DNA of 64,000 nucleotides from Polynucleobacter necessarius (lineage in GTDB: Bacteria > Pseudomonadota > Gammaproteobacteria > Burkholderiales > Burkholderiaceae). Shown piece by piece: positions 1 to 64,000 of this stretch. A program made the translations under genes and the position numbers. The stretch spans positions 372,001-436,000 of the forward strand of contig NZ_LT606948.1 of NCBI RefSeq assembly GCF_900095185.1, given 5' to 3'. The notes below the pieces were generated by a model, which was not told the origin of the DNA, ran no database searches, and saw only the letters and a list, made by a program, of their open reading frames with translations. Every line of letters begins with the position of its first letter. The stretch's first letter is position 1.

Positions 1-688
1 ACCAGGATGGCCAGGTGTATTACTTCATGAAGCAATTGGGCATGGTCTAGAAGGTGACTTTAACCGCAAAGATTCCTCCGCATTTGCTGGGCGGATTGGT
101 CAACGTGTAGCAGCCAAAGGAGTAACTGTAGTTGACGATGGCACCTTATCTGGACGCAGAGGCTCTTTAAACATTGATGATGAAGGGACGCCAACTCAAT
201 GCACGACGCTAATTGAAGATGGAATCTTAAAAGGCTACATTCAAGATAGTCTCAATGCACGTCTCATGAATATGCCTCTTACTGGCAATGGTCGTCGCGA
301 GAGTTTTGCATCGCTGCCAATGCCACGCATGACTAATACCTACATGCTTGCTGGAAAGGATGATCCTCAAGAAATTGTTGCTAGCATTAAATGTGGTCTA
401 TATGCAGTGAATTTTGGCGGCGGCCAAGTCGACATTACTAGCGGAAAATTTGTCTTTTCTGCATCTGAAGCCTTCTGGGTAGAAAACGGCAAAATCCAGT
501 ATCCCGTTAAAGGCGCCACGATTATCGGTAGCGGACCAGAATCCTTAAAACAGGTTTCCATGATCGGGAATGACCTCAAACTAGATGGGGGCGTAGGGGT
601 TTGTGGCAAAGAGGGACAAAGCGTTCCGGTCGGGGTTGGGCAGCCTACCCTTAGGATTGATAGCCTCACTGTGGGTGGCACCGCCTAA
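1..688 (+). CDS. tldD: Metalloprotease TldD, C-terminal part (5' end outside window)
   Basis: The reading frame is open from base 2, runs off the left edge and ends at 688. TldD/PmbA proteins form a cytoplasmic zinc protease that unfolds and degrades peptides and matures some modified peptides. The metal-binding signature HEAIGH is visible at bases 26-43, followed by the conserved GLEGDFNRK stretch. Later comes the usual family C-terminus with a GNGRRES motif and a glycine-rich [10 protein letters not shown] region. About 228 codons are present, roughly the last half of a 480-residue family member. No break is seen. aroG starts 30 bases downstream on the same strand, so co-transcription is possible. 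Identification is firm; only the N-terminus is unseen. Confidence 0.93.
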
Positions 689-718
689 ATTTGCCCAATT
701 ACGGCTTAAAATAGCTGT

Positions 719-1843
719 ATGAGCCAACAAAATTCGAATCCCGCAAATTGGTACTCCGCAGTTGACAAGACTTCGGATGCTGACGATCAACGCATAGACA
801 ATATCTCTGTTCTGCCATCACCAAAGCATTTGATTCACTTTTTTCCAATCTCTGGAACTCCAACCGAAGCGCTAATCAGTAAAACACGTAAAAAAATCCG
901 TGACATTATTCATGGCAAAGATGATCGCTTGCTAGTCATCATCGGCCCTTGCTCGATTCATGATCCAAGAGCAGCATTGGAATATTGCCAACGCCTCATG
1001 GGTGAACGCGAGCGTTTTACTGGCGAATTAGAAATCGTGATGCGTGTTTATTTTGAAAAGCCACGCACTACTGTTGGTTGGAAGGGTTTGATCAATGACC
1101 CTTACTTAGATGAAAGCTATCGTATCGAAGAAGGCCTGCGCCTAGCCCGCCAAGTGCTAATGGAAATCAATCGACTAGGTATGCCTGCTGGTAGTGAATT
1201 CTTGGATGTGATTTCTCCACAATATATTGCCGATCTGATTTCTTGGGGTGCTATTGGCGCCCGCACAACCGAGAGTCAAGTTCACCGCGAACTTGCATCT
1301 GGTCTTTCGGCTCCAATCGGATTCAAAAATGGAACTGATGGCAATATCAAAATTGCTACCGCTGCAATTCAAGCAGCAGGTCGACCACACCACTTCTTAT
1401 CTGTACATAAGAATGGTCAAGTATCTGTCGTGGAAACCAAAGGTAATAAGGATTGTCACGTCATTTTGCGTGGCGGTAAAGAACCTAATTACGAGGCAAA
1501 ATTTGTACAGGCAGCCTGCTCAGAACTCGAAGCAGCCCAGCTTCCAGCTGGTTTGATGGTAGATCTATCTCATGCAAACTCCAGCAAAAAACACGAGCGT
1601 CAGATTGTTGTAGCAGATGATGTGGCACAACAAATTGAATCTGGTTCACGTCAAATTTTTGGTGTGATGATTGAAAGTCATCTGAATGACGGCGCTCAAA
1701 AATTCACACCCGGAAAAGATGATCCAAGCAAATTAGAATACGGTCGCAGTATTACTGATGCATGTATTAACTGGGATGACTCAGCGCAAGTATTAGAACG
1801 ACTCTCAACTGCTGTGAAAAAACGTAGAGCAAAAAAGAAATAA
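719..1843 (+). CDS. aroG: 3-deoxy-7-phosphoheptulonate synthase (DAHP synthase, class I)
   Basis: Condenses phosphoenolpyruvate and erythrose 4-phosphate, the first step of the shikimate pathway, in the cytoplasm. The 374-residue product is full length for the AroF/AroG/AroH type. GPCSIHD at residues 76-82 carries the metal-binding cysteine, the substrate loop YFEKPRTTVGWKGLINDP lies at 111-128, and conserved GARTTESQ and DLSHANSSK motifs follow. The C-terminus is lysine-rich. Which feedback type it is (Phe, Tyr or Trp sensitive) cannot be told from sequence alone. A strong terminator hairpin with a T run begins about 30 bases after the stop. The gene is intact beside a heavily decayed stretch, which suggests aromatic amino acid synthesis is still under selection. 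Confidence 0.95.
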   Translation: MSQQNSNPANWYSAVDKTSDADDQRIDNISVLPSPKHLIHFFPISGTPTEALISKTRKKIRDIIHGKDDRLLVIIGPCSIHDPRAALEYCQRLMGERERFTGELEIVMRVYFEKPRTTVGWKGLINDPYLDESYRIEEGLRLARQVLMEINRLGMPAGSEFLDVISPQYIADLISWGAIGARTTESQVHRELASGLSAPIGFKNGTDGNIKIATAAIQAAGRPHHFLSVHKNGQVSVVETKGNKDCHVILRGGKEPNYEAKFVQAACSELEAAQLPAGLMVDLSHANSSKKHERQIVVADDVAQQIESGSRQIFGVMIESHLNDGAQKFTPGKDDPSKLEYGRSITDACINWDDSAQVLERLSTAVKKRRAKKK

Positions 1844-1867
1844 TGTGGCAGTAATGTAAATAGCAAC

Positions 1868-2463
1868 TTAGCTTAAAGAGACTAAATTATTTGGTCTCTT
1901 TTTTTCGTGCTTCCACAACACGTCAGAGCCACCAGCTGCACGATTGAGAATGCGCGCAAGTGCAAAAAGAAGGTCTGACAAACGATTTACATAGTGGCGT
2001 GGTGAATCATATAAAGGCTCTTCCCAACCCAAACGCACAATCGAACGCTCCGCTCTTCTACAGACAGTTCGACAGACATGCGCTTGAGCTGCAGCCCGAG
2101 TTCCACCCGGCAAAATGAACTCTGTCAAAGGGGGTAGCTGCTGGTTATATGTCTCGAGCCAAACATCGAGCTGTGTAACGTGCTCTGGATTAAGTAACTT
2201 GTAAGTCGGGATGCAAAGTTCGCCCCCTAAGTCAAATAAATCATGCTGCACTTGCAAAAAAGCTCGTGCAATTCAATGGAAATACTCTCTGGGATCTCCT
2301 CAGTCATTAAAACCCCGATTTCAGAGTTCAGCTCATCCACATCACCCATGGCGCAAATCCGCAGGTGATTCTTCGCTACGCGAGTTCCGTCACCTAAGCC
2401 AGTCATGCCTGCATCACCAGTTCTAGTGGCGATTTTTGATAATCGATTTCCCATGAGCTTCAT
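1868..2463 (-). pseudogene. Cob(I)alamin adenosyltransferase, PduO type (frameshifted)
   Basis: The PduO-type enzyme transfers the adenosyl group of ATP to cob(I)alamin to make the B12 coenzyme. The N-terminal half (2463 to about 2260) shows the family start KIATRTGDAGMTGLGDG with RVAK and DVDELNS. The C-terminal half (from about 2257) continues in another frame with GGTRAAAQAHVCRTVCRRAER and NRLSDLLFALAR. The join is at an A6 run (2256-2261); seven A would restore ELFLQVQHDLFDLGGEL in one frame. No other stop interrupts the roughly 190 codons, so this is a single, probably recent lesion. Whether slippage restores some product is unknown. It converges on aroG. Confidence 0.85.
1875..1905 (+). 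terminator. Rho-independent terminator of aroG
   Basis: An 8-bp stem AAAGAGAC / GTCTCTTT with an 11-base loop is followed by a run of T on the plus strand. It lies about 30 bases after the aroG stop and overlaps the last codons of the converging cobalamin adenosyltransferase remnant. Confidence 0.75.
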
Positions 2464-2490
2464 TATAGGTAAATGGCTAAAATGATTACC

Positions 2491-3962
2491 ATGAATATGG
2501 TGACCCCCCGATTTAGCCGCGATTAACGCCCTTCAATCCAAATTGGTAGCGGCATTACGCCCAATACTCCCTGAATACGCTCCTTTATGGGAACCTGAAG
2601 ACACTATTCCCTATGAATGTAATGGCCCTGGCGGCGTATAGAAGGATGCCGTTGGCTGTTGCCCTTCCCGAGACTAAAAAACAAGTCGCCCAAATTTTAA
2701 AAATTTGTTATGCGATGCAAATTCTAGTAGTACCCCGTGGCTCAGGAACTGGATTATCCGGTGGAGCCATGCTCCTTTTGCACAAGGTCTAGTGTTGTCC
2801 TTGGCTAAGTTGAAGAAAATTATCAGCATTGATCCATTTACTCGTACTGCAGTTGTACAACCTGGCGTTCGCAATCTTACAATATCAGAAGCAGTTGCTT
2901 ATATTGGTCTGTACTACGCACCAGATCTATCCTCCCAAATATTCTGGGGGCGTACATTGCCGTAAATATGGTCTCACCTTACATAACGTTCTTCGAGTAC
3001 GAGCAATACTCATGAATGGTGAGATCGTAGAATTTGGTGGTTTAGCGCCAGATGATGCCCCTGGCCTAGATTTAATTGCCGTCATGATGGGCAGCGAAGG
3101 CATGTTGGCCGTGGTCACGGAAGTCACTGTCAAGTTAGAGCGGCCAAACCAAAGCTTGCGCGCGTCATCATGGCGAACTTTAATGACATTGAAAAAGGTG
3201 GAAATGCAGTTGCTGCCATCATTGCCGCCGGAATTATTCCCGCCGGCTTAGAGAGGATGGATAAAGCGACTACTCGTGCCGTGGAAGAATTTGTTCACGC
3301 AGGCTGTAACTTAGAGGCGGAGGCTATTTTGCTTTGCGAATCTGATGGCACACCAGAAGAAGTTGCAGAAGAGATAGAGCGAATGACTCAAGTCCTAGAA
3401 GATGCTGGTGCAAGTGGCATGCGGATATCGAAAGATGAAGACGAACGCCTAAAGTTTTGGAGCGGACGTAAGAATGCCTGTCCTGTTGCTGGGCGATTAG
3501 CGGCTTATTACTACTGCATGGATGGCACTATTCCTCCGCACTACATATTGCTACGTTATTGAAGCGCATCCCAGGCATGGAAAAGAAGTATGGTCTCGGA
3601 TGCTTAAATGTATTTCATGCAGATGATGGCAATATGCATCCCCTAATTTTGTTTAATGGCGCCGATCAAGATGAGTGGCATCGCGCTGAAGAGTTCGGTG
3701 CTAAAATTTTAGAGGCTACTGTGTAGTGCTTGGTGGCACCATCACAGGCGAACATGGTGTTGGTATCGAAAAAATTAACTCTATGTGCGTTCAATTTGGT
3801 GAGGGTGAACGTGAATCCTTCTGGGGTGTAAAGAGCGCCTTTGATCCAGAGAAATGACTGAATCCAAACAAAGCAATTCCCACTTTGAATCGCTGCGCCG
3901 AATACGGTCGCATGCGAATTAGCGGCGGTCAATTGCCTCACCCAGAATTGAAACGCTTCTAA
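2491..3962 (+). pseudogene. glcD: Glycolate oxidase FAD-linked subunit GlcD (heavily decayed)
   Basis: GlcD is the FAD-binding catalytic subunit of glycolate dehydrogenase. Fragments in all three frames align in order: PEYAPLWEPEDTIPYEC, PRGSGTGLSGGAM (the FAD-binding PP loop), KKIISIDPFTRTAVVQPG, VMMGSEGMLAVVTEV, WSGRKNA, then GGTITGEHGVGIEK and DPEK-stop-LNPNK near the end. There are frameshifts near 2505 (C6 run), 2630 (extra C) and 2775. A small deletion near 2945 removes the residues between SSQI and SGGVHC. Further shifts lie near 3145, 3535 and 3720, and an in-frame TGA at about 3855. At least seven lesions make this an old pseudogene. It is the first gene of a glcD-glcE-glcF operon, all of it ruined. 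Confidence 0.92.
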
Positions 3963-4093
3963 TGAGCCATTCCGATTTACAAATCAGCAAACTTCCGTGA
4001 AAAAATTCTGAAAAGCCCTTGAGGCAGTTCAAGAGCAGCTAAGATCCGCCTTTGATCCCGCTTGGCGTATTTGCCACTAAACGTCTTCCATAA
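3962..4093 (+). pseudogene. glcE: Glycolate oxidase subunit GlcE, ends only (internal deletion)
   Basis: An ATG overlaps the glcD stop (TAATG), as expected for the glcD-glcE junction. The first codons read MSHSDLQISKL. Within about 130 bases the sequence reaches a stretch readable as a GlcE-like C-terminus (SAFDP then GVFATKRLP, in two frames) just before glcF. GlcE is normally around 350 residues, so roughly 1 kb is missing and only the two ends remain, with extra stops. This is inference from position and short matches; the remnant alone would be hard to identify by homology search. Confidence 0.6.
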
Positions 4094-4100
4094 GTTTTCT

Positions 4101-5380
4101 ATGCAAACTCAACTCGCCCCTCAATTTGCCAACAGACCGGAAGGTATCGAGGCCACCCGCATTCTGGGCAAATGTGTTCACTGTGGTTTTTGTACTGCCA
4201 CCTGCCCCACCTATCAACTGCTAGGTGATGAATTAGATGGTCCACGTGGGCGCATCTATCTCATCAAACAAATTGCTGAAGACCAGGCACCAACAAGAAA
4301 AACTCGTCTTCATTTAGACCGCTGCTTAACCTGTCGTAACTGCGAAAGCACCTGCCCTAGCGGTGTACAGTACGGTAACTTAGTCGATATTGGTCGTAAG
4401 TGGGCTGAAGAAAAGACTCCAGAGCGTCCGCTTTCTCAAAGACGAACCCGCTGGGCATTAAAAGAAGGTTTAACCAACCCTGCATTGTTTAATACTGCAA
4501 TGACATTGGGTCGCTTAGTCCGCCCATTAATGCCGAGTGGGACTCAGCGGAAAATCCCTTTGATAATAAATAAGGTTCTCGCAAGCTCTATGGATCCTCA
4601 TGCAAGACCTACTACCAGCCACAAACGTAAGATGGTCTTACTTGAGGGTTGCGTACAACCCGGCATGTTGCCGAATATTAATTCAGCAACAGCGCGCGTA
4701 CTCCATGCCTTAAAAATTCAACTCATTAGCACCGCAAGCGCAACATGTTGTGGAGCTCTTCGCTACTACCTCAATGATCAGGCTGGCGGACTCGAAAATG
4801 CCAAGCAAAATATTGATGCTTGGTTGCCCTTAGTCGAGAGCGATATTGAGGCCATTGTGATAACAGCCAGTGGCTGTGGTGTGATGGTAAAAGATTATGG
4901 TCATTTATTTGCAAATGACCCAGCTGACGCCGCCAAAGCCAAGAAAATCTCTGAGGTAACGAAAGACCTCTCAGAAAGCCTGCCATCCTTACAAAATGAA
5001 CTTGTACAGGTTCTTGGCACGGACCCAAAGCCGGGCGTGCTGTATCACCCGCCTTACACCCTACAACATGGTCAGCAAATACGAGGTAAGGTTGAAGGAC
5101 TGCTCTCCAGCATTCGTATTGGGGTGCGCTTATGTGTGCAGATAGTCATCTATGCTGCGGATCGGCTGGTACCTATTCCGTTACCCAGCCCGAGCTATCA
5201 GAACAACTTCGAAAACATAAATTAACCCATCTCAATGCTGCATGCGAAGAATCTGGTGCTGAGGTGATCGTTTCTGGAAATCTTGGTTGTATTTCTCATC
5301 TTCAGCAAGACAACAAACCTGTTGTTTACTGGATTAAGATCGTGGATCAATCGATCAGCAAATCCTCTCAAGTCGCATGA
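4101..5380 (+). pseudogene. glcF: Glycolate oxidase iron-sulfur subunit GlcF (frameshifted)
   Basis: GlcF carries electrons from GlcD through two [4Fe-4S] clusters. Both cluster motifs are intact near the N-terminus: CVHCGFCTATCPTY and CLTCRNCESTCPSG. Two cysteine-rich CCG-type domains follow, the first as CCGALRYYL and the second as HLCCGSAGTYS. The frame is open from the ATG at 4101 to about 5118, then shifts; the rest (CADSHLCCGSAGTYS to SSQVA) reads in a second frame to 5380, as if one base had been lost near 5130. It is much less damaged than glcD and glcE, but useless without them. Its stop overlaps the start codon of the next gene. Confidence 0.9.
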
Positions 5381-6102
5381 ATTCAATAGTTGTTAATTTA
5401 GCGCAAGTCAGGCAACGAATTCAGCCTGCAGCTCTAGCAGCAAATCGCGAGCCCGAAGACATTGAGCTTTTAGCAGTTAGTAAAACATTTCCAGCTTCAG
5501 CAATCGAGAAGGCGATGCATGCAGGCCAATCGGCTTTTGGTGAAAACTATGTTCAAGAGGCAGTTGAAAAAATTATTCAACTGACAAAGCTTCGTCCTTG
5601 GTTAGGATGGCACTTTATCGGACCTCTACAAAGTAATAAAACTCGTGAGGTTGCAGAGTATTTTGATTGGGTTCATAGCGTGGATCGTCTCAAAATTGCC
5701 CAACGCCTATCGGCTCAACGTGGTGAATTTCCAGACCTAGCACCATTACAAGTTTGCGTACAAATTAATGTTAGTGAAGAGGATACAAAAAGTGGTGTTT
5801 CCTTTGTTGAAGTTGAAGAGCTTTGCAATACTATTACTTCTTTGCCAAAGTTAGTTCTCAGAGGTTTAATGGCTATTCCGGCACCCAATCCAGATCCAAA
5901 TACTCAACGAAAGGCATTCGCGGCTGTACATGACTGTTTTAGGCAAATCCAAGCAAACCACTCTCATGACTTAGGATATCAATCCTTTGACACTCTCTCT
6001 ATGGGAATGTCGGACGATTTGGAAGCAGCTATTGCTGAGGGTAGCACTATGGTTCGCATAGGTACTGCTATTTTTGGGAAGCGCGATAAGATTAACAAAT
6101 GA
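5377..6102 (+). CDS. yggS: PLP homeostasis protein, YggS/PROSC family
   Basis: Small pyridoxal-phosphate-binding protein that buffers free PLP in the cytoplasm; no enzymatic activity is established for the family. The 241-residue product is full length. Lys36 in LLAVSKTFP is the expected Schiff-base lysine, with GENYVQEA, WHFIGPLQSNK and the C-terminal phosphate-binding SMGMSDDLEAAI...MVRIGTAIFG. The ATG overlaps the glcF remnant's stop, and the gene's own stop overlaps the proC start by 4 bases. The yggS-proC pairing is common in proteobacteria. The gene survives although the operon upstream of it is dead, so it probably has its own promoter or relies on read-through. Confidence 0.93.
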   Translation: MNSIVVNLAQVRQRIQPAALAANREPEDIELLAVSKTFPASAIEKAMHAGQSAFGENYVQEAVEKIIQLTKLRPWLGWHFIGPLQSNKTREVAEYFDWVHSVDRLKIAQRLSAQRGEFPDLAPLQVCVQINVSEEDTKSGVSFVEVEELCNTITSLPKLVLRGLMAIPAPNPDPNTQRKAFAAVHDCFRQIQANHSHDLGYQSFDTLSMGMSDDLEAAIAEGSTMVRIGTAIFGKRDKINK

Positions 6103-6968
6103 GCATAAACAAAAACGCACAAAACAATAGCAACGCCCACATTACTTTTATTGGTGGTGGCAATATGGGGCGTGCTCTTATTAGTGGCTTATTAGCCAAC
6201 GGGTTTGAACCGCATCAAATCTCCGTAATTGAGGCGAATGCTATTACTGCCTTAAAACTATATGAAGATTTTGGAGTACAGGGTATTGGTGCATTAGAGC
6301 AAATCGCTTTCGATTTCTCCAAAAATAATGTAGTTGTGATGGCTATCAAACCACAAGACTTTAACGTGGTGGCAAAAGGACTGGCCTCTAAGTTAAAGCA
6401 TGCTAGTGGACCAGGTCCATTAATTTTCAGCATTGCTGCTGGAATTCGTTTGAAGGATATGAGTCGCTGGTTAGATCACACTCGTTGCGTTCGGGCTATG
6501 CCAAATACTCCTGCTCTCATAGGTAAAGGTATTACTGGATTATTTGCCGATGCCGCAGTCAATGAATCTGACCGCGCCCTAGCTGAAACGATTTGTAATG
6601 CGGTGGGGCAAGCAGTATGGGTGACTGAAGAAAAGCTTATGGATGCTGTAACAGCCGTTTCTGGTAGTGGTCCTGCCTATGTTTTTGCATTCTTAGAGGC
6701 CATGCAATCTGCTGGAGAGAAGCTGAGTTTAGATACCCAGACTGCACGAAAACTCGCTTATGCCACCCTTGAGGGTGCAACTCAACTAGCCCATCATTCT
6801 GAAGAGCATGCCGGTATTTTGCGTGAGAGAGCCACCTCGAAAGGTGGCACTACTGCGGCAGCCCTCGACGTCATGAAACAAAAAGGCTGGCACGAAATTC
6901 TAGAAAAAGCGATTAATGCCGCCAGTCAGCGTAGCAAAGCAATGGGAGATGAACTGGGTCAGAGTTAG
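6099..6968 (+). CDS. proC: Pyrroline-5-carboxylate reductase
   Basis: Reduces 1-pyrroline-5-carboxylate to proline with NAD(P)H, the last step of proline synthesis. The 289-residue product has the Rossmann motif GGGNMG at about residues 19-24, the conserved [20 protein letters not shown] and the catalytic-domain signature [12 protein letters not shown]. The C-terminal segment [14 protein letters not shown] closes the family pattern. ATGA overlap with yggS indicates translational coupling. The stop overlaps the stop of ubiA on the opposite strand, leaving no room for a separate terminator. Confidence 0.96.
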
Positions 6969-7828
6969 TTGAGGCTTAGACCTAGCACTATTCCTAGAAA
7001 TAAAAATCCACCTAACCAATTGTTGTGGCGAAATGTCTTGAAGCAGTCTTCTCTTTTGCGAGTGGATACAAGCTTCAAGTGATACATTGCACAAGCTAAT
7101 GCCGCAAACCAGCCCACCAGATAGTAGTTACTCAAGCTAGCCAATTGGGCAACCCATATTTGACTTATAAACAATACTCCATAGCTCATTGCAATGGCGA
7201 TGACATCGTACTGACCAAAAGTAATTGCAGAAGTTCTCAGACCTAAACGTATGTCGTCCTCTCGATCTACCATTGCATAGGCAGTGTCATAGGCAATTGC
7301 CCAAAAGATATTTCCTACGAATAAGATCCATGCCTCTATGGGAATGAAATCTAAAATCGCCGCATATGCCATTGGAATTCCAAAACCAAATGCCATGCCC
7401 AATACCGCTTGAGGCATAGCAAAAAAGCGCTTGGTAAAAGGATATATACACGCAACTAGAAGGGCTAACACCGACAGCTGCTTAGTAAATATGTTCAGAG
7501 GTTGAATTAAAAGAAAAGCCAATACAGCTAATACACCAACTACTGCCACAGCTTCCATCCCGGAAATCTTCCCACTCGTGACTGGACGACTTTGAGTTCG
7601 CTGCACATGACGGTCAAAGTCACGGTCTGCATAGTCGTTGATAGCGCAACCTGCACTACGCATCAAAAATGTTCCTATGGTAAAGATCAACAATATTGAT
7701 AAATCGGGGACACCACTACTTGCAAGCCAAATCGCCCAGAGTGTAGGCCATAGCAATAAGAGCGTACCAATAGGCTTATCCAACCTAATGAGGTCACTGT
7801 ATGAGATGAAACGCTCTCTGAGATTCAT
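6965..7828 (-). CDS. ubiA: 4-hydroxybenzoate polyprenyltransferase
   Basis: Integral membrane prenyltransferase that attaches the polyprenyl tail to 4-hydroxybenzoate in ubiquinone synthesis. The 287-residue protein is full length with about eight hydrophobic helices. The first aspartate-rich motif NDYADRDFD lies at residues 64-72 followed by HVQRTQSRP; the second, [13 protein letters not shown], lies about two thirds along. It starts 10 bases after the recG stop, so the two may form an operon recG-ubiA. Its retention implies aerobic, ubiquinone-based respiration. Confidence 0.96.
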
Positions 7829-7838
7829 GCGGTAATTA

Positions 7839-9929
7839 TCAAGCCTTTAGAAATTCTGCGCGAGATCCTAACCAGCGCTCAAGATGTCTTTCCACCAAAG
7901 CAGTATGATCTTTTAGTAAGCGTTCAGCCGCCTGTTGTGCCAATTCAATTAACCAAGCATCCCGTTGCAAATCCACAAAGCGCAACATTGCATCACCTGA
8001 TTGCTTTGCACCCAAAAGCTCGCCAGGGCCTCGAAGGGATAAATCTCGTTCCGCAATGACAAAGCCATCTGATGTCTCACGTAAGGTTTGTAAACGTTCC
8101 TTGGCAGCCACAGAGAGAGGTTCAGCATACATCAAGATACAGACGGAATCTGCAGAGCCTCGACCCACACGACCACGAAGTTGATGGATCTGAGCATAAC
8201 CAAAGCGCTCAGCATGCTCAATCACCATCAATGTAGCATTAGGCACATCTACACCCACCTCAATCACAGTAGTAGCCACTAAGAGTTGGATCTCGTTTGC
8301 CTTGAAGGCAGCCATTACAGCCGCTTTCTCATCTGCTTTTAATCTACCATGGACCAAGCCCATCTTAAATTCAGGCAAAGCTTGCCTCAGTTGCTCGAAA
8401 CTGTCCACGGCAGTCTGTAATTGGATAGCTTCCGACTCTTCAATAAGAGGACAAACCCAGTATGCTTGCAGCCCCCTCGAGAGCCAACTTTGCAAACCAC
8501 TGATAACTTCCTCACGACGACTTGCTTTAACCACTTTAGTAGAAATTGGTTTTCGGCCCGGAGGCAATGCATCAATAATGGAAACCTCGAGATCAGCGTA
8601 GTAAGTCATTGCTAAGGTGCGTGGAATCGGGGTTGCTGTCATCATGAGTTGATGACAGTAAAACAATTCTGAGCCAACCCGCTGCTGCATTTCTAAACGC
8701 TGCCTGACGCCAAAGCGATGCTGCTCATCAATCACTGCCAATCCAAGTTTTGCAAAACTGACATTCTCCTGAATAAGAGCATGGGTACCTACAATCAGTT
8801 GAGCTTGGCCACTTTCGATGACTTCCTGTGCAAGTTTTTTATTTTTCGCTTTTAAGCTGCCAGACAACCATGCAATCTGAACTCCTAATGGCTCAAACCA
8901 TTCCTTCATTTTGAGGTAGTGTTGTTCAGCCAAAATCTCCGTAGGAGCCATGATAGCCGCTTGATAGCCATGATCCATAACCCTTGCTGCCGCAAGCGCT
9001 GCTATAACCGTTTTTCCGCTCCCCACATCACCTTGAAGCAGTCGGTTCATGGGAAAAGATTTTGAGAGATCATTGCTAATTTCTAAGCAAACACGCTCTT
9101 GTGCTTTGGTTAACTTGAACGGCAAGGCTTTAAGTAAGCCCTCCTCAAAACTTTCTTCCTGCCTTTTCTTATCCCGACTTCTGCCTTTATCTTTTATGAT
9201 GCTCGGTGCATGACGCTCGCGGCGGATAGCGAGTGCGCGCTTTAACGAAATCTGTTGGGCAAGTAATTCCTCAAACTGTACTCGTCTCCAAGCCGGATGA
9301 GTTCGCTCAAACAAAGATTGTGTATTAGCGTCAGCAGGTGGCTGATGTAAATAAGTAATTGCTGCTTGCAAATTTGGCCAATCATGACTTGGCAATAACT
9401 CGGCGAATAGTTTATTTGGCAAAAATTCTACCAAGCTCTCCTGCAAACTAGGATCTCTTAAGGCTTGAAAAACTGCTTTACGAATGACCGCTTGAGAGAC
9501 CCCAGCACTAGCTGGATAGACCGGTGTCAAACTGCTCGGCAACGGAGCGTCTGGCGTAACTGCTCGTACGGTTGGATGCACCATTTCTGGACCCTGAAAC
9601 CCCTCACGTACATCACCTCGTACGCGAATATTGACCCCCACCGCCATCTGCTTTTGCTGACTTGGATAAAAATTGAGAAAACGCAAGTTCAAGGTTTCGG
9701 TCTTGTCCTCAATGGTGACCACCATCTGTCTTCTAGGCCGAAATAAGACCTGATTACGTATGACTATCCCTTGGGTTTGGACTGTGGAAAATCGACCCTG
9801 CTGGATGGCCCCCTCAATAGTGAGCAGCTCGGTCTCGTCTTCGTAGCGTGCTGGCAGGTGCAAAGCAAGGGCCATAGGGCTATCTAAACCCATCTTTTGG
9901 AGTGTGCTTGGCGCTTGTTTGGTAGTCAT
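7839..9929 (-). CDS. recG: ATP-dependent DNA helicase RecG
   Basis: Branch-migrating helicase that processes stalled forks and Holliday junctions. The 696-residue protein has the N-terminal wedge domain (OB fold, about residues 40-130), Walker A GDVGSGKT at 300-307, the DEQH box at 401-404, TATPIPRT and the helicase C motif QLRGRVGRG. The start [18 protein letters not shown] gives a normal length. It is divergent from queA with only about 12-30 bases between starts, so the promoters must overlap the 5' coding ends. No damage is seen. Confidence 0.96.
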
Positions 9930-9959
9930 CGTTAAAATCTAATGTCTGATGGTAATGCT

Positions 9960-12160
<2,201 letters not shown>

Positions 12161-12295
12161 TCAGCTCAAGGGAGCCAAAACCCCCTGCAAATCACCTCCA
12201 AAACCGCACACAGTTTAGAATTACGGGTGACGACCTTCAGTTAATAGGTCGAAAAATCTAAGCAATTTTTAATTGGTAATTAACGGAGGTTTTGT

Positions 12296-12622
12296 ATGTG
12301 GATTAGTAACGCTTTTGCCCAAGCTCCAGCAGCGGGCGCGGATTCCGGTGGCTTAATGAGCTTCCTCCCTTTGATCTTGATGTTTGCGGTTCTCTACTTC
12401 ATCATGATTCGCCCACAAATGAAGCGTCAAAAAGAAACTAAAGCAATGCTCGCATCTCTGGGAGTTGGCGATGAGGTGGTTACTGTTGGCGGCATCATGG
12501 GCAAAGTAACAGCATTAAAAGACCAAGTTGTTACTGTTGAAATTTCTGCAGGCACAGAAGTGCAAATGCAAAAAGGCGCTATTACGACAGTATTGCCAAA
12601 AGGCACTCTGAAGTCTGCTTAA
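12296..12622 (+). CDS. yajC: Sec translocon accessory protein YajC
   Basis: Small inner-membrane partner of SecDF. The 108-residue protein has one hydrophobic helix at about 18-38 (SFLPLILMFAVLYFIMI) followed by the family signature RPQMKRQKE and a basic, soluble C-terminal domain with VGDEVVTVGGIMGKV. A strong Shine-Dalgarno sequence (GGAGG) sits about eight bases before the ATG. A 135-base gap separates it from tgt and could hold a promoter; a weak 6-bp hairpin CGACCT/AGGTCG lies at about 12229-12249. Confidence 0.94.
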   Translation: MWISNAFAQAPAAGADSGGLMSFLPLILMFAVLYFIMIRPQMKRQKETKAMLASLGVGDEVVTVGGIMGKVTALKDQVVTVEISAGTEVQMQKGAITTVLPKGTLKSA

Positions 12623-12647
12623 TTTGTGTGCTTAAAAATATCTTTAT

Positions 12648-14507
12648 ATGAATCGTTATCCTCTCTGGAAATATCTAGTGATCGCCGTTGCACTTCTGAT
12701 CGGCACACTATATTCATTACCTAATTTCTACGGTGAGGCTCCAGCGGTTCAAGTCTCGTCTGCCAAACCAACCATCAAGGTTGATTTGGCAACGCAGGCT
12801 CGTGTAGAAACAATTCTGTCTGAGGCCGACATCAATAACACTAGCATTTTCTTTGAAGTTGCGGGTAATGTTGGCTCAATCAAAGTTCGTTTTAATAACA
12901 CTGATATTCAACTTCGTGCGCGCGATCTTTTGCAGCAAAAATTGAACGTAGACCAAAATGAACCTAATTACACGGTTGCATTAAATTTGCTCTCCAATAC
13001 GCCGGGCTGGCTCAGCGCAATTAATGCACTACCTGTGCCATTAGGACTAGACTTACGCGGCGGCGTTTACTTTCTTCTCCAAGTGGATATGAAGGGCGCA
13101 GTCCAGAAAAAGGTTACCTCTTTGGCAACCGATATCCGTAGCCAATTACGCGATAAGAGTTTTCATCATCAGGGTATTGAGCGTGGTGCTGACTCTATCT
13201 CCATTCACTTTGGTAGCACAGCTGATGCTGAAGCAGCACGTGCATTACTGACCACTAGCCAGCCTGAACTCATGTGGATAGTGAAACCTACCGGCCTCTC
13301 ACCCAAAGTAGTTGGTGAATTCAAGCCGACTGCATTAAAAGAAATTCAAGATAGTGCTGTTAAGCAAAATATCGTTACTCTTAATAAACGCGTCAATGAG
13401 TTAGCTGTTAAAGAACCAGTGATTCAACAACAAGGTGCTGAGCGTATTGTGGTGCAGCTACCAGGCGTACAAGATACAGCTCGTGCTAAGGATATTATTG
13501 GTCGTACTGCAACACTTGAGTCCCGCTTAGCAGACCCACTGGTTTCAACGATTGCTGTTGGCGAGACACCACCCTCCGGAATGGATACCTTCCGTTTTGG
13601 TGAAAATCGTCTGGGTGTATTTAAAAAATCCGTCATTTTTAGTGGTGATCGGATTACCGATGCAAGTGCTGGCTTTGATCAAAACCAACGCCCTGCTGTA
13701 AACATCTCCTTAGATGCTGCTGGCGGCCGTGTTATGCAAGAAGTTACTCGTGAAAACATTGGCAATCCAATGGGCATGATCCTATTTGAAAAAGGTAAAG
13801 GCGAGGTTCTGACGATAGCCACTATTCAAAGTAAATTTGGTTCTAAGTTCCAAATTACTGGACAGCCAACTACTGAGAGTGCAAATGACTTAGCTCTCTT
13901 ATTGCGTGCCGGCTCTTTAGCCACTCCAATGGAAATTATTGAAGAACGCACTATTGGACCAAGCTTGGGTGCTGAGAATATTGAGAAAGGCTTCAAGTCT
14001 CTCTTGATTGGCTTTGGTGCTATTTCCATCTTCATGATCTCTTACTACCTATTATTTGGCACTTTCTCAGTTGTTGCGTTAGCTGTAAATTTGCTTTTAC
14101 TCATATCCGTACTTTCGATGTTGCAAGCTACACTGACCCTGCCTGGCATTGCCGCGATGGCTCTGGCTCTCGGTATGGCAATTGACTCCAACGTGTTGAT
14201 TAATGAGCGTATTCGTGAAGAGCTGCGCAATGGAGCATCGCCACAAACTGCGATTGCCATTGGCTTCGATAAAGCATGGGCAACCATTTTGGACTCCAAT
14301 GTAACCACATTAATTGCTGGCTTGGCATTGCTGGCGTTTGGATCCAGCCCTATTAAGGGTTTCGCAATGGTTCACTGTTTGGGCATTCTGACTTCAATGT
14401 TCTCGGCTGTCTTCTTCTCGCGCGGTCTTGTCAACCTTTGCTATGGCAGACACAAGAAGGTTAAAAAACTCGCTATTGGCCAAGTTTGGCGCCCACAGGA
14501 GAAATAA
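12648..14507 (+). CDS. secD: Protein translocase subunit SecD
   Basis: Uses the proton gradient to pull exported proteins through SecYEG. The 619-residue protein has an N-terminal helix (about 8-24), a large periplasmic part containing GLDLRGGVYFLLQVD, and five more helices near the C-terminus including ALALGMAIDSNVLINERIRE, the conserved D-x-N-x-x-x-x-E-R motif. It lies 25 bases after yajC and 3 bases before secF. Length matches the family. Intact. Confidence 0.96.
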   Translation: MNRYPLWKYLVIAVALLIGTLYSLPNFYGEAPAVQVSSAKPTIKVDLATQARVETILSEADINNTSIFFEVAGNVGSIKVRFNNTDIQLRARDLLQQKLNVDQNEPNYTVALNLLSNTPGWLSAINALPVPLGLDLRGGVYFLLQVDMKGAVQKKVTSLATDIRSQLRDKSFHHQGIERGADSISIHFGSTADAEAARALLTTSQPELMWIVKPTGLSPKVVGEFKPTALKEIQDSAVKQNIVTLNKRVNELAVKEPVIQQQGAERIVVQLPGVQDTARAKDIIGRTATLESRLADPLVSTIAVGETPPSGMDTFRFGENRLGVFKKSVIFSGDRITDASAGFDQNQRPAVNISLDAAGGRVMQEVTRENIGNPMGMILFEKGKGEVLTIATIQSKFGSKFQITGQPTTESANDLALLLRAGSLATPMEIIEERTIGPSLGAENIEKGFKSLLIGFGAISIFMISYYLLFGTFSVVALAVNLLLLISVLSMLQATLTLPGIAAMALALGMAIDSNVLINERIREELRNGASPQTAIAIGFDKAWATILDSNVTTLIAGLALLAFGSSPIKGFAMVHCLGILTSMFSAVFFSRGLVNLCYGRHKKVKKLAIGQVWRPQEK

Positions 14508-14510
14508 GCC

Positions 14511-15481
14511 GTGGAATTTTTCCGCATCAAAAAAGATATTCCCTTCATGCGTCACGCATTGGTACTCAATGCGATTTCTTTAATCACTTTCTTAGCGGCA
14601 GTATTTTTCCTCTGGCACAACGGTCTACATCTCTCTATCGAATTTACCGGTGGTACCGTCATGGAAGTTAGCTATCCACAAACAGCGCCACTCGACACTA
14701 TTCGAGCTAAAGTTGCAAAGCTCGGCTACGCCGATACCCAGATTCAGAATTTTGGTAGCTCACGAGATGTCATGATTCGCCTGCCCTTGCAAAAAGATGC
14801 TGATGGTAGGCCCATTTCTTCAGCCGATCAAAGTAATGCAGTCATGCAAGTTCTTGATCCTGCAAATACTGGGGTAAAACTACAGTACGTCGAATTTGTT
14901 GGCCCTCAAGTAGGACAAGAGCTCGCTTTCGATGGCCTCAAAGCCTTGATCTTTGTGATTATTGGCATCGTGGTGTATTTATCCTTCCGCTTTGAGTGGA
15001 AATTTGCAGTCGCTGGCATCATTGCTAACTTACATGACATTGTGATCATCTTGGGCTTCTTTGCTTTCTTCCAGTGGGAGTTCTCCCTCTCAGTTTTGGC
15101 AGCAGTATTAGCAGTTTTGGGCTATTCAGTGAATGAATCCGTCGTGATCTTTGACCGAATTCGCGAGAACTTCCGTAAATATCGCAAGATGAATACCCGT
15201 GAAGTTATCGACAACGCAATTACGAGTACTATCAGCCGCACAGTCATTACTCATGGCAGTACTGAGATGATGGTTTTAGCGATGCTAATCTTCGGCGGTC
15301 CTACACTTTTCTACTTTGCCTTAGCACTCACCATTGGTATTTTGTTTGGTATCTATTCCTCAGTCTTCGTGGCAGCAGCCTTAGCAATGTGGCTCGGAGT
15401 TACTCGCGAAGACTTAATCAAGGGATATAAAAAACCAGATGACAACGCCCGTAATGATGACCCGAATTATGGGGCGCGAGT

Positions 15482-15485
<4 letters not shown>
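14511..15485 (+). CDS. secF: Protein translocase subunit SecF
   Basis: Partner of SecD in the RND-like SecDF complex. The 324-residue protein starts with GTG, which is preceded by the secD stop and gives the normal N-terminus MEFFRIKKDIPFM. Signature elements are IEFTGGTVMEV in the first periplasmic loop and YSVNESVVIFDRIREN in the second membrane half. Six helices are predicted by eye. The end overlaps the converging waaA stop by 4 bases. Confidence 0.95.
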
Positions 15486-18300
<2,815 letters not shown>

Positions 18301-18313
18301 CTATCCTTATCCT

Positions 18314-18858
18314 ATGAAACTACTCGGATCCCTCACTAGCCCCTATGTACGTAGGGTACGCGTTGTTTTTTACGAAAAAAGGTTGATGTTGACCTTGAAT
18401 TAGAGAATGTCTGGTCTGCAGACACCAAAATGAGTGCTAGCAACCCCTTAGGGAAGGTGTCTTGCCTCATTGCTGAAGATGGCGAGCCTATCTATGATTC
18501 CCGCGTGATTGCTGAATATGCAGACGGCCTGAACCCAGTCAGCAAGCTTCTCCCCACAGACAATCGGGAGCGTGCGGCTGTAAAAACCTGGGAAGCCCTA
18601 GCCGATGGAATTATGGACACAGGTATTTTGGCCCGTTTAGAGCGCACTTTACGCCCTGCAGAGCAGCTGGGAGAAAACGCTTGGTATCAAGGTAATCAAA
18701 TGACCCTAGCAGATATCGCAGTGAGGTGTGCAATTAGATATTTATTATTTCACTTTCCAGAAGTGAAATGGCAAACCCAATATCCAAACTTAGATCGCCT
18801 GTTTCAAAAGTTAATGCAACGAACTGCTTTTATTGAGACAGCTCCGCCTGCCGCTTAA
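18314..18858 (+). pseudogene. Glutathione S-transferase family protein (frameshifted near start)
   Basis: The first 20 codons from ATG 18314 read MKLLGSLTSPYVRRVRVVFYEK, a GST thioredoxin-fold N-terminus with the S-P-Y-V-R glutathione-site motif. At an A6 run (18375-18380) the frame is lost; seven A would join directly to KVDVDLELENVW and onward to the end, with DSRVIAEYAD and the helical C-terminal domain (MTLADIAVRCAIRYL). The remaining 142 codons contain no further damage, so there is one lesion only. Substrate unknown. Lies between purB (divergent) and mnmA (convergent). Confidence 0.85.
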
Positions 18859-18881
18859 ATAGCGGCGGAGTAAATCCTCTT

Positions 18882-19994
18882 TTAGGCGGCAATAATTCCG
18901 CCACCCAAACAAATATTTCCGTCGTAGAGAACCGCAGATTGTCCTGGTGTTACAGCCCACTGAGCATCTGTAAAGCTCAGTTGAAAATTAAGATCTTTAT
19001 CGCTTGCGCTCAAGGTACAGATTGCGTCTGACTGACGATAACGCGTTTTCGCAGAGTAGCATCCAGATATTGGCGCAGCACCAGAAACCCAACGGGCATC
19101 CATTGCAGAAAGACGATGAGCCAATAACCATGGGTTTTCATGCCCTTGCGCGACATATAGAGTGTTATTCGCAACATCTTTACGAGCCACATACCATGCG
19201 TCGCCATTACCATCTTGACTACCGCCTAAGCCGATGCCTTTGCGCTGACCTAAAGTGAAAAAAGCCAAACCCATATGCTCACCAACAATCTTTCCTTCGG
19301 GTGTTTTAATTGGGCCAGGTACACGCGGCAAATAACGATTTAAGAATTCTCTAAAAGGGCGCTCACCAATAAAACAAATACCGGTGGAATCTTTCTTCTT
19401 GGCATTGTGCAAACCAATCTTTTCAGCAATTTTTCTAACCTCTGTTTTCGGAATGTCTCCCAAGGGAAACATGACATTTGCCAATTGCTGCTGAGTCAAG
19501 CGATACAAGAAATAACTTTGATCTTTGCTAGCATCGGCTGCTTTTAGTAGCTGAACTTTGCCATCCACATGATGAACTCGTGCATAGTGTCCAGTAGCAA
19601 TCGCATCTGCCCCCAAGCTCATGGCATGAGCTAAAAAAGCCTTGAACTTAATTTCTGCGTTGCACAAAACATCCGGATTCGGAGTTCGTCCTGCAGCATA
19701 TTCTCGCAAGAAATCGGCAAATACACGCTCACGATATTCAGCTGCAAAATTAACCGCCTCGACGTCGATTCCGATCATATCGGCCACAGAAACCACATCG
19801 ATCCAATCCTGACGCACCGAACAGTGCTCATCGTTGTCGTCATCCTCCCAATTTTTCATAAAAAGACCTATTACTTCAAATCCTTGCTCTTTGAGCATCC
19901 AGGCGGCAACCGACGAATCTACCCCACCAGACATGCCAATAACGACCTTCTTGGGCCCTTTAAGAGGGGTTTGAGTAGAAATAAGCTGGCTCAT
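18882..19994 (-). CDS. mnmA: tRNA-specific 2-thiouridylase MnmA
   Basis: Makes 2-thiouridine at the wobble position of Lys, Glu and Gln tRNAs. The 370-residue protein has the PP-loop SGGVDS at residues 22-27, the first catalytic cysteine in [29 protein letters not shown] and the second cysteine in [16 protein letters not shown]. The C-terminal part ends with [17 protein letters not shown] complete gene; it needs a sulfur relay protein that is not in this window. Confidence 0.95.
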
Positions 19995-20104
19995 GAAAAA
20001 AATGCGAGAATCTTACCATCAGATAAATCCCATTGTAGAAGCCGCAACCAGACTTCGTATGATTTTCGGCACAACCATAGCCGACAGACTTGGGGATCCT
20101 ATAA

Positions 20105-20119
20105 GTAGGTAAAACCTAC
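20105..20119. promoter_or_regulatory. Small inverted repeat upstream of pntAA
   Basis: A perfect 6-bp inverted repeat GTAGGT-AAA-ACCTAC lies 56 bases before the pntAA start. It could be an operator for a dimeric regulator or chance. It resembles in shape, but not in spacing, a second TAGG/CCTA repeat at 25425-25440. No regulator is identified. Confidence 0.25.
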
Positions 20120-20174
20120 CCTATTTATCTATAAAATAGACTTTCTTTATAAATTTTGCTTTTGGAGACATGCC

Positions 20175-21305
20175 ATGCGCATAGGAGTGCCATTGGAAAC
20201 AAGGCCCGGGGAAACTCGAGTAGCAGCCACACCAGAAACCGTTAAAAAATTTATCGGTCAAGGTCATACCGTTGTTATAGAAAAGGATGCTGGTGTCAAA
20301 GCTAGTCAACCTGACTCTGCATATGAGGCTGTTGGCGCAACCATTGGTAGCGCTGCCGATGCGTTTGGTGCCGAGATTGTTCTTAAAGTTCGTGCACCTG
20401 AAGCAGTCGAACTCAAACAAATTAAATCAGGTGCTGTACTTCTGGGCATGCTTGAGCCGTGCGATAACGACATGATTGCCGCTATGGCAACGCAAGGCGT
20501 AACCGCATTCTCATTAGAAGCCGCACCGCGCACAACTCGAGCTCAAAGCATGGATGTCTTATCCTCGCAAGCTAACATTGCTGGATACAAAGCGGTTATA
20601 GTTGCTGCAAATGAGTATCAACGCTTTATGCCAATGCTGATGACTGCTGCGGGTACCGTTAAAGCAGCCCGCGTACTGATTTTGGGTGCAGGCGTTGCAG
20701 GCCTACAAGCGATCGCAACTGCAAAGCGTTTGGGTGCTGTGATTGAAGCATCAGATGTGCGTCCTGCGGCTAAAGAACAAATCGAATCACTGGGCGCCAA
20801 GTTTGTTGACGTCCCATACGAAACTGATGAAGAGCGTGAGATTGCACAAGGTGTTAGCGGCTATGCCCGTCCAATGCCTGAGGCTTGGATGAAGCGTCAG
20901 GCAGCTTTAGTTGCTGAACGCGCACAACAAGCTGACATAGTCATCACAACTGCATTGATTCCTGGTCGTAAACCTCCGGTTCTCTTGCATCGCGATACTG
21001 TCGCCAATATGAAGCCAGGATCAGTTGTAATCGACTTAGCAGCTGGTAAGGGTGATAACGGCTCAGGTAACTGTCCATTAACTCAAGCGGATACAGTCGT
21101 CGTTGTCAACGGCGTAAAAATTGTTGGCTTTACCAATTTAGCAAGTATGGTGGGTGCTGACGCTTCAGCACTGTACGCACGTAACTTGCTCGATTTTATG
21201 AAACTCATTGTGGACAAGGAAGCGAAGTTGGTTATTCCAACTGATGATGACATCGTTACCGCTTGCTTAATGTGTCGTGATGGCCAAGCCATCCGCAAAA
21301 ACTAA
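20175..21305 (+). CDS. pntAA: NAD(P) transhydrogenase subunit alpha, part 1
   Basis: Soluble NAD(H)-binding domain I of the proton-pumping transhydrogenase. The 376-residue protein starts like alanine dehydrogenases (MRIGVPLETRPGETRVA) and has the dinucleotide motif ILGAGVAGLQAIATAKRLGA followed by SDVRPAAKEQIESLGA, with a later PVLLHRDTVANMKPGSVVIDLAA. E. coli PntA is about 510 residues because the membrane part is fused; here the membrane part is the separate next gene, the three-subunit layout known from Rhodospirillum. GGAG lies eight bases before the ATG. Confidence 0.95.
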   Translation: MRIGVPLETRPGETRVAATPETVKKFIGQGHTVVIEKDAGVKASQPDSAYEAVGATIGSAADAFGAEIVLKVRAPEAVELKQIKSGAVLLGMLEPCDNDMIAAMATQGVTAFSLEAAPRTTRAQSMDVLSSQANIAGYKAVIVAANEYQRFMPMLMTAAGTVKAARVLILGAGVAGLQAIATAKRLGAVIEASDVRPAAKEQIESLGAKFVDVPYETDEEREIAQGVSGYARPMPEAWMKRQAALVAERAQQADIVITTALIPGRKPPVLLHRDTVANMKPGSVVIDLAAGKGDNGSGNCPLTQADTVVVVNGVKIVGFTNLASMVGADASALYARNLLDFMKLIVDKEAKLVIPTDDDIVTACLMCRDGQAIRKN

Positions 21306-21326
21306 TAGTCAAACTAAGGAAACATC

Positions 21327-21665
21327 ATGGATCTCGCTGCCTTTCAAAGCATCCTCACCGTTCAAAACATTACTGTGTTCGTATTAGCCATTTTTGTTGG
21401 CTACCATGTGGTTTGGAACGTTACTCCTGCATTACATACCTCCCTCATGGCGGTAACCAATGCGATCTCTGGAATCATCGTCGTTGGAGCACTGCTTCAA
21501 ACAGAAGTAATCGGCGGCGATGAAATTACCATAACTAGCATCCTTGGTGCAATTGCGGTATTCCTTGCTTCAAGCAATATTTTTGGTGGCTTTATGGTCA
21601 CTCGTCGCATGCTTGAAATGTTCAGGAAAAAAGCTCCTAAAGCTGATGCGGCTGGAACTAAATAA
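21327..21665 (+). CDS. pntAB: NAD(P) transhydrogenase subunit alpha, part 2 (membrane)
   Basis: Membrane portion of the alpha side of transhydrogenase (domain II). The 112-residue protein has three hydrophobic stretches (about 15-33, 40-58 and 66-90), with [26 protein letters not shown], ending in the family segment [14 protein letters not shown]. It sits 21 bases after pntAA and 33 bases before pntB, so one operon is likely. Complete. Confidence 0.94.
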
Positions 21666-21698
21666 AACCAGAATAGACCAAAAACAGAGACCAAAACT

Positions 21699-23066
21699 AT
21701 GTCAAACATAACCGCCATTGCTTATCTCATTTCATCGGTGTTGTTCATCCTCGCTCTGCGCGGTTTATCCTCACCAACCACATCACGCCAAGGCAACACC
21801 TTCGGCATGATTGGTATGCTGCTAGCAGTCATCACCACTTTCTTTATGCCTGATTTCAAACCCGTTATTTCGCTGATCGGTATTGCGATTGTCGGTGGCG
21901 CCATTATTGGAATCATTGCTGCAAAACGCATACAAATGACCAAGATGCCCGAGTTAGTTGCTTTGATGCACTCATGTGTGGGTCTATCAGCGGTTTTAAT
22001 TGCGATTGCAGCAGTATTTAACCCAGCACAAGACCATACCGGCACTCAAAAGATCGAACTCTTCATCGGTGCATTTATAGGCGCGATCACATTTACTGCT
22101 TCTGTTATTGCATTCGGTAAATTGTCTGGCAAAGTTAGTGGCACACCTGTGAGTTTTACTGGTCAACACTTACTTAATTTGCTTTTAGCCGTTGCTATGG
22201 TGGGCGCTGGTATTGCCTATTACTTGGGTGATAGGCATGCAGCCTTCTTGGCTATGTGTGCCATTGCATTAGTACTGGGTGTGACTTTAATCATTCCAAT
22301 TGGTGGCGCAGATATGCCAGTGGTTGTTTCGATGCTCAATAGTTATTCCGGTTGGGCAGCGGCTGGCATTGGGTTTACCTTAAATAACCCAGTATTAATT
22401 ATTGCTGGAGCTTGCGTTGGATCCTCTGGTGCCATTCTGGCTTACATTATGTGTAAGGCTATGAATCGCTCTATCGTTGCGGTACTGCTTGGCGGTTTCG
22501 GTGCTGAAGTTGCAGCTGGCGGTAGCAACGATGGTGGTCCTAAGAATTACAAAACAGGTTCACCTGAAGACGCTGCATTCCTGATGGAGAATGCTGAGAC
22601 CGTGATTATTGTTCCCGGCTATGGCTTGGCAGTTGCTCGTGCTCAACATGCTTTAAAAGAGTTAACCGAGAAACTTACTCATCATGGTGTGACTGTGAAA
22701 TATGCTATTCATCCAGTAGCTGGTCGTATGCCTGGACACATGAACGTTCTCTTAGCCGAAGCTGAACTTCCATATAATCAAGTGTTTGAAATGGAAGATA
22801 TTAATAGTGACTTTGGACAGGCTGACGTTGTATTAGTGCTCGGCGCTAATGACGTGGTTAACCCAGCAGCTCGTACGCCAGGCAGCCCCATTTTTGGCAT
22901 GCCGATTTTGGAGGCATTTAAAGCAAAGACCATCATCGTTAACAAACGATCGATGGCAGCTGGTTATGCTGGTCTCGACAACGAACTCTTCTATATGGAT
23001 AAAACCATGATGGTCTTTGGTGATGCGAAGAAGGTCGTAGAAGATATGGTCAAGGCGGTTGAGTAA
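21699..23066 (+). CDS. pntB: NAD(P) transhydrogenase subunit beta
   Basis: Membrane and NADP(H)-binding subunit. The 455-residue protein has about nine helices in the first 260 residues. The NADP domain follows (from about 280), with VIIVPGYGLAVARAQHAL, HPVAGRMPGHMNVLLAEA, VLVLGANDVVNPAA and INKRSMAAGYAGLDN-type signature (here VNKRSMAAGYAGLDN). The enzyme uses proton-motive force to make NADPH from NADH. Keeping all three subunits suggests dependence on it for NADPH. A terminator hairpin lies about 27 bases after the stop. Confidence 0.96.
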   Translation: MSNITAIAYLISSVLFILALRGLSSPTTSRQGNTFGMIGMLLAVITTFFMPDFKPVISLIGIAIVGGAIIGIIAAKRIQMTKMPELVALMHSCVGLSAVLIAIAAVFNPAQDHTGTQKIELFIGAFIGAITFTASVIAFGKLSGKVSGTPVSFTGQHLLNLLLAVAMVGAGIAYYLGDRHAAFLAMCAIALVLGVTLIIPIGGADMPVVVSMLNSYSGWAAAGIGFTLNNPVLIIAGACVGSSGAILAYIMCKAMNRSIVAVLLGGFGAEVAAGGSNDGGPKNYKTGSPEDAAFLMENAETVIIVPGYGLAVARAQHALKELTEKLTHHGVTVKYAIHPVAGRMPGHMNVLLAEAELPYNQVFEMEDINSDFGQADVVLVLGANDVVNPAARTPGSPIFGMPILEAFKAKTIIVNKRSMAAGYAGLDNELFYMDKTMMVFGDAKKVVEDMVKAVE

Positions 23067-23092
23067 TTCCACCCCTCAGATCATCAAGTAAG

Positions 23093-23122
23093 AAGCCGCC
23101 TTCTGGCGGTTTTTTATTTTTT
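23093..23122 (+). terminator. Terminator of the pnt operon
   Basis: Stem AAGCCGCC / GGCGGTTT (with one G-T pair) and a TTCT loop is followed by a T-rich tail on the plus strand, starting 27 bases after the pntB stop. Confidence 0.8.
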
Positions 23123-23147
23123 GATTTCCTATAGAGCTCCCACCAAT

Positions 23148-23180
23148 AAAAAACGCCTGGTCTTTTGAACCAGGCGTTTT
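23148..23180 (-). terminator. Terminator of groESL (works in both directions by shape)
   Basis: A perfect 12-bp stem AAAACGCCTGGT / ACCAGGCGTTTT with a 7-base loop lies about 45 bases after the groL stop. T runs flank it on both strands, with the longer one on the minus strand, so it mainly serves groL and insulates it from pntB. Confidence 0.85.
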
Positions 23181-23222
23181 ATGCTTTCGATCGTATGGTA
23201 TGACCGGGGAAATAAACAGCAA

Positions 23223-24890
<1,668 letters not shown>

Positions 24891-24903
24891 TTAGATAGTG
24901 AAA

Positions 24904-25194
24904 TTACTTCTGTACAACAGCCATGATGTCGTCTTCACGCATCACAATGAGCTCTTCGTTGTCAACTTTTACTGTCTGACCTGCATATTTGCCAAATAAA
25001 ACGCGATCGCCGACTTTGACGTCAGGTGCGTTTAATTTGCCGCTTTCATCGCGCTTACCTGGACCTACAGCCAAAACTTCGCCCTGGTCAGGTTTTTCTG
25101 CGGCGGCATCAGGAATGATGATTCCGGAAGCGGTTTTTGATTCTTGATCTAAACGCTTGATGATGACGCGATCATGTAAGGGGCGCAAATTCAT
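24904..25194 (-). CDS. groS: Co-chaperonin GroES (10 kDa)
   Basis: Heptameric lid of the GroEL cage. The 96-residue protein begins [16 protein letters not shown] and contains the mobile loop region [22 protein letters not shown] and the YAGQTVKV segment. First gene of groS-groL, controlled by the promoter and CIRCE operator about 115-170 bases upstream. Complete. Confidence 0.97.
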
Positions 25195-25309
25195 CTCTTC
25201 TCCTATGTTGGTAAGTGTTAACTATTAAAATAAACTATATAAATCAATGCTTTAAAAATCTCATTACACACAAATTAAGGAAAATTTAAAGTTAAAGTTA
25301 AATCACCTT

Positions 25310-25336
25310 TTAGCACTCGCGTGTAGGGAGTGCTGA
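25310..25336 (-). promoter_or_regulatory. CIRCE operator (HrcA binding site) of groESL
   Basis: TTAGCACTC - 9 bases - GAGTGCTGA matches the CIRCE consensus TTAGCACTC-N9-GAGTGCTAA at 17 of 18 arm positions. It lies directly downstream of the -10 box, where bound HrcA would block transcription. Known for groE in many bacteria; HrcA itself is not in this window. Confidence 0.93.
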
Positions 25337-25366
25337 TTATATAGGTCTGAATGCACAGATTTCAAG
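25336..25366 (-). promoter_or_regulatory. groESL promoter, sigma-70 overlapping a sigma-32-like site
   Basis: On the minus strand TTGAAA (25365-25360) and TATAAT (25341-25336) are spaced by 18 bases, a good housekeeping promoter. The same bases also read CTTGAAA - 14 bases - CCTATAT, close to the heat-shock sigma consensus. The CIRCE operator starts at the end of the -10 box. The dual reading is inference; the sigma-70 elements are directly visible. Confidence 0.75.
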
Positions 25367-25424
25367 GGAAGATCGCCATAAATTATTCGAGAACTGAACC
25401 CTTATTTATCCTGGAGACCGGTTG

Positions 25425-25440
25425 GTAGGAGTATTCCTAC
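25425..25440. promoter_or_regulatory. Inverted repeat TAGGA-N4-TCCTA type
   Basis: Perfect palindrome of two 6-base arms with a 4-base spacer, immediately before a decayed gene and a two-component remnant. A FixJ/BvgA-like response-regulator site is a guess from its shape; chance cannot be excluded. Confidence 0.3.
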
Positions 25441-25446
25441 AGATAA

Positions 25447-26049
25447 ATCAGCCCCAAGCCCTTACCGCTCCAATCCATCCTGCCTAGACTGGATAGTCAC
25501 CGATTGGAGAATGCTGATGAGCCCGCAATCCCGGCTGTACACGTTTGTAAAGGCATGGAAGAACCAAACCCCTTCCAAGAAGTACGAGACGCCTGTGGCA
25601 ACCCCTGGCTTGGTCTAAGTGACTAAGCTCTCAAAGAACACCAATCCTGGTCCAAAAGACAAGCGATTAGTCATGAACCCATTTTTAACTGTAAGGGAAC
25701 AAAACTGACAGGATCATTATTTGGACCTCTGCGCGCTGCCTCTGATATGCAATTACTACATCTTTTTATGGAGGGCCTAGACACTATTACCTACTGGCAT
25801 CGGAGTGGGCGACTGATTCCTAGTATTTTGTCTATGCCAAGTCATGCTATTGCTTCAAGTGGCTATGTAGATGCAATGAGTGAGCTCACTCTCAACTCTC
25901 GTCTACCAGTTGGCAAGGAAATCAACATACTCACCAACTCAAATTTACGCCAGCAATATTGGATAGTTCAGGATTTAGAAAAAGCTTCCACACTGATCGC
26001 AGACCATTCCTACGAAGGACTCATGATGTCGCCCGTAAGTCGCCATTGA
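25447..26049 (+). pseudogene. Unrecognised protein remnant (one internal stop, 3' end lost)
   Basis: One frame is open for about 200 codons except for a TAA at 25624-25626. It reads NADEPAIPAVHVCKGMEEPN, FQEVRDACGNPWLGLSD, then after the stop KGTKLTGSLFGPLRAASD, FMEGLDTITYWHR, RLIPSILSMPSHAIASSGYV and LPVGKEINILTNSNLRQQYW. The composition is protein-like, not random, but I do not recognise the family. It ends at a TGA directly before a receiver-domain remnant in another frame; the two could be parts of one long gene joined by a deletion, or two genes. No start codon can be fixed. Confidence 0.5.
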
Positions 26050-26604
26050 GGCATCTGTTTGTGACAACGCTAATTCTGCCCTAGAGTTTATCCATCAACA
26101 AAATTTTGATCTTCTCCTAACAGACCAATCCATTTCAGGCAGGCTCGGCTCAGATCTTGCCAGGCACATCCGCAATTAAGGCAATCAGGCCCTCATCATT
26201 ATTGGGATTACAGCAGATATTTATGCACTAGACTCACGTCATCAATTTTTGTCAGTGGGAATGAACGGCGTCCTCATTAAACCTTTAAGTCTGATGACTC
26301 TGGAAAACGAACTATCGCGATATTTTAGAGGCGAAGAATCGGATATTAAGGGTCAAAAAGAAGGGTGCATGACGAGATTCTTGCCACTCTTAGAAATAAA
26401 GACTTCGATCAAACAAGTTTTAGGAGCCTAGCTCATAAAGTCAAAGGTGGTGCACAGCTATTAAGTGCTACAAAGCGTATCCAGAACTGCGAAACACTGG
26501 AACAAAATGGCATCCTAGAAGAGCAAGTTTACGCCTTGAAGCAATTAATAGAAGGGCCGATTCTTCTCATTGAAGAATACCGTTCACGCTATTCAAAGAT
26601 CTAG
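26050..26604 (+). pseudogene. Receiver plus HPt remnant of a hybrid sensor kinase
   Basis: A truncated response-regulator receiver reads ALEFIHQQNFDLLLTDQSIS (phospho-acceptor Asp in LLLTD), then after an in-frame TAA IIGITAD and GMNGVLIKPLSLMTLENEL with the conserved Lys-Pro. The first strand of the receiver is missing. After a frame change an HPt-like domain follows: FRSLAHKVKGGAQLLSA with the phosphorylatable His. Receiver followed by HPt is the tail of BvgS/EvgS-type tripartite kinases; no kinase or sensor domain is recognisable here. At least three lesions, so long dead. Confidence 0.7.
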
Positions 26605-26639
26605 ATATTCCATTTAAGCGCGGTAGGTTTATCTTATAG

Positions 26640-28133
26640 AGGATGGGCCCTTATTTTTTCGTTTACGACTATTTCTGATTAGTTTTTTATGGCTGGCTAG
26701 CTCTGTGGCCGCAGCCGATCGATCTATACCCCTTTAGATTCCTCAGACCGTCGTCAATAGTCTAGATCGCAATCAGATCCCCCTTGATTCGGTGAGCATT
26801 TCTATCTCAGAAATTGAGTCTAGGCGCCCCGGCAAACATACCGCCAGAAAAGTATTGGATTGGCGCGCCAACGGTCTTATGAATCCTGCTTCAACAATGC
26901 AGCTACTAACAACGCTGACGGGTTTAGATATTCTTGATCCGCAATATCGATGGCGTACTAACATTTATACCGATGTCGTAATTCGACAAGGGGTATTGAA
27001 AGATAATCTCTTTTTACAAGAAGCGGGGGATCCACAATTAGCTCCTGAAGAGCCAGCCAAGATGATGAAAGAGCTGCAAAATCTTGGCATTCAGACAATT
27101 GATGGAAATTTATTTTTTGATCGAAGCGCTTATGCGGATAGTGTTATGGAGCATAACACTATTGACGGTAAATCCTTACGTGCTTACAACGTTCCACCTG
27201 CTCCATTACGTTATGCATTTAGAACGCTTTCATTTCAATTAAGTAAATCTCGCACTGCTGACTTTATAGATATTACTTATACGCCAGCACTTTCGAAATT
27301 AAAAGTTGCTAACCAAATGTAATTGGTAGATCGTGTATGCGATAACTGAAAAAGTAATATTCGCTTTAATCTCGATCCCGAAGGGATCGGTACTACTAAT
27401 CAAGCCTTAATCGCTCAATTTTCTGGAGCATTTCCAATGCTCATGCAGGGGTGTTAATTACAACGTGGTTGCATTAGATGTCAACACTTTTCTAACTCAG
27501 AGCTGTGCGGCTGCATGGGGGTTTGGCAGGCGGTACTTGGACACAGCCTCCAGTTGGCAAAAATGGTAACGTACTGCTGGCAGCAGCGCGACTATCCCTT
27601 CAGTTTGAAGTGAAGGGATTACACTAGCTGATGGTGTTTTCGAGATTAACAAATATTCTAATAGTGTCATGACCCGCCAACTTCTACTAACTTTGGCATT
27701 AGAAAAAATGGGTAAACCTGCGACCACTGCTAATGATGACCTTGTTGCGCAAAGTTGGCTTAGACAGAATGGCTTGGATTTTCAGGGAATTGTGATTGAA
27801 AACGGTTCAGACCTCTCTCGTAATGAGGCAATCATCTGCAAACCAGATGAATCAACTCTTAATAGCTGCTCGTGATTTACCAGTAGGCGATCTTTTTTAT
27901 AGCAGCCTATCAATTGCCGGTACTGATGGCACCATGCGTAATCGTCTAATGAGTCAACTGCGGACGTTTTTACACCTCAAGAAGAAACCAGAAGCCAGAA
28001 TCAAAACCGGCCCTCTCATTGATGAGAGGGCAATCTCAGGTTATGTCTTGAGTAAATCTGGAAAAATATATTCGGTTACTTCATTCATCAACCACCCAAA
28101 TGTCTGGAAAGGATTAGAGGCTCACGATCACTG
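26640..28133 (+). pseudogene. dacB: D-alanyl-D-alanine carboxypeptidase/endopeptidase (PBP4)
   Basis: PBP4 trims peptidoglycan in the periplasm. A decayed signal peptide (LFLISFLWLASSVAAAD) comes first, then a stop in the mature N-terminus (26739-26741). A long open part follows, IPLDSVSISISEIESRRPG to SKLKVANQM, where the S-x-x-K box reads NPASTMQLLTTL: the catalytic Lys is Gln. Three or more shifts and stops follow between 27322 and 27850. The S-x-N box is recognisable in KYSNSVMTRQLLL, and the KTG box remains as IKTGPLIDERAISGYVLSKSGK. Both active-site damage and frame loss show it is non-functional. Positions of the ends are approximate. Confidence 0.88.
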
Positions 28134-28503
28134 ACTATCGTGGCTATTCGAAGATAGTTCAGAACCAAAACATGCACGCTGAAGACGGTCTCTAACACCG
28201 TCCCATTCTTCACCGACCGGCGGTTGCGGAAACAAAATTAAATCCCACCCCTGCTGATCTAGATCACGCAGAGAGCGATAAAGCCGGCTTGCGAATGTCA
28301 CCGGATTTCTAGATAGAACCACTTCTTCTGCATCAATTGAGGGGTGATCCTCCAATCCTAAGGAGGATTCAGAATCCCAAACCACCACTGCAACTCGAGA
28401 CTTTGTATCTGGATATTCACTCAAAGCGTCTAGAACACGTCCAGGAGCATACAAGCACAAAGGGGTGGTTGGCGCGTAATGGGCTTTGAGACTACCAGAT
28501 ACC
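28128..28503 (-). pseudogene. Sua5 C-terminal domain, cut off by a frameshift
   Basis: The segment RVSGSLKAHYAPTTPLCLYA to SSNSHDSQ is the C-terminal Sua5 domain that follows the YrdC domain in long threonylcarbamoyl-AMP synthases. It is in a frame one base off from the intact YrdC part upstream, and its own frame has no internal stop. A one-base insertion (or two-base loss) near 28495-28510, within ACCCCTAAGGG, explains the break. Without a start of its own it is unlikely to be made. Confidence 0.75.
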
Positions 28504-29235
28504 CTTAGGGGTATCTGATGATGTTTGATTGTCCACTCCAATGCTCTTGATGTCTCCAGGCAGGTATACCTTCACACCAGTTTTAGACAAAATTTCCCCA
28601 GGAGTTCTTGCACCAGGTCTAAGAAGAGCTGCTTTGTCACCCGAAGATAAATCAATAATCGTGGACTCAATACCTACTTCACAATCACCGCCATCCAAGA
28701 CCATCAAATCCAACATCCCCTCAAATTCATGACGAACGTCTGCAGCGCTTGTTGGCGACGCTTTTCCAAAGCGATTAGCTGATGGCGCTACTATGCCTCC
28801 TTTAAATTTTCTCAACAATTCTTGGGTAATCGGATGGGCTGGCGCACGAATTGCCACTGTATTCTGCCCACCAGTTAATTCATTTAAAACACTTTGATCT
28901 TTTTTCAAAACTAGTGTTAAAGGACCCGGCCAGAATGTATTAACTAGTTTAATCGTATCTTCTGACAAATCGCTTACCCAAGGTGCCAATAATGCAACCC
29001 AATCAATTTGTGACTGATCAAATTTATCTGGTGCAGCTAAGTGAACAATAAAAGGATGACGCAAAGGACGTCCCTTCGCACTAAAAATTTTCTTGATGGC
29101 CTCAGGATTTTTAGCATCAGCTCCCAAACCGTAAACGGTCTCAGTAGGAAATGTAACCAATCCACCATCACGCAGAGTTTGCACTACCTCATTGATTCCT
29201 ACTGATGACTGCAGTGGCTTACTGTCGCTAGACAT
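28492..29235 (-). CDS. tsaC: L-threonylcarbamoyladenylate synthase, YrdC domain (C-terminally truncated Sua5)
   Basis: Makes threonylcarbamoyl-AMP for the essential t6A37 tRNA modification. The 247-residue product keeps the whole YrdC domain: TFPTETVYGLGADA near residue 34, KGRPLRHPFIVHL, TVAIRAPAHP, and the S-x-N loop APSANRFGKASPT. The frame then runs into a stop after DTPKGIW, losing the Sua5 domain that lies downstream in another frame. E. coli TsaC works with a YrdC domain alone, so activity is plausible; in Sua5-type enzymes, however, the extra domain influences catalysis. Last gene of the pgk-to-sua5 minus-strand run. Confidence 0.85.
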   Translation of the reverse strand: MSSDSKPLQSSVGINEVVQTLRDGGLVTFPTETVYGLGADAKNPEAIKKIFSAKGRPLRHPFIVHLAAPDKFDQSQIDWVALLAPWVSDLSEDTIKLVNTFWPGPLTLVLKKDQSVLNELTGGQNTVAIRAPAHPITQELLRKFKGGIVAPSANRFGKASPTSAADVRHEFEGMLDLMVLDGGDCEVGIESTIIDLSSGDKAALLRPGARTPGEILSKTGVKVYLPGDIKSIGVDNQTSSDTPKGIW

Positions 29236-29237
29236 CC

Positions 29238-30422
29238 CTAGGGCTCAATTCCTAATTCGGCAGCAACAGCAGTACAGTTTTGGCGAGCCTCATTGAGAGC
29301 TTCACCCAAGCAATTGATATGGCCCATTTTTCTACCAATGCGTGGCTCTGATTTGCCATATAGATGCAACTTTGCATCTGGGTGAGCAAGCACCTTATTC
29401 CAAGCAGGCTCGCGAGCCTTATCTTCGCTACCCTCAAACCAAAGATCGCCCAATAAGTTCAGCATGGAAACAGGTGTAAGCAAGCGAGTATCCCCCAAAG
29501 GTAATCTTGCCATCGCTCTTACTTGCTGCTCAAACTGACTACTCACACAAGCATCCATGGTGTAGTGACCCGAATTATGCGGACGAGGCGCAATCTCATT
29601 GGCAACAATGTCCCCATTCTTGAGAACAAAGAACTCGACACAAAGCACTCCAACATAATGAATCTTACGAATGAGCGCCTTCGCTGCATCAATAATTTTC
29701 TTCTCTTGAGCAGGCTTTAGTGATGGGGCTGGCACAGTGGAGGTATGCAATATGCCATCACGATGAAGATTTTGAGAAACTGGGTAGGCTACTACTGCAT
29801 CATCATAGCCACGCACAACTAGCGCTGATACTTCAAAATCTAATTCCATGCGCTTTTCAAGCACACAAGGCACGCACCCCAATTCATTCCAGGCAAGCGA
29901 AAGATCATCTTTACTGTAAACCGTTGCTTGACCCTTGCCGTCATAACCCATGCGAGCAGTCTTTAATATTCCAGGAAAAAGATCGGCTGGAGTTTGAGTA
30001 ATATCAGCCTCATGCTCAATCACAAAATTGGGAGCTGGTCCAATATTGGTTTCCGATTTCCACGTAGCCAAGAAATTTTTCTCGGCAATACGGTTTTGCG
30101 CCAACGAAACACAACTGCTTCGCGGCGCTACAAACACCCCCAAAGACTCCAGCTCATCCAAGGCCTGAGCCGGAACATTTTCAAATTCAGTGCTGACGGA
30201 TGAACATAAAGTAGCCATTTCTTTAAGGGCTGCACTATCTGTGTACTCAGCTTGAATAAATTTTTCAGCAATTGAGCCAGCAGGGCTATCCGAACCAGGA
30301 TCCAATACGCAAACTTTGTAACCCATAACTTGAGCAGCTTGAGTAAACATCCGCCCCAATTGACCACCACCCAAAATTCCTAAATATGAACCCGGCAAAA
30401 TGGGTTCTAAAAAGTCTGCCAT
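29238..30422 (-). CDS. purK: N5-carboxyaminoimidazole ribonucleotide synthase
   Basis: ATP-grasp enzyme that carboxylates AIR using bicarbonate. The 394-residue protein begins with GILGGGQLGRMFTQAA, has the ATP-grasp core (GILKTARMGYDGKGQATV) and the metal-binding ending GDIVANEIAPRPHNSGHYTMDA. It starts 4 bases after the purE stop and ends 2 bases before tsaC. Intact. Confidence 0.95.
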   Translation of the reverse strand: MADFLEPILPGSYLGILGGGQLGRMFTQAAQVMGYKVCVLDPGSDSPAGSIAEKFIQAEYTDSAALKEMATLCSSVSTEFENVPAQALDELESLGVFVAPRSSCVSLAQNRIAEKNFLATWKSETNIGPAPNFVIEHEADITQTPADLFPGILKTARMGYDGKGQATVYSKDDLSLAWNELGCVPCVLEKRMELDFEVSALVVRGYDDAVVAYPVSQNLHRDGILHTSTVPAPSLKPAQEKKIIDAAKALIRKIHYVGVLCVEFFVLKNGDIVANEIAPRPHNSGHYTMDACVSSQFEQQVRAMARLPLGDTRLLTPVSMLNLLGDLWFEGSEDKAREPAWNKVLAHPDAKLHLYGKSEPRIGRKMGHINCLGEALNEARQNCTAVAAELGIEP

Positions 30423-30426
30423 CTAA

Positions 30427-30921
30427 CTAGTATCCTGGCAAATTCATTGAACGCGCAGTATCAGACTGATTTGCTCGGAAATCATCTAGGCGCTTAGCCA
30501 AATCTACATCATGCAAGGCTAGACCTGCAATCACATGCAAGGCAGCGTTTGCCGCTCCAGCCTCGCCGATAGCGAATGTAGCCACTGGAATGCCTTTAGG
30601 CATCTGCACAATCGAATAGAGAGAATCTGCACCGCGCAAATATTTGCTTGCAACTGGCACACCATAAACCGGAACGGTGGTTTTTGAAGCAAGCATCCCG
30701 GGTAAATGTGCTGCGCCACCGGCGCCAGCAATAATGGCTTGCAGACCATTGGTCTTTGCTTGTTCTGCATACTGAAACATATCGTCTGGCATACGATGGG
30801 CAGAGAGGACTTTTGCTTCATGAGCAATACCAAATTGCTCGAGCATTTGAGCAGCGTGCTGCATAGTGTCCCAATCTGAATTGGAACCCATCACTATTCC
30901 GACAATTGGCTTCTGACTCAT
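30427..30921 (-). CDS. purE: N5-carboxyaminoimidazole ribonucleotide mutase
   Basis: Converts N5-CAIR to CAIR, after PurK. I place the start at the second in-frame ATG ([20 protein letters not shown]), 164 residues, because the 12 residues before it do not look like PurE and GAGAGG-like purines precede this ATG. Motifs [16 protein letters not shown] and [11 protein letters not shown] are the class I PurE active site. Forms a unit with purK and purC. Confidence 0.94.
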
Positions 30922-30999
30922 TGACCTCTCCAAGTACCCAAAACATTGACTATGCATTCTCCAAGGAATCTATGATCCCCCGAGAGATGAGCCCTTTCG

Positions 31000-31899
31000 T
31001 TATGCCTTCTCGGTTAAACGCGTGAGCGCTTCACGATACTTTTCGGCAGTTTTTTTAATAACATCAGCCGGTAGTTGCGGTGCGGGGGCAGTTTTAGGCC
31101 ATAGTTTGCCATCCATCATCACTGTTTCAAGCCAATCACGCACAAACTGCTTATCGTAAGATGGTGGATTAGAACCTACATAATAAGTTTCGGCAGGCCA
31201 GAAACGTGAAGAATCTGCAGTGAGGATCTCATCCATCAATACCAGCTGACCATCAGCGTCTAGACCAAACTCAAACTTGGTATCCGCAATAATGATCCCG
31301 CGGGTAGCGGCATACTCGGAGGCTTCTTTATATAAACGAATACTCACTGCACGAATTTGATTGGCTAACTTTTCACCAATGATTTCAATCACTTTTTCAA
31401 ATGAGATATTTTCGTCATGCCGACCAAATTCAGCTTTAGCAGCTGGGGTCAATATGGGTTCGGGTAATTTTTGTGCATTCTCCAAACCTGCTGGCAAAGT
31501 GATACCACATACCTTACCAGTCTCCTGGTAATCCTTCCAACCACTTCCAGCCAGATAGCCACGCACTACTGCCTCTACTAAAATTGGCTTTAAACGCTTT
31601 GCCACCACTGCACGACCTTTAACCTGCTCTACTTCATCTGAAGCAACTACCGTAGCAGGGTCAATACCAGTTAAATGATTCGGAATCACTGAAGCTAATT
31701 TTGCAAACCAAAAATTAGCCATTTGGTTCAGGACCATACCTTTTTCTGGAATCGGTTCACCCATCACGACATCGCATGCAGAAAGACGATCGGTTGTAAC
31801 CATCAACAACTTATCGTCACCTAATGCATATACGTCGCGAACTTTTCCTTTGGACAACAAAGATAGCGACTTTATCGAGGTTGCATACAAAGCAGGCAT
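31000..31899 (-). CDS. purC: Phosphoribosylaminoimidazole-succinocarboxamide synthase
   Basis: Joins aspartate to CAIR in purine synthesis. The 299-residue protein has [26 protein letters not shown] at the N-terminus (nucleotide binding), [16 protein letters not shown] and the signature [13 protein letters not shown] with [14 protein letters not shown]. Longer than the E. coli enzyme, as in yeast-like and betaproteobacterial forms. Complete. Confidence 0.95.
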
Positions 31900-31906
31900 A
31901 TCTAAA

Positions 31907-32971
31907 TCACTTCACAATTTGAGTTAATTTACCGCTCTTGTAAAGCTCCGCCATTTTCCCAAGAGAAATGGGTTTAATTTTGGAAGCCTGACCAGCTGAA
32001 CCAAAGGCCTGGAAGCGGGCAATACAGACTTTTTTAGCAGCCTCACGAGCTGGTTTTAAATAGTCACGTGGATCAAACTTACTGGGATGCTCAATAAAGT
32101 AACGACGAATTGCTCCAGTCATCGCCAATCGAATGTCGGTATCGATATTGATTTTGCGTACACCATTTTTAATGCCCTCTTGAATTTCTTCAACTGGAAC
32201 ACCGTAGGTTTCTTTCATATCACCACCAAATTCGCGAATCTCAGCGAGTAATTCTTGAGGAACGCTTGACGACCCATGCATTACCAAATGCGTATTCGGA
32301 ATCCGCACATGAATCTCTTTGATGCGATCGATTGCCAAAATGTCGCCAGTAGGTTTTTTACTAAACTTATAGGCGCCATGGCTAGTTCCAATTGCAATTG
32401 CCAGTGCATCGCACTGAGTCGCCTGTACAAAATCAGCTGCCTGCTCAACATCAGTCAGTAACTGTTCGCGCGTCATCTTGCCATCAGCACCATGACCATC
32501 CTCTTTATCGCCTTGCATGGTTTCCAGAGAACCCAATACGCCCAGCTCAGCTTCAACCGTTACGCCAATCGAATGAGAGAACTTCACCACTTCTTTAGAG
32601 ACATCTACGTTGTACTCATAGCTAGCAACGGATTTACCATCGGCCTCTAGCGAGCCATCCATCATCACACTTGTAAAGCTACTCTTAATAGCGGCCATAC
32701 AAACAGCTGGACTTTGGCCATGGTCTTGATGCATTACTACCGGAATATGAGGATACGCCTCAACTGCAGCAGAAATGAGGTGGCGTAAAAATGCTTCACC
32801 GGCATATTTTCGAGCACCAGCAGACGCTTGCATAATGACTGGAGAGTCAGCTTCATTAGCTGCTTCCATGATTGCCGTTACTTGCTCTAAATTATTCACG
32901 TTAAATGCTGGTAGGCCGTAACCATTTTCAGCAGCATGATCCAAGAGTTGTCTTAAAGATACTAAAGCCAT
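31907..32971 (-). CDS. fba: Class II fructose-bisphosphate aldolase
   Basis: Zinc-dependent aldolase of glycolysis/gluconeogenesis. The 354-residue protein starts [19 protein letters not shown], has the zinc ligand region [39 protein letters not shown] and [13 protein letters not shown]. It is of the Calvin-type class II subgroup common in Burkholderiales. Lies between pyk and purC in one minus-strand run. Intact. Confidence 0.95.
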
Positions 32972-33029
32972 GATGTTCTCTTAATAAATGGTAATTGGAA
33001 TGTATGTAAATCAGTTCTCAATATGCGAA

Positions 33030-34466
33030 TTACTTCACATGAATAATTTTGAGAGTATTGGTTCCACCAGGCTCACCCATTGGCTCGCCAGAAGTCAAAA
33101 CGACTGCATCACCTTTGTTAACGGCGCCGATTTTCTTCAAGCACGTTTCAACCTCTTGTAAAGCTGTGTCACGATCTTTGGTGTAATCCAAGCCTATCGG
33201 GGTGACATTGCGATAAGCACTTAAAGCACGCTGAGTAGCAATCTTTGAGGTTAATGCAAAAATCGGCACATGAATATTGTGACGACTCATCCATATCGCA
33301 GTTGAACCTGAGTCTGTCAAAGCAGCAATGGCATTAGCGTTTAAGTGGTGCGCTGTAAACAGAGCGCCCAAAGCAATCGTTTGATCAATGCGGGTAAAGG
33401 TCTGATCTAAAAAGTCGGTATCAAGCTTTACACGATCCGACTTCTCAGCTTCAACACAAATTTCAGCCATCGCTTTGATAGTCTGTACAGGATACATACC
33501 TGCTGCAGATTCAGCAGATAGCATGACTGCGTCAGTGCCATCCAATACTGCATTGGCAACGTCACTAACTTCTGCACGTGTTGGCACTGGAGCACTAATC
33601 ATAGACTCCATCATTTGGGTAGCAGTTATCGTAAATTTATCCGCCTCACGCGCCCACGCAATCATGCGTTTTTGTAGCGCAGGTACTGCGGCGTTACCAA
33701 CCTCAATAGCGAGATCGCCACGAGCAACCATAATTCCATCACTTTCCACAATAATACTTTTGAGAGCATCGGGCTCAATCGCTTCTGCACGCTCTACTTT
33801 GGCGACAGTCCTGACTTTACCAACACCATACTTTGCACTAGCTGCATCAGCCAATTTACGGGCATAGGCCATATCAGCGCCAGCTTTCGGAAAGCTGATG
33901 GCCAAAAAATCCACTCCCATCGCAATCGCCGCATCTAAATCGGCAATGTCCTTCTCTGTAAGCGCTGGAGCTGTTAGACCACCTCCTGCACGATTGATAC
34001 CTTTATTATTGGAGAGTGGTCCGCCCTGTTCAACCAGAGTAAAAATTTCTCCGCCTTTGACGCTTTGAACACGCAACACAACCAAACCATCATTTAACAG
34101 GAGACGATCGCCGGATTTCACATCATTTGGCAACTCTTTGTAATCCAGACCTACTCGGTCTTGATTGCCTAACTCACAAGCAATATCAAGAGTAAATTTT
34201 TCACCTTCCTTGAGAAGGACTTTGCTGTTTTCAAATTTACCGACACGAATTTTAGGGCCTTGTAGGTCAGCCATGATGCCAACTTCTTTACCCACGTCCG
34301 CAGAAATTGAGCGCACCAAATCATGGCGCGCCTTGTGGTCAACAACAGTTCCATGAGAAAAATTCATTCTCACAACATCCACACCAGCGCGAATCATGTC
34401 CCGCAAGACTTCAGGTTTTTCAGAAGCAGGCCCGAGGGTCGCAATGATCTTTGTTGCTCTTATCAT
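33030..34466 (-). CDS. pyk: Pyruvate kinase
   Basis: Makes pyruvate and ATP from phosphoenolpyruvate. The 478-residue protein has ATLGPASEKPEVLRDMI, MNFSHGT, IMADLQGPKIRVG, the active-site region SDGIMVARGDLAIEVG, and TQMMESMISAPVPTRAEVSDVANAVLDGTDAVMLS with the usual C-terminal allosteric domain. Starts 2 bases after the pgk stop, so the two are likely coupled. Intact. Confidence 0.96.
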   Translation of the reverse strand: MIRATKIIATLGPASEKPEVLRDMIRAGVDVVRMNFSHGTVVDHKARHDLVRSISADVGKEVGIMADLQGPKIRVGKFENSKVLLKEGEKFTLDIACELGNQDRVGLDYKELPNDVKSGDRLLLNDGLVVLRVQSVKGGEIFTLVEQGGPLSNNKGINRAGGGLTAPALTEKDIADLDAAIAMGVDFLAISFPKAGADMAYARKLADAASAKYGVGKVRTVAKVERAEAIEPDALKSIIVESDGIMVARGDLAIEVGNAAVPALQKRMIAWAREADKFTITATQMMESMISAPVPTRAEVSDVANAVLDGTDAVMLSAESAAGMYPVQTIKAMAEICVEAEKSDRVKLDTDFLDQTFTRIDQTIALGALFTAHHLNANAIAALTDSGSTAIWMSRHNIHVPIFALTSKIATQRALSAYRNVTPIGLDYTKDRDTALQEVETCLKKIGAVNKGDAVVLTSGEPMGEPGGTNTLKIIHVK

Positions 34467-34468
34467 AA

Positions 34469-35680
34469 TTAGTCTTTCGCTCTTTCAGCAAGCACCGCAA
34501 AGGCCGGTAGGGTTTTGCCCTCTAGGAATTCCAAGAAAGCGCCACCGCCAGTAGAAATATAATCTACTTGATTTTCAATACCGTACTTAGCAATAGCCGC
34601 CAAAGTATCACCGCCTCCTGCAATTGAGAACGCAGGAGAGTGTGCAATAGCCGCAGCCAACATCTTTGTACCACCACCAAACTGATCGATCTCAAATACA
34701 CCTAGTGGTCCATTCCAAACAATTGTGCCAGCATGAGCCAGCATGATGGATAAACGCGCTGCAGTCTTTGGACCAATATCTAAAATCATGTCATCATCAG
34801 CAACTTGATCTGAAGGAACGCGGTTTGCACGAGCCAGCGGGGAAAGCTCATTTGCAACAACTACATCCTCTGGAATCGGAACATGAGCGCCACGCTTTTC
34901 CATGATCTCCATAATTTCTTTGGCTTCATTTACTAAGTCTGGTTCAGCTAAGGATTTACCGATTGGCAAGCCTTTTGCCAACATAAAGGTATTAGCGATT
35001 CCACCGCCAACGATGAGCTCATCTACTTTTTCAGATAAAGCTTTCAAGATCGTGAGCTTCGATGAAACTTTAGAGCCAGCTACGATTGCAACCAATGGAC
35101 GCTTAGGGCTTGCTAATGCACGACTGAGCGCATCTAACTCAGCAGCCATTACAGGGCCCGCGCAAGCTATTGGAGCAAATTTTGCCACTCCGTGGGTAGT
35201 AGCCTCAGCACGATGCGCAGTTCCAAAAGCATCATTGACGTATATGTCACAAAGTGCAGCGATCTTTTGCGCCAACTCATCGTTATTCTTTTTTTCACCA
35301 ACATTTAAGCGACAGTTTTCCAGTAAAACTAATTCGCCTGGATTGACTTCAACCCCACCATTGATCCAATTACTAATTAAGGGAACCTTGCGATTCAACA
35401 AACTAGCAATGCGATCAGCTACCGGCGCTAGGCTATCTTCAGGCTTAAACTCACCTTCCGTTGGACGACCTAAATGCGAGGTCACCATCACAGCGGCTCC
35501 CGCGTCTAAACACATCTGCACTGCTAGCATTGACGCCCTAATTCGAGTGTCCTCAGTGATATTGCCGGCTTCGTCTTGAGGAACATTTAGGTCTGCGCGG
35601 ATTAATACCCGCTTTCCCTTTAATTGACCTGAGTTGGCTAATTCGCTTAAACGCTTAACTTTGAACAAGGATTCCGGCAT
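34469..35680 (-). CDS. pgk: Phosphoglycerate kinase
   Basis: Transfers phosphate from 1,3-bisphosphoglycerate to ADP. The 403-residue protein contains [46 protein letters not shown], the glycine loops GSKVSSKL and GGGDTLAAI, and [17 protein letters not shown] near the C-terminus. First gene of the pgk-pyk-fba-purC-purE-purK-tsaC run and divergent from ilvE. The 225-codon plus-strand frame over it is a shadow. Confidence 0.96.
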
Positions 35681-35892
35681 GGGCTTGGATAAATAGTAGG
35701 GTTTATAGGGAATGTTCCATTCTAAAGGCTTAGGCTCTCGACTAACCCAAAGGATCCGAGCCGACAGACTAGCCTACCTGCTCTACAATAAGCAATTAAA
35801 TGCATTCAGGGCCTAAAGACTTAAATCTACTGGCCAGTTGCCTTGCTTAAAGCGTTTTTACAGATACTTAACAGACACAACAGGTAAAGAAA

Positions 35893-36816
35893 ATGTCCAT
35901 GTCCGACCGCGATGGCTTTATTTGGACTGATGGGAAGCTAATTCCTTGGCGCGAAGCCAATGTTCACGTGTTAACACACAGTCTACACTATGGCATGAGT
36001 GTATTTGAAGGCATTCGTACCTATAAAACCCCTCAGGGAACTGCTATTTTCCGCCTTCCAGAGCATGTAAAACGCCTTTTTAATGGCACTAAGATTTTCC
36101 AAATGAACATGCCTTTCAGCCCAGAAGAGATCTCCAAGGGCATCATTGACGTAGTAAACAGCAACAAGCTTGAAGCTTGCTATATCCGCCCTATTATTTT
36201 TATTGGCTCCCAAAAACTCGGAATCTCCCCTAAAGGCAACAGCATCCACACATCGATCGCAGCCTGGGAATGGGGTGCCTATTTCGGTGAAGACGGCATC
36301 AATAAAGGTATTCGAGTAAAAACCTCCTCATTTACCCGCCATTTTGTGAACTCCTCACTCGTTCGGGCCAAAGCCTCCGGCTATTACATCAACTCTATTT
36401 TGGCCAATCAGGAAGTCACAGCCAATGGATATGATGAAGCATTACTACTCGATACCGAGGGCTACGTCTCTGAAGGTGCTGGCGAAAATCTTTTCATGGC
36501 TCGCAACGGTATTGTTTACACACCGGATCTAGCTTCATGCTTAGATGGCATTACGCGTGATTCTGTCATCCAGATTGCCAAAGACCTTGGTTACGAAGTT
36601 CGTGAAAAGCGCTTAACTCGTGATGAAGTTTATTCAGCTGATGAAGCATTCTTTACAGGCACTGCGGCTGAAGTAACACCAATTCGCGCATTAGATGATC
36701 GCTCTATTGGTGACGGTAAGCGCGGCCCAATCACTGAAAAAATTCAAAAAACGTATTTTGATGCAGTTGACGGTAAAAATGATAAATACAAATCTTGGCT
36801 CACTTACGTGAAATAA
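35893..36816 (+). CDS. ilvE: Branched-chain amino acid aminotransferase
   Basis: PLP-dependent transaminase of valine, leucine and isoleucine. The 307-residue protein has HSLHYGMSVFEGIRTYKT at the N-terminus, the catalytic lysine region LVRAKASGYYINSILA, EGYVSEGAGENLF and FTGTAAEVTPIR. All are fold-type IV signatures. A small zinc-finger gene follows 23 bases downstream. Intact, so branched-chain amino acid synthesis probably persists. Confidence 0.95.
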   Translation: MSMSDRDGFIWTDGKLIPWREANVHVLTHSLHYGMSVFEGIRTYKTPQGTAIFRLPEHVKRLFNGTKIFQMNMPFSPEEISKGIIDVVNSNKLEACYIRPIIFIGSQKLGISPKGNSIHTSIAAWEWGAYFGEDGINKGIRVKTSSFTRHFVNSSLVRAKASGYYINSILANQEVTANGYDEALLLDTEGYVSEGAGENLFMARNGIVYTPDLASCLDGITRDSVIQIAKDLGYEVREKRLTRDEVYSADEAFFTGTAAEVTPIRALDDRSIGDGKRGPITEKIQKTYFDAVDGKNDKYKSWLTYVK

Positions 36817-36839
36817 TTTCAGTAATTAGGAAACAGCAT

Positions 36840-37052
36840 ATGACTCAAGCTCAAGTTGTTATGGTGGACGGTAAAGATTTACCCTTACATTGCCCCACTA
36901 ATAACACTCCCGCCTGGAACTCGCATCCACGCGTGTTTCTCGACATTACTAAAACCGGCGAAGCTAAGTGTCCCTATTGTGGCGCAGAGTACAAACTCAT
37001 GCCCGGCACTGAGCCACACGGTCACTCAATCTGGTCAGCACCCCATCACTAA
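36840..37052 (+). CDS. Small zinc-finger protein (CHCC type)
   Basis: The ATG at 36840 gives a 70-residue protein; an in-frame upstream start would run into ilvE and is unlikely. It has LHCP early and CPYCGAEYKL near the C-terminus, with HPRVFLDI between, the pattern of the zf-CHCC family related to a mitochondrial complex I subunit. Role in bacteria not established. Lies between ilvE and waaF on the same strand, the usual Burkholderiales order. Confidence 0.85.
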   Translation: MTQAQVVMVDGKDLPLHCPTNNTPAWNSHPRVFLDITKTGEAKCPYCGAEYKLMPGTEPHGHSIWSAPHH

Positions 37053-37077
37053 TGGGTGCTGACTCGGGCTGCATTAC

Positions 37078-38118
37078 ATGCACGGTATTCTGATCATCGC
37101 CCCCAATTGGATTGGGGATGCTGTGATGACTCAGCCCTTACTTGCCACCCTCAAAGTTCAGTATCCAAAAGCGAATATTGATGTACTTGCTAGCCCTTGG
37201 GTAGCTCCCATCTACCGCGCTTGTAGTGAAGTACACCAAGTTATTGAAGCACCACTTGAACACAAGCAATTGCAATGGGGCTTACGCAAGCAGCTAGCTA
37301 AAAAAATTTCAGCAAAAAAATATCAAGTTTGCTTTGTACTTCCTAATAGTGTGAAGTCGGCCTTAATTCCTTGGCTCGCCAACATTCCATTGCGGGTAGG
37401 TTATCGCGGTGAGCTACGCTATGGTCTGATTAACTTGTCTCTGGATAATCCAAATAAAATAGATCGTCCACCCATGGTCGAGCGCTACCTTGCATTGAGT
37501 CAGCCTCTAATAGAGGAACAAGCATTTTCAGGAGCTGAAAAACTTACACCAAACTTGAATGTTTTGAGCGAAGCAAGCCATTCTGTTAAGAGTAAACTAT
37601 CAGACGCCAACATTACTTCTGGTGACATTTATGTCATATGCCCAGGCGCTGAATATGGCCCAACTAAACGTTGGCCAAGCGCTCATTTTGGGCAATTGGC
37701 TCAAATGTTGATGGCGAGTACTCCAAGCAACCAGCTGATCCTTTTGGGCGGCAAAGGAGATCAAGCTCTTACTCAAGAAATCCTTCTGGATACTAAACAG
37801 TATAAACGCATCCACAATTGGTGTGGCAATACCTCACTCGATGAAGCGATAGCCCTAATCGGCATGAGTAAGGCCGTAATTAGTAATGACTCGGGTTTGA
37901 TGCATATTGCAGCGGCATTAAAAACTCCTCAAATTTCTATTTTTGGTTCCAGTGATCCAGCTCACACACCACCACTATCAAATAAAGCTAAAGTCATATG
38001 GCTGCAACTGCCTTGCAGCCCATGTCATAAAAAAGAATGTCCATTGGGTCACCTTAAATGCTTGAATGACATATTGCCTGAACAAGTATTCGCTACACTG
38101 AACACATTGCAGTCCTAA
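37078..38118 (+). CDS. waaF: ADP-heptose:LPS heptosyltransferase II
   Basis: Adds the second heptose to the LPS inner core. The 346-residue GT9 protein starts ILIIAPNWIGDAVMTQPLLATLK, then has RVGYRGELRYGLIN, CPGAEYGPTKRWPSAHFGQLA and ISNDSGLMHIAAALKTPQISIFGSSDPAHTPP, followed by CSPC-KKECPLGHLKCL. Start at the ATG 26 bases after the zinc-finger gene. Intact. It implies that ADP-heptose is still made, although a heptose epimerase fragment in this window (about 50.7 kb) is dead. Confidence 0.93.
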   Translation: MHGILIIAPNWIGDAVMTQPLLATLKVQYPKANIDVLASPWVAPIYRACSEVHQVIEAPLEHKQLQWGLRKQLAKKISAKKYQVCFVLPNSVKSALIPWLANIPLRVGYRGELRYGLINLSLDNPNKIDRPPMVERYLALSQPLIEEQAFSGAEKLTPNLNVLSEASHSVKSKLSDANITSGDIYVICPGAEYGPTKRWPSAHFGQLAQMLMASTPSNQLILLGGKGDQALTQEILLDTKQYKRIHNWCGNTSLDEAIALIGMSKAVISNDSGLMHIAAALKTPQISIFGSSDPAHTPPLSNKAKVIWLQLPCSPCHKKECPLGHLKCLNDILPEQVFATLNTLQS

Positions 38119-38135
38119 CCTAGGAACATTAAGCT

Positions 38136-38614
38136 ATACCTAAACTCGCTAGACTCTTTCAAAAGGCGGATGATGTAGTTGATGCATGGTGCGATACTTT
38201 ACGTCATCGCGATGTACAAAGCGCCTTAGATATTTGGCTTGATGACGATTCCATTACCTGCGTTCTTCCAGAAGGGCGCCGGCACCGCCTTACAGGTCAT
38301 GCTGAAATACGCGAAGGCCTACTCTACAAAGGCTACTCTCAAAATAGTCCTTATTTCTAGAGCCAATTGCCTGCATAAGTCACTCCGTATTGGGTGCGGC
38401 CGTCTATGACACTACTGAAGCTGCTCATCTTAGAGCCGATCAGATAGAAGCAGAATTTTTTCTGAACATCACGCTCTTGCTTCTGCAAGATAGGCAAGGT
38501 TGGCGGATTGCACATCTCCATGCTAGCCACTCTACTGAAGAAACTTTCGACGCTCCATCTGCACCTCACGGTCTTCATGAATCATCATGGATAATCAAGT
38601 GTTGCAGTCACTGA
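38136..38614 (+). pseudogene. NTF2/SnoaL-like protein (start codon and frame lost)
   Basis: The sequence PKLARLFQKADDVVDAWCD, LDIWLDDDSITCVLPEG and HRLTGHAEIREGL is the first half of a SnoaL-like (NTF2 fold) protein. The initiator position reads ATA (38136-38138) instead of ATG. After about 70 codons there is a TAG and frame loss. The second half continues from about 38385 as AAVYDTTEAAHLRADQIEAE and QGWRIAHLHASH. Function of the family member unknown. Confidence 0.7.
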
Positions 38615-39199
38615 TGAAGTGGCCTAATGTGCCTGATTGTTTTGGCTGGCTTGCGTTAGATCGGCGTGGTCAATGGCGCATGCGTGTTGAGTTTGCCCAA
38701 CTAAATCAACTTACCGGATAAGCAATAAAAAATGTCGCTCTTAATGAGTTCATTAGTCGTAACTATGCATGTGATGAACATGGTAGATATTTTTTCAAAA
38801 TGGCCCGCAGCGCGTTTTTATTACCTTAGATGCCACCCCCTGGATTGCACGCATCATTCCAAATAAGAAAGGCCAAAGTCTGGTAACCCAATGCAACCAA
38901 ATAATCAATTCAAGTGCGACTGTAAGCGATGAAAACGGCAATCTTTACATTGTTGGAACAGTAAACCATACCTTGTATAATAGAGTCAGTAAAGATCGAA
39001 TTGAAGTTCAAGAACTTTCATCAGTTGCTATGCTGCATGATCATGATCTGGATCAGTTTTCTGAGCTAGCTCAGCTACGCGAAGAAGCCTGTAGTTTTGG
39101 TGGCATCTGGAGTTGGCAAGGGGCTCCATTGTCTTAGATCCCATTCACTCCGAAGAATTAAGTTCTCGCTTTCACTGTATAGCTAAACCACAACCTTAG
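38587..39199 (+). pseudogene. Conserved Burkholderiales hypothetical protein, decayed
   Basis: Pieces in several frames read LMKWPNVPDCFGWLALDRRG, EFISRNYACDEHGRYFFQNG, VFITLDATPWIARIIPN, and SDENGNLYIVGTVNH, ending with CSFGGIWSWQGAPLS. This resembles a conserved hypothetical family of betaproteobacteria often found beside an M48 peptidase; I think it is one of the DUF2944/DUF2946 group but am not certain of the number. There are stops at about 38719 and 39137 and at least two frameshifts. No function known. Confidence 0.6.
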
Positions 39200-39240
39200 C
39201 CTGGAGCTTGCTTACCCTGCTCCTTAAGCTCATCTTGATA

Positions 39241-40651
39241 TTAACGTTGCATTTCTCGCAAATGGGCGTCGATACTCGAACCTTGATAAAAATCTGCCAC
39301 ACCGGCTGCACGAGCAATTCGTAACTGCTCTATAGCCGAAGGCCAAGCACCCTCTAATGCATATTTTTCACCTAGCACGTAATGGCGCATTGGTACATTA
39401 TTAGCTTGATCATATGACTTAGAAAGCAATGACCACCAAACAATTTCATTCGGCTGAGACCTAATACGCGCCTTTAACCAGGTGCTTGCCTCATTGGTAC
39501 GGCCACGCTTGAGTTCAGCATTAATCATCGCAGCTCCAGCAGCTTAAGACTGGGGGTGGGCGCGCAAAGTGGCTTGAGCAATTTGCAATGCTGCTTCACC
39601 CTTACCCTTGGCGAGATTGCGTGCCTGCTGTAATTCAGTCTCTGCAAGCGCAATTTTTCCTTGCCGTTGAGCAACTAACGCTAACCCATCAAAACCTTCA
39701 AGTTGCTTACTCAAACTATCGAACGTATTTTTTAAATCTTAACAGGTGGGTACGAACGTAGGCTGGAACACCTTTATCCATAATTCCCGTTGCTTTTTGC
39801 AGGCGCTGGAAAAAGCCTGGCGCACCATTTACGTCATATCCGCTAGCATCAAGAATCTGAAAACCAATACGATCTGCCTCTTGTTCAGCACCCCTTGAAT
39901 AGGAGAGCTGGTTATTTATAGTGACTGCCTGTTCACCCTGCGTCAAGCCACCTGCAGCCTGTGGGTTGTGAGACATAGCCAAGGCACCAAGCATCATGCC
40001 AGCGATAGCAATAATCATCATATTAGTAGTTTGCTTATCCATCTGCCGTGCTAAGTGACGCTGCAATATATGGGCTGTTTCATGCCCCATGACTGAAGCT
40101 ACTTCAGATTCTGTGTCTGCGCTCACAATGAAACCCATATAAAAACCAATAAATCCACCAGGCAATGCAAACGCATTAATACTGCTATCTTTCACAGCAA
40201 ACACTTCAAAGTTATAGGCACCGCTTCCCTGCTCATTAGCACCACCCAACTGTAGCTTGCGAACAGCCTGCAATAAACGACGCTCCATATAATTCAGAAA
40301 ATCATAAATTGGTAAGTCATTCGAATAATCAGGGTCTGAGCGAAGTTGACGCATGATCATTTCGCCGTACTTACACTCATCTACCCGACTTAATGCATCA
40401 CCACCTGGGTCACCCATATCAGGTAGAATAATAGTGGGCTGACTTTGTAATGAATTAGGAGTAGAGACGCATGAGCAGGTCACGCAGCAGGCGACTGCAC
40501 TGCTCTACTGATATTAATGGCGGCCAGAATTGCCATCCACAGAAACCTCGCCGGCAGGAGCTGCATAGACCGGAAATCCAGAATAAGCCAATCCCAGCTT
40601 TAGCTGGATAGCTAAAGCACGACTCCAAAAAGAGGTTTGAATAGCTGACAT
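39241..40651 (-). pseudogene. M48 family metallopeptidase with TPR tail (BepA/LoiP-like)
   Basis: Periplasmic M48 peptidases take part in outer-membrane protein quality control. A signal-peptide start MSAIQTSFWSRAL at 40651 runs to VDGNSGRH and a TAA, then the main part reads GGDALSRVDECKYGEMIMRQL, NAFALPGGFIGFYMGFIVSA, the zinc motif VMGHETAHILQRH and SYSRGAEQEADRIGFQILDASG. A frame loss at about 39740 and stops near 39545 and 39716 cut off the C-terminal TPR-like part (AELKRGRTNEASTWLKAR). The HExxH site is intact but the protein cannot be made whole. Confidence 0.85.
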
Positions 40652-40924
40652 TTTATAGTGTGCAACTGCACAAATATATAAGCACCATGTAAAAATAGAG
40701 TTGTCAAGCCTTAACTTTGATTCATAGGCATACTAAGTTTTTTATTGTGCCCATAGAAACTAATTTAGTTAACTTCAACCTATTGAGCGTTTGCATAATA
40801 TTGTTTATACGCAAATTTAACGTTTATACAATATATAATACTGAAGCTGTAAAAGCTTCTAATGGTATTCGCCCAATAGGGCTTGATAACAGGCGCAATT
40901 ATAGGCTAGATTGATATGAACTTT
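40652..40924. other. AT-rich intergenic stretch, no gene seen
   Basis: About 270 bases between the M48 remnant and the hairpin at 40925. Strongly AT-rich with no protein-like frame and no RNA gene that I can recognise. It may hold the dead promoter of the M48 gene. Confidence 0.5.
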
Positions 40925-40967
40925 GACAGGCAAATAAACCAATACTTGATTGGTTTATTTGCCTGTC
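40925..40967. repeat. Perfect 19-bp inverted repeat hairpin
   Basis: Arms 40925-40943 and 40949-40967 are perfect inverted copies (GACAGGCAAATAAACCAAT) around a 5-base loop ACTTG. It lies just beyond the 3' end of the pilin remnant and may be its terminator or an mRNA 3' stabiliser, but no clear T run follows on either strand. It is longer and more perfect than any other hairpin in the window. Confidence 0.8.
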
Positions 40968-40976
40968 ATCAACACT

Positions 40977-41494
40977 TTATTTGTTAATTCTGCACTCGGA
41001 TGACAACAATTGCGAAATTAAATCGGTTGCCGTAGACCTGCATGACCAACCACCAGCCCATGTTGAACCCTCAGGTTTTGATAAGTCCAACGGCTTTGGC
41101 ACATTTGCATCGGGTTCATTTGTCGGAACTAGATGTAATGTATTTTTCCCTTCAGGCGCAACGCTAACTTGACAATCGATCGCGATCACACCGGATGGTG
41201 TGATTTCAATCAGCTTCACACTGCGGGTGGGAGTGAAGGCAAACGATCCACTAGTTGCGTCATCCATTGTCACTGTTCCGTGACTAGCAAATACTTCGGT
41301 TACCAGCAAGCTTTGCGCTGGAAGATAAATTCATACCCTCAACCCGACTGCTGGCAAATATAATCTTGATATTGTGGAACTGCTACAGCTGCCAATATGC
41401 CAATGATGGCCACAACTACCATCACTTCTATCAACGTAAATCCTGACTCTTTATCGATTGTACAATTCTTAGGATTTTTACTTTGTATCTGCAT
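40977..41494 (-). pseudogene. Type IV pilin (PilA/PilE-like), broken
   Basis: The prepilin start reads MQIQSK...[32 protein letters not shown]: short leader, Gly, then the Phe of the mature pilin with Glu5. The start I choose is the internal ATG at 41494, preceded by a GGAG-like site. After QDYICQQSG a TGA and frame loss occur near 41310-41340. The C-terminal pilin domain (SGVIAIDCQVSV to GWSCRSTATDLISQLLSSECRINK) reads in another frame. The region between is shorter than in intact pilins, suggesting a deletion as well. Confidence 0.85.
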
Positions 41495-41603
41495 GTCCTT
41501 TGCTCCTGAAGTGAAATACTTCATCATCCAATTTAACTTACATCGCTCACACGCGCGAGCGAATAACAAAAAAGCCGGCTTTTCTGATTAAGTTGTAATC
41601 AAA

Positions 41604-42311
41604 TTAGTGCGCTTCTTTACTAGCATTTTTCTTCTTGAAATAAGTGCCGACCAAAATCACAATGGCTATACCAATAACCTCAAAGGCAAGCTTTGCATCT
41701 CCTAGCGCAGCGTGAATGCTGTCTTTGATAGCAGAATCATCCGCCAACATACCGCCAGCTAATAGGCCTAGCAAACCAGCACCTAAGGTAATCATGATTG
41801 GGAAGCGCTCCATTACTTTTAATAACATTGCGCTACCAAACATAATCAGCGGAATAGACATTCCCAAACCAATAATCAATAGAAGTAAACGGGTCTCTTC
41901 CGGGCCTTTTTGCGCAGCAGCGGCAACTGCTAAAACGTTATCCAAGCTCATGACCAAATCAGCGATCAAAATAGTACGAATTGCTGCCCAAATACTGGTC
42001 TTAGCTTCCATGTGCTCTTCACCACCGCTATCAGATAATAATTGAATGCCAATATAGAGAAGCAGCAAGCCACCAACGATTTTGAGGTACGGCAAGGTCA
42101 ACAAAGCAACTGCCGTAATGGTGAGCGCAACACGCAAAATAATTGCAGCCACACTACCCCAGAATATGGCTTTCTTCTGTTGCGCCGGCGGCAAATTACG
42201 TGATGCTAAAGCAATGACAACCGCATTATCGCCAGACAACAAGATATTGGCAACAATAATTGATAGTAGCGCCGCCAAAAAGGGCGCGTCCGAAAAAGCT
42301 GATAAATCCAT
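41604..42311 (-). CDS. TerC/YjbE family integral membrane protein
   Basis: The 235-residue protein has about seven hydrophobic helices. The two TerC repeats carry the aspartate motifs NILLSGDNAVVIALA (about residues 20-34) and LIADLVMSLDNVLAVAAAA. Family members are linked to metal ion (manganese) homeostasis or tellurite resistance; the substrate here is not shown. It ends with a basic tail KKKNASKEAH. Same strand as sucCD but separated from it by a terminator. Intact. Confidence 0.9.
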   Translation of the reverse strand: MDLSAFSDAPFLAALLSIIVANILLSGDNAVVIALASRNLPPAQQKKAIFWGSVAAIILRVALTITAVALLTLPYLKIVGGLLLLYIGIQLLSDSGGEEHMEAKTSIWAAIRTILIADLVMSLDNVLAVAAAAQKGPEETRLLLLIIGLGMSIPLIMFGSAMLLKVMERFPIMITLGAGLLGLLAGGMLADDSAIKDSIHAALGDAKLAFEVIGIAIVILVGTYFKKKNASKEAH

Positions 42312-42362
42312 GATGTCTTCTATGTTCTCTTTATTTTATGTTTTTAACTACCATCTAACACC

Positions 42363-42394
42363 AAAAAAGGATGCTGACTTAACAGCATCCTTTT
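42363..42394 (-). terminator. Terminator of sucCD
   Basis: A 12-bp stem AAAAGGATGCTG / CAGCATCCTTTT with a 6-base loop lies 13 bases beyond the sucD stop and ends in six T on the minus strand. Confidence 0.85.
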
Positions 42395-42406
42395 CCTTGA
42401 AAAAAA

Positions 42407-43300
42407 TTACAACATGGCTTTCAATAATGCAGCCATTTCTGATGGGTTCTTTGTGACTTTGAAGCCACACTCTTCCATCACGGCTAACTTAGCATCTGCA
42501 GTGTCAGCGCCACCAGAAATCAAAGCGCCTGCATGACCCATACGCTTACCTGGAGGCGCTGTAACACCGGCAATAAAACCAACAACCGGCTTTTTCATAT
42601 TGTCTTTGCACCAACGGGCAGCTTCCGCTTCATCAGGACCGCCGATTTCACCGATCATAATCACAGCATCAGTGTCTGGATCTTCATTGAACATTCTCAT
42701 AATATCGATGTGCTTCAAACCATTAATTGGGTCGCCACCGATACCTACGGCCGTCGATTGACCTAAACCAATCGCTGTCAATTGACCAACAGCCTCATAA
42801 GTTAATGTACCGGAACGGCTAACAACGCCAATACGGCCTTTCTTATGAATATGGCCAGGCATGATGCCAATCTTGATTTCATCTGGAGTAATAATACCGG
42901 GACAGTTTGGGCCCAACAATACAGTCTTCTTACCGCCTGCAGCCTCTTTAGCATGCATCTTATTGCGCACCTCAAGCATGTCACGCACTGGAATACCTTC
43001 AGTAATACTGATTACAAAATCAAGATCAGCTTCAACCGCTTCCCAAATTGCAGCAGCAGCACCAGGAGGTGGCACATAAATCACTGAAGTGGTTGCGCCA
43101 GTTTGTTGAGCAGCCTCTTTAACAGTTGCATAAATTGGAATATTAAAAATAGACTCACCAGCTTTTTTGGGATTTACACCCACAACAAAACAATTTTTAC
43201 CGTTTGCGTATTCCTGGCATTTTTCAGTATGGAACTGACCGGTCTTGCCAGTAATACCTTGTGTTATGACTTTGGTGTTTTTATTGATCAAAATAGACAT
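42407..43300 (-). CDS. sucD: Succinyl-CoA synthetase alpha subunit
   Basis: With SucC makes succinate and ATP/GTP from succinyl-CoA in the TCA cycle. The 297-residue protein has TQGITGKTGQFHTEKC (CoA binding), GPNCPGIITPDE and the phospho-histidine region RMGHAGALISGG with the active His, and PGHIHKKGRIGVVSRSGTLTYE. It follows sucC by 15 bases. Intact. Confidence 0.96.
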   Translation of the reverse strand: MSILINKNTKVITQGITGKTGQFHTEKCQEYANGKNCFVVGVNPKKAGESIFNIPIYATVKEAAQQTGATTSVIYVPPPGAAAAIWEAVEADLDFVISITEGIPVRDMLEVRNKMHAKEAAGGKKTVLLGPNCPGIITPDEIKIGIMPGHIHKKGRIGVVSRSGTLTYEAVGQLTAIGLGQSTAVGIGGDPINGLKHIDIMRMFNEDPDTDAVIMIGEIGGPDEAEAARWCKDNMKKPVVGFIAGVTAPPGKRMGHAGALISGGADTADAKLAVMEECGFKVTKNPSEMAALLKAML

Positions 43301-43315
43301 ATTGAAATTCCTGGA

Positions 43316-44485
43316 TTATTTGTTTTTGGCAACAACAGCAACTACCTTAGTAGCAGCTTCAGCCATTGAATCAGCGCTAATGATTGACAAACCAGAGTCC
43401 GCAAGAATCTTCTTACCTAACTCTTCGTTTGTACCCTTCATACGTACGACCAAAGGTACTGTAAGGTGTACCGCTTTACACGCAGTCACAACACCTTCAG
43501 CGATTACGTCACAACGCATAATTCCACCAAAGATATTGACCAATATAGCTTCAACACTCTTGTTTTTCAACATGATTTTGAATGCTTCGGTTACTTTTTC
43601 TGCCGTCGCACCACCACCAACGTCTAAGAAGTTTGCTGGCTCGCCGCCAAATAACTTAATGGTATCCATAGTAGCCATCGCCAAACCAGCACCGTTTACT
43701 AGGCAGCCAATGTTGCCATCCAATGAGATGTATGCAAGATCAAATTTAGAGGCCTCGATTTCAGCAGCATCTTCTTCATCAATATCACGATAAGCAACAA
43801 TTTCTGGATGACGGAACAATGCGTTAGGATCAAAATTAAACTTCGCATCCAGAGCTTTAATCTTGTCGTTACCCTCAAGAATCAATGGGTTGATTTCAAC
43901 TAAAGAAGCATCGGCATCCCAGTATGTCTTGTATAAATTCTTGAATACTTCGCGAGCCATCGGAATAGAAGCTTCAGGAACCCCAATACCCTTAGCAACG
44001 ATGTCACAGTCTGTATCTGTTAATCCAAGCATTGGATTAACAGATACTTTAATAATTTTTTCTGGATGAGATTCTGCAACCTCTTCGATATCCATACCAC
44101 CTTCGCTTGAAGCCATGATCACATTTTTCTGTGTGCCACGATCAGTAACAATGCTAAAGTAGTATTCTTTTTTAATATCGGCACCGTCTTCTATTAAGAG
44201 ACGATTTACTTTTTGACCCTCAGGCCCTGTTTGGTGAGTCTGCAGCTGCATGCCTAAAATCTCAGAAGCGTATTTTTTTACTTCGTCCATGCTCGTTGCC
44301 AATTTCACGCCGCCGCCCTTACCGCGTCCACCAGCATGAATCTGTGCCTTTACAACCCATACCGGGCCACCTAATTTTTCAGCAGCTTTCACTGCCTCTG
44401 CAACACTAAATGCAGGAATGCCATTAGGAACAGGCACATTGAATTGGCGAAGGAGTTCTTTGCCTTGGTACTCATGAATTTTCAT
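43316..44485 (-). CDS. sucC: Succinyl-CoA synthetase beta subunit
   Basis: ATP-grasp subunit. The 389-residue protein starts [20 protein letters not shown], has [27 protein letters not shown], and [24 protein letters not shown] and [17 protein letters not shown]. Complete and co-directional with sucD. About 190 bases without a gene lie upstream before the recX remnant, presumably the promoter; a 7-bp long-loop inverted repeat is present at about 44549-44580. Confidence 0.96.
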
Positions 44486-44676
44486 AATTACTCCGAAACG
44501 GCATCTTTTTTAGCAAGTGATGAGGATTAGCAAAACCGATGTCGCCAGAATCTCATACTTACTCTAGAAACTGGCGAAATTTGCCCACATTGAATAAATG
44601 CGAAAGGCTTTAACGACTCCGTAAGTTTATCATGCTGCAATGCCGCGCAAACAGCGTTTTTCGATCCGTAATTGCC

Positions 44677-45169
44677 CTAATCCGGACGCTGACCACCAAT
44701 CACCTTTGCCACAATCTCAGAGCCAAAACCCTTAGCAGCCAGAAATCGATACTGCTTAGCGCGTTCTTTTTGAACTTTGGCAATTGCGTCGTATTTCCTG
44801 GACCAAAGATCAAACGCTCTCTGAAATTCCGCCTCTTTCAAGGCGCCAAGAAGTGCGGCCGATTCCCTGGAATCCACCCCTGCCCTCTCAAGCTCATCAG
44901 AAATTTTTCTTAGACCATAGCGCTCGCTACGACGTCGCACCAAAGCCTCTGCAAAACGCTCATCCGATATAACCATCCCCGAGCCTCAAAATCGTCTAAA
45001 ACCGCCTCTATCTGAGAGTTGTTCAACTCTGGGGTTTGTTCACTTTGATCGCCACCCAACTTACTCCATCTTGCCTCTGATGCCGCCAAACTTTTGCGAC
45101 TATATTCGCGAAGCGATAAAAGACGCAAACCCCGAGCTTTAAGACTCGGGCTTTTTTTGACTTTGATAT
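44677..45169 (-). pseudogene. recX: RecA regulator RecX (start lost, +2 frameshift)
   Basis: RecX binds and modulates RecA filaments. The frame KKSPSLKARGLRLLSLREYS to DDFEARGW matches the RecX N-terminus; its expected initiator reads ATA at 45169-45167, and otherwise only a TTG at 45128 is available. After GWL a duplicated TA (minus strand TTATATCGG where TTATCGG is expected, near 44965) shifts the frame. The rest (SDERFAEALVRRRSERYGLRKI to IGGQRPD) is intact in the other frame. Two small lesions suggest recent loss. Directly downstream of recA. Confidence 0.85.
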
Positions 45170-45192
45170 TGCTACTAAATTATTCAACGTGT

Positions 45193-46284
45193 TTATTCGA
45201 CTTCTTCTTCCTCGCTCAGCACGTCAGTGACCACTGCTGAACCGACTTTAACACCTAACTTCTCACGAAGTTTGGCTTCGATATCTTGAGCAATCGCTGG
45301 GTTCTCTTTCAAGAACTCACGTACATTATCTTTACCTTGACCAATACGGTTGCCGTTATAGCTATACCAAGAGCCTGACTTTTCAACGAGATCTGCTTCG
45401 ACACCCATGTCAATGATTTCACCTTCTCTGGAAATACCAGCGCCATACATGATGTCAAAGATGGCTTCGCGGAATGGAGGGGAAACTTTGTTCTTTACTA
45501 CCTTCACACGAGTTTCGTTACCAACCACCGCATCACCTTTTTTGATACTACCAATACGACGAATATCTAAACGCATAGAGGCGTAGAACTTCAACGCATT
45601 ACCACCGGTAGTGGTTTCTGGGGACCCGAACATAACACCAATCTTCATACGAATTTGGTTAATAAAAATCACGGTAGTATTGGTACGCTTAATCGCACCA
45701 GTCAACTTGCGCAACGCCTGACTCATTAAACGAGCTTGCAGGCCAGGCAATGAGTCCCCCATATCTCCCTCGATCTCAGCTTTTGGAACCAAGGCAGCAA
45801 CTGAGTCGATGACAATTAAATCAATAGAACCTGAACGCACTAGTGCATCAGCAATCTCTAATGCTTGCTCACCAGTATCGGGTTGAGAAATTAGAAGATT
45901 ATTTACATCCACACCGAGCCGTGAAGCATATTGCACATCTAAGGCGTGTTCTGCATCGATAAATGCACAAGTACCACCAAGCTTTTGCATTTCCGCAATC
46001 GCATGCAAGGTCAACGTTGTTTTGCCGGAGGATTCTGGTCCGTAGATCTCAATTACGCGACCACGCGCGAGTCCACCAACCCCAAGAGCGATATCCAACC
46101 CCAGTGAACCACTTGATACAACTTGAATATCTTGGCTGATTTCAGCATCACCCAATCTCATGATTGAGCCTTTGCCGAACTGCTTCTCAATTTGCGCCAA
46201 TGCTGCTGTGAGTGCTTTTTGCTTGTCTCCGCTCATTCCTTCAAATGCTGAAGAGGCTGATTTTCTTTTGTCATCCAAGGCCAT
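45193..46284 (-). CDS. recA: Recombinase RecA
   Basis: Strand-exchange protein and SOS co-protease. The 363-residue protein has the Walker [11 protein letters not shown], the conserved [24 protein letters not shown], the L1/L2 DNA-binding loops including [16 protein letters not shown], and an acidic tail SEEEEVE. It has a near-perfect LexA box upstream, so SOS induction is expected if lexA remains elsewhere. The recX gene downstream is broken. Confidence 0.97.
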
Positions 46285-46355
46285 TTTTGATTCCCTTTTC
46301 GCTATGTACTGGGCTTGTTCCCGAAGTTTTATCTACTGTGCAATAACTTAGGAGT

Positions 46356-46375
46356 TACTGTATATAAAAACAGTA
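46356..46375 (-). promoter_or_regulatory. LexA (SOS) box upstream of recA
   Basis: TACTGTATATAAAAACAGTA contains CTGT-N8-ACAG and differs from the E. coli consensus only in the AT core. It lies 72-91 bases before the recA start, where a promoter is expected. Reads the same on both strands in its conserved arms. Confidence 0.88.
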
Positions 46376-46489
46376 TTCTTTGCAAGCGACTTTTAAACTG
46401 AATTTACGGATTTTTTACTAAGCTGAGGATGATTGGCGCTCTATCCCAGTAGAAAAAGAGAGGGAGAGCGATAGCCCAAACATCCCCAA

Positions 46490-46708
46490 CTAGGATAAAT
46501 CCTGTAATTTGAGCTCCTGGGGTCCACCCTCCAGCACGCATCCGTATCCCAGCTTCATAGGGACATTGAACCAACAATGCCTCCTAAAATAGCCCAAATG
46601 CATGATTAAGGTACCAATTACTGGCCAAAGTACCTGTTTATTGGCTGCGCCCAGCACACAGGCAAACCAACCAAACTGGAAAATTACAAAGTTCCAAAAT
46701 TTAGCCAT
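46490..46708 (-). pseudogene. Small membrane protein fragment (DUF2878-like), truncated
   Basis: MAKFWNFVIFQFGWFACVLGAANKQVLWPVIGTLIMHLGYF looks like the first two helices of a DUF2878-type inner-membrane protein, normally about 160 residues. After about 40 residues the sequence is no longer hydrophobic and stops at 72. I read it as a 3'-truncated, frame-shifted remnant. Family assignment is tentative. Confidence 0.5.
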
Positions 46709-46761
46709 ACCCAACATCCCAAGAAAAAAGCCCCTGCCGGCTAGCAATAGCCTTTATAATT

Positions 46762-46838
46762 TGGTGGCGAATCAGGGATTTGAACCCCGGACCTGCGGAT
46801 TATGATTCCGTCGCTCTAACCAGCTGAGCTAATTCGCC
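46762..46838 (-). tRNA. tRNA-Met (anticodon CAT)
   Basis: A 77-base cloverleaf on the minus strand: acceptor GGCGAAT/ATTCGCC with encoded CCA end, D arm TTAGCTCAGCTGGTTAGAGC, anticodon loop ATCATAA with CAT (plus-strand 46802-46804), T arm GGGGTTCAAATCCC. It lacks initiator features (the acceptor starts with a paired G-C). Elongator Met is most likely; a CAT tRNA converted to Ile by lysidine is the alternative and cannot be ruled out by eye. Confidence 0.9.
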
Positions 46839-46908
46839 GAAGGTGAGAGTTTAGCGGATTTGGTCAAAATCCTCAATGAACTCCCCTCGGATCGAATAAT
46901 TGACTTCA

Positions 46909-47839
46909 TCAAACGATCTTTATCACCAAATCAGGCAAATTATCGATGCTGCAACAGACAATATCTCCGCGTGTAACTGGCCCCACATTCTCAGGCGCTC
47001 CTGAGTAAATGATATCGCCAGGGAATAATTCATTTGCCTCTGAGAGCTTGAAGATCTGCTCTGCAACCGACCAAATCATTTGATCTAAATTTGCTTTTTG
47101 TTTTATTACGCCATTTACCGGTATCCCTGAATTGCTAAAAGGTGACTACACTCGAACGGGTCTCTACCGATCTTGATAACTGGGTGATGCGCCAGCCATT
47201 AGGCGTAGTTGCTGGTATCACGCCTTTTAACTTTACTGAGAGCGAAATCGTCCCTTTGGTGAAATGTCCTATCTGACTCACCGGAAAAATAGGGTCAATG
47301 GGCGTTGAAGAATCAAATGATTTGCCGATCTCCCAGGGCTTCTTCTGATCTCCCATAAAGCGCTGTAAATCGCGACGCGTCATCTCTAATCCCAAAGCAT
47401 AGCCGTATACATAGTCAAGTACTTTCTCGACGGGGATATTTTTGCCGCCCTTATTCAGGGCGGCAACCAACTCAACCTCATCGCGATAATTTTTTGTCAA
47501 TGATGGATAAGGATGGTCAACTATTTTATTTGGCGCGATAAATTAAATCGCGTCTGTTGGCTTTTGAAAAAAGAAGGGGAGCTCACGAGTCGGATCAGAT
47601 CCCATCTCACGAGCATGCGCCGCATAATTGCTTCCAATACAGTAAATACGTCGTACCGGAAACTCAGATTGACTTCCGGCAATAGGAATATACGTTTGAG
47701 ATACAGAAAATGGCGTACTGACTGCATTTGTACCCTTATGAGCCTGAGCTTCCACAGCAATAGCCGCCATTGAAAGTGAGGCAACCCCAAGCTTAATTGC
47801 ATTACGACGACTCGACACCCCCTGTTCGCTACTAGACAT
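46909..47839 (-). pseudogene. Fumarylacetoacetate hydrolase family protein with signal peptide (broken)
   Basis: The N-terminus has a twin-arginine-like leader ([26 protein letters not shown]). The catalytic domain follows: [28 protein letters not shown], stop TAA at 47543-47545, then in the same frame HPYPSLTKNYRDEVELVAAL, VYGYALGLEMTRRDLQ and WEIGKSFDSS. The frame is lost near 47150, and the end NANLDQMIW-like block, FPGDIIYSGAPENVGPVTRGD and DNLPDLVIKIV is in a second frame. Substrate unknown (ureidoglycolate, acylpyruvate and similar are typical). Confidence 0.85.
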
Positions 47840-47941
47840 TTTTAGCCCTCTTCATCAAAGCACTACTAAGAAAATTAACACATACTTAACATTAGCACCA
47901 CGCAGCAACATACAAGGCAAATTATTTAATCTGAAAAACAC

Positions 47942-48328
47942 TCATCGCCTCATCTCGACCATAAAAACCTTACATTCAATTTTCTTGACTAAAAAGAGCT
48001 TTTTAAGCACCTCATCCTTATTGTCAAAAATACTTGCCGTTTGCTCCGGATAGCGCGAAAAGGGATCACTATTGACATCAATCACCTGGCCATCAACCTA
48101 AATTTGCTTAATAGAGCGCTTATAGAATTTGTCGGACCGGATAAAAATCAAGCGCTTTACATACTTGTCCAATATCAACTTTTGCACCTGCTCATTTGTT
48201 TTGCAGTAGTAAACCAACTCCTCTTTTCCATTAATCGTGACATCACGCTCTTCATCCCACTTCGCGTATGCAACCTGGTTAATCAGAAGTGTCAAAAATA
48301 GTGTGGCAAACACCTTATAAAAGTGCAT
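47942..48328 (-). pseudogene. Secreted hypothetical protein with one internal stop
   Basis: MHFYKVFATLFLTLLINQVAYA is a clear signal peptide with an Ala-Tyr-Ala cleavage site. The frame runs 76 codons to a TAG at 48098-48100 and then continues open in the same frame for another 51 codons (VDGQVIDVNSDPFSRYPEQ to MVEMRR) to TGA at 47942. One nonsense mutation therefore seems to have cut a 128-residue protein. I do not recognise the family. Divergent from the MOSC gene. Confidence 0.6.
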
Positions 48329-48377
48329 TATTTACTTTTTTTAATTGATAACTTGATCTTAGCAGTCATTTTTACTT

Positions 48378-48960
48378 ATGCGTCTTCTCACTATCGCTTC
48401 CGGCAAGGTAATGCCATTATTTGGTAATCACCGCCCTAATTACAACTCTGTTCCTTCGGCAATTTGTAAAAAGCACGTCAGCACATTAGAAAATCCAAAT
48501 TCAGTAGAAATCACTCCGCTTGGCGTTAAAGGTGATGAACAAGCCGATTTATCGGTACACGGTGGTATTGAAAAGGCCATATATATTTATCCTGCTGAGC
48601 ACTACGCGTTTTGGAACGAACTTCTCACGCGAGGAACCAAGAAACCCGTTTCCTTACGACATGGGACTATTGGCGAGAATTTCACTATTGAAAACAGAGA
48701 TCTTTGTGGGCGATCGCTTAGTGATTGGCGAACTAGAGTTTTCCGTTGTCAAACTCCGTGAACCTTGTTTTAAGTTCAATGCTGCGCTTGGATATAAAGG
48801 CGCCAGCAAAGCAATGTTGCAGTCCGGCTTTAGCGGCTGGTATTTACGTGTATTAAAAATGGGGGCTCTTACCGCTGACGCTAATATTTTCGTCAGCCCA
48901 GGATCAAGCGAGATCTCGATCTCACAACAAACTCACAAGCTCTTAGGCAATCGCAACTAA
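48378..48960 (+). pseudogene. MOSC domain protein, YiiM type (frameshifted)
   Basis: MOSC proteins bind molybdenum cofactor sulfur or detoxify N-hydroxylated bases. The first part has VEITPLGVKGDEQADLSVHGG, the MOSC start, and IGENFTIE. At an A4 run (48691-48694) the frame moves by one; three A would give ENFTIETEIFVGDRLVIGELEF and the rest, with REPCFKFNAALG (conserved Cys) and GWYLRVLKMG. One lesion only. The gene was otherwise complete. Confidence 0.85.
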
Positions 48961-48976
48961 AAAAATTTATAGGAAT

Positions 48977-49006
48977 AAAAAAGCCCGATCATTTTGTGAT
49001 CGGGCT
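48977..49006 (-). terminator. Terminator of the MFS transporter remnant
   Basis: A perfect 10-bp stem AGCCCGATCA / TGATCGGGCT with a 5-base loop is followed by five T on the minus strand. It sits between the converging MOSC and MFS remnants and outlived both. Confidence 0.85.
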
Positions 49007-49042
49007 GTTAATTACTTGAAACTAAAGATTATCTACATCTCA

Positions 49043-50638
49043 TTAGTCACGTGCATAGATATCCACGTCTTTGGTGTCTTTTACAAACAGTGTGCCGATT
49101 ACCAATGTCATCGCAGCGATGATGATTGGATATCAGAGACGGTAGTAAATATTACCGTTTTGCGCAACCAAGGCGAAGAAGATCGTTGGCAATAAGCCGC
49201 CGAACCAACCGTTACCAATATGGTGTGGCAAGGACATTGAAGTGTAACGAATACGGGTTGGGAACATCTCAACCAACATCGCAGCGATTGGACTATAAAC
49301 CTTGGTTATCCAGTACACCAAGAAACACAATACAGCAACGTAGTTAATATCAGCTGGATTCGCTTTAGCTGGAGCCAAACCTTTTGCTGAGTAACCGGTG
49401 ATTTCTGTATCACCAATCTTCACTACTGCTGTACCACCAGCAAGACCAGCTATCGTGCTGTAGCTAGCAACGTTTGAAGCCATAGCTTGTTTTGCAATAT
49501 CGCAAGAACTCGTGAACTTCGCAGTACCTGTTGGGTTGAACTAAAAAGTACATTCGCTCAAGTCAGCAGTAATCGTAGCTGGTGCAGTTGCCATTGCTTT
49601 TTCTAACGCAGGATTAGCGTAGCGAGTCAAGGCATTGAACACTGAAACTGGTGTGTTTGGAATGTAAGTAATGATCGCCAATAACAAGCCGCTCATGATG
49701 ATCACTTTACGACCAATCTTGTCAGACCAGGCACCGTAGACTATGAAGAATGGTGTACCGATTACCAATGAAGCAGCAATCAACAAGTTCGCTGTCTTAG
49801 CATCTACTTTCAACACTTGGGTGAGGTAGAACAAAGCGTAGAACTGACCTGTATACCAAACCACGGCTTGACCTGCAACCAGACCAAACAATGCCAAGAT
49901 AACAAGCGTCAAGTTCTTCCATTGGCCGAATGACTCGGACAAAGGAGCCGTAGATAATTTGCCTTCTTCTTTCATCTTCTTGAAAGCTGGTGATTCATTC
50001 ATGGACAAACGAATCCATACAGAAATCGCCAACAATTCGATATAAGCGATGAAAGGAATACACCAACCCCAAACATCGTAGTCTGGACCTGTGAATTCAC
50101 GCGTGAACAAAATCACGAGTAAGGAGAGGAACAAACCAAGAGTAGCTGTTATCTGAATCCATGCTGTGTATGCGCCACGCTTGCCGTTAGGTGCATGTTC
50201 TGCAACAGAAAAGTAGCACCACTACCATACTCACCGCCCAAAGCCAAACCTTGAAGCATACGCAATGCAATCAAGCTCACTGGAGCAGCAACGCCGATGG
50301 TTGCGTAGTTAGGCAGAATACCCACGATAAAGGTTGCACCACCCATTAAAAGGATGGGTACCAAGAAGGTGTACTTACGGCCAATCAAATCGCCTAAGCG
50401 ACCGAACACCAAGGCGCCAAATGGGACGCACGATGCAACCAGCAGCAAAAGCTAACAACGCGAAAATGAAGGCAGAGCCAGCATCTAGATCTGAGAAGGA
50501 CTGCTTGGCGATAACGACAGCCAAAGAACCGTAAAGATAAAAGTCATACCACTCAAAAAAACCGTACCTAATGAGGATGCAAAAATAACTTTGCGCTCTT
50601 CAGCGGTCATTGGAGCTGCTTTAGTTGATCTTGACATC
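49043..50638 (-). pseudogene. MFS transporter, metabolite:H+ symporter type (broken)
   Basis: The protein would have been about 530 residues. The start MSRSTKAAPMTAEERKVIFASSLGTVF runs into an expanded T7 run (plus-strand A7, 50555-50561; five are expected before EWYDFYLYGSLAV). Then come FGRLGDLIGRKYTFL, LRMLQGLALGGEYG (family signature), GRKVIIMSG, FPTRIRYTSMSLPHHIGNGWFGG. Further breaks are frame loss near 50150, one near 49540 and a TGA where Trp is expected at about 49135. Substrate unknown; related transporters carry dicarboxylates, shikimate or proline/betaine. Confidence 0.87.
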
Positions 50639-52146
<1,508 letters not shown>

Positions 52147-52166
52147 ACCTTAAGCGAGCAATTGAA

Positions 52167-52607
52167 ATGCCAAAACAATTTTTAGTTTTTGCAAATTTCG
52201 TTGATCGCCTAAATGACCGTTTTGGTGTTTTAGCAAGTTGGATGGTTCTTATTGCCGTACTGGTCAGCACAGCAAATGCGCTGATTCGGTACGGCTTTAA
52301 CGTCAGCTCGAACGGTTGGTTAGAAGCTCAATGGTATTTGTTTGCTGGCATGGTGATGTTTGGTGCTGCCACCACTTTTCGCCTGAATGAGCGCGTCCGA
52401 GTTGACGTGCTCTATGCCTTATATCCGCACAGAGTCCGTCTCTGGCTGGACTGTTGGAGTGGCCTCTTTCGTTGTCCCGTGCGAGGCGTGATTACATTGG
52501 ACTTCTTCTTATGAACGCTCCAAAGTATTTCAGAAATTATTAAGCGCTACGCCGCGTTGACCGGAATGATTCAAATGGATCCTAAATACGAAAGACCACT
52601 TCAATGA
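52167..52607 (+). pseudogene. dctQ: TRAP transporter small permease DctQ (internal deletion)
   Basis: The N-terminal half is good: VDRLNDRFGVLASWMVLIAVLVSTANALIRYG, QWYLFAGMVMFGAATTFRLNERVRVD, with two helices. A frame change and a deletion follow after RLWLDC. The end reads EIIKRYAALTGMIQMDPKYERPLQ in another frame, with its TGA overlapping the dctM start. The gene is about 80-100 bases shorter than normal. Confidence 0.82.
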
Positions 52608-54005
52608 TTAGCCAGGATTTAATGACCCCATCATGTTTGGGGGTTTGATCGTATTTTTATTAATTGGATATCCAGCCGCATTTTCACTTGGTGCTGTTGG
52701 CTTATTCTTTTCTTTTATTGGTATCGAGATGGGTATGTTGCAGCCCACCTTCTTATAAGCACTACCAGACCGAGTATTCGGCATCCTGTCAAATGACCTA
52801 TTGCTTTCCATTCCATTCTTTATCTTCATGGGAGCAATTCTAGAAAAGTGTGGATTAGCAGAAGATCTGCTCGAGAGATTGGGTCAGTTATTTGGACCAA
52901 TACGAGGTGGCCTAGCTTATGCAGTCATTATTGTTGGCCCGATTCTGGGTGCCATTACCGGAACTGTTGCGGCTTCTGTGATTGCCATGGGTTTAATTTC
53001 TCTACCTGTGATGTTGCGCCTATGGGTATAACCCAAGGGTTGCAGCCGGCGTCATTGCAGCCTCGGGGACAATTACTCAGCTCATTCCACTATCACTTGT
53101 ATGCGGGTGCAATTGGACCCTCAATCATTCACGTAGCGTTGTTCTGTTTATTTATCTTCTTCTTATCAATCTGTAGACCGCAGGGTGTGCCGGCTTTACC
53201 ACCAGAAGCCCGCCCAAAAATTGACTGGAAACTCCTCAGACAAATTCTTTGGGGAATTATTCCGTCAATTGCGCTGATCTTCTTAGTGCTCGGAACAATC
53301 TTGATGGGTCTTGCCACTCCAACTGAAGGTGGTGCCATGGGTTCTGTGGGGGGGGCATCAATTCTTGCCGTCATGAATAAGTGCCTATAAAAACCTTTGG
53401 CCTGGGAAGCAATGACCTCTACTATGCGCATTAATGCTATGGTGATCTTCATTCTAATTGGTTCTACTGTATTTGGTCTAGCTTTCCGGGGTGTTGATGG
53501 TGATCTATGGATTGAGCATCTCTTGTCAGGCTTACCTGGCGGTCAAGTAGGCTTCCCGATTGCGGTGAACTTGTTTGTGTTTTTCTGAGCCTTCTTCTTA
53601 GACTATTTTGCAATTGCATTCATCATCATTCCACTGCTTGCGCCTGTAGCAGAAAAACTGGGTATTGATTTAATCTGGTTTGGCGTTCTTCTTGGCGCCA
53701 ATATGCAGACTTCATTCATGCATCCACCCTTTGGGTTTGCCTTGTTTTCTTTGAGAGGAGTGGCCGATAAATCTGTCAAAAGCTCTGATATCTACTATGG
53801 AGCCTTTCCATGGATTGGCCTGCCACTGATTCTGGTAGCAATTATTATTTGCATCTCAGAAACACTAGCCTACTTTGTTGATAAACCGACTGCTGCCTTT
53901 GATGCTAGCGGGCCATCTGTAGATCCTCTGGCTGGCGTTGAGCAAAATGAAATAACTGTAGACTCTAGTGCGGACATTGAACGTCAATTGCGAGAAAATA
54001 AATAG
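52604..54005 (+). pseudogene. dctM: TRAP transporter large permease DctM (broken)
   Basis: The start MISQDLMTPIMFGGLIVFLLIGYPAAFSLG is followed by a TAA at about 52756, then [29 protein letters not shown] and [28 protein letters not shown]. The frame is lost near 53025, and KPLAWEAMTSTMRINAMVIFILIGSTVFGLAFRG, FF-stop-AFFLDYFAIAFIIIPLLAPVAE and LLGANMQTSFMHPPFGFALF follow in other frames. The last 100 codons are undamaged. Twelve-helix permease of the dead dctPQM operon. Confidence 0.9.
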
Positions 54006-54047
54006 CTATTACCGATGGAGTGATAGCAAAAAATAGAGGGGATTTAC

Positions 54048-55648
54048 ATGCAAGCAAAATGGGGAATCCGAGGGATGGCGGTAGCACCGCACTCTCTCGC
54101 TTCTGAGTCAGCACTAGCAGTTCTGCGCGAGGGTGGTAATGCGCTTGAGGCAATGGTGGCAACGGCAGCTACGATTACTGTGGTATATCCACATATGAAC
54201 TCCATGAGTGGTGACTCATTCTGGGTAGTGCATTCTCCAGGCAAAGCCATGGGCGGAATCGATGCTTGTGGTGCAGCTGCAGGCTGAGCCACTAAGCAAT
54301 GGTATGCAGAGCGTGACCATTACCAAAGCCATCCCATTTCGAGGCGCAGTAGCAGCAAATACTGTTGCTGGGACCATCTCTGGGTGGGGAGTCGCCCACA
54401 AACTTTCCAAACAAGGCTTAGGCGGCAAGATTCCTTTGTCCCGCTTACCAGCTGATGCAGTTCACCATCCAGAAGCTGGGGTTCCCGTTACTTACAGTCA
54501 ATCGAGTTTGACAGAAAAGAAACGGGAAGAGCTAAAAATTATCCCCGGCTTTACAAAAACGTTTTTGGTGAATGGGAAAGCGCCTGCAGTTGGTAGCATT
54601 TTTAAACAAGGTCGACTTGCAAAAACCTTACGGCAAATTGCAGAAAACGGTACAGATGATTATTATCGTGGTGATCTTGCAGATCTTCTAGCCAAAGAAC
54701 TCACTGATATTGGTAGTCCACTGCGTTTCAGTGATCTGAATCGTCACCATGCCAAACTCATTGATCCACTGGAGCTCAAACATAACTTAGGCAATGTGTA
54801 CAACATGATTCCGCCAACTTAGGGCGTAGTCTCACTAATGATTATTGACATCTTGAATCAATTAAACCTAAAACGCTTGAAGGTTGATAGCTCCGAATAT
54901 GTGCATCACTGTGTAGAGGCCACAAAACAGGCATTTAAGATTCGCGATCAATTTGTGACAGACCCAGCGTATATAACAAAAAATGCACAATCTTTCTTGT
55001 CACCCGCTTTTCTGAAAAAATTGGCTAAAAATATTGATCCCAATAAAGCGCTTCCCTGGGGTCACGGCAAAGGACCGGCAGACACTATTTGGATGGGTGT
55101 GATTGATGGCGATGGTAATTGCGTGTCATTTATTCAAAGCATGTATCACGAGTTTGGCGCAGGAATTGTGTTGCCAAAGTCTGGCGTGAATTGGCAAAAT
55201 CGTGGATGCAGTTTTTCATTAGATCCGAAGATACCCAATCATCTAGAGCCCTACAGAAAACCATTTCATACACTCAATCCTGCGATAGCCCTATTTAAAG
55301 ATGGTCGCTCAATGGTTTATGGAACGATAGGTGGTGATGGCTAACCTCAAACGCAGTGCGTTGTCTTTACTCGCACTGCTACCTATGGTCTAGCCCCACA
55401 AGATGCTATTAGTCGGCCGCGTTGGTTGCTCGGTCGCACATGGGGACAAACGAGTGATAGCTTAAAACTCGAATCACGCTTTAGTCCATGGGTTGCTAAG
55501 GAAGTTTCATGCTCTAGGCCATGAAATTGAGATGCTCGATGCTTTTGATGAAACTGTTGGACATGCAGGATGCATCATTCGTGACCCATCTAGTACCTTA
55601 CATGGCGGTTGGGATCCCCGAAGCGATGGCGCAGTTAGCGCGTTTTAG
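54048..55648 (+). pseudogene. Gamma-glutamyltransferase family protein (broken)
   Basis: Such enzymes hydrolyse or transfer gamma-glutamyl groups. The parts are SALAVLREGGNALEAMVATAATITVVYPH, MSGDSFWVV, then a TGA at about 54285; GAVAANTVAGTISGWGVAHKL, TLRQIAENGTDDYYRGDLADLLAKEL, a TAG near 54820; PADTIWMGVIDGDGNCVSFIQSMYHEFGAGIVLP (the catalytic Thr region of YwrD-like members) and FHTLNPAIALFKDGRSMVYGTIGGDG, then a TAA in place of the next residue and further frame loss. It follows dctM by about 40 bases. Its end overlaps the end of the next, convergent gene. Confidence 0.87.
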
Positions 55649-56264
55649 TAATCCACATCTTGGGTACGCGCAGATCCCAATAAATAGCGGCTGCGCGTAA
55701 ACCAAAGATGCCGAGCATACAAATCACAGAACCTTCGATAGCATATTGAGGTAAGAAATTGAGCACTAGAACATAGGCACAACAGCCCAATGTCACGGGA
55801 ATAGCGTAAAGCTCATGCGACATGATGAGGGTTTTTCTTCCAGCCAAAATATCGCGTATCAAGCCCCCGCCAATAGCAGTAATGACGCCCAGAATAACTG
55901 GAGCAACGGGAAGGCCAAACCCCATTGTCGAGACTTTATTGGCCCCCTGAATACCAAAAAGGGCAGCGCCGAAACCGTCTATATATAGCATCCAACGATA
56001 AATTTGTGGCTGAGTCAAAAAAGATTCTGCAAAAAAAGTGAGCACGCTAGCACCCAAAGCAAGCCAAACATATATTTGGTTCTCAGACCAAAAAACAGGG
56101 GACTCCAAAATAATATCGCGAATTGTTCCGCCACCAATTGCAGTAATGAGGCCAAGCACTAATACGCCGAATAGATCAACACCACGGTCAGCAATAGCTA
56201 AGACTCCAGTCACAGCAAATGCCATGGTTGCAATGACGCCAATCCAAAATTGAATATCTTCCAT
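55635..56264 (-). CDS. TRIC-like trimeric channel family protein (UPF0126, YicG-like)
   Basis: The 209-residue membrane protein has two copies of the UPF0126 domain, each with three helices. Each copy carries the glycine-rich kink motif, AIGGGTIRDIIL in the first and AIGGGLIRDILAG in the second. Bacterial homologues of TRIC channels conduct cations; the ion here is not shown. It is complete although both flanking genes are broken, so it is probably still under selection. Confidence 0.9.
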   Translation of the reverse strand: MEDIQFWIGVIATMAFAVTGVLAIADRGVDLFGVLVLGLITAIGGGTIRDIILESPVFWSENQIYVWLALGASVLTFFAESFLTQPQIYRWMLYIDGFGAALFGIQGANKVSTMGFGLPVAPVILGVITAIGGGLIRDILAGRKTLIMSHELYAIPVTLGCCAYVLVLNFLPQYAIEGSVICMLGIFGLRAAAIYWDLRVPKMWITKTR

Positions 56265-56363
56265 AGTCTGAAGTCTAATGCACTTTTTATGACACTAGGC
56301 TTAAATAGCCCACCTCAATTTATTCAAAATACTGTTAGTCATGAACTTAAACGGGGTAATGCA

Positions 56364-57011
56364 ATGACAACAAATCTCTACAGTTTTTGGCGAAGTTCTG
56401 CCGCATTTCGAGTCCGAATTGCCCTGAATCTCAAAGGCATAAGCTATGACGTCATCCCTATTCATCTCAGCAAAAACAGCGGCGAGCAAGTTGGGGAAAT
56501 TTACAGCAGTAAAAATCTGAATCGACTAGTGCCTTTACTCGAAGAAGGCGACAATAGGATCCATCAGTCGCTAGCGATAATTGAATACCTTGAAGAGATA
56601 CAGCCCCAGCCTTCTCTACTCCCAACACTAGCGATTGATCGAGCATGGGTTCGTGCAATCGCCATGGATATTGCTAGCGACATTCATCCAATTAATCATT
56701 TACGTGTCTTACGCTACCTCATTAAAAAACTTGGTGTCAGCAATACAGCAAAAAATGAGTGGCATGCGCACTGAATAAAAGTTGGGTTAGATAGTTTAGA
56801 AAAACAATTGAGCGCAGTCCCTAGAGCGGGAACGTTTGCTTATGGCAATCAACCGGGCTTAATTGATGCTTGCTTAGTGCCGCAACTATTTAATGCATTA
56901 AGCGCTCAAGTGGACATCAAGCCATACCCCACGCTTATGAAAATCTTTCATGAAAGTATGCAACTATCTGTCTTTATCCAATACCTCTTGGGACAACCAA
57001 ATGGACGCTGA
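56364..57011 (+). pseudogene. maiA: Maleylacetoacetate isomerase / zeta-class GST (single nonsense mutation)
   Basis: Converts maleylacetoacetate to fumarylacetoacetate in tyrosine/gentisate breakdown. The start MTTNLYSFWRSSAAFRVRIALNLKGISYD carries the zeta-GST site S-S-x-x-x-R-V-R. The frame is open except for a TGA at 56772-56774, where Trp is expected in WHAH-x-IKVGLDSLEKQL. After the stop the same frame continues with NQPGLIDACLVPQLFNAL to the end. A second nearby FAH-family remnant (46.9-47.8 kb) may have belonged to related aromatic catabolism. Confidence 0.85.
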
Positions 57012-57015
57012 AGGC

Positions 57016-57946
57016 CTAAACCCGATTCCCCCACCACAGGAACAGTAAGAGAGTAATCAAGGAGCACACTGTAGTGATCAATACCACCCTAGAGATCACA
57101 CTCCCATCAGCTTTGTAATGTTGTGCCAACATAAAAAAGGTCCAGTACCCGTTGGTAGTGCGCTCAAAATCACTATGGCACTAACCCATAGGCTTGATAA
57201 CTCTAAGATTGGTCCAGCAAGTATCCAAGCAATCAATGGCTGCAACATCAACTTTGCCAGACTAATACTCCAGGCTTGTAAAGGAGCGGCGGTACTTTTT
57301 TGCAACAAAAATAAGCCGATCGACATGAGTGCGCAAGAAGTGGCAGCAGCAGCCAAAAATGAAATGACCTGCGAAATGGGGTCATATAAAGTCAGATCGC
57401 TCGCTGCCCACCCCAATCCCGCAACTGGCGCAATCAGCAATGGATTACTACATAGAGATTGAATAACACTCCAGATAATCTCATGTGACTTTTTATGCGA
57501 CAAGACAAATTCAATAAATATTGTTGCTAAAGCAAATATCACAAACACAATAAATGTAGAAATAATGACTGGTGCTAAACCATCTTGTCCAAGAGCAAGC
57601 ACACACAAAGGGATGCCCATATATCCCGCGTGTTGGAATAAGAGGCGCTCAGACCATTCAAGCTGGCAGCCTCTAGCTCTCGATTGCTTACCCAACTAAT
57701 GGGTAACACTAGCGCAAACACAATTAAACCACTTAGAAAGAATGCGGTAATAAAGCCTGGTTGCCATAAGGCTTGCCACCCACTATTCGCAGCAAAGCTA
57801 AACAGTTGAGCTGGTAAGGCCAACCACACTACAAACCGATTCAATTCGGTAGATGCATTAATTCCCAACTTGCCCGTTCGACCGACAGCATACCCAATCA
57901 GAATGAGTAAAAAAACAGGAAGAACTACATTAAAGACGTAGGGCAA
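57016..57946 (-). pseudogene. AEC family transporter (auxin efflux carrier-like), frameshifted
   Basis: The first part reads VFNVVLPVFLLILIGYAVGRTGKLG and NRFVVWLALPAQLFSF. The frame is broken near 57620, where CGCG replaces an expected CG, then continues with GYMGIPLCVLALGQDGLAPVII to LSALPTGTGPF. A second shift near 57130 moves the end (MLAQHYKADGSVISRVVLITT) to another frame, stopping at 57016. Ten-helix inner-membrane transporters of this family export or import organic anions such as malate or malonate. It begins 10 bases after the carbonic anhydrase gene. Confidence 0.87.
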
Positions 57947-57956
57947 AATGAAGAGG

Positions 57957-58490
57957 CTAAGTTAGAAAATCTTTTTCAGCGTTTTTATAGTGTTGCGCAT
58001 TTTTGACATAGCGACCTGCAATGTCATGGATGCCAGCGAGCTGGTCTACAGTAAGCTCTTTGACCGCTTTGACAGGAGTTCCCAAAATCATAGAACAATC
58101 TGGAAATTCTTTACCTTCAGTGACAAATGCGCCAGCACCCACTAAACAGTTTCTACCGATCTTGGCGCCATTCAAAATCACTGCACCAATACCAATCAAA
58201 CTGCCATCGCCAATATGAAAACCATGCAGCATAACTTGATGCCCAACAGTCACGTATTTACCAATGACCAGAGGATAGCCAGGGTCGGTATGCAAAACAG
58301 ATGCATTTTGCACATTACTGCCATCTCTTATTTGAATCAGATCGTTATCACCACGAATAACTACTTTGGGCCAGATGCTCGCATCCTTGTGGAGATTTAC
58401 TTTGCCAATTACTTCAGCACTATCGGCAACCCATGCTCCATCAGCTAGCTGCGGAGTGTGTCCGTCAAGTTCATAATAGCCATGACTCAT
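57957..58490 (-). CDS. Gamma carbonic anhydrase family protein
   Basis: A 177-residue left-handed beta-helix protein of hexapeptide repeats (VIGKVNLHKDASIWPKVVIRGD to GIGAVILNGAKIGRNCLVGAG). The three metal-binding His of gamma carbonic anhydrases fit HTDPGYPLVIGKYVTVGHQ and VMLHGFHIG. Many YrdA/PaaY-like members have weak or unknown activity, so the enzymatic role is family inference. Intact, while the AEC gene behind it and amtB upstream are broken. Confidence 0.9.
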   Translation of the reverse strand: MSHGYYELDGHTPQLADGAWVADSAEVIGKVNLHKDASIWPKVVIRGDNDLIQIRDGSNVQNASVLHTDPGYPLVIGKYVTVGHQVMLHGFHIGDGSLIGIGAVILNGAKIGRNCLVGAGAFVTEGKEFPDCSMILGTPVKAVKELTVDQLAGIHDIAGRYVKNAQHYKNAEKDFLT

Positions 58491-58538
58491 TATAGATATG
58501 AATCAGGCTATAAATCAATGACTTTGCTCTACACATAC

Positions 58539-59744
58539 CTACCAGTTTGGCTCGCGATCTGGAGCGGAAGAAATACGATGCACGCTTAAATCGGCACCTT
58601 CGAATTCCTCTTCTTGTGACATCCGAATACCCAAGACAGCCTTCAGGGCGCCATAGACCAAGATGCCGCCGATCAGAGCGATGCCGACGCCTAACGCACT
58701 ACCAATCAGTTGGCCGGTAAAAGTAACATCACCAATTCCACCAAGCGCCTTGATTCCGAAGATGCCAGCAGCCAGTCCGCCCCACAGCCCACACAATCCA
58801 TGTACAGGCCAAACTCCAAGTACATCATCAATCTTCAAGAGGTTTTGCACTAATGTGAACATGTAGACAAATCAAGCGCCCGCAACCAACCTAACAAATA
58901 AGGCACCCAATAGGTGCATTAAGTCAGAACCAGCACATACTGCAACTAATCCAGCTAAAGGACCGTTATAAGCAAATCCAGGATCATTGCGTCCAACTAC
59001 CCAAGCAGCTAGAGTGCCGCCGCCCACCATTGCCATCAATGAATTCATCGCCACTAAGCCGCTTATCCTGTCAATTGTTTGAGCGCTGATTACATTAAAA
59101 CCAAACCAGCCTACCGCCAAAATCCAAATACCCAACGCTAAGAAGGGAATGCTAGATGGAGGGTAGGCAGAGATTTGACCTTCTTTTGTATAAGGACCGC
59201 GACGTGCGCCCAGCAGAATAATGGCTGGCAAAGCAATCCAGCCCCCACTGCATGCACTACTACTGATCCAGCAAAGTCATGACACTCTTCACCAGCGAGG
59301 CCTTTGATCCAAGTCTGAATACCATAATGTTGATTCCAGGCTTTTCCTTCGAAAAATGGATACACAAATCCCACCAAGATAAAGGTTGCAATCAGCTGAG
59401 GATTAAATTTAGCGCGCTCAGCAATACCACCCGAAATGATCGCTGGAATGGCTGCAGCGAAAGTCAGCACAAAGAAAAACTTCACTAACTCGTAACCATT
59501 TTTCTCTGCTAATAATTCCGCACCAGAAAAAAAAGTGCACCCCATAAGCGATGCTATAACCAATACAGAAATAAGCAATTGTTGAAACTGCAAAGTCAAC
59601 TAGGATTTTGACAAGCGCATTGACTTGGTTTTTCTTACGAACAGTTCCCAACTCAAGGAATGCAAAACCTGCATGCATGGCAAGAACTATGATGGCGCTA
59701 AGCAATATGAATAGAGCATCACTGCCCGTCTTGAATGTTTCCAT
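58539..59744 (-). pseudogene. amtB: Ammonium transporter AmtB (broken)
   Basis: Parts in order: ALFILLSAIIVLAMHAGFAFLELGTVRKKNQVNAL, AYGVHFF, then a T8 run (plus-strand A8, 59527-59534; seven are expected before SGAELLAEKNGYEL) shifts the frame. ISGGIAERAKFNPQLIATFILVG, FHDFAGS-type block with Cys, frame loss near 59240, PAIILLGARRGPYTKEGQ, GFNVISAQTID, then a stop near 58874, and VWPVHGLCGLWGGLAAGIFG to the end. At least three lesions. Ammonium must enter by diffusion or another carrier. Confidence 0.9.
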
Positions 59745-59883
59745 CAATTCCCCCGTATTTTGTGCATCATTATGGGGAATGAAAAAATCCAAAACAGGGC
59801 GATATGCACTTAATTAGCGCATATTCAGGCATTTTTATGGTTTGTCATCGCTTTTACACATACACATATCCAAGGGAGAACCC

Positions 59884-60246
59884 ATGAAGAAATGCCTCGT
59901 TGCATTTGCTGCATTAGCAGCTTTCTCAGGCTTCGCACAAGCCGAAGAAAAAATTCAAATACTCGGCACACAAGAGCTCGTGAATGTTTGCAAATTACCT
60001 GCAAGCCCTGAATCACGCAGCTTTTGCATTGGTTACACCACCAGTGTTTATGACGCTTATTTAATGACTCGCCATCCGCAACGCGCTAAACCATTCATTT
60101 GCGTAACGCAACCAGCGCCACCACGTGATACTGTGATTGGAGATTTTGTTAAGTGGGCTGGAGAAAATCCACAGACCGCTGATAAACCTGCTGCTGGTGT
60201 AGTTTTGGGATATTTAGCTGTTCGCTTCCCTGGTGGCAAAAAATAA
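59884..60246 (+). CDS. Rap1a/Tai-like small secreted protein
   Basis: A 120-residue protein with signal peptide MKKCLVAFAALAAFSGFAQAEE. The mature part has two cysteine-containing blocks, VCKLPASPESRSFCIGYTTSVYDAY and PFICVTQ, the pattern of the Rap1a/Tai immunity-protein family, and FVKWAGENPQTADKPAAGVVLGYL near the end. An ATG at 59842 is possible but 59884 gives a proper signal peptide. Family members protect against type VI secretion amidases; no such effector is seen here, so the role is open. Confidence 0.75.
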   Translation: MKKCLVAFAALAAFSGFAQAEEKIQILGTQELVNVCKLPASPESRSFCIGYTTSVYDAYLMTRHPQRAKPFICVTQPAPPRDTVIGDFVKWAGENPQTADKPAAGVVLGYLAVRFPGGKK

Positions 60247-60292
60247 TCCACAACAGTTAGCCTACTAAATTAACACTTAAGGATTCGTTGCT

Positions 60293-60581
60293 ATGAAAAA
60301 AGTTATCGCAATTACAGTAGCTACTCTAGCTATCGCAGGTTGCTCTAATATGAGCAACACAGAGCAACGCACCCTATCAGGCGCATCAATTGGTGCGGTG
60401 GTTGGCGGTGTAGGCACTGCCATCTTCCACGGCAATCCAGGTTTGGGGTGTAGTCGGTGGCACTGCAGTTGGTGCAGCATCTGGTTATGCCTATGATGCT
60501 TACAAGAAGAATGAAGGCGCTAACTACAACGCTAGCTACAAGACCGGTAAGAATCCTCGGCCTAACAAAGCAGCAAACTAA
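60293..60581 (+). pseudogene. Glycine-zipper outer-membrane lipoprotein (frameshifted)
   Basis: The lipoprotein signal MKKVIAITVATLAIAGCSN has the lipobox I-A-G-C. The Gly-zipper follows (GASIGAVVGGVGTAIFHGNPGLG). A G4 run (60445-60448) where three G are expected shifts the frame; without it VVGGTAVGAASGYAYDAYKK to NPRPNKAAN would complete a protein of about 95 residues. The unshifted frame ends 14 codons later. One lesion. Confidence 0.8.
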
Positions 60582-60635
60582 GCTGTACCCTCTGATCAAA
60601 TGGGATCAGAGATTGCTTTATCGACCCAGCTCGTA

Positions 60636-61025
60636 TTAATTTACCAGCAGGGTTTTTATTTGGATGTTCCCCGCCAAAGCCTTGTGAATAGGACACTTGT
60701 CGGCGATCTTTAGCAATCGTTCTTTTTCTGCTGAAATTAAGTTTCCTGTAAATTTAATCTCACGAGAAAATATTTCAACATCATCTTCTCGTACTATATC
60801 GACAGTCACTGCTGCATTCTCAGGATTCATAGACTTGAGACCTGCATACTTTTTTAAAATCATCGAGGTGCATGCTGCTAGAGCAGCATCTAAGTACTCG
60901 TGAGGACTAGGACCAGAACCTGTTCCACCTTTTGTAGGATCAGCATCAGATAAAAAATGTAAATCGCCAACGGTCAATTTCTGCTCCAGCGGGCCCCGGC
61001 CAAATTGCGAGACAACTTTTTTCAT
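60636..61025 (-). CDS. OsmC family protein
   Basis: A 129-residue protein with the OsmC/Ohr-type fold: GPSPHEYLDAALAACTSMILKKYA carries the first conserved Cys, and ADKCPIHKAL the second. Such proteins reduce organic hydroperoxides with these two cysteines; which substrate is used here is unknown. It lies 40-50 bases from the end of the lipoprotein remnant. Intact. Confidence 0.88.
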   Translation of the reverse strand: MKKVVSQFGRGPLEQKLTVGDLHFLSDADPTKGGTGSGPSPHEYLDAALAACTSMILKKYAGLKSMNPENAAVTVDIVREDDVEIFSREIKFTGNLISAEKERLLKIADKCPIHKALAGNIQIKTLLVN

Positions 61026-61068
61026 GGCTACCCTATAAAAATGATGATTAAAACATATTGAGGAGACT

Positions 61069-61479
61069 TTAACTGGAATGGGGTTTGCTTGCTTTCTCTA
61101 CAGCAGGAAGATTGGCTTTCTTCCAAGCAGTAAAGCCACCCTCCAAATGACAAACCTTGGGTACACCCATTTTTTGCAAGGTTTGCGTTGCGAGGGCAGA
61201 ACGCCATGCAGAGGCGCAATACAAAATCAGTGTCTTGTCTTCGCCAAATATGGGCTTGTAATAAGGGCTATCTGGATCAACCCAAAATTCCAGCATACCT
61301 CTGGGTGCATGCAGGGCATTAGGGATCATGCCCTCTCTTTCCAATTCACGAACATCACGTATATCAATAAATACCGTATTCGGGTCTGATAGGAGCTGCT
61401 GCGCCTTTTCTAGAGATAAAGTTTCAATTTCAACCAAAGCACCCTGAATGAGCTCTGGATATCCAATCCTTAATTTCAC
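61069..61479 (-). CDS. Rhodanese-like sulfurtransferase
   Basis: I choose the GTG at 61479 because AGGGAG precedes it by eight bases; an ATG at 61521 would add 14 residues. The single rhodanese domain has VFIDIRDVRELEREGMIPNALHAPRGMLEFW, the active-site loop LYCASAWRSALA with Cys, and VCHLEGGFTAWKKANLP. The role may be sulfur transfer or thiosulfate handling; the partner is unknown. Intact. Confidence 0.88.
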   Translation of the reverse strand: MKLRIGYPELIQGALVEIETLSLEKAQQLLSDPNTVFIDIRDVRELEREGMIPNALHAPRGMLEFWVDPDSPYYKPIFGEDKTLILYCASAWRSALATQTLQKMGVPKVCHLEGGFTAWKKANLPAVEKASKPHSS

Positions 61480-61537
61480 CAAAATCTCCCTAATTAACAA
61501 AACCTCGTATATATGAAGCACCTGCTACCATTCTGCT

Positions 61538-62800
61538 ATGAACTTTACTCCGACAGAATTGGGTGCAAGCATTATTTTTGCTATTGCAATTTTGCATACC
61601 TTTTGCACCAGCTATTTTGAATCCATTGCTAAAAATTCACCACGGCATGCAGGCCTCTGGCATCTATTGGGTGAGATAGAAATTGTTTTTGGGTTTTGGG
61701 CGGCACTCTTGGTGAGTTTCATTTCTTTTTATGATGATTTACAAACTGCAAAAGACTTTCTAAATCAGCGCAACTTTACTGAGCCGCTATTTGTATTTGC
61801 CATCATGATTGTGACCGGAACTAAACCTATTTTATATGTTTCTACCCAAATATTGCATGCTTTAGCCAATATCCTGCAATCATTATTGCGAATCAGAAGC
61901 GCACCCGTTTTATATTTTCTTACTCTCGAGATAACACCGCTGCTAGGATCTTTGATAACTGAACCAGCAGCTATGACCTTAGCAGCATTTTTATTGCGCG
62001 ATTTGATCGATCGCCATAAATGCTCACGAGCTCTCTTATTTGGAACGCTTGGCGTACTTTTTGTGAATATCTCTATCGGCGGAACGCTTACTAACTTTGC
62101 AGCCCCACCAGTGCTCATGGTTGCCTCCACCTGGGGATGGAGCTCAGTCTTTATGTTTGCCAACTTTGGCATAGAGTCTGCCATAGCAATTTTTATTAAC
62201 GCACTCGTAATCACTCTGCTTTTCCATAGGCAACTGATTGAACCTAGCACTGAGAAAAAAGAAGTCAAGATACCCTATGCAGTAATTTTGATGCATCTAA
62301 TTTTCTTATTTGGAGTAGTCGTATTTGCTCATGACCCTGTTATTTTTATGTGGATTCTTCTTTTCTTTATTGGATACACCACAGCATACCCAAAGCATCA
62401 GAGCCCTCTCATTCTCAAAGAAGCGCTTTTGGTTGGTGTCTTCTTGGGAGGCTTAGTGGTGTTGGGTGCGCTACAGGGCTGGTGGCTACAACCTATCCTC
62501 GAAATGTTGAGCCCAACCGCAGTCTTTTACGGAAGTCTGGTTCTTACCGCTTTCACTGACAATGCTGCACTAACCTATTTAGGTTCCTTGGTTACAGGAA
62601 CATCTCCAACATTCAAGCTTGCTTTAGTAGGGGGAGCAGTTGCTGGAGGTGGGCTCACAGTGATTGCCAATGCGCCCAATCCAGCTGGTATCGCGATTCT
62701 AAGAAGTCATTTCCCAGAGAATACGGTATCAACCCTCTATTTGCTGATTGCTGCTATTCCACCCACAATTGTGGCAATTCTGGCCTATCGACTCTGCTGA
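61538..62800 (+). CDS. Putative Na+/H+ antiporter
   Basis: A 420-residue protein with about 11 hydrophobic helices. Features include GTKPILYVSTQIL, EITPLLGSLITEPAAMTLAAFLLRD, GGTLTNFAAPPVLMVA, and TAFTDNAALTYLGSLVTGTSP near the end, which together match the putative Na+/H+ antiporter family of the ion-transporter superfamily (NhaD-related). Ion specificity is family inference. A terminator hairpin overlaps its stop codon. Intact and one of the few transporters kept in this window. Confidence 0.85.
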   Translation: MNFTPTELGASIIFAIAILHTFCTSYFESIAKNSPRHAGLWHLLGEIEIVFGFWAALLVSFISFYDDLQTAKDFLNQRNFTEPLFVFAIMIVTGTKPILYVSTQILHALANILQSLLRIRSAPVLYFLTLEITPLLGSLITEPAAMTLAAFLLRDLIDRHKCSRALLFGTLGVLFVNISIGGTLTNFAAPPVLMVASTWGWSSVFMFANFGIESAIAIFINALVITLLFHRQLIEPSTEKKEVKIPYAVILMHLIFLFGVVVFAHDPVIFMWILLFFIGYTTAYPKHQSPLILKEALLVGVFLGGLVVLGALQGWWLQPILEMLSPTAVFYGSLVLTAFTDNAALTYLGSLVTGTSPTFKLALVGGAVAGGGLTVIANAPNPAGIAILRSHFPENTVSTLYLLIAAIPPTIVAILAYRLC

Positions 62801-62822
62801 AGCCCTTTTAGGGCTTCAGCAG
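62794..62822 (+). terminator. Hairpin at the stop codon of the antiporter
   Basis: A perfect 13-bp stem CTGCTGAAGCCCT / AGGGCTTCAGCAG with a 3-base loop begins in the last codons of the antiporter and ends 44 bases before miaB. The following bases TAAAATCTTT are only moderately T-rich, so termination may be partial. Confidence 0.65.
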
Positions 62823-62866
62823 TAAAATCTTTCCTTCGCCCCCAGCTATAAACCTGAGAACGGCAT

Positions 62867-64000
62867 ATGAAAAAGCTTTATATCAAAACCTTCGGCTGTC
62901 AAATGAACGAGTACGACTCGGGCAAGATGGCAGACCTTCTATATGCCGATGAAGGCATGGTGATAACAGAGCGACCGGAAGATGCAGATGTTGTTCTATT
63001 AAATACTTGCTCTATCCGAGCAAAAGCAGAAGATAAAGTTTTCTCTGCTTTAGGACGTCTTCGCGAGCTCAAGAAATCTAAACCTGATCTACTAATTGGT
63101 GTTGGTGGTTGTGTTGCAAGTCAAGAAGGTCAGCAAATAGTGAGTCGCGCTCCCTATGTGGACGTTGTCTTTGGACCACAAACACTTCATCGACTTTCAG
63201 ACTTAATTGCCGAGAGACGTAAAACTGGAATATCTCAAGTAGATATCTCCTTCCCGGAGATTGAAAAATTTGATCATCTTCCTGCATCACGCCAAACTCG
63301 TGGATCTGCTTATGTATCCATTATGGAAGGTTGCTCCAAATACTGCAGTTATTGCGTAGTGCCGTATACACGAGGTGAAGAGGTTTCATGGCCTTTTGAT
63401 GATGTGCTAACTGAGGTAGCAGGTCTGGCTAGCAACGGTGTAAAAGAAATTGTTTTGCTTGGTCAAAATGTCAATGCCTATCTCGGCAAGATGGGTGGCA
63501 CAGAAGCAATCGCTGATTTCGCATTACTACTTGAGTACATTGGTGAAATTCCCGGGGTAGAGCGTATTCGATTTACCACCAGTCACCCAAAGGCATTCAC
63601 TCAACGGCTCATTGATGTTTATGCCAAGCTCCCTAAGCTTGTTAGTCATCTGCACTTACCGGTACAACATGGCTCTGATTCAATGCTATCTGCAATGAAG
63701 CGTGGCTATACGACGCTAGAATTTAAAAGCATTATTCGTAAAATGCGCGCCGTGCGTCCAGATCTGACCTTGTCGAGCGACTTTATTGTAGGTTTTCCTG
63801 GTGAAACCGAGGACGACTTTGAAAAACTCCTGAAAATGGTTGAGGAGCTAAATTTTGATAATAGCTTTTGTTTTATCTTTAGCCCGCGCCCCGGCACACC
63901 AGCTGCCAATTTGAGTGATGACACGCCTTACGAAGTTAAGCTCAAGCGTTTACAAACTTTGTTAGCTCTTGTAGAGAGTCAAACAAACAAAATTAGCCAA
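62867..64000 (+). CDS. miaB: tRNA-2-methylthio-N6-dimethylallyladenosine synthase, N-terminal part (runs off window)
   Basis: Radical-SAM methylthiotransferase acting on i6A37 of tRNA. The window holds 378 codons, open to the right edge. The N-terminal UPF0004 domain has [21 protein letters not shown] and [11 protein letters not shown] (three Cys of the auxiliary cluster). The radical-SAM motif is [15 protein letters not shown], followed by [24 protein letters not shown] and [16 protein letters not shown]. Expected full length is about 450 residues, so the TRAM domain lies outside. Start at 62867 is the only plausible ATG. Confidence 0.95.

Follow-up and report, generated by a model that had tools for sequence, protein, structure and literature searches.

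A sua5 gene split between its two domains in a reduced Polynucleobacter genome is probably a young pseudogene

What does it mean when the first gene of t6A synthesis is split by a single base? The question is raised by sua5 in a window of 64,000 nucleotides (the whole stretch of DNA that was analysed) from a Polynucleobacter genome, which we label G000; the other G-numbered labels denote the genomes compared with it. In this gene, on the minus strand, a net one-base shift in a variable linker splits the YrdC domain from a conserved loop and the SUA5 domain. With modest confidence, we regard it as a young pseudogene in a reduced, heavily pseudogenised, probably host-dependent Polynucleobacter, in which t6A synthesis would be crippled or dispensable.

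Frames and domains of the sua5 locus

The 5' part of the gene (28492..29235, minus strand) is an ATG-started open reading frame of 247 codons containing a complete YrdC domain (PF01300; residues 20 to 208, 179.7 bits in Pfam), part of the linker, and a short tail, which alignment with relatives showed to be out of frame over the final few codons. This frame terminates at 28494-28492, with a product that lacks the SUA5 domain. The 3' part (28128..28571, minus strand, next frame) encodes the conserved inter-domain loop RVSGSLKAHYAP and the SUA5 domain (PF03481, Sua5_C; 63.4 bits in Pfam) and is open from 28571 to its own stop at 28130-28128, with zero internal stops. The two frames are both open over 80 bases (28492..28571, minus strand), and a DNA alignment with 29 Polynucleobacter genes, each in a single frame, mapped the one-base difference to the variable linker before the loop. 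These results bear out the preliminary description, which had reported a one-base shift near 28500 that cuts the SUA5 domain from YrdC and a detached domain free of further stops. It had also proposed that the event is recent or that the shift is rescued; because there are no further stops, the first of these probably holds.

The sequence can be aligned over the full gene length to intact Polynucleobacter sua5, and it resembles a regular Sua5 (L-threonylcarbamoyladenylate synthase) in both domains, the HYAP motif of the loop, and the Sua5 signature residues, but differs in that the frame is broken between the domains. The preliminary description had raised the matter of a second intact tsaC or sua5 copy; profile searches of the whole genome returned a single place for PF01300 and a single place for PF03481, and there was no second YrdC-family (Sua5/TsaC-family) gene. 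The detached SUA5 domain had 0 matches to solved structures at an E value of 0.001, although Pfam detects the domain, and no relatives in viral contigs were confirmed.

Upstream of sua5 lies an intact gene of 394 amino acids (29238..30422, minus strand), which we take to be purK. On the other side, a dacB pseudogene (PBP4, peptidase S13; 26672..28179, plus strand; G000 398672-400179) is convergent with sua5 and overlaps its end; compared with the intact gene of G024, it is spread over three frames and has 12 stops.

Disruption of sua5 in the genus and decay of the genome

The genus set comprised 186 genomes including that of the window, with one assembly per species. In 86 of 90 same-genus relatives, the SUA5 domain lay within one open frame of 349 to 410 codons. 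The four exceptions were G089 and G037, whose genes hit contig edges (with one TGA inside the match in G037), G067, whose only YrdC-type protein is 28% identical, and G017, in which the gene is broken. G017 also has a reduced genome (1,550,368 bases in one contig), and its sua5 (locus L078, G017:C1:1270000-1285000; about 1276248-1277315) is split into four pieces by three frame breaks, of which one is inside the YrdC domain, just after the KGRPSNHPLIVH stretch. In a sua5 tree, G017 joined G016 (support of 0.801) on a branch apart from G000; G000 was placed beside G024 with a weak support of 0.238, and only the separation of G000 from G017 was used. Since G017 sits on another branch and its lesions differ from that in G000, the two breaks look, as far as these sequences tell, independent.

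All genus genomes without a PF01300 match (4 of 186, in a search that listed frame lengths for part of its matches) were rejected as further cases of loss. In G180, for which the upstream gene served as a neighbour marker for an assembly gap, contig C63 ends within that gene, at the place where sua5 should come next; in G213, the SUA5 half is present at a contig start; and G225 and G229 are listed as 87% and 84% complete and also have no match to the upstream gene.

The window's genome has 1,655,757 bases in one contig, is listed as 100% complete, and had a GC content of 44.8% in a 360-kb sample. Its named matches, at 78 to 82% protein identity, came from eight Polynucleobacter records and a single Burkholderiaceae MAG. 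The endosymbionts of Euplotes assigned to Polynucleobacter necessarius are described in the available text of PMC5018217 and PMC11253213 as having reduced genomes of 1.6 to 1.8 Mb with many pseudogenes and a GC content of 44 to 46%, and the window's genome is like them in genus, reduced size, pseudogene load, and GC content. Judged by size, GC content, and decay, the organism most likely lives as an obligate endosymbiont, like those of P. necessarius.

The extent of decay was measured by comparing frames of at least 200 amino acids from 360 kb of G024 with 360 kb of G000. Of 244 G024 frames, 213 had a homologue and 202 of those were at least 80% covered; the count leaves out 11 genes with lower coverage and 31 without a homologue in the sample. 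Fifty-five of the 202 genes were broken in G000, 36 with a frame change and 42 with a stop; stops occurred without a frame change in 19 of the 55, and 8 had one frame switch and no stop. These stop counts may include matches that run past a frame break, as sua5 itself scored one stop in the census and zero when its frames were examined directly. The same test found 28 of 181 genes broken in G017, while the controls gave 2 of 179 for G024 against G081 and 3 of 182 in the reverse direction, with zero frame changes in either. Both the in-frame stops elsewhere in the sample and the clean controls speak for many of the breaks in G000 being real.

We scanned 50 of the 55 broken genes against NCBIfam at an E value of 1e-25, leaving out the five that cross stretch edges, and 12 of the 50 had no family match. 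Broken genes above the curated cut-offs included those for FolE2, HrcA, GlcF, PBP4, MaiA, PdxA, IlvA, QueF, MutY, heme o synthase, cytochrome c oxidase subunit I, GshA, GshB, AcuI, SlmA, an AmpG-family transporter, and L-threonylcarbamoyladenylate synthase (sua5); others, below the cut-offs and only loosely named, were LivFGM-like, Amt-like, MsbA-like, LpxL-like, LpxO-like, and gamma-glutamyltransferase-like. Most of the named genes can be dispensed with in a host, and sua5 is the one that we would class with the core of translation. The context is thus one of decay, yet a gene such as sua5 is not a typical casualty of it.

Besides dacB and sua5, eleven further census genes are broken in the window (2473-5371, 18264-18840, 38587-40648, 48378-50637, and 54048-59744): those for an FAD-linked oxidase (named by eye), GlcF, a GST, a BepA-like protease, a 6-hydroxyaminopurine-reductase-like protein, an MFS transporter (by eye), a gamma-glutamyltransferase-like protein, MaiA, and an Amt-like transporter, and two unnamed genes. 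Elsewhere, the broken genes for heme o synthase, cytochrome c oxidase subunit I, GshA, and GshB lie at G000:C1 510703-517391 and 527642-529797. Since queF is broken in both G000 (G000:C1 482976-483795) and G017, queuosine, another anticodon-loop modification, may have been lost too.

Constraint on the broken gene and the rest of the pathway

The dN ratio of sua5 in G000, taken relative to the G081-G024 comparison, was 1.23 (1.22 for the YrdC part and 1.33 for the SUA5 part). This is at the 81st percentile of 120 intact genes (median of 0.95) and the 48th of 44 broken genes (median of 1.24), the comparison genes being those also covered in G081 and dS being near saturation. For sua5 of G017, the ratio was 1.79, which ranks at the 92nd percentile among 142 intact genes and at the 65th among 26 broken ones. 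We also counted changes at columns invariant in 48 intact genus sequences, a count that depends on how isolated a branch is. In G000, 6 of 100 such columns were changed in the YrdC part and 2 of 65 in the loop and SUA5 part, and G017 had three private changes in each; when each of the 48 intact sequences was left out in turn, the median count was 0 for either part, and the highest count in YrdC was 5. Thus, the YrdC domain that the preliminary description had called perfect over 247 codons is complete as a domain, but it has these six changes and the ORF ends in out-of-frame codons. As signs of relaxed selection, and so of a pseudogene, the six changes and the ratio of 1.23 are weak. The intact tsaD gene differs at 38 of 357 residues between G000 and G024 and at 29 of 357 between G081 and G024, the corresponding values for sua5 being 69 of 367 and 52 of 368; the relative excess is about the same in the two genes, and the rate does not single out sua5.

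The other t6A genes are tsaD, tsaE, and a further PF00814 match that has the size of tsaB. Their frames are open and free of stops in G000 as well as in G017, so that among the four t6A genes only that of the first step is disrupted in either genome. The tsaE frame of G000 (G000:C1:93512-93931) has 236 codons compared with 171 to 186 in four relatives and is perhaps an extended frame.

Reports from other bacteria bear on whether the pathway can be lost. The preliminary description had called the t6A enzyme normally essential, which needs qualifying: according to the available part of PMC6504816, tsaB and tsaD are non-essential in Deinococcus radiodurans, tsaD is non-essential in Synechocystis, and tsaD and tsaB have been disrupted in B. 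subtilis, although none of these is sua5 itself. Among reduced genomes, the tendency appears to be to keep TsaC: small Serratia symbiotica genomes retain tsaB, tsaC, and tsaD, with tsaE missing in one (PMC5013485, in part), and in Mollicutes, where few modification enzymes withstand erosion, TsaC and TsaD belong to those that do (PMC4014445, in part), which would speak against easy loss and against a pseudogene, while an excerpt of PMC9035817 lists TsaC among the factors lost in obligate endosymbionts, which would speak for loss. In a literature search for Polynucleobacter together with Sua5/TsaC, none of the matches listed named Polynucleobacter, which does not prove that nothing has been published.

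The good state of most of the gene raises the question of whether the organism has an intact sua5, the shift being a one-base error of sequencing or assembly. A lone lesion in an otherwise well-kept gene without a stop, the open tsaD, tsaB, and tsaE frames, the rate excess shared with intact tsaD, and the 8 of 55 broken genes with one frame switch and no stop would all fit such an error. We nevertheless consider it unlikely, as many broken genes of G000 have in-frame stops, the same method found 0 frame changes in the 179 and 182 control genes, sua5 is broken in G017 as well, and the site in G000 is outside any long homopolymer.

It is also conceivable that the cell produces both the YrdC part and the loop-SUA5 part, the latter from a TTG or CTG start or by frameshifting, and that the two act together. 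The break lies within the variable linker, which makes up little of the gene, and neither conserved part is damaged by it; the conserved columns of the SUA5 part are kept, as are TsaB, TsaD, and TsaE. Upstream of the loop, however, only CTG at 28559 or TTG at 28541 could start the second frame, and by eye we found no well-placed ribosome-binding site for either. Transcript slippage in symbionts has been described at runs longer than CCCC, the longest in the 80-base overlap, and inspection of the overlap by eye revealed no known recoding motif; the rescue that the preliminary description had offered as its second option is disfavored on the same grounds. The shift is absent from the 29 aligned relatives, each of which is in one frame, and a clade-wide programmed shift was rejected for this reason. 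The three breaks in sua5 of G017 could not be explained in this way either, and overall we give a two-piece or recoded enzyme little probability.

Sua5-type residues and the fate of t6A

A truncated YrdC core that works alone would make the locus a case of Sua5 turning into TsaC, as the preliminary description had proposed. The available text of PMC10321239 makes the case that SUA5-domain loss turned Sua5 into TsaC on several occasions and treats Archaeoglobi as intermediates, and the first ORF of the window is like TsaC (the YrdC-only synthase) in ending before the SUA5 domain. It differs from TsaC in keeping the Sua5 signature proline and interface motifs. By the motif definitions of the same source, the YrdC domain of G000 retains the signature proline (APSAN) and K-x-SPT, in the string IVAPSAN..GKASPT, and GIE, in the string VGIE; the active-site histidine is also kept, within the HPFIVH stretch. 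The threonine or serine of TsaC is absent from the signature position, and among the residues checked none showed the TsaC-like changes that the source leads one to expect with SUA5 loss. The position of Asn62 in Pa-Sua5 is aligned with a histidine in both G000 and G024, which is thus not new in G000. As described there, the atypical Sua5 of Archaeoglobi likewise lost loop and SUA5 sequence from a Sua5, but through progressive deletions accompanied by active-site changes, whereas the window's sua5 has one abrupt frame shift without such changes; an abrupt route is doubted in that text, which cites a Pa-Sua5 that lost stability and/or activity when truncated by its entire SUA5 domain. With Sua5-type motifs kept, 55 of 202 genes broken, and sua5 lost by other lesions in G017, the proposed conversion did not hold up, and we judge it very unlikely.

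That two separate Polynucleobacter lineages lost their own TC-AMP synthase and keep TsaD, TsaB, and TsaE since the activated intermediate or the enzyme comes from a eukaryotic host, so that a universal tRNA modification would now depend on the host for its first step, is a far-fetched reading of the same pattern.

We therefore return to a young pseudogene. A single one-base shift in the linker would have hit the only sua5 of the genome, and translation would yield a YrdC piece of 247 residues that lacks both the gating loop and the SUA5 domain. This piece is most likely inactive or weak because it is still built like Sua5 and not like TsaC, and t6A formation would be reduced, lost, or tolerated, with tsaD, tsaB, and tsaE not decayed. 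Endosymbiosis is likewise a conclusion from genome features, whereas the frame break, the single copy, the decay in the 360-kb sample, and the open TsaB, TsaD, and TsaE frames are observed directly. The decay of the genome (55 of 202 genes compared with 2 of 179 and 3 of 182), the apparently independent loss in G017, and Sua5-type residues without TsaC compensation argue for a pseudogene. Against it, the sole lesion is in the least conserved part of the gene, as if tolerated, the SUA5 part has only 2 changes in 65 columns and no stop, and keeping TsaB, TsaD, and TsaE is most sensible if t6A is still made.

Taken alone, the break in sua5 just adds to the many broken genes of a decaying genome, and its mechanism, gene decay, is ordinary. 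The place is interesting: the first t6A step is broken twice, by one lesion in G000 and three in G017, while the TsaB, TsaD, and TsaE frames stay open. What deserves testing is that the first enzyme has been lost more than once with the other steps still in place, and the two genomes offer a place to ask whether t6A can be lost stepwise, which would begin with the first enzyme, or is instead fed from outside.
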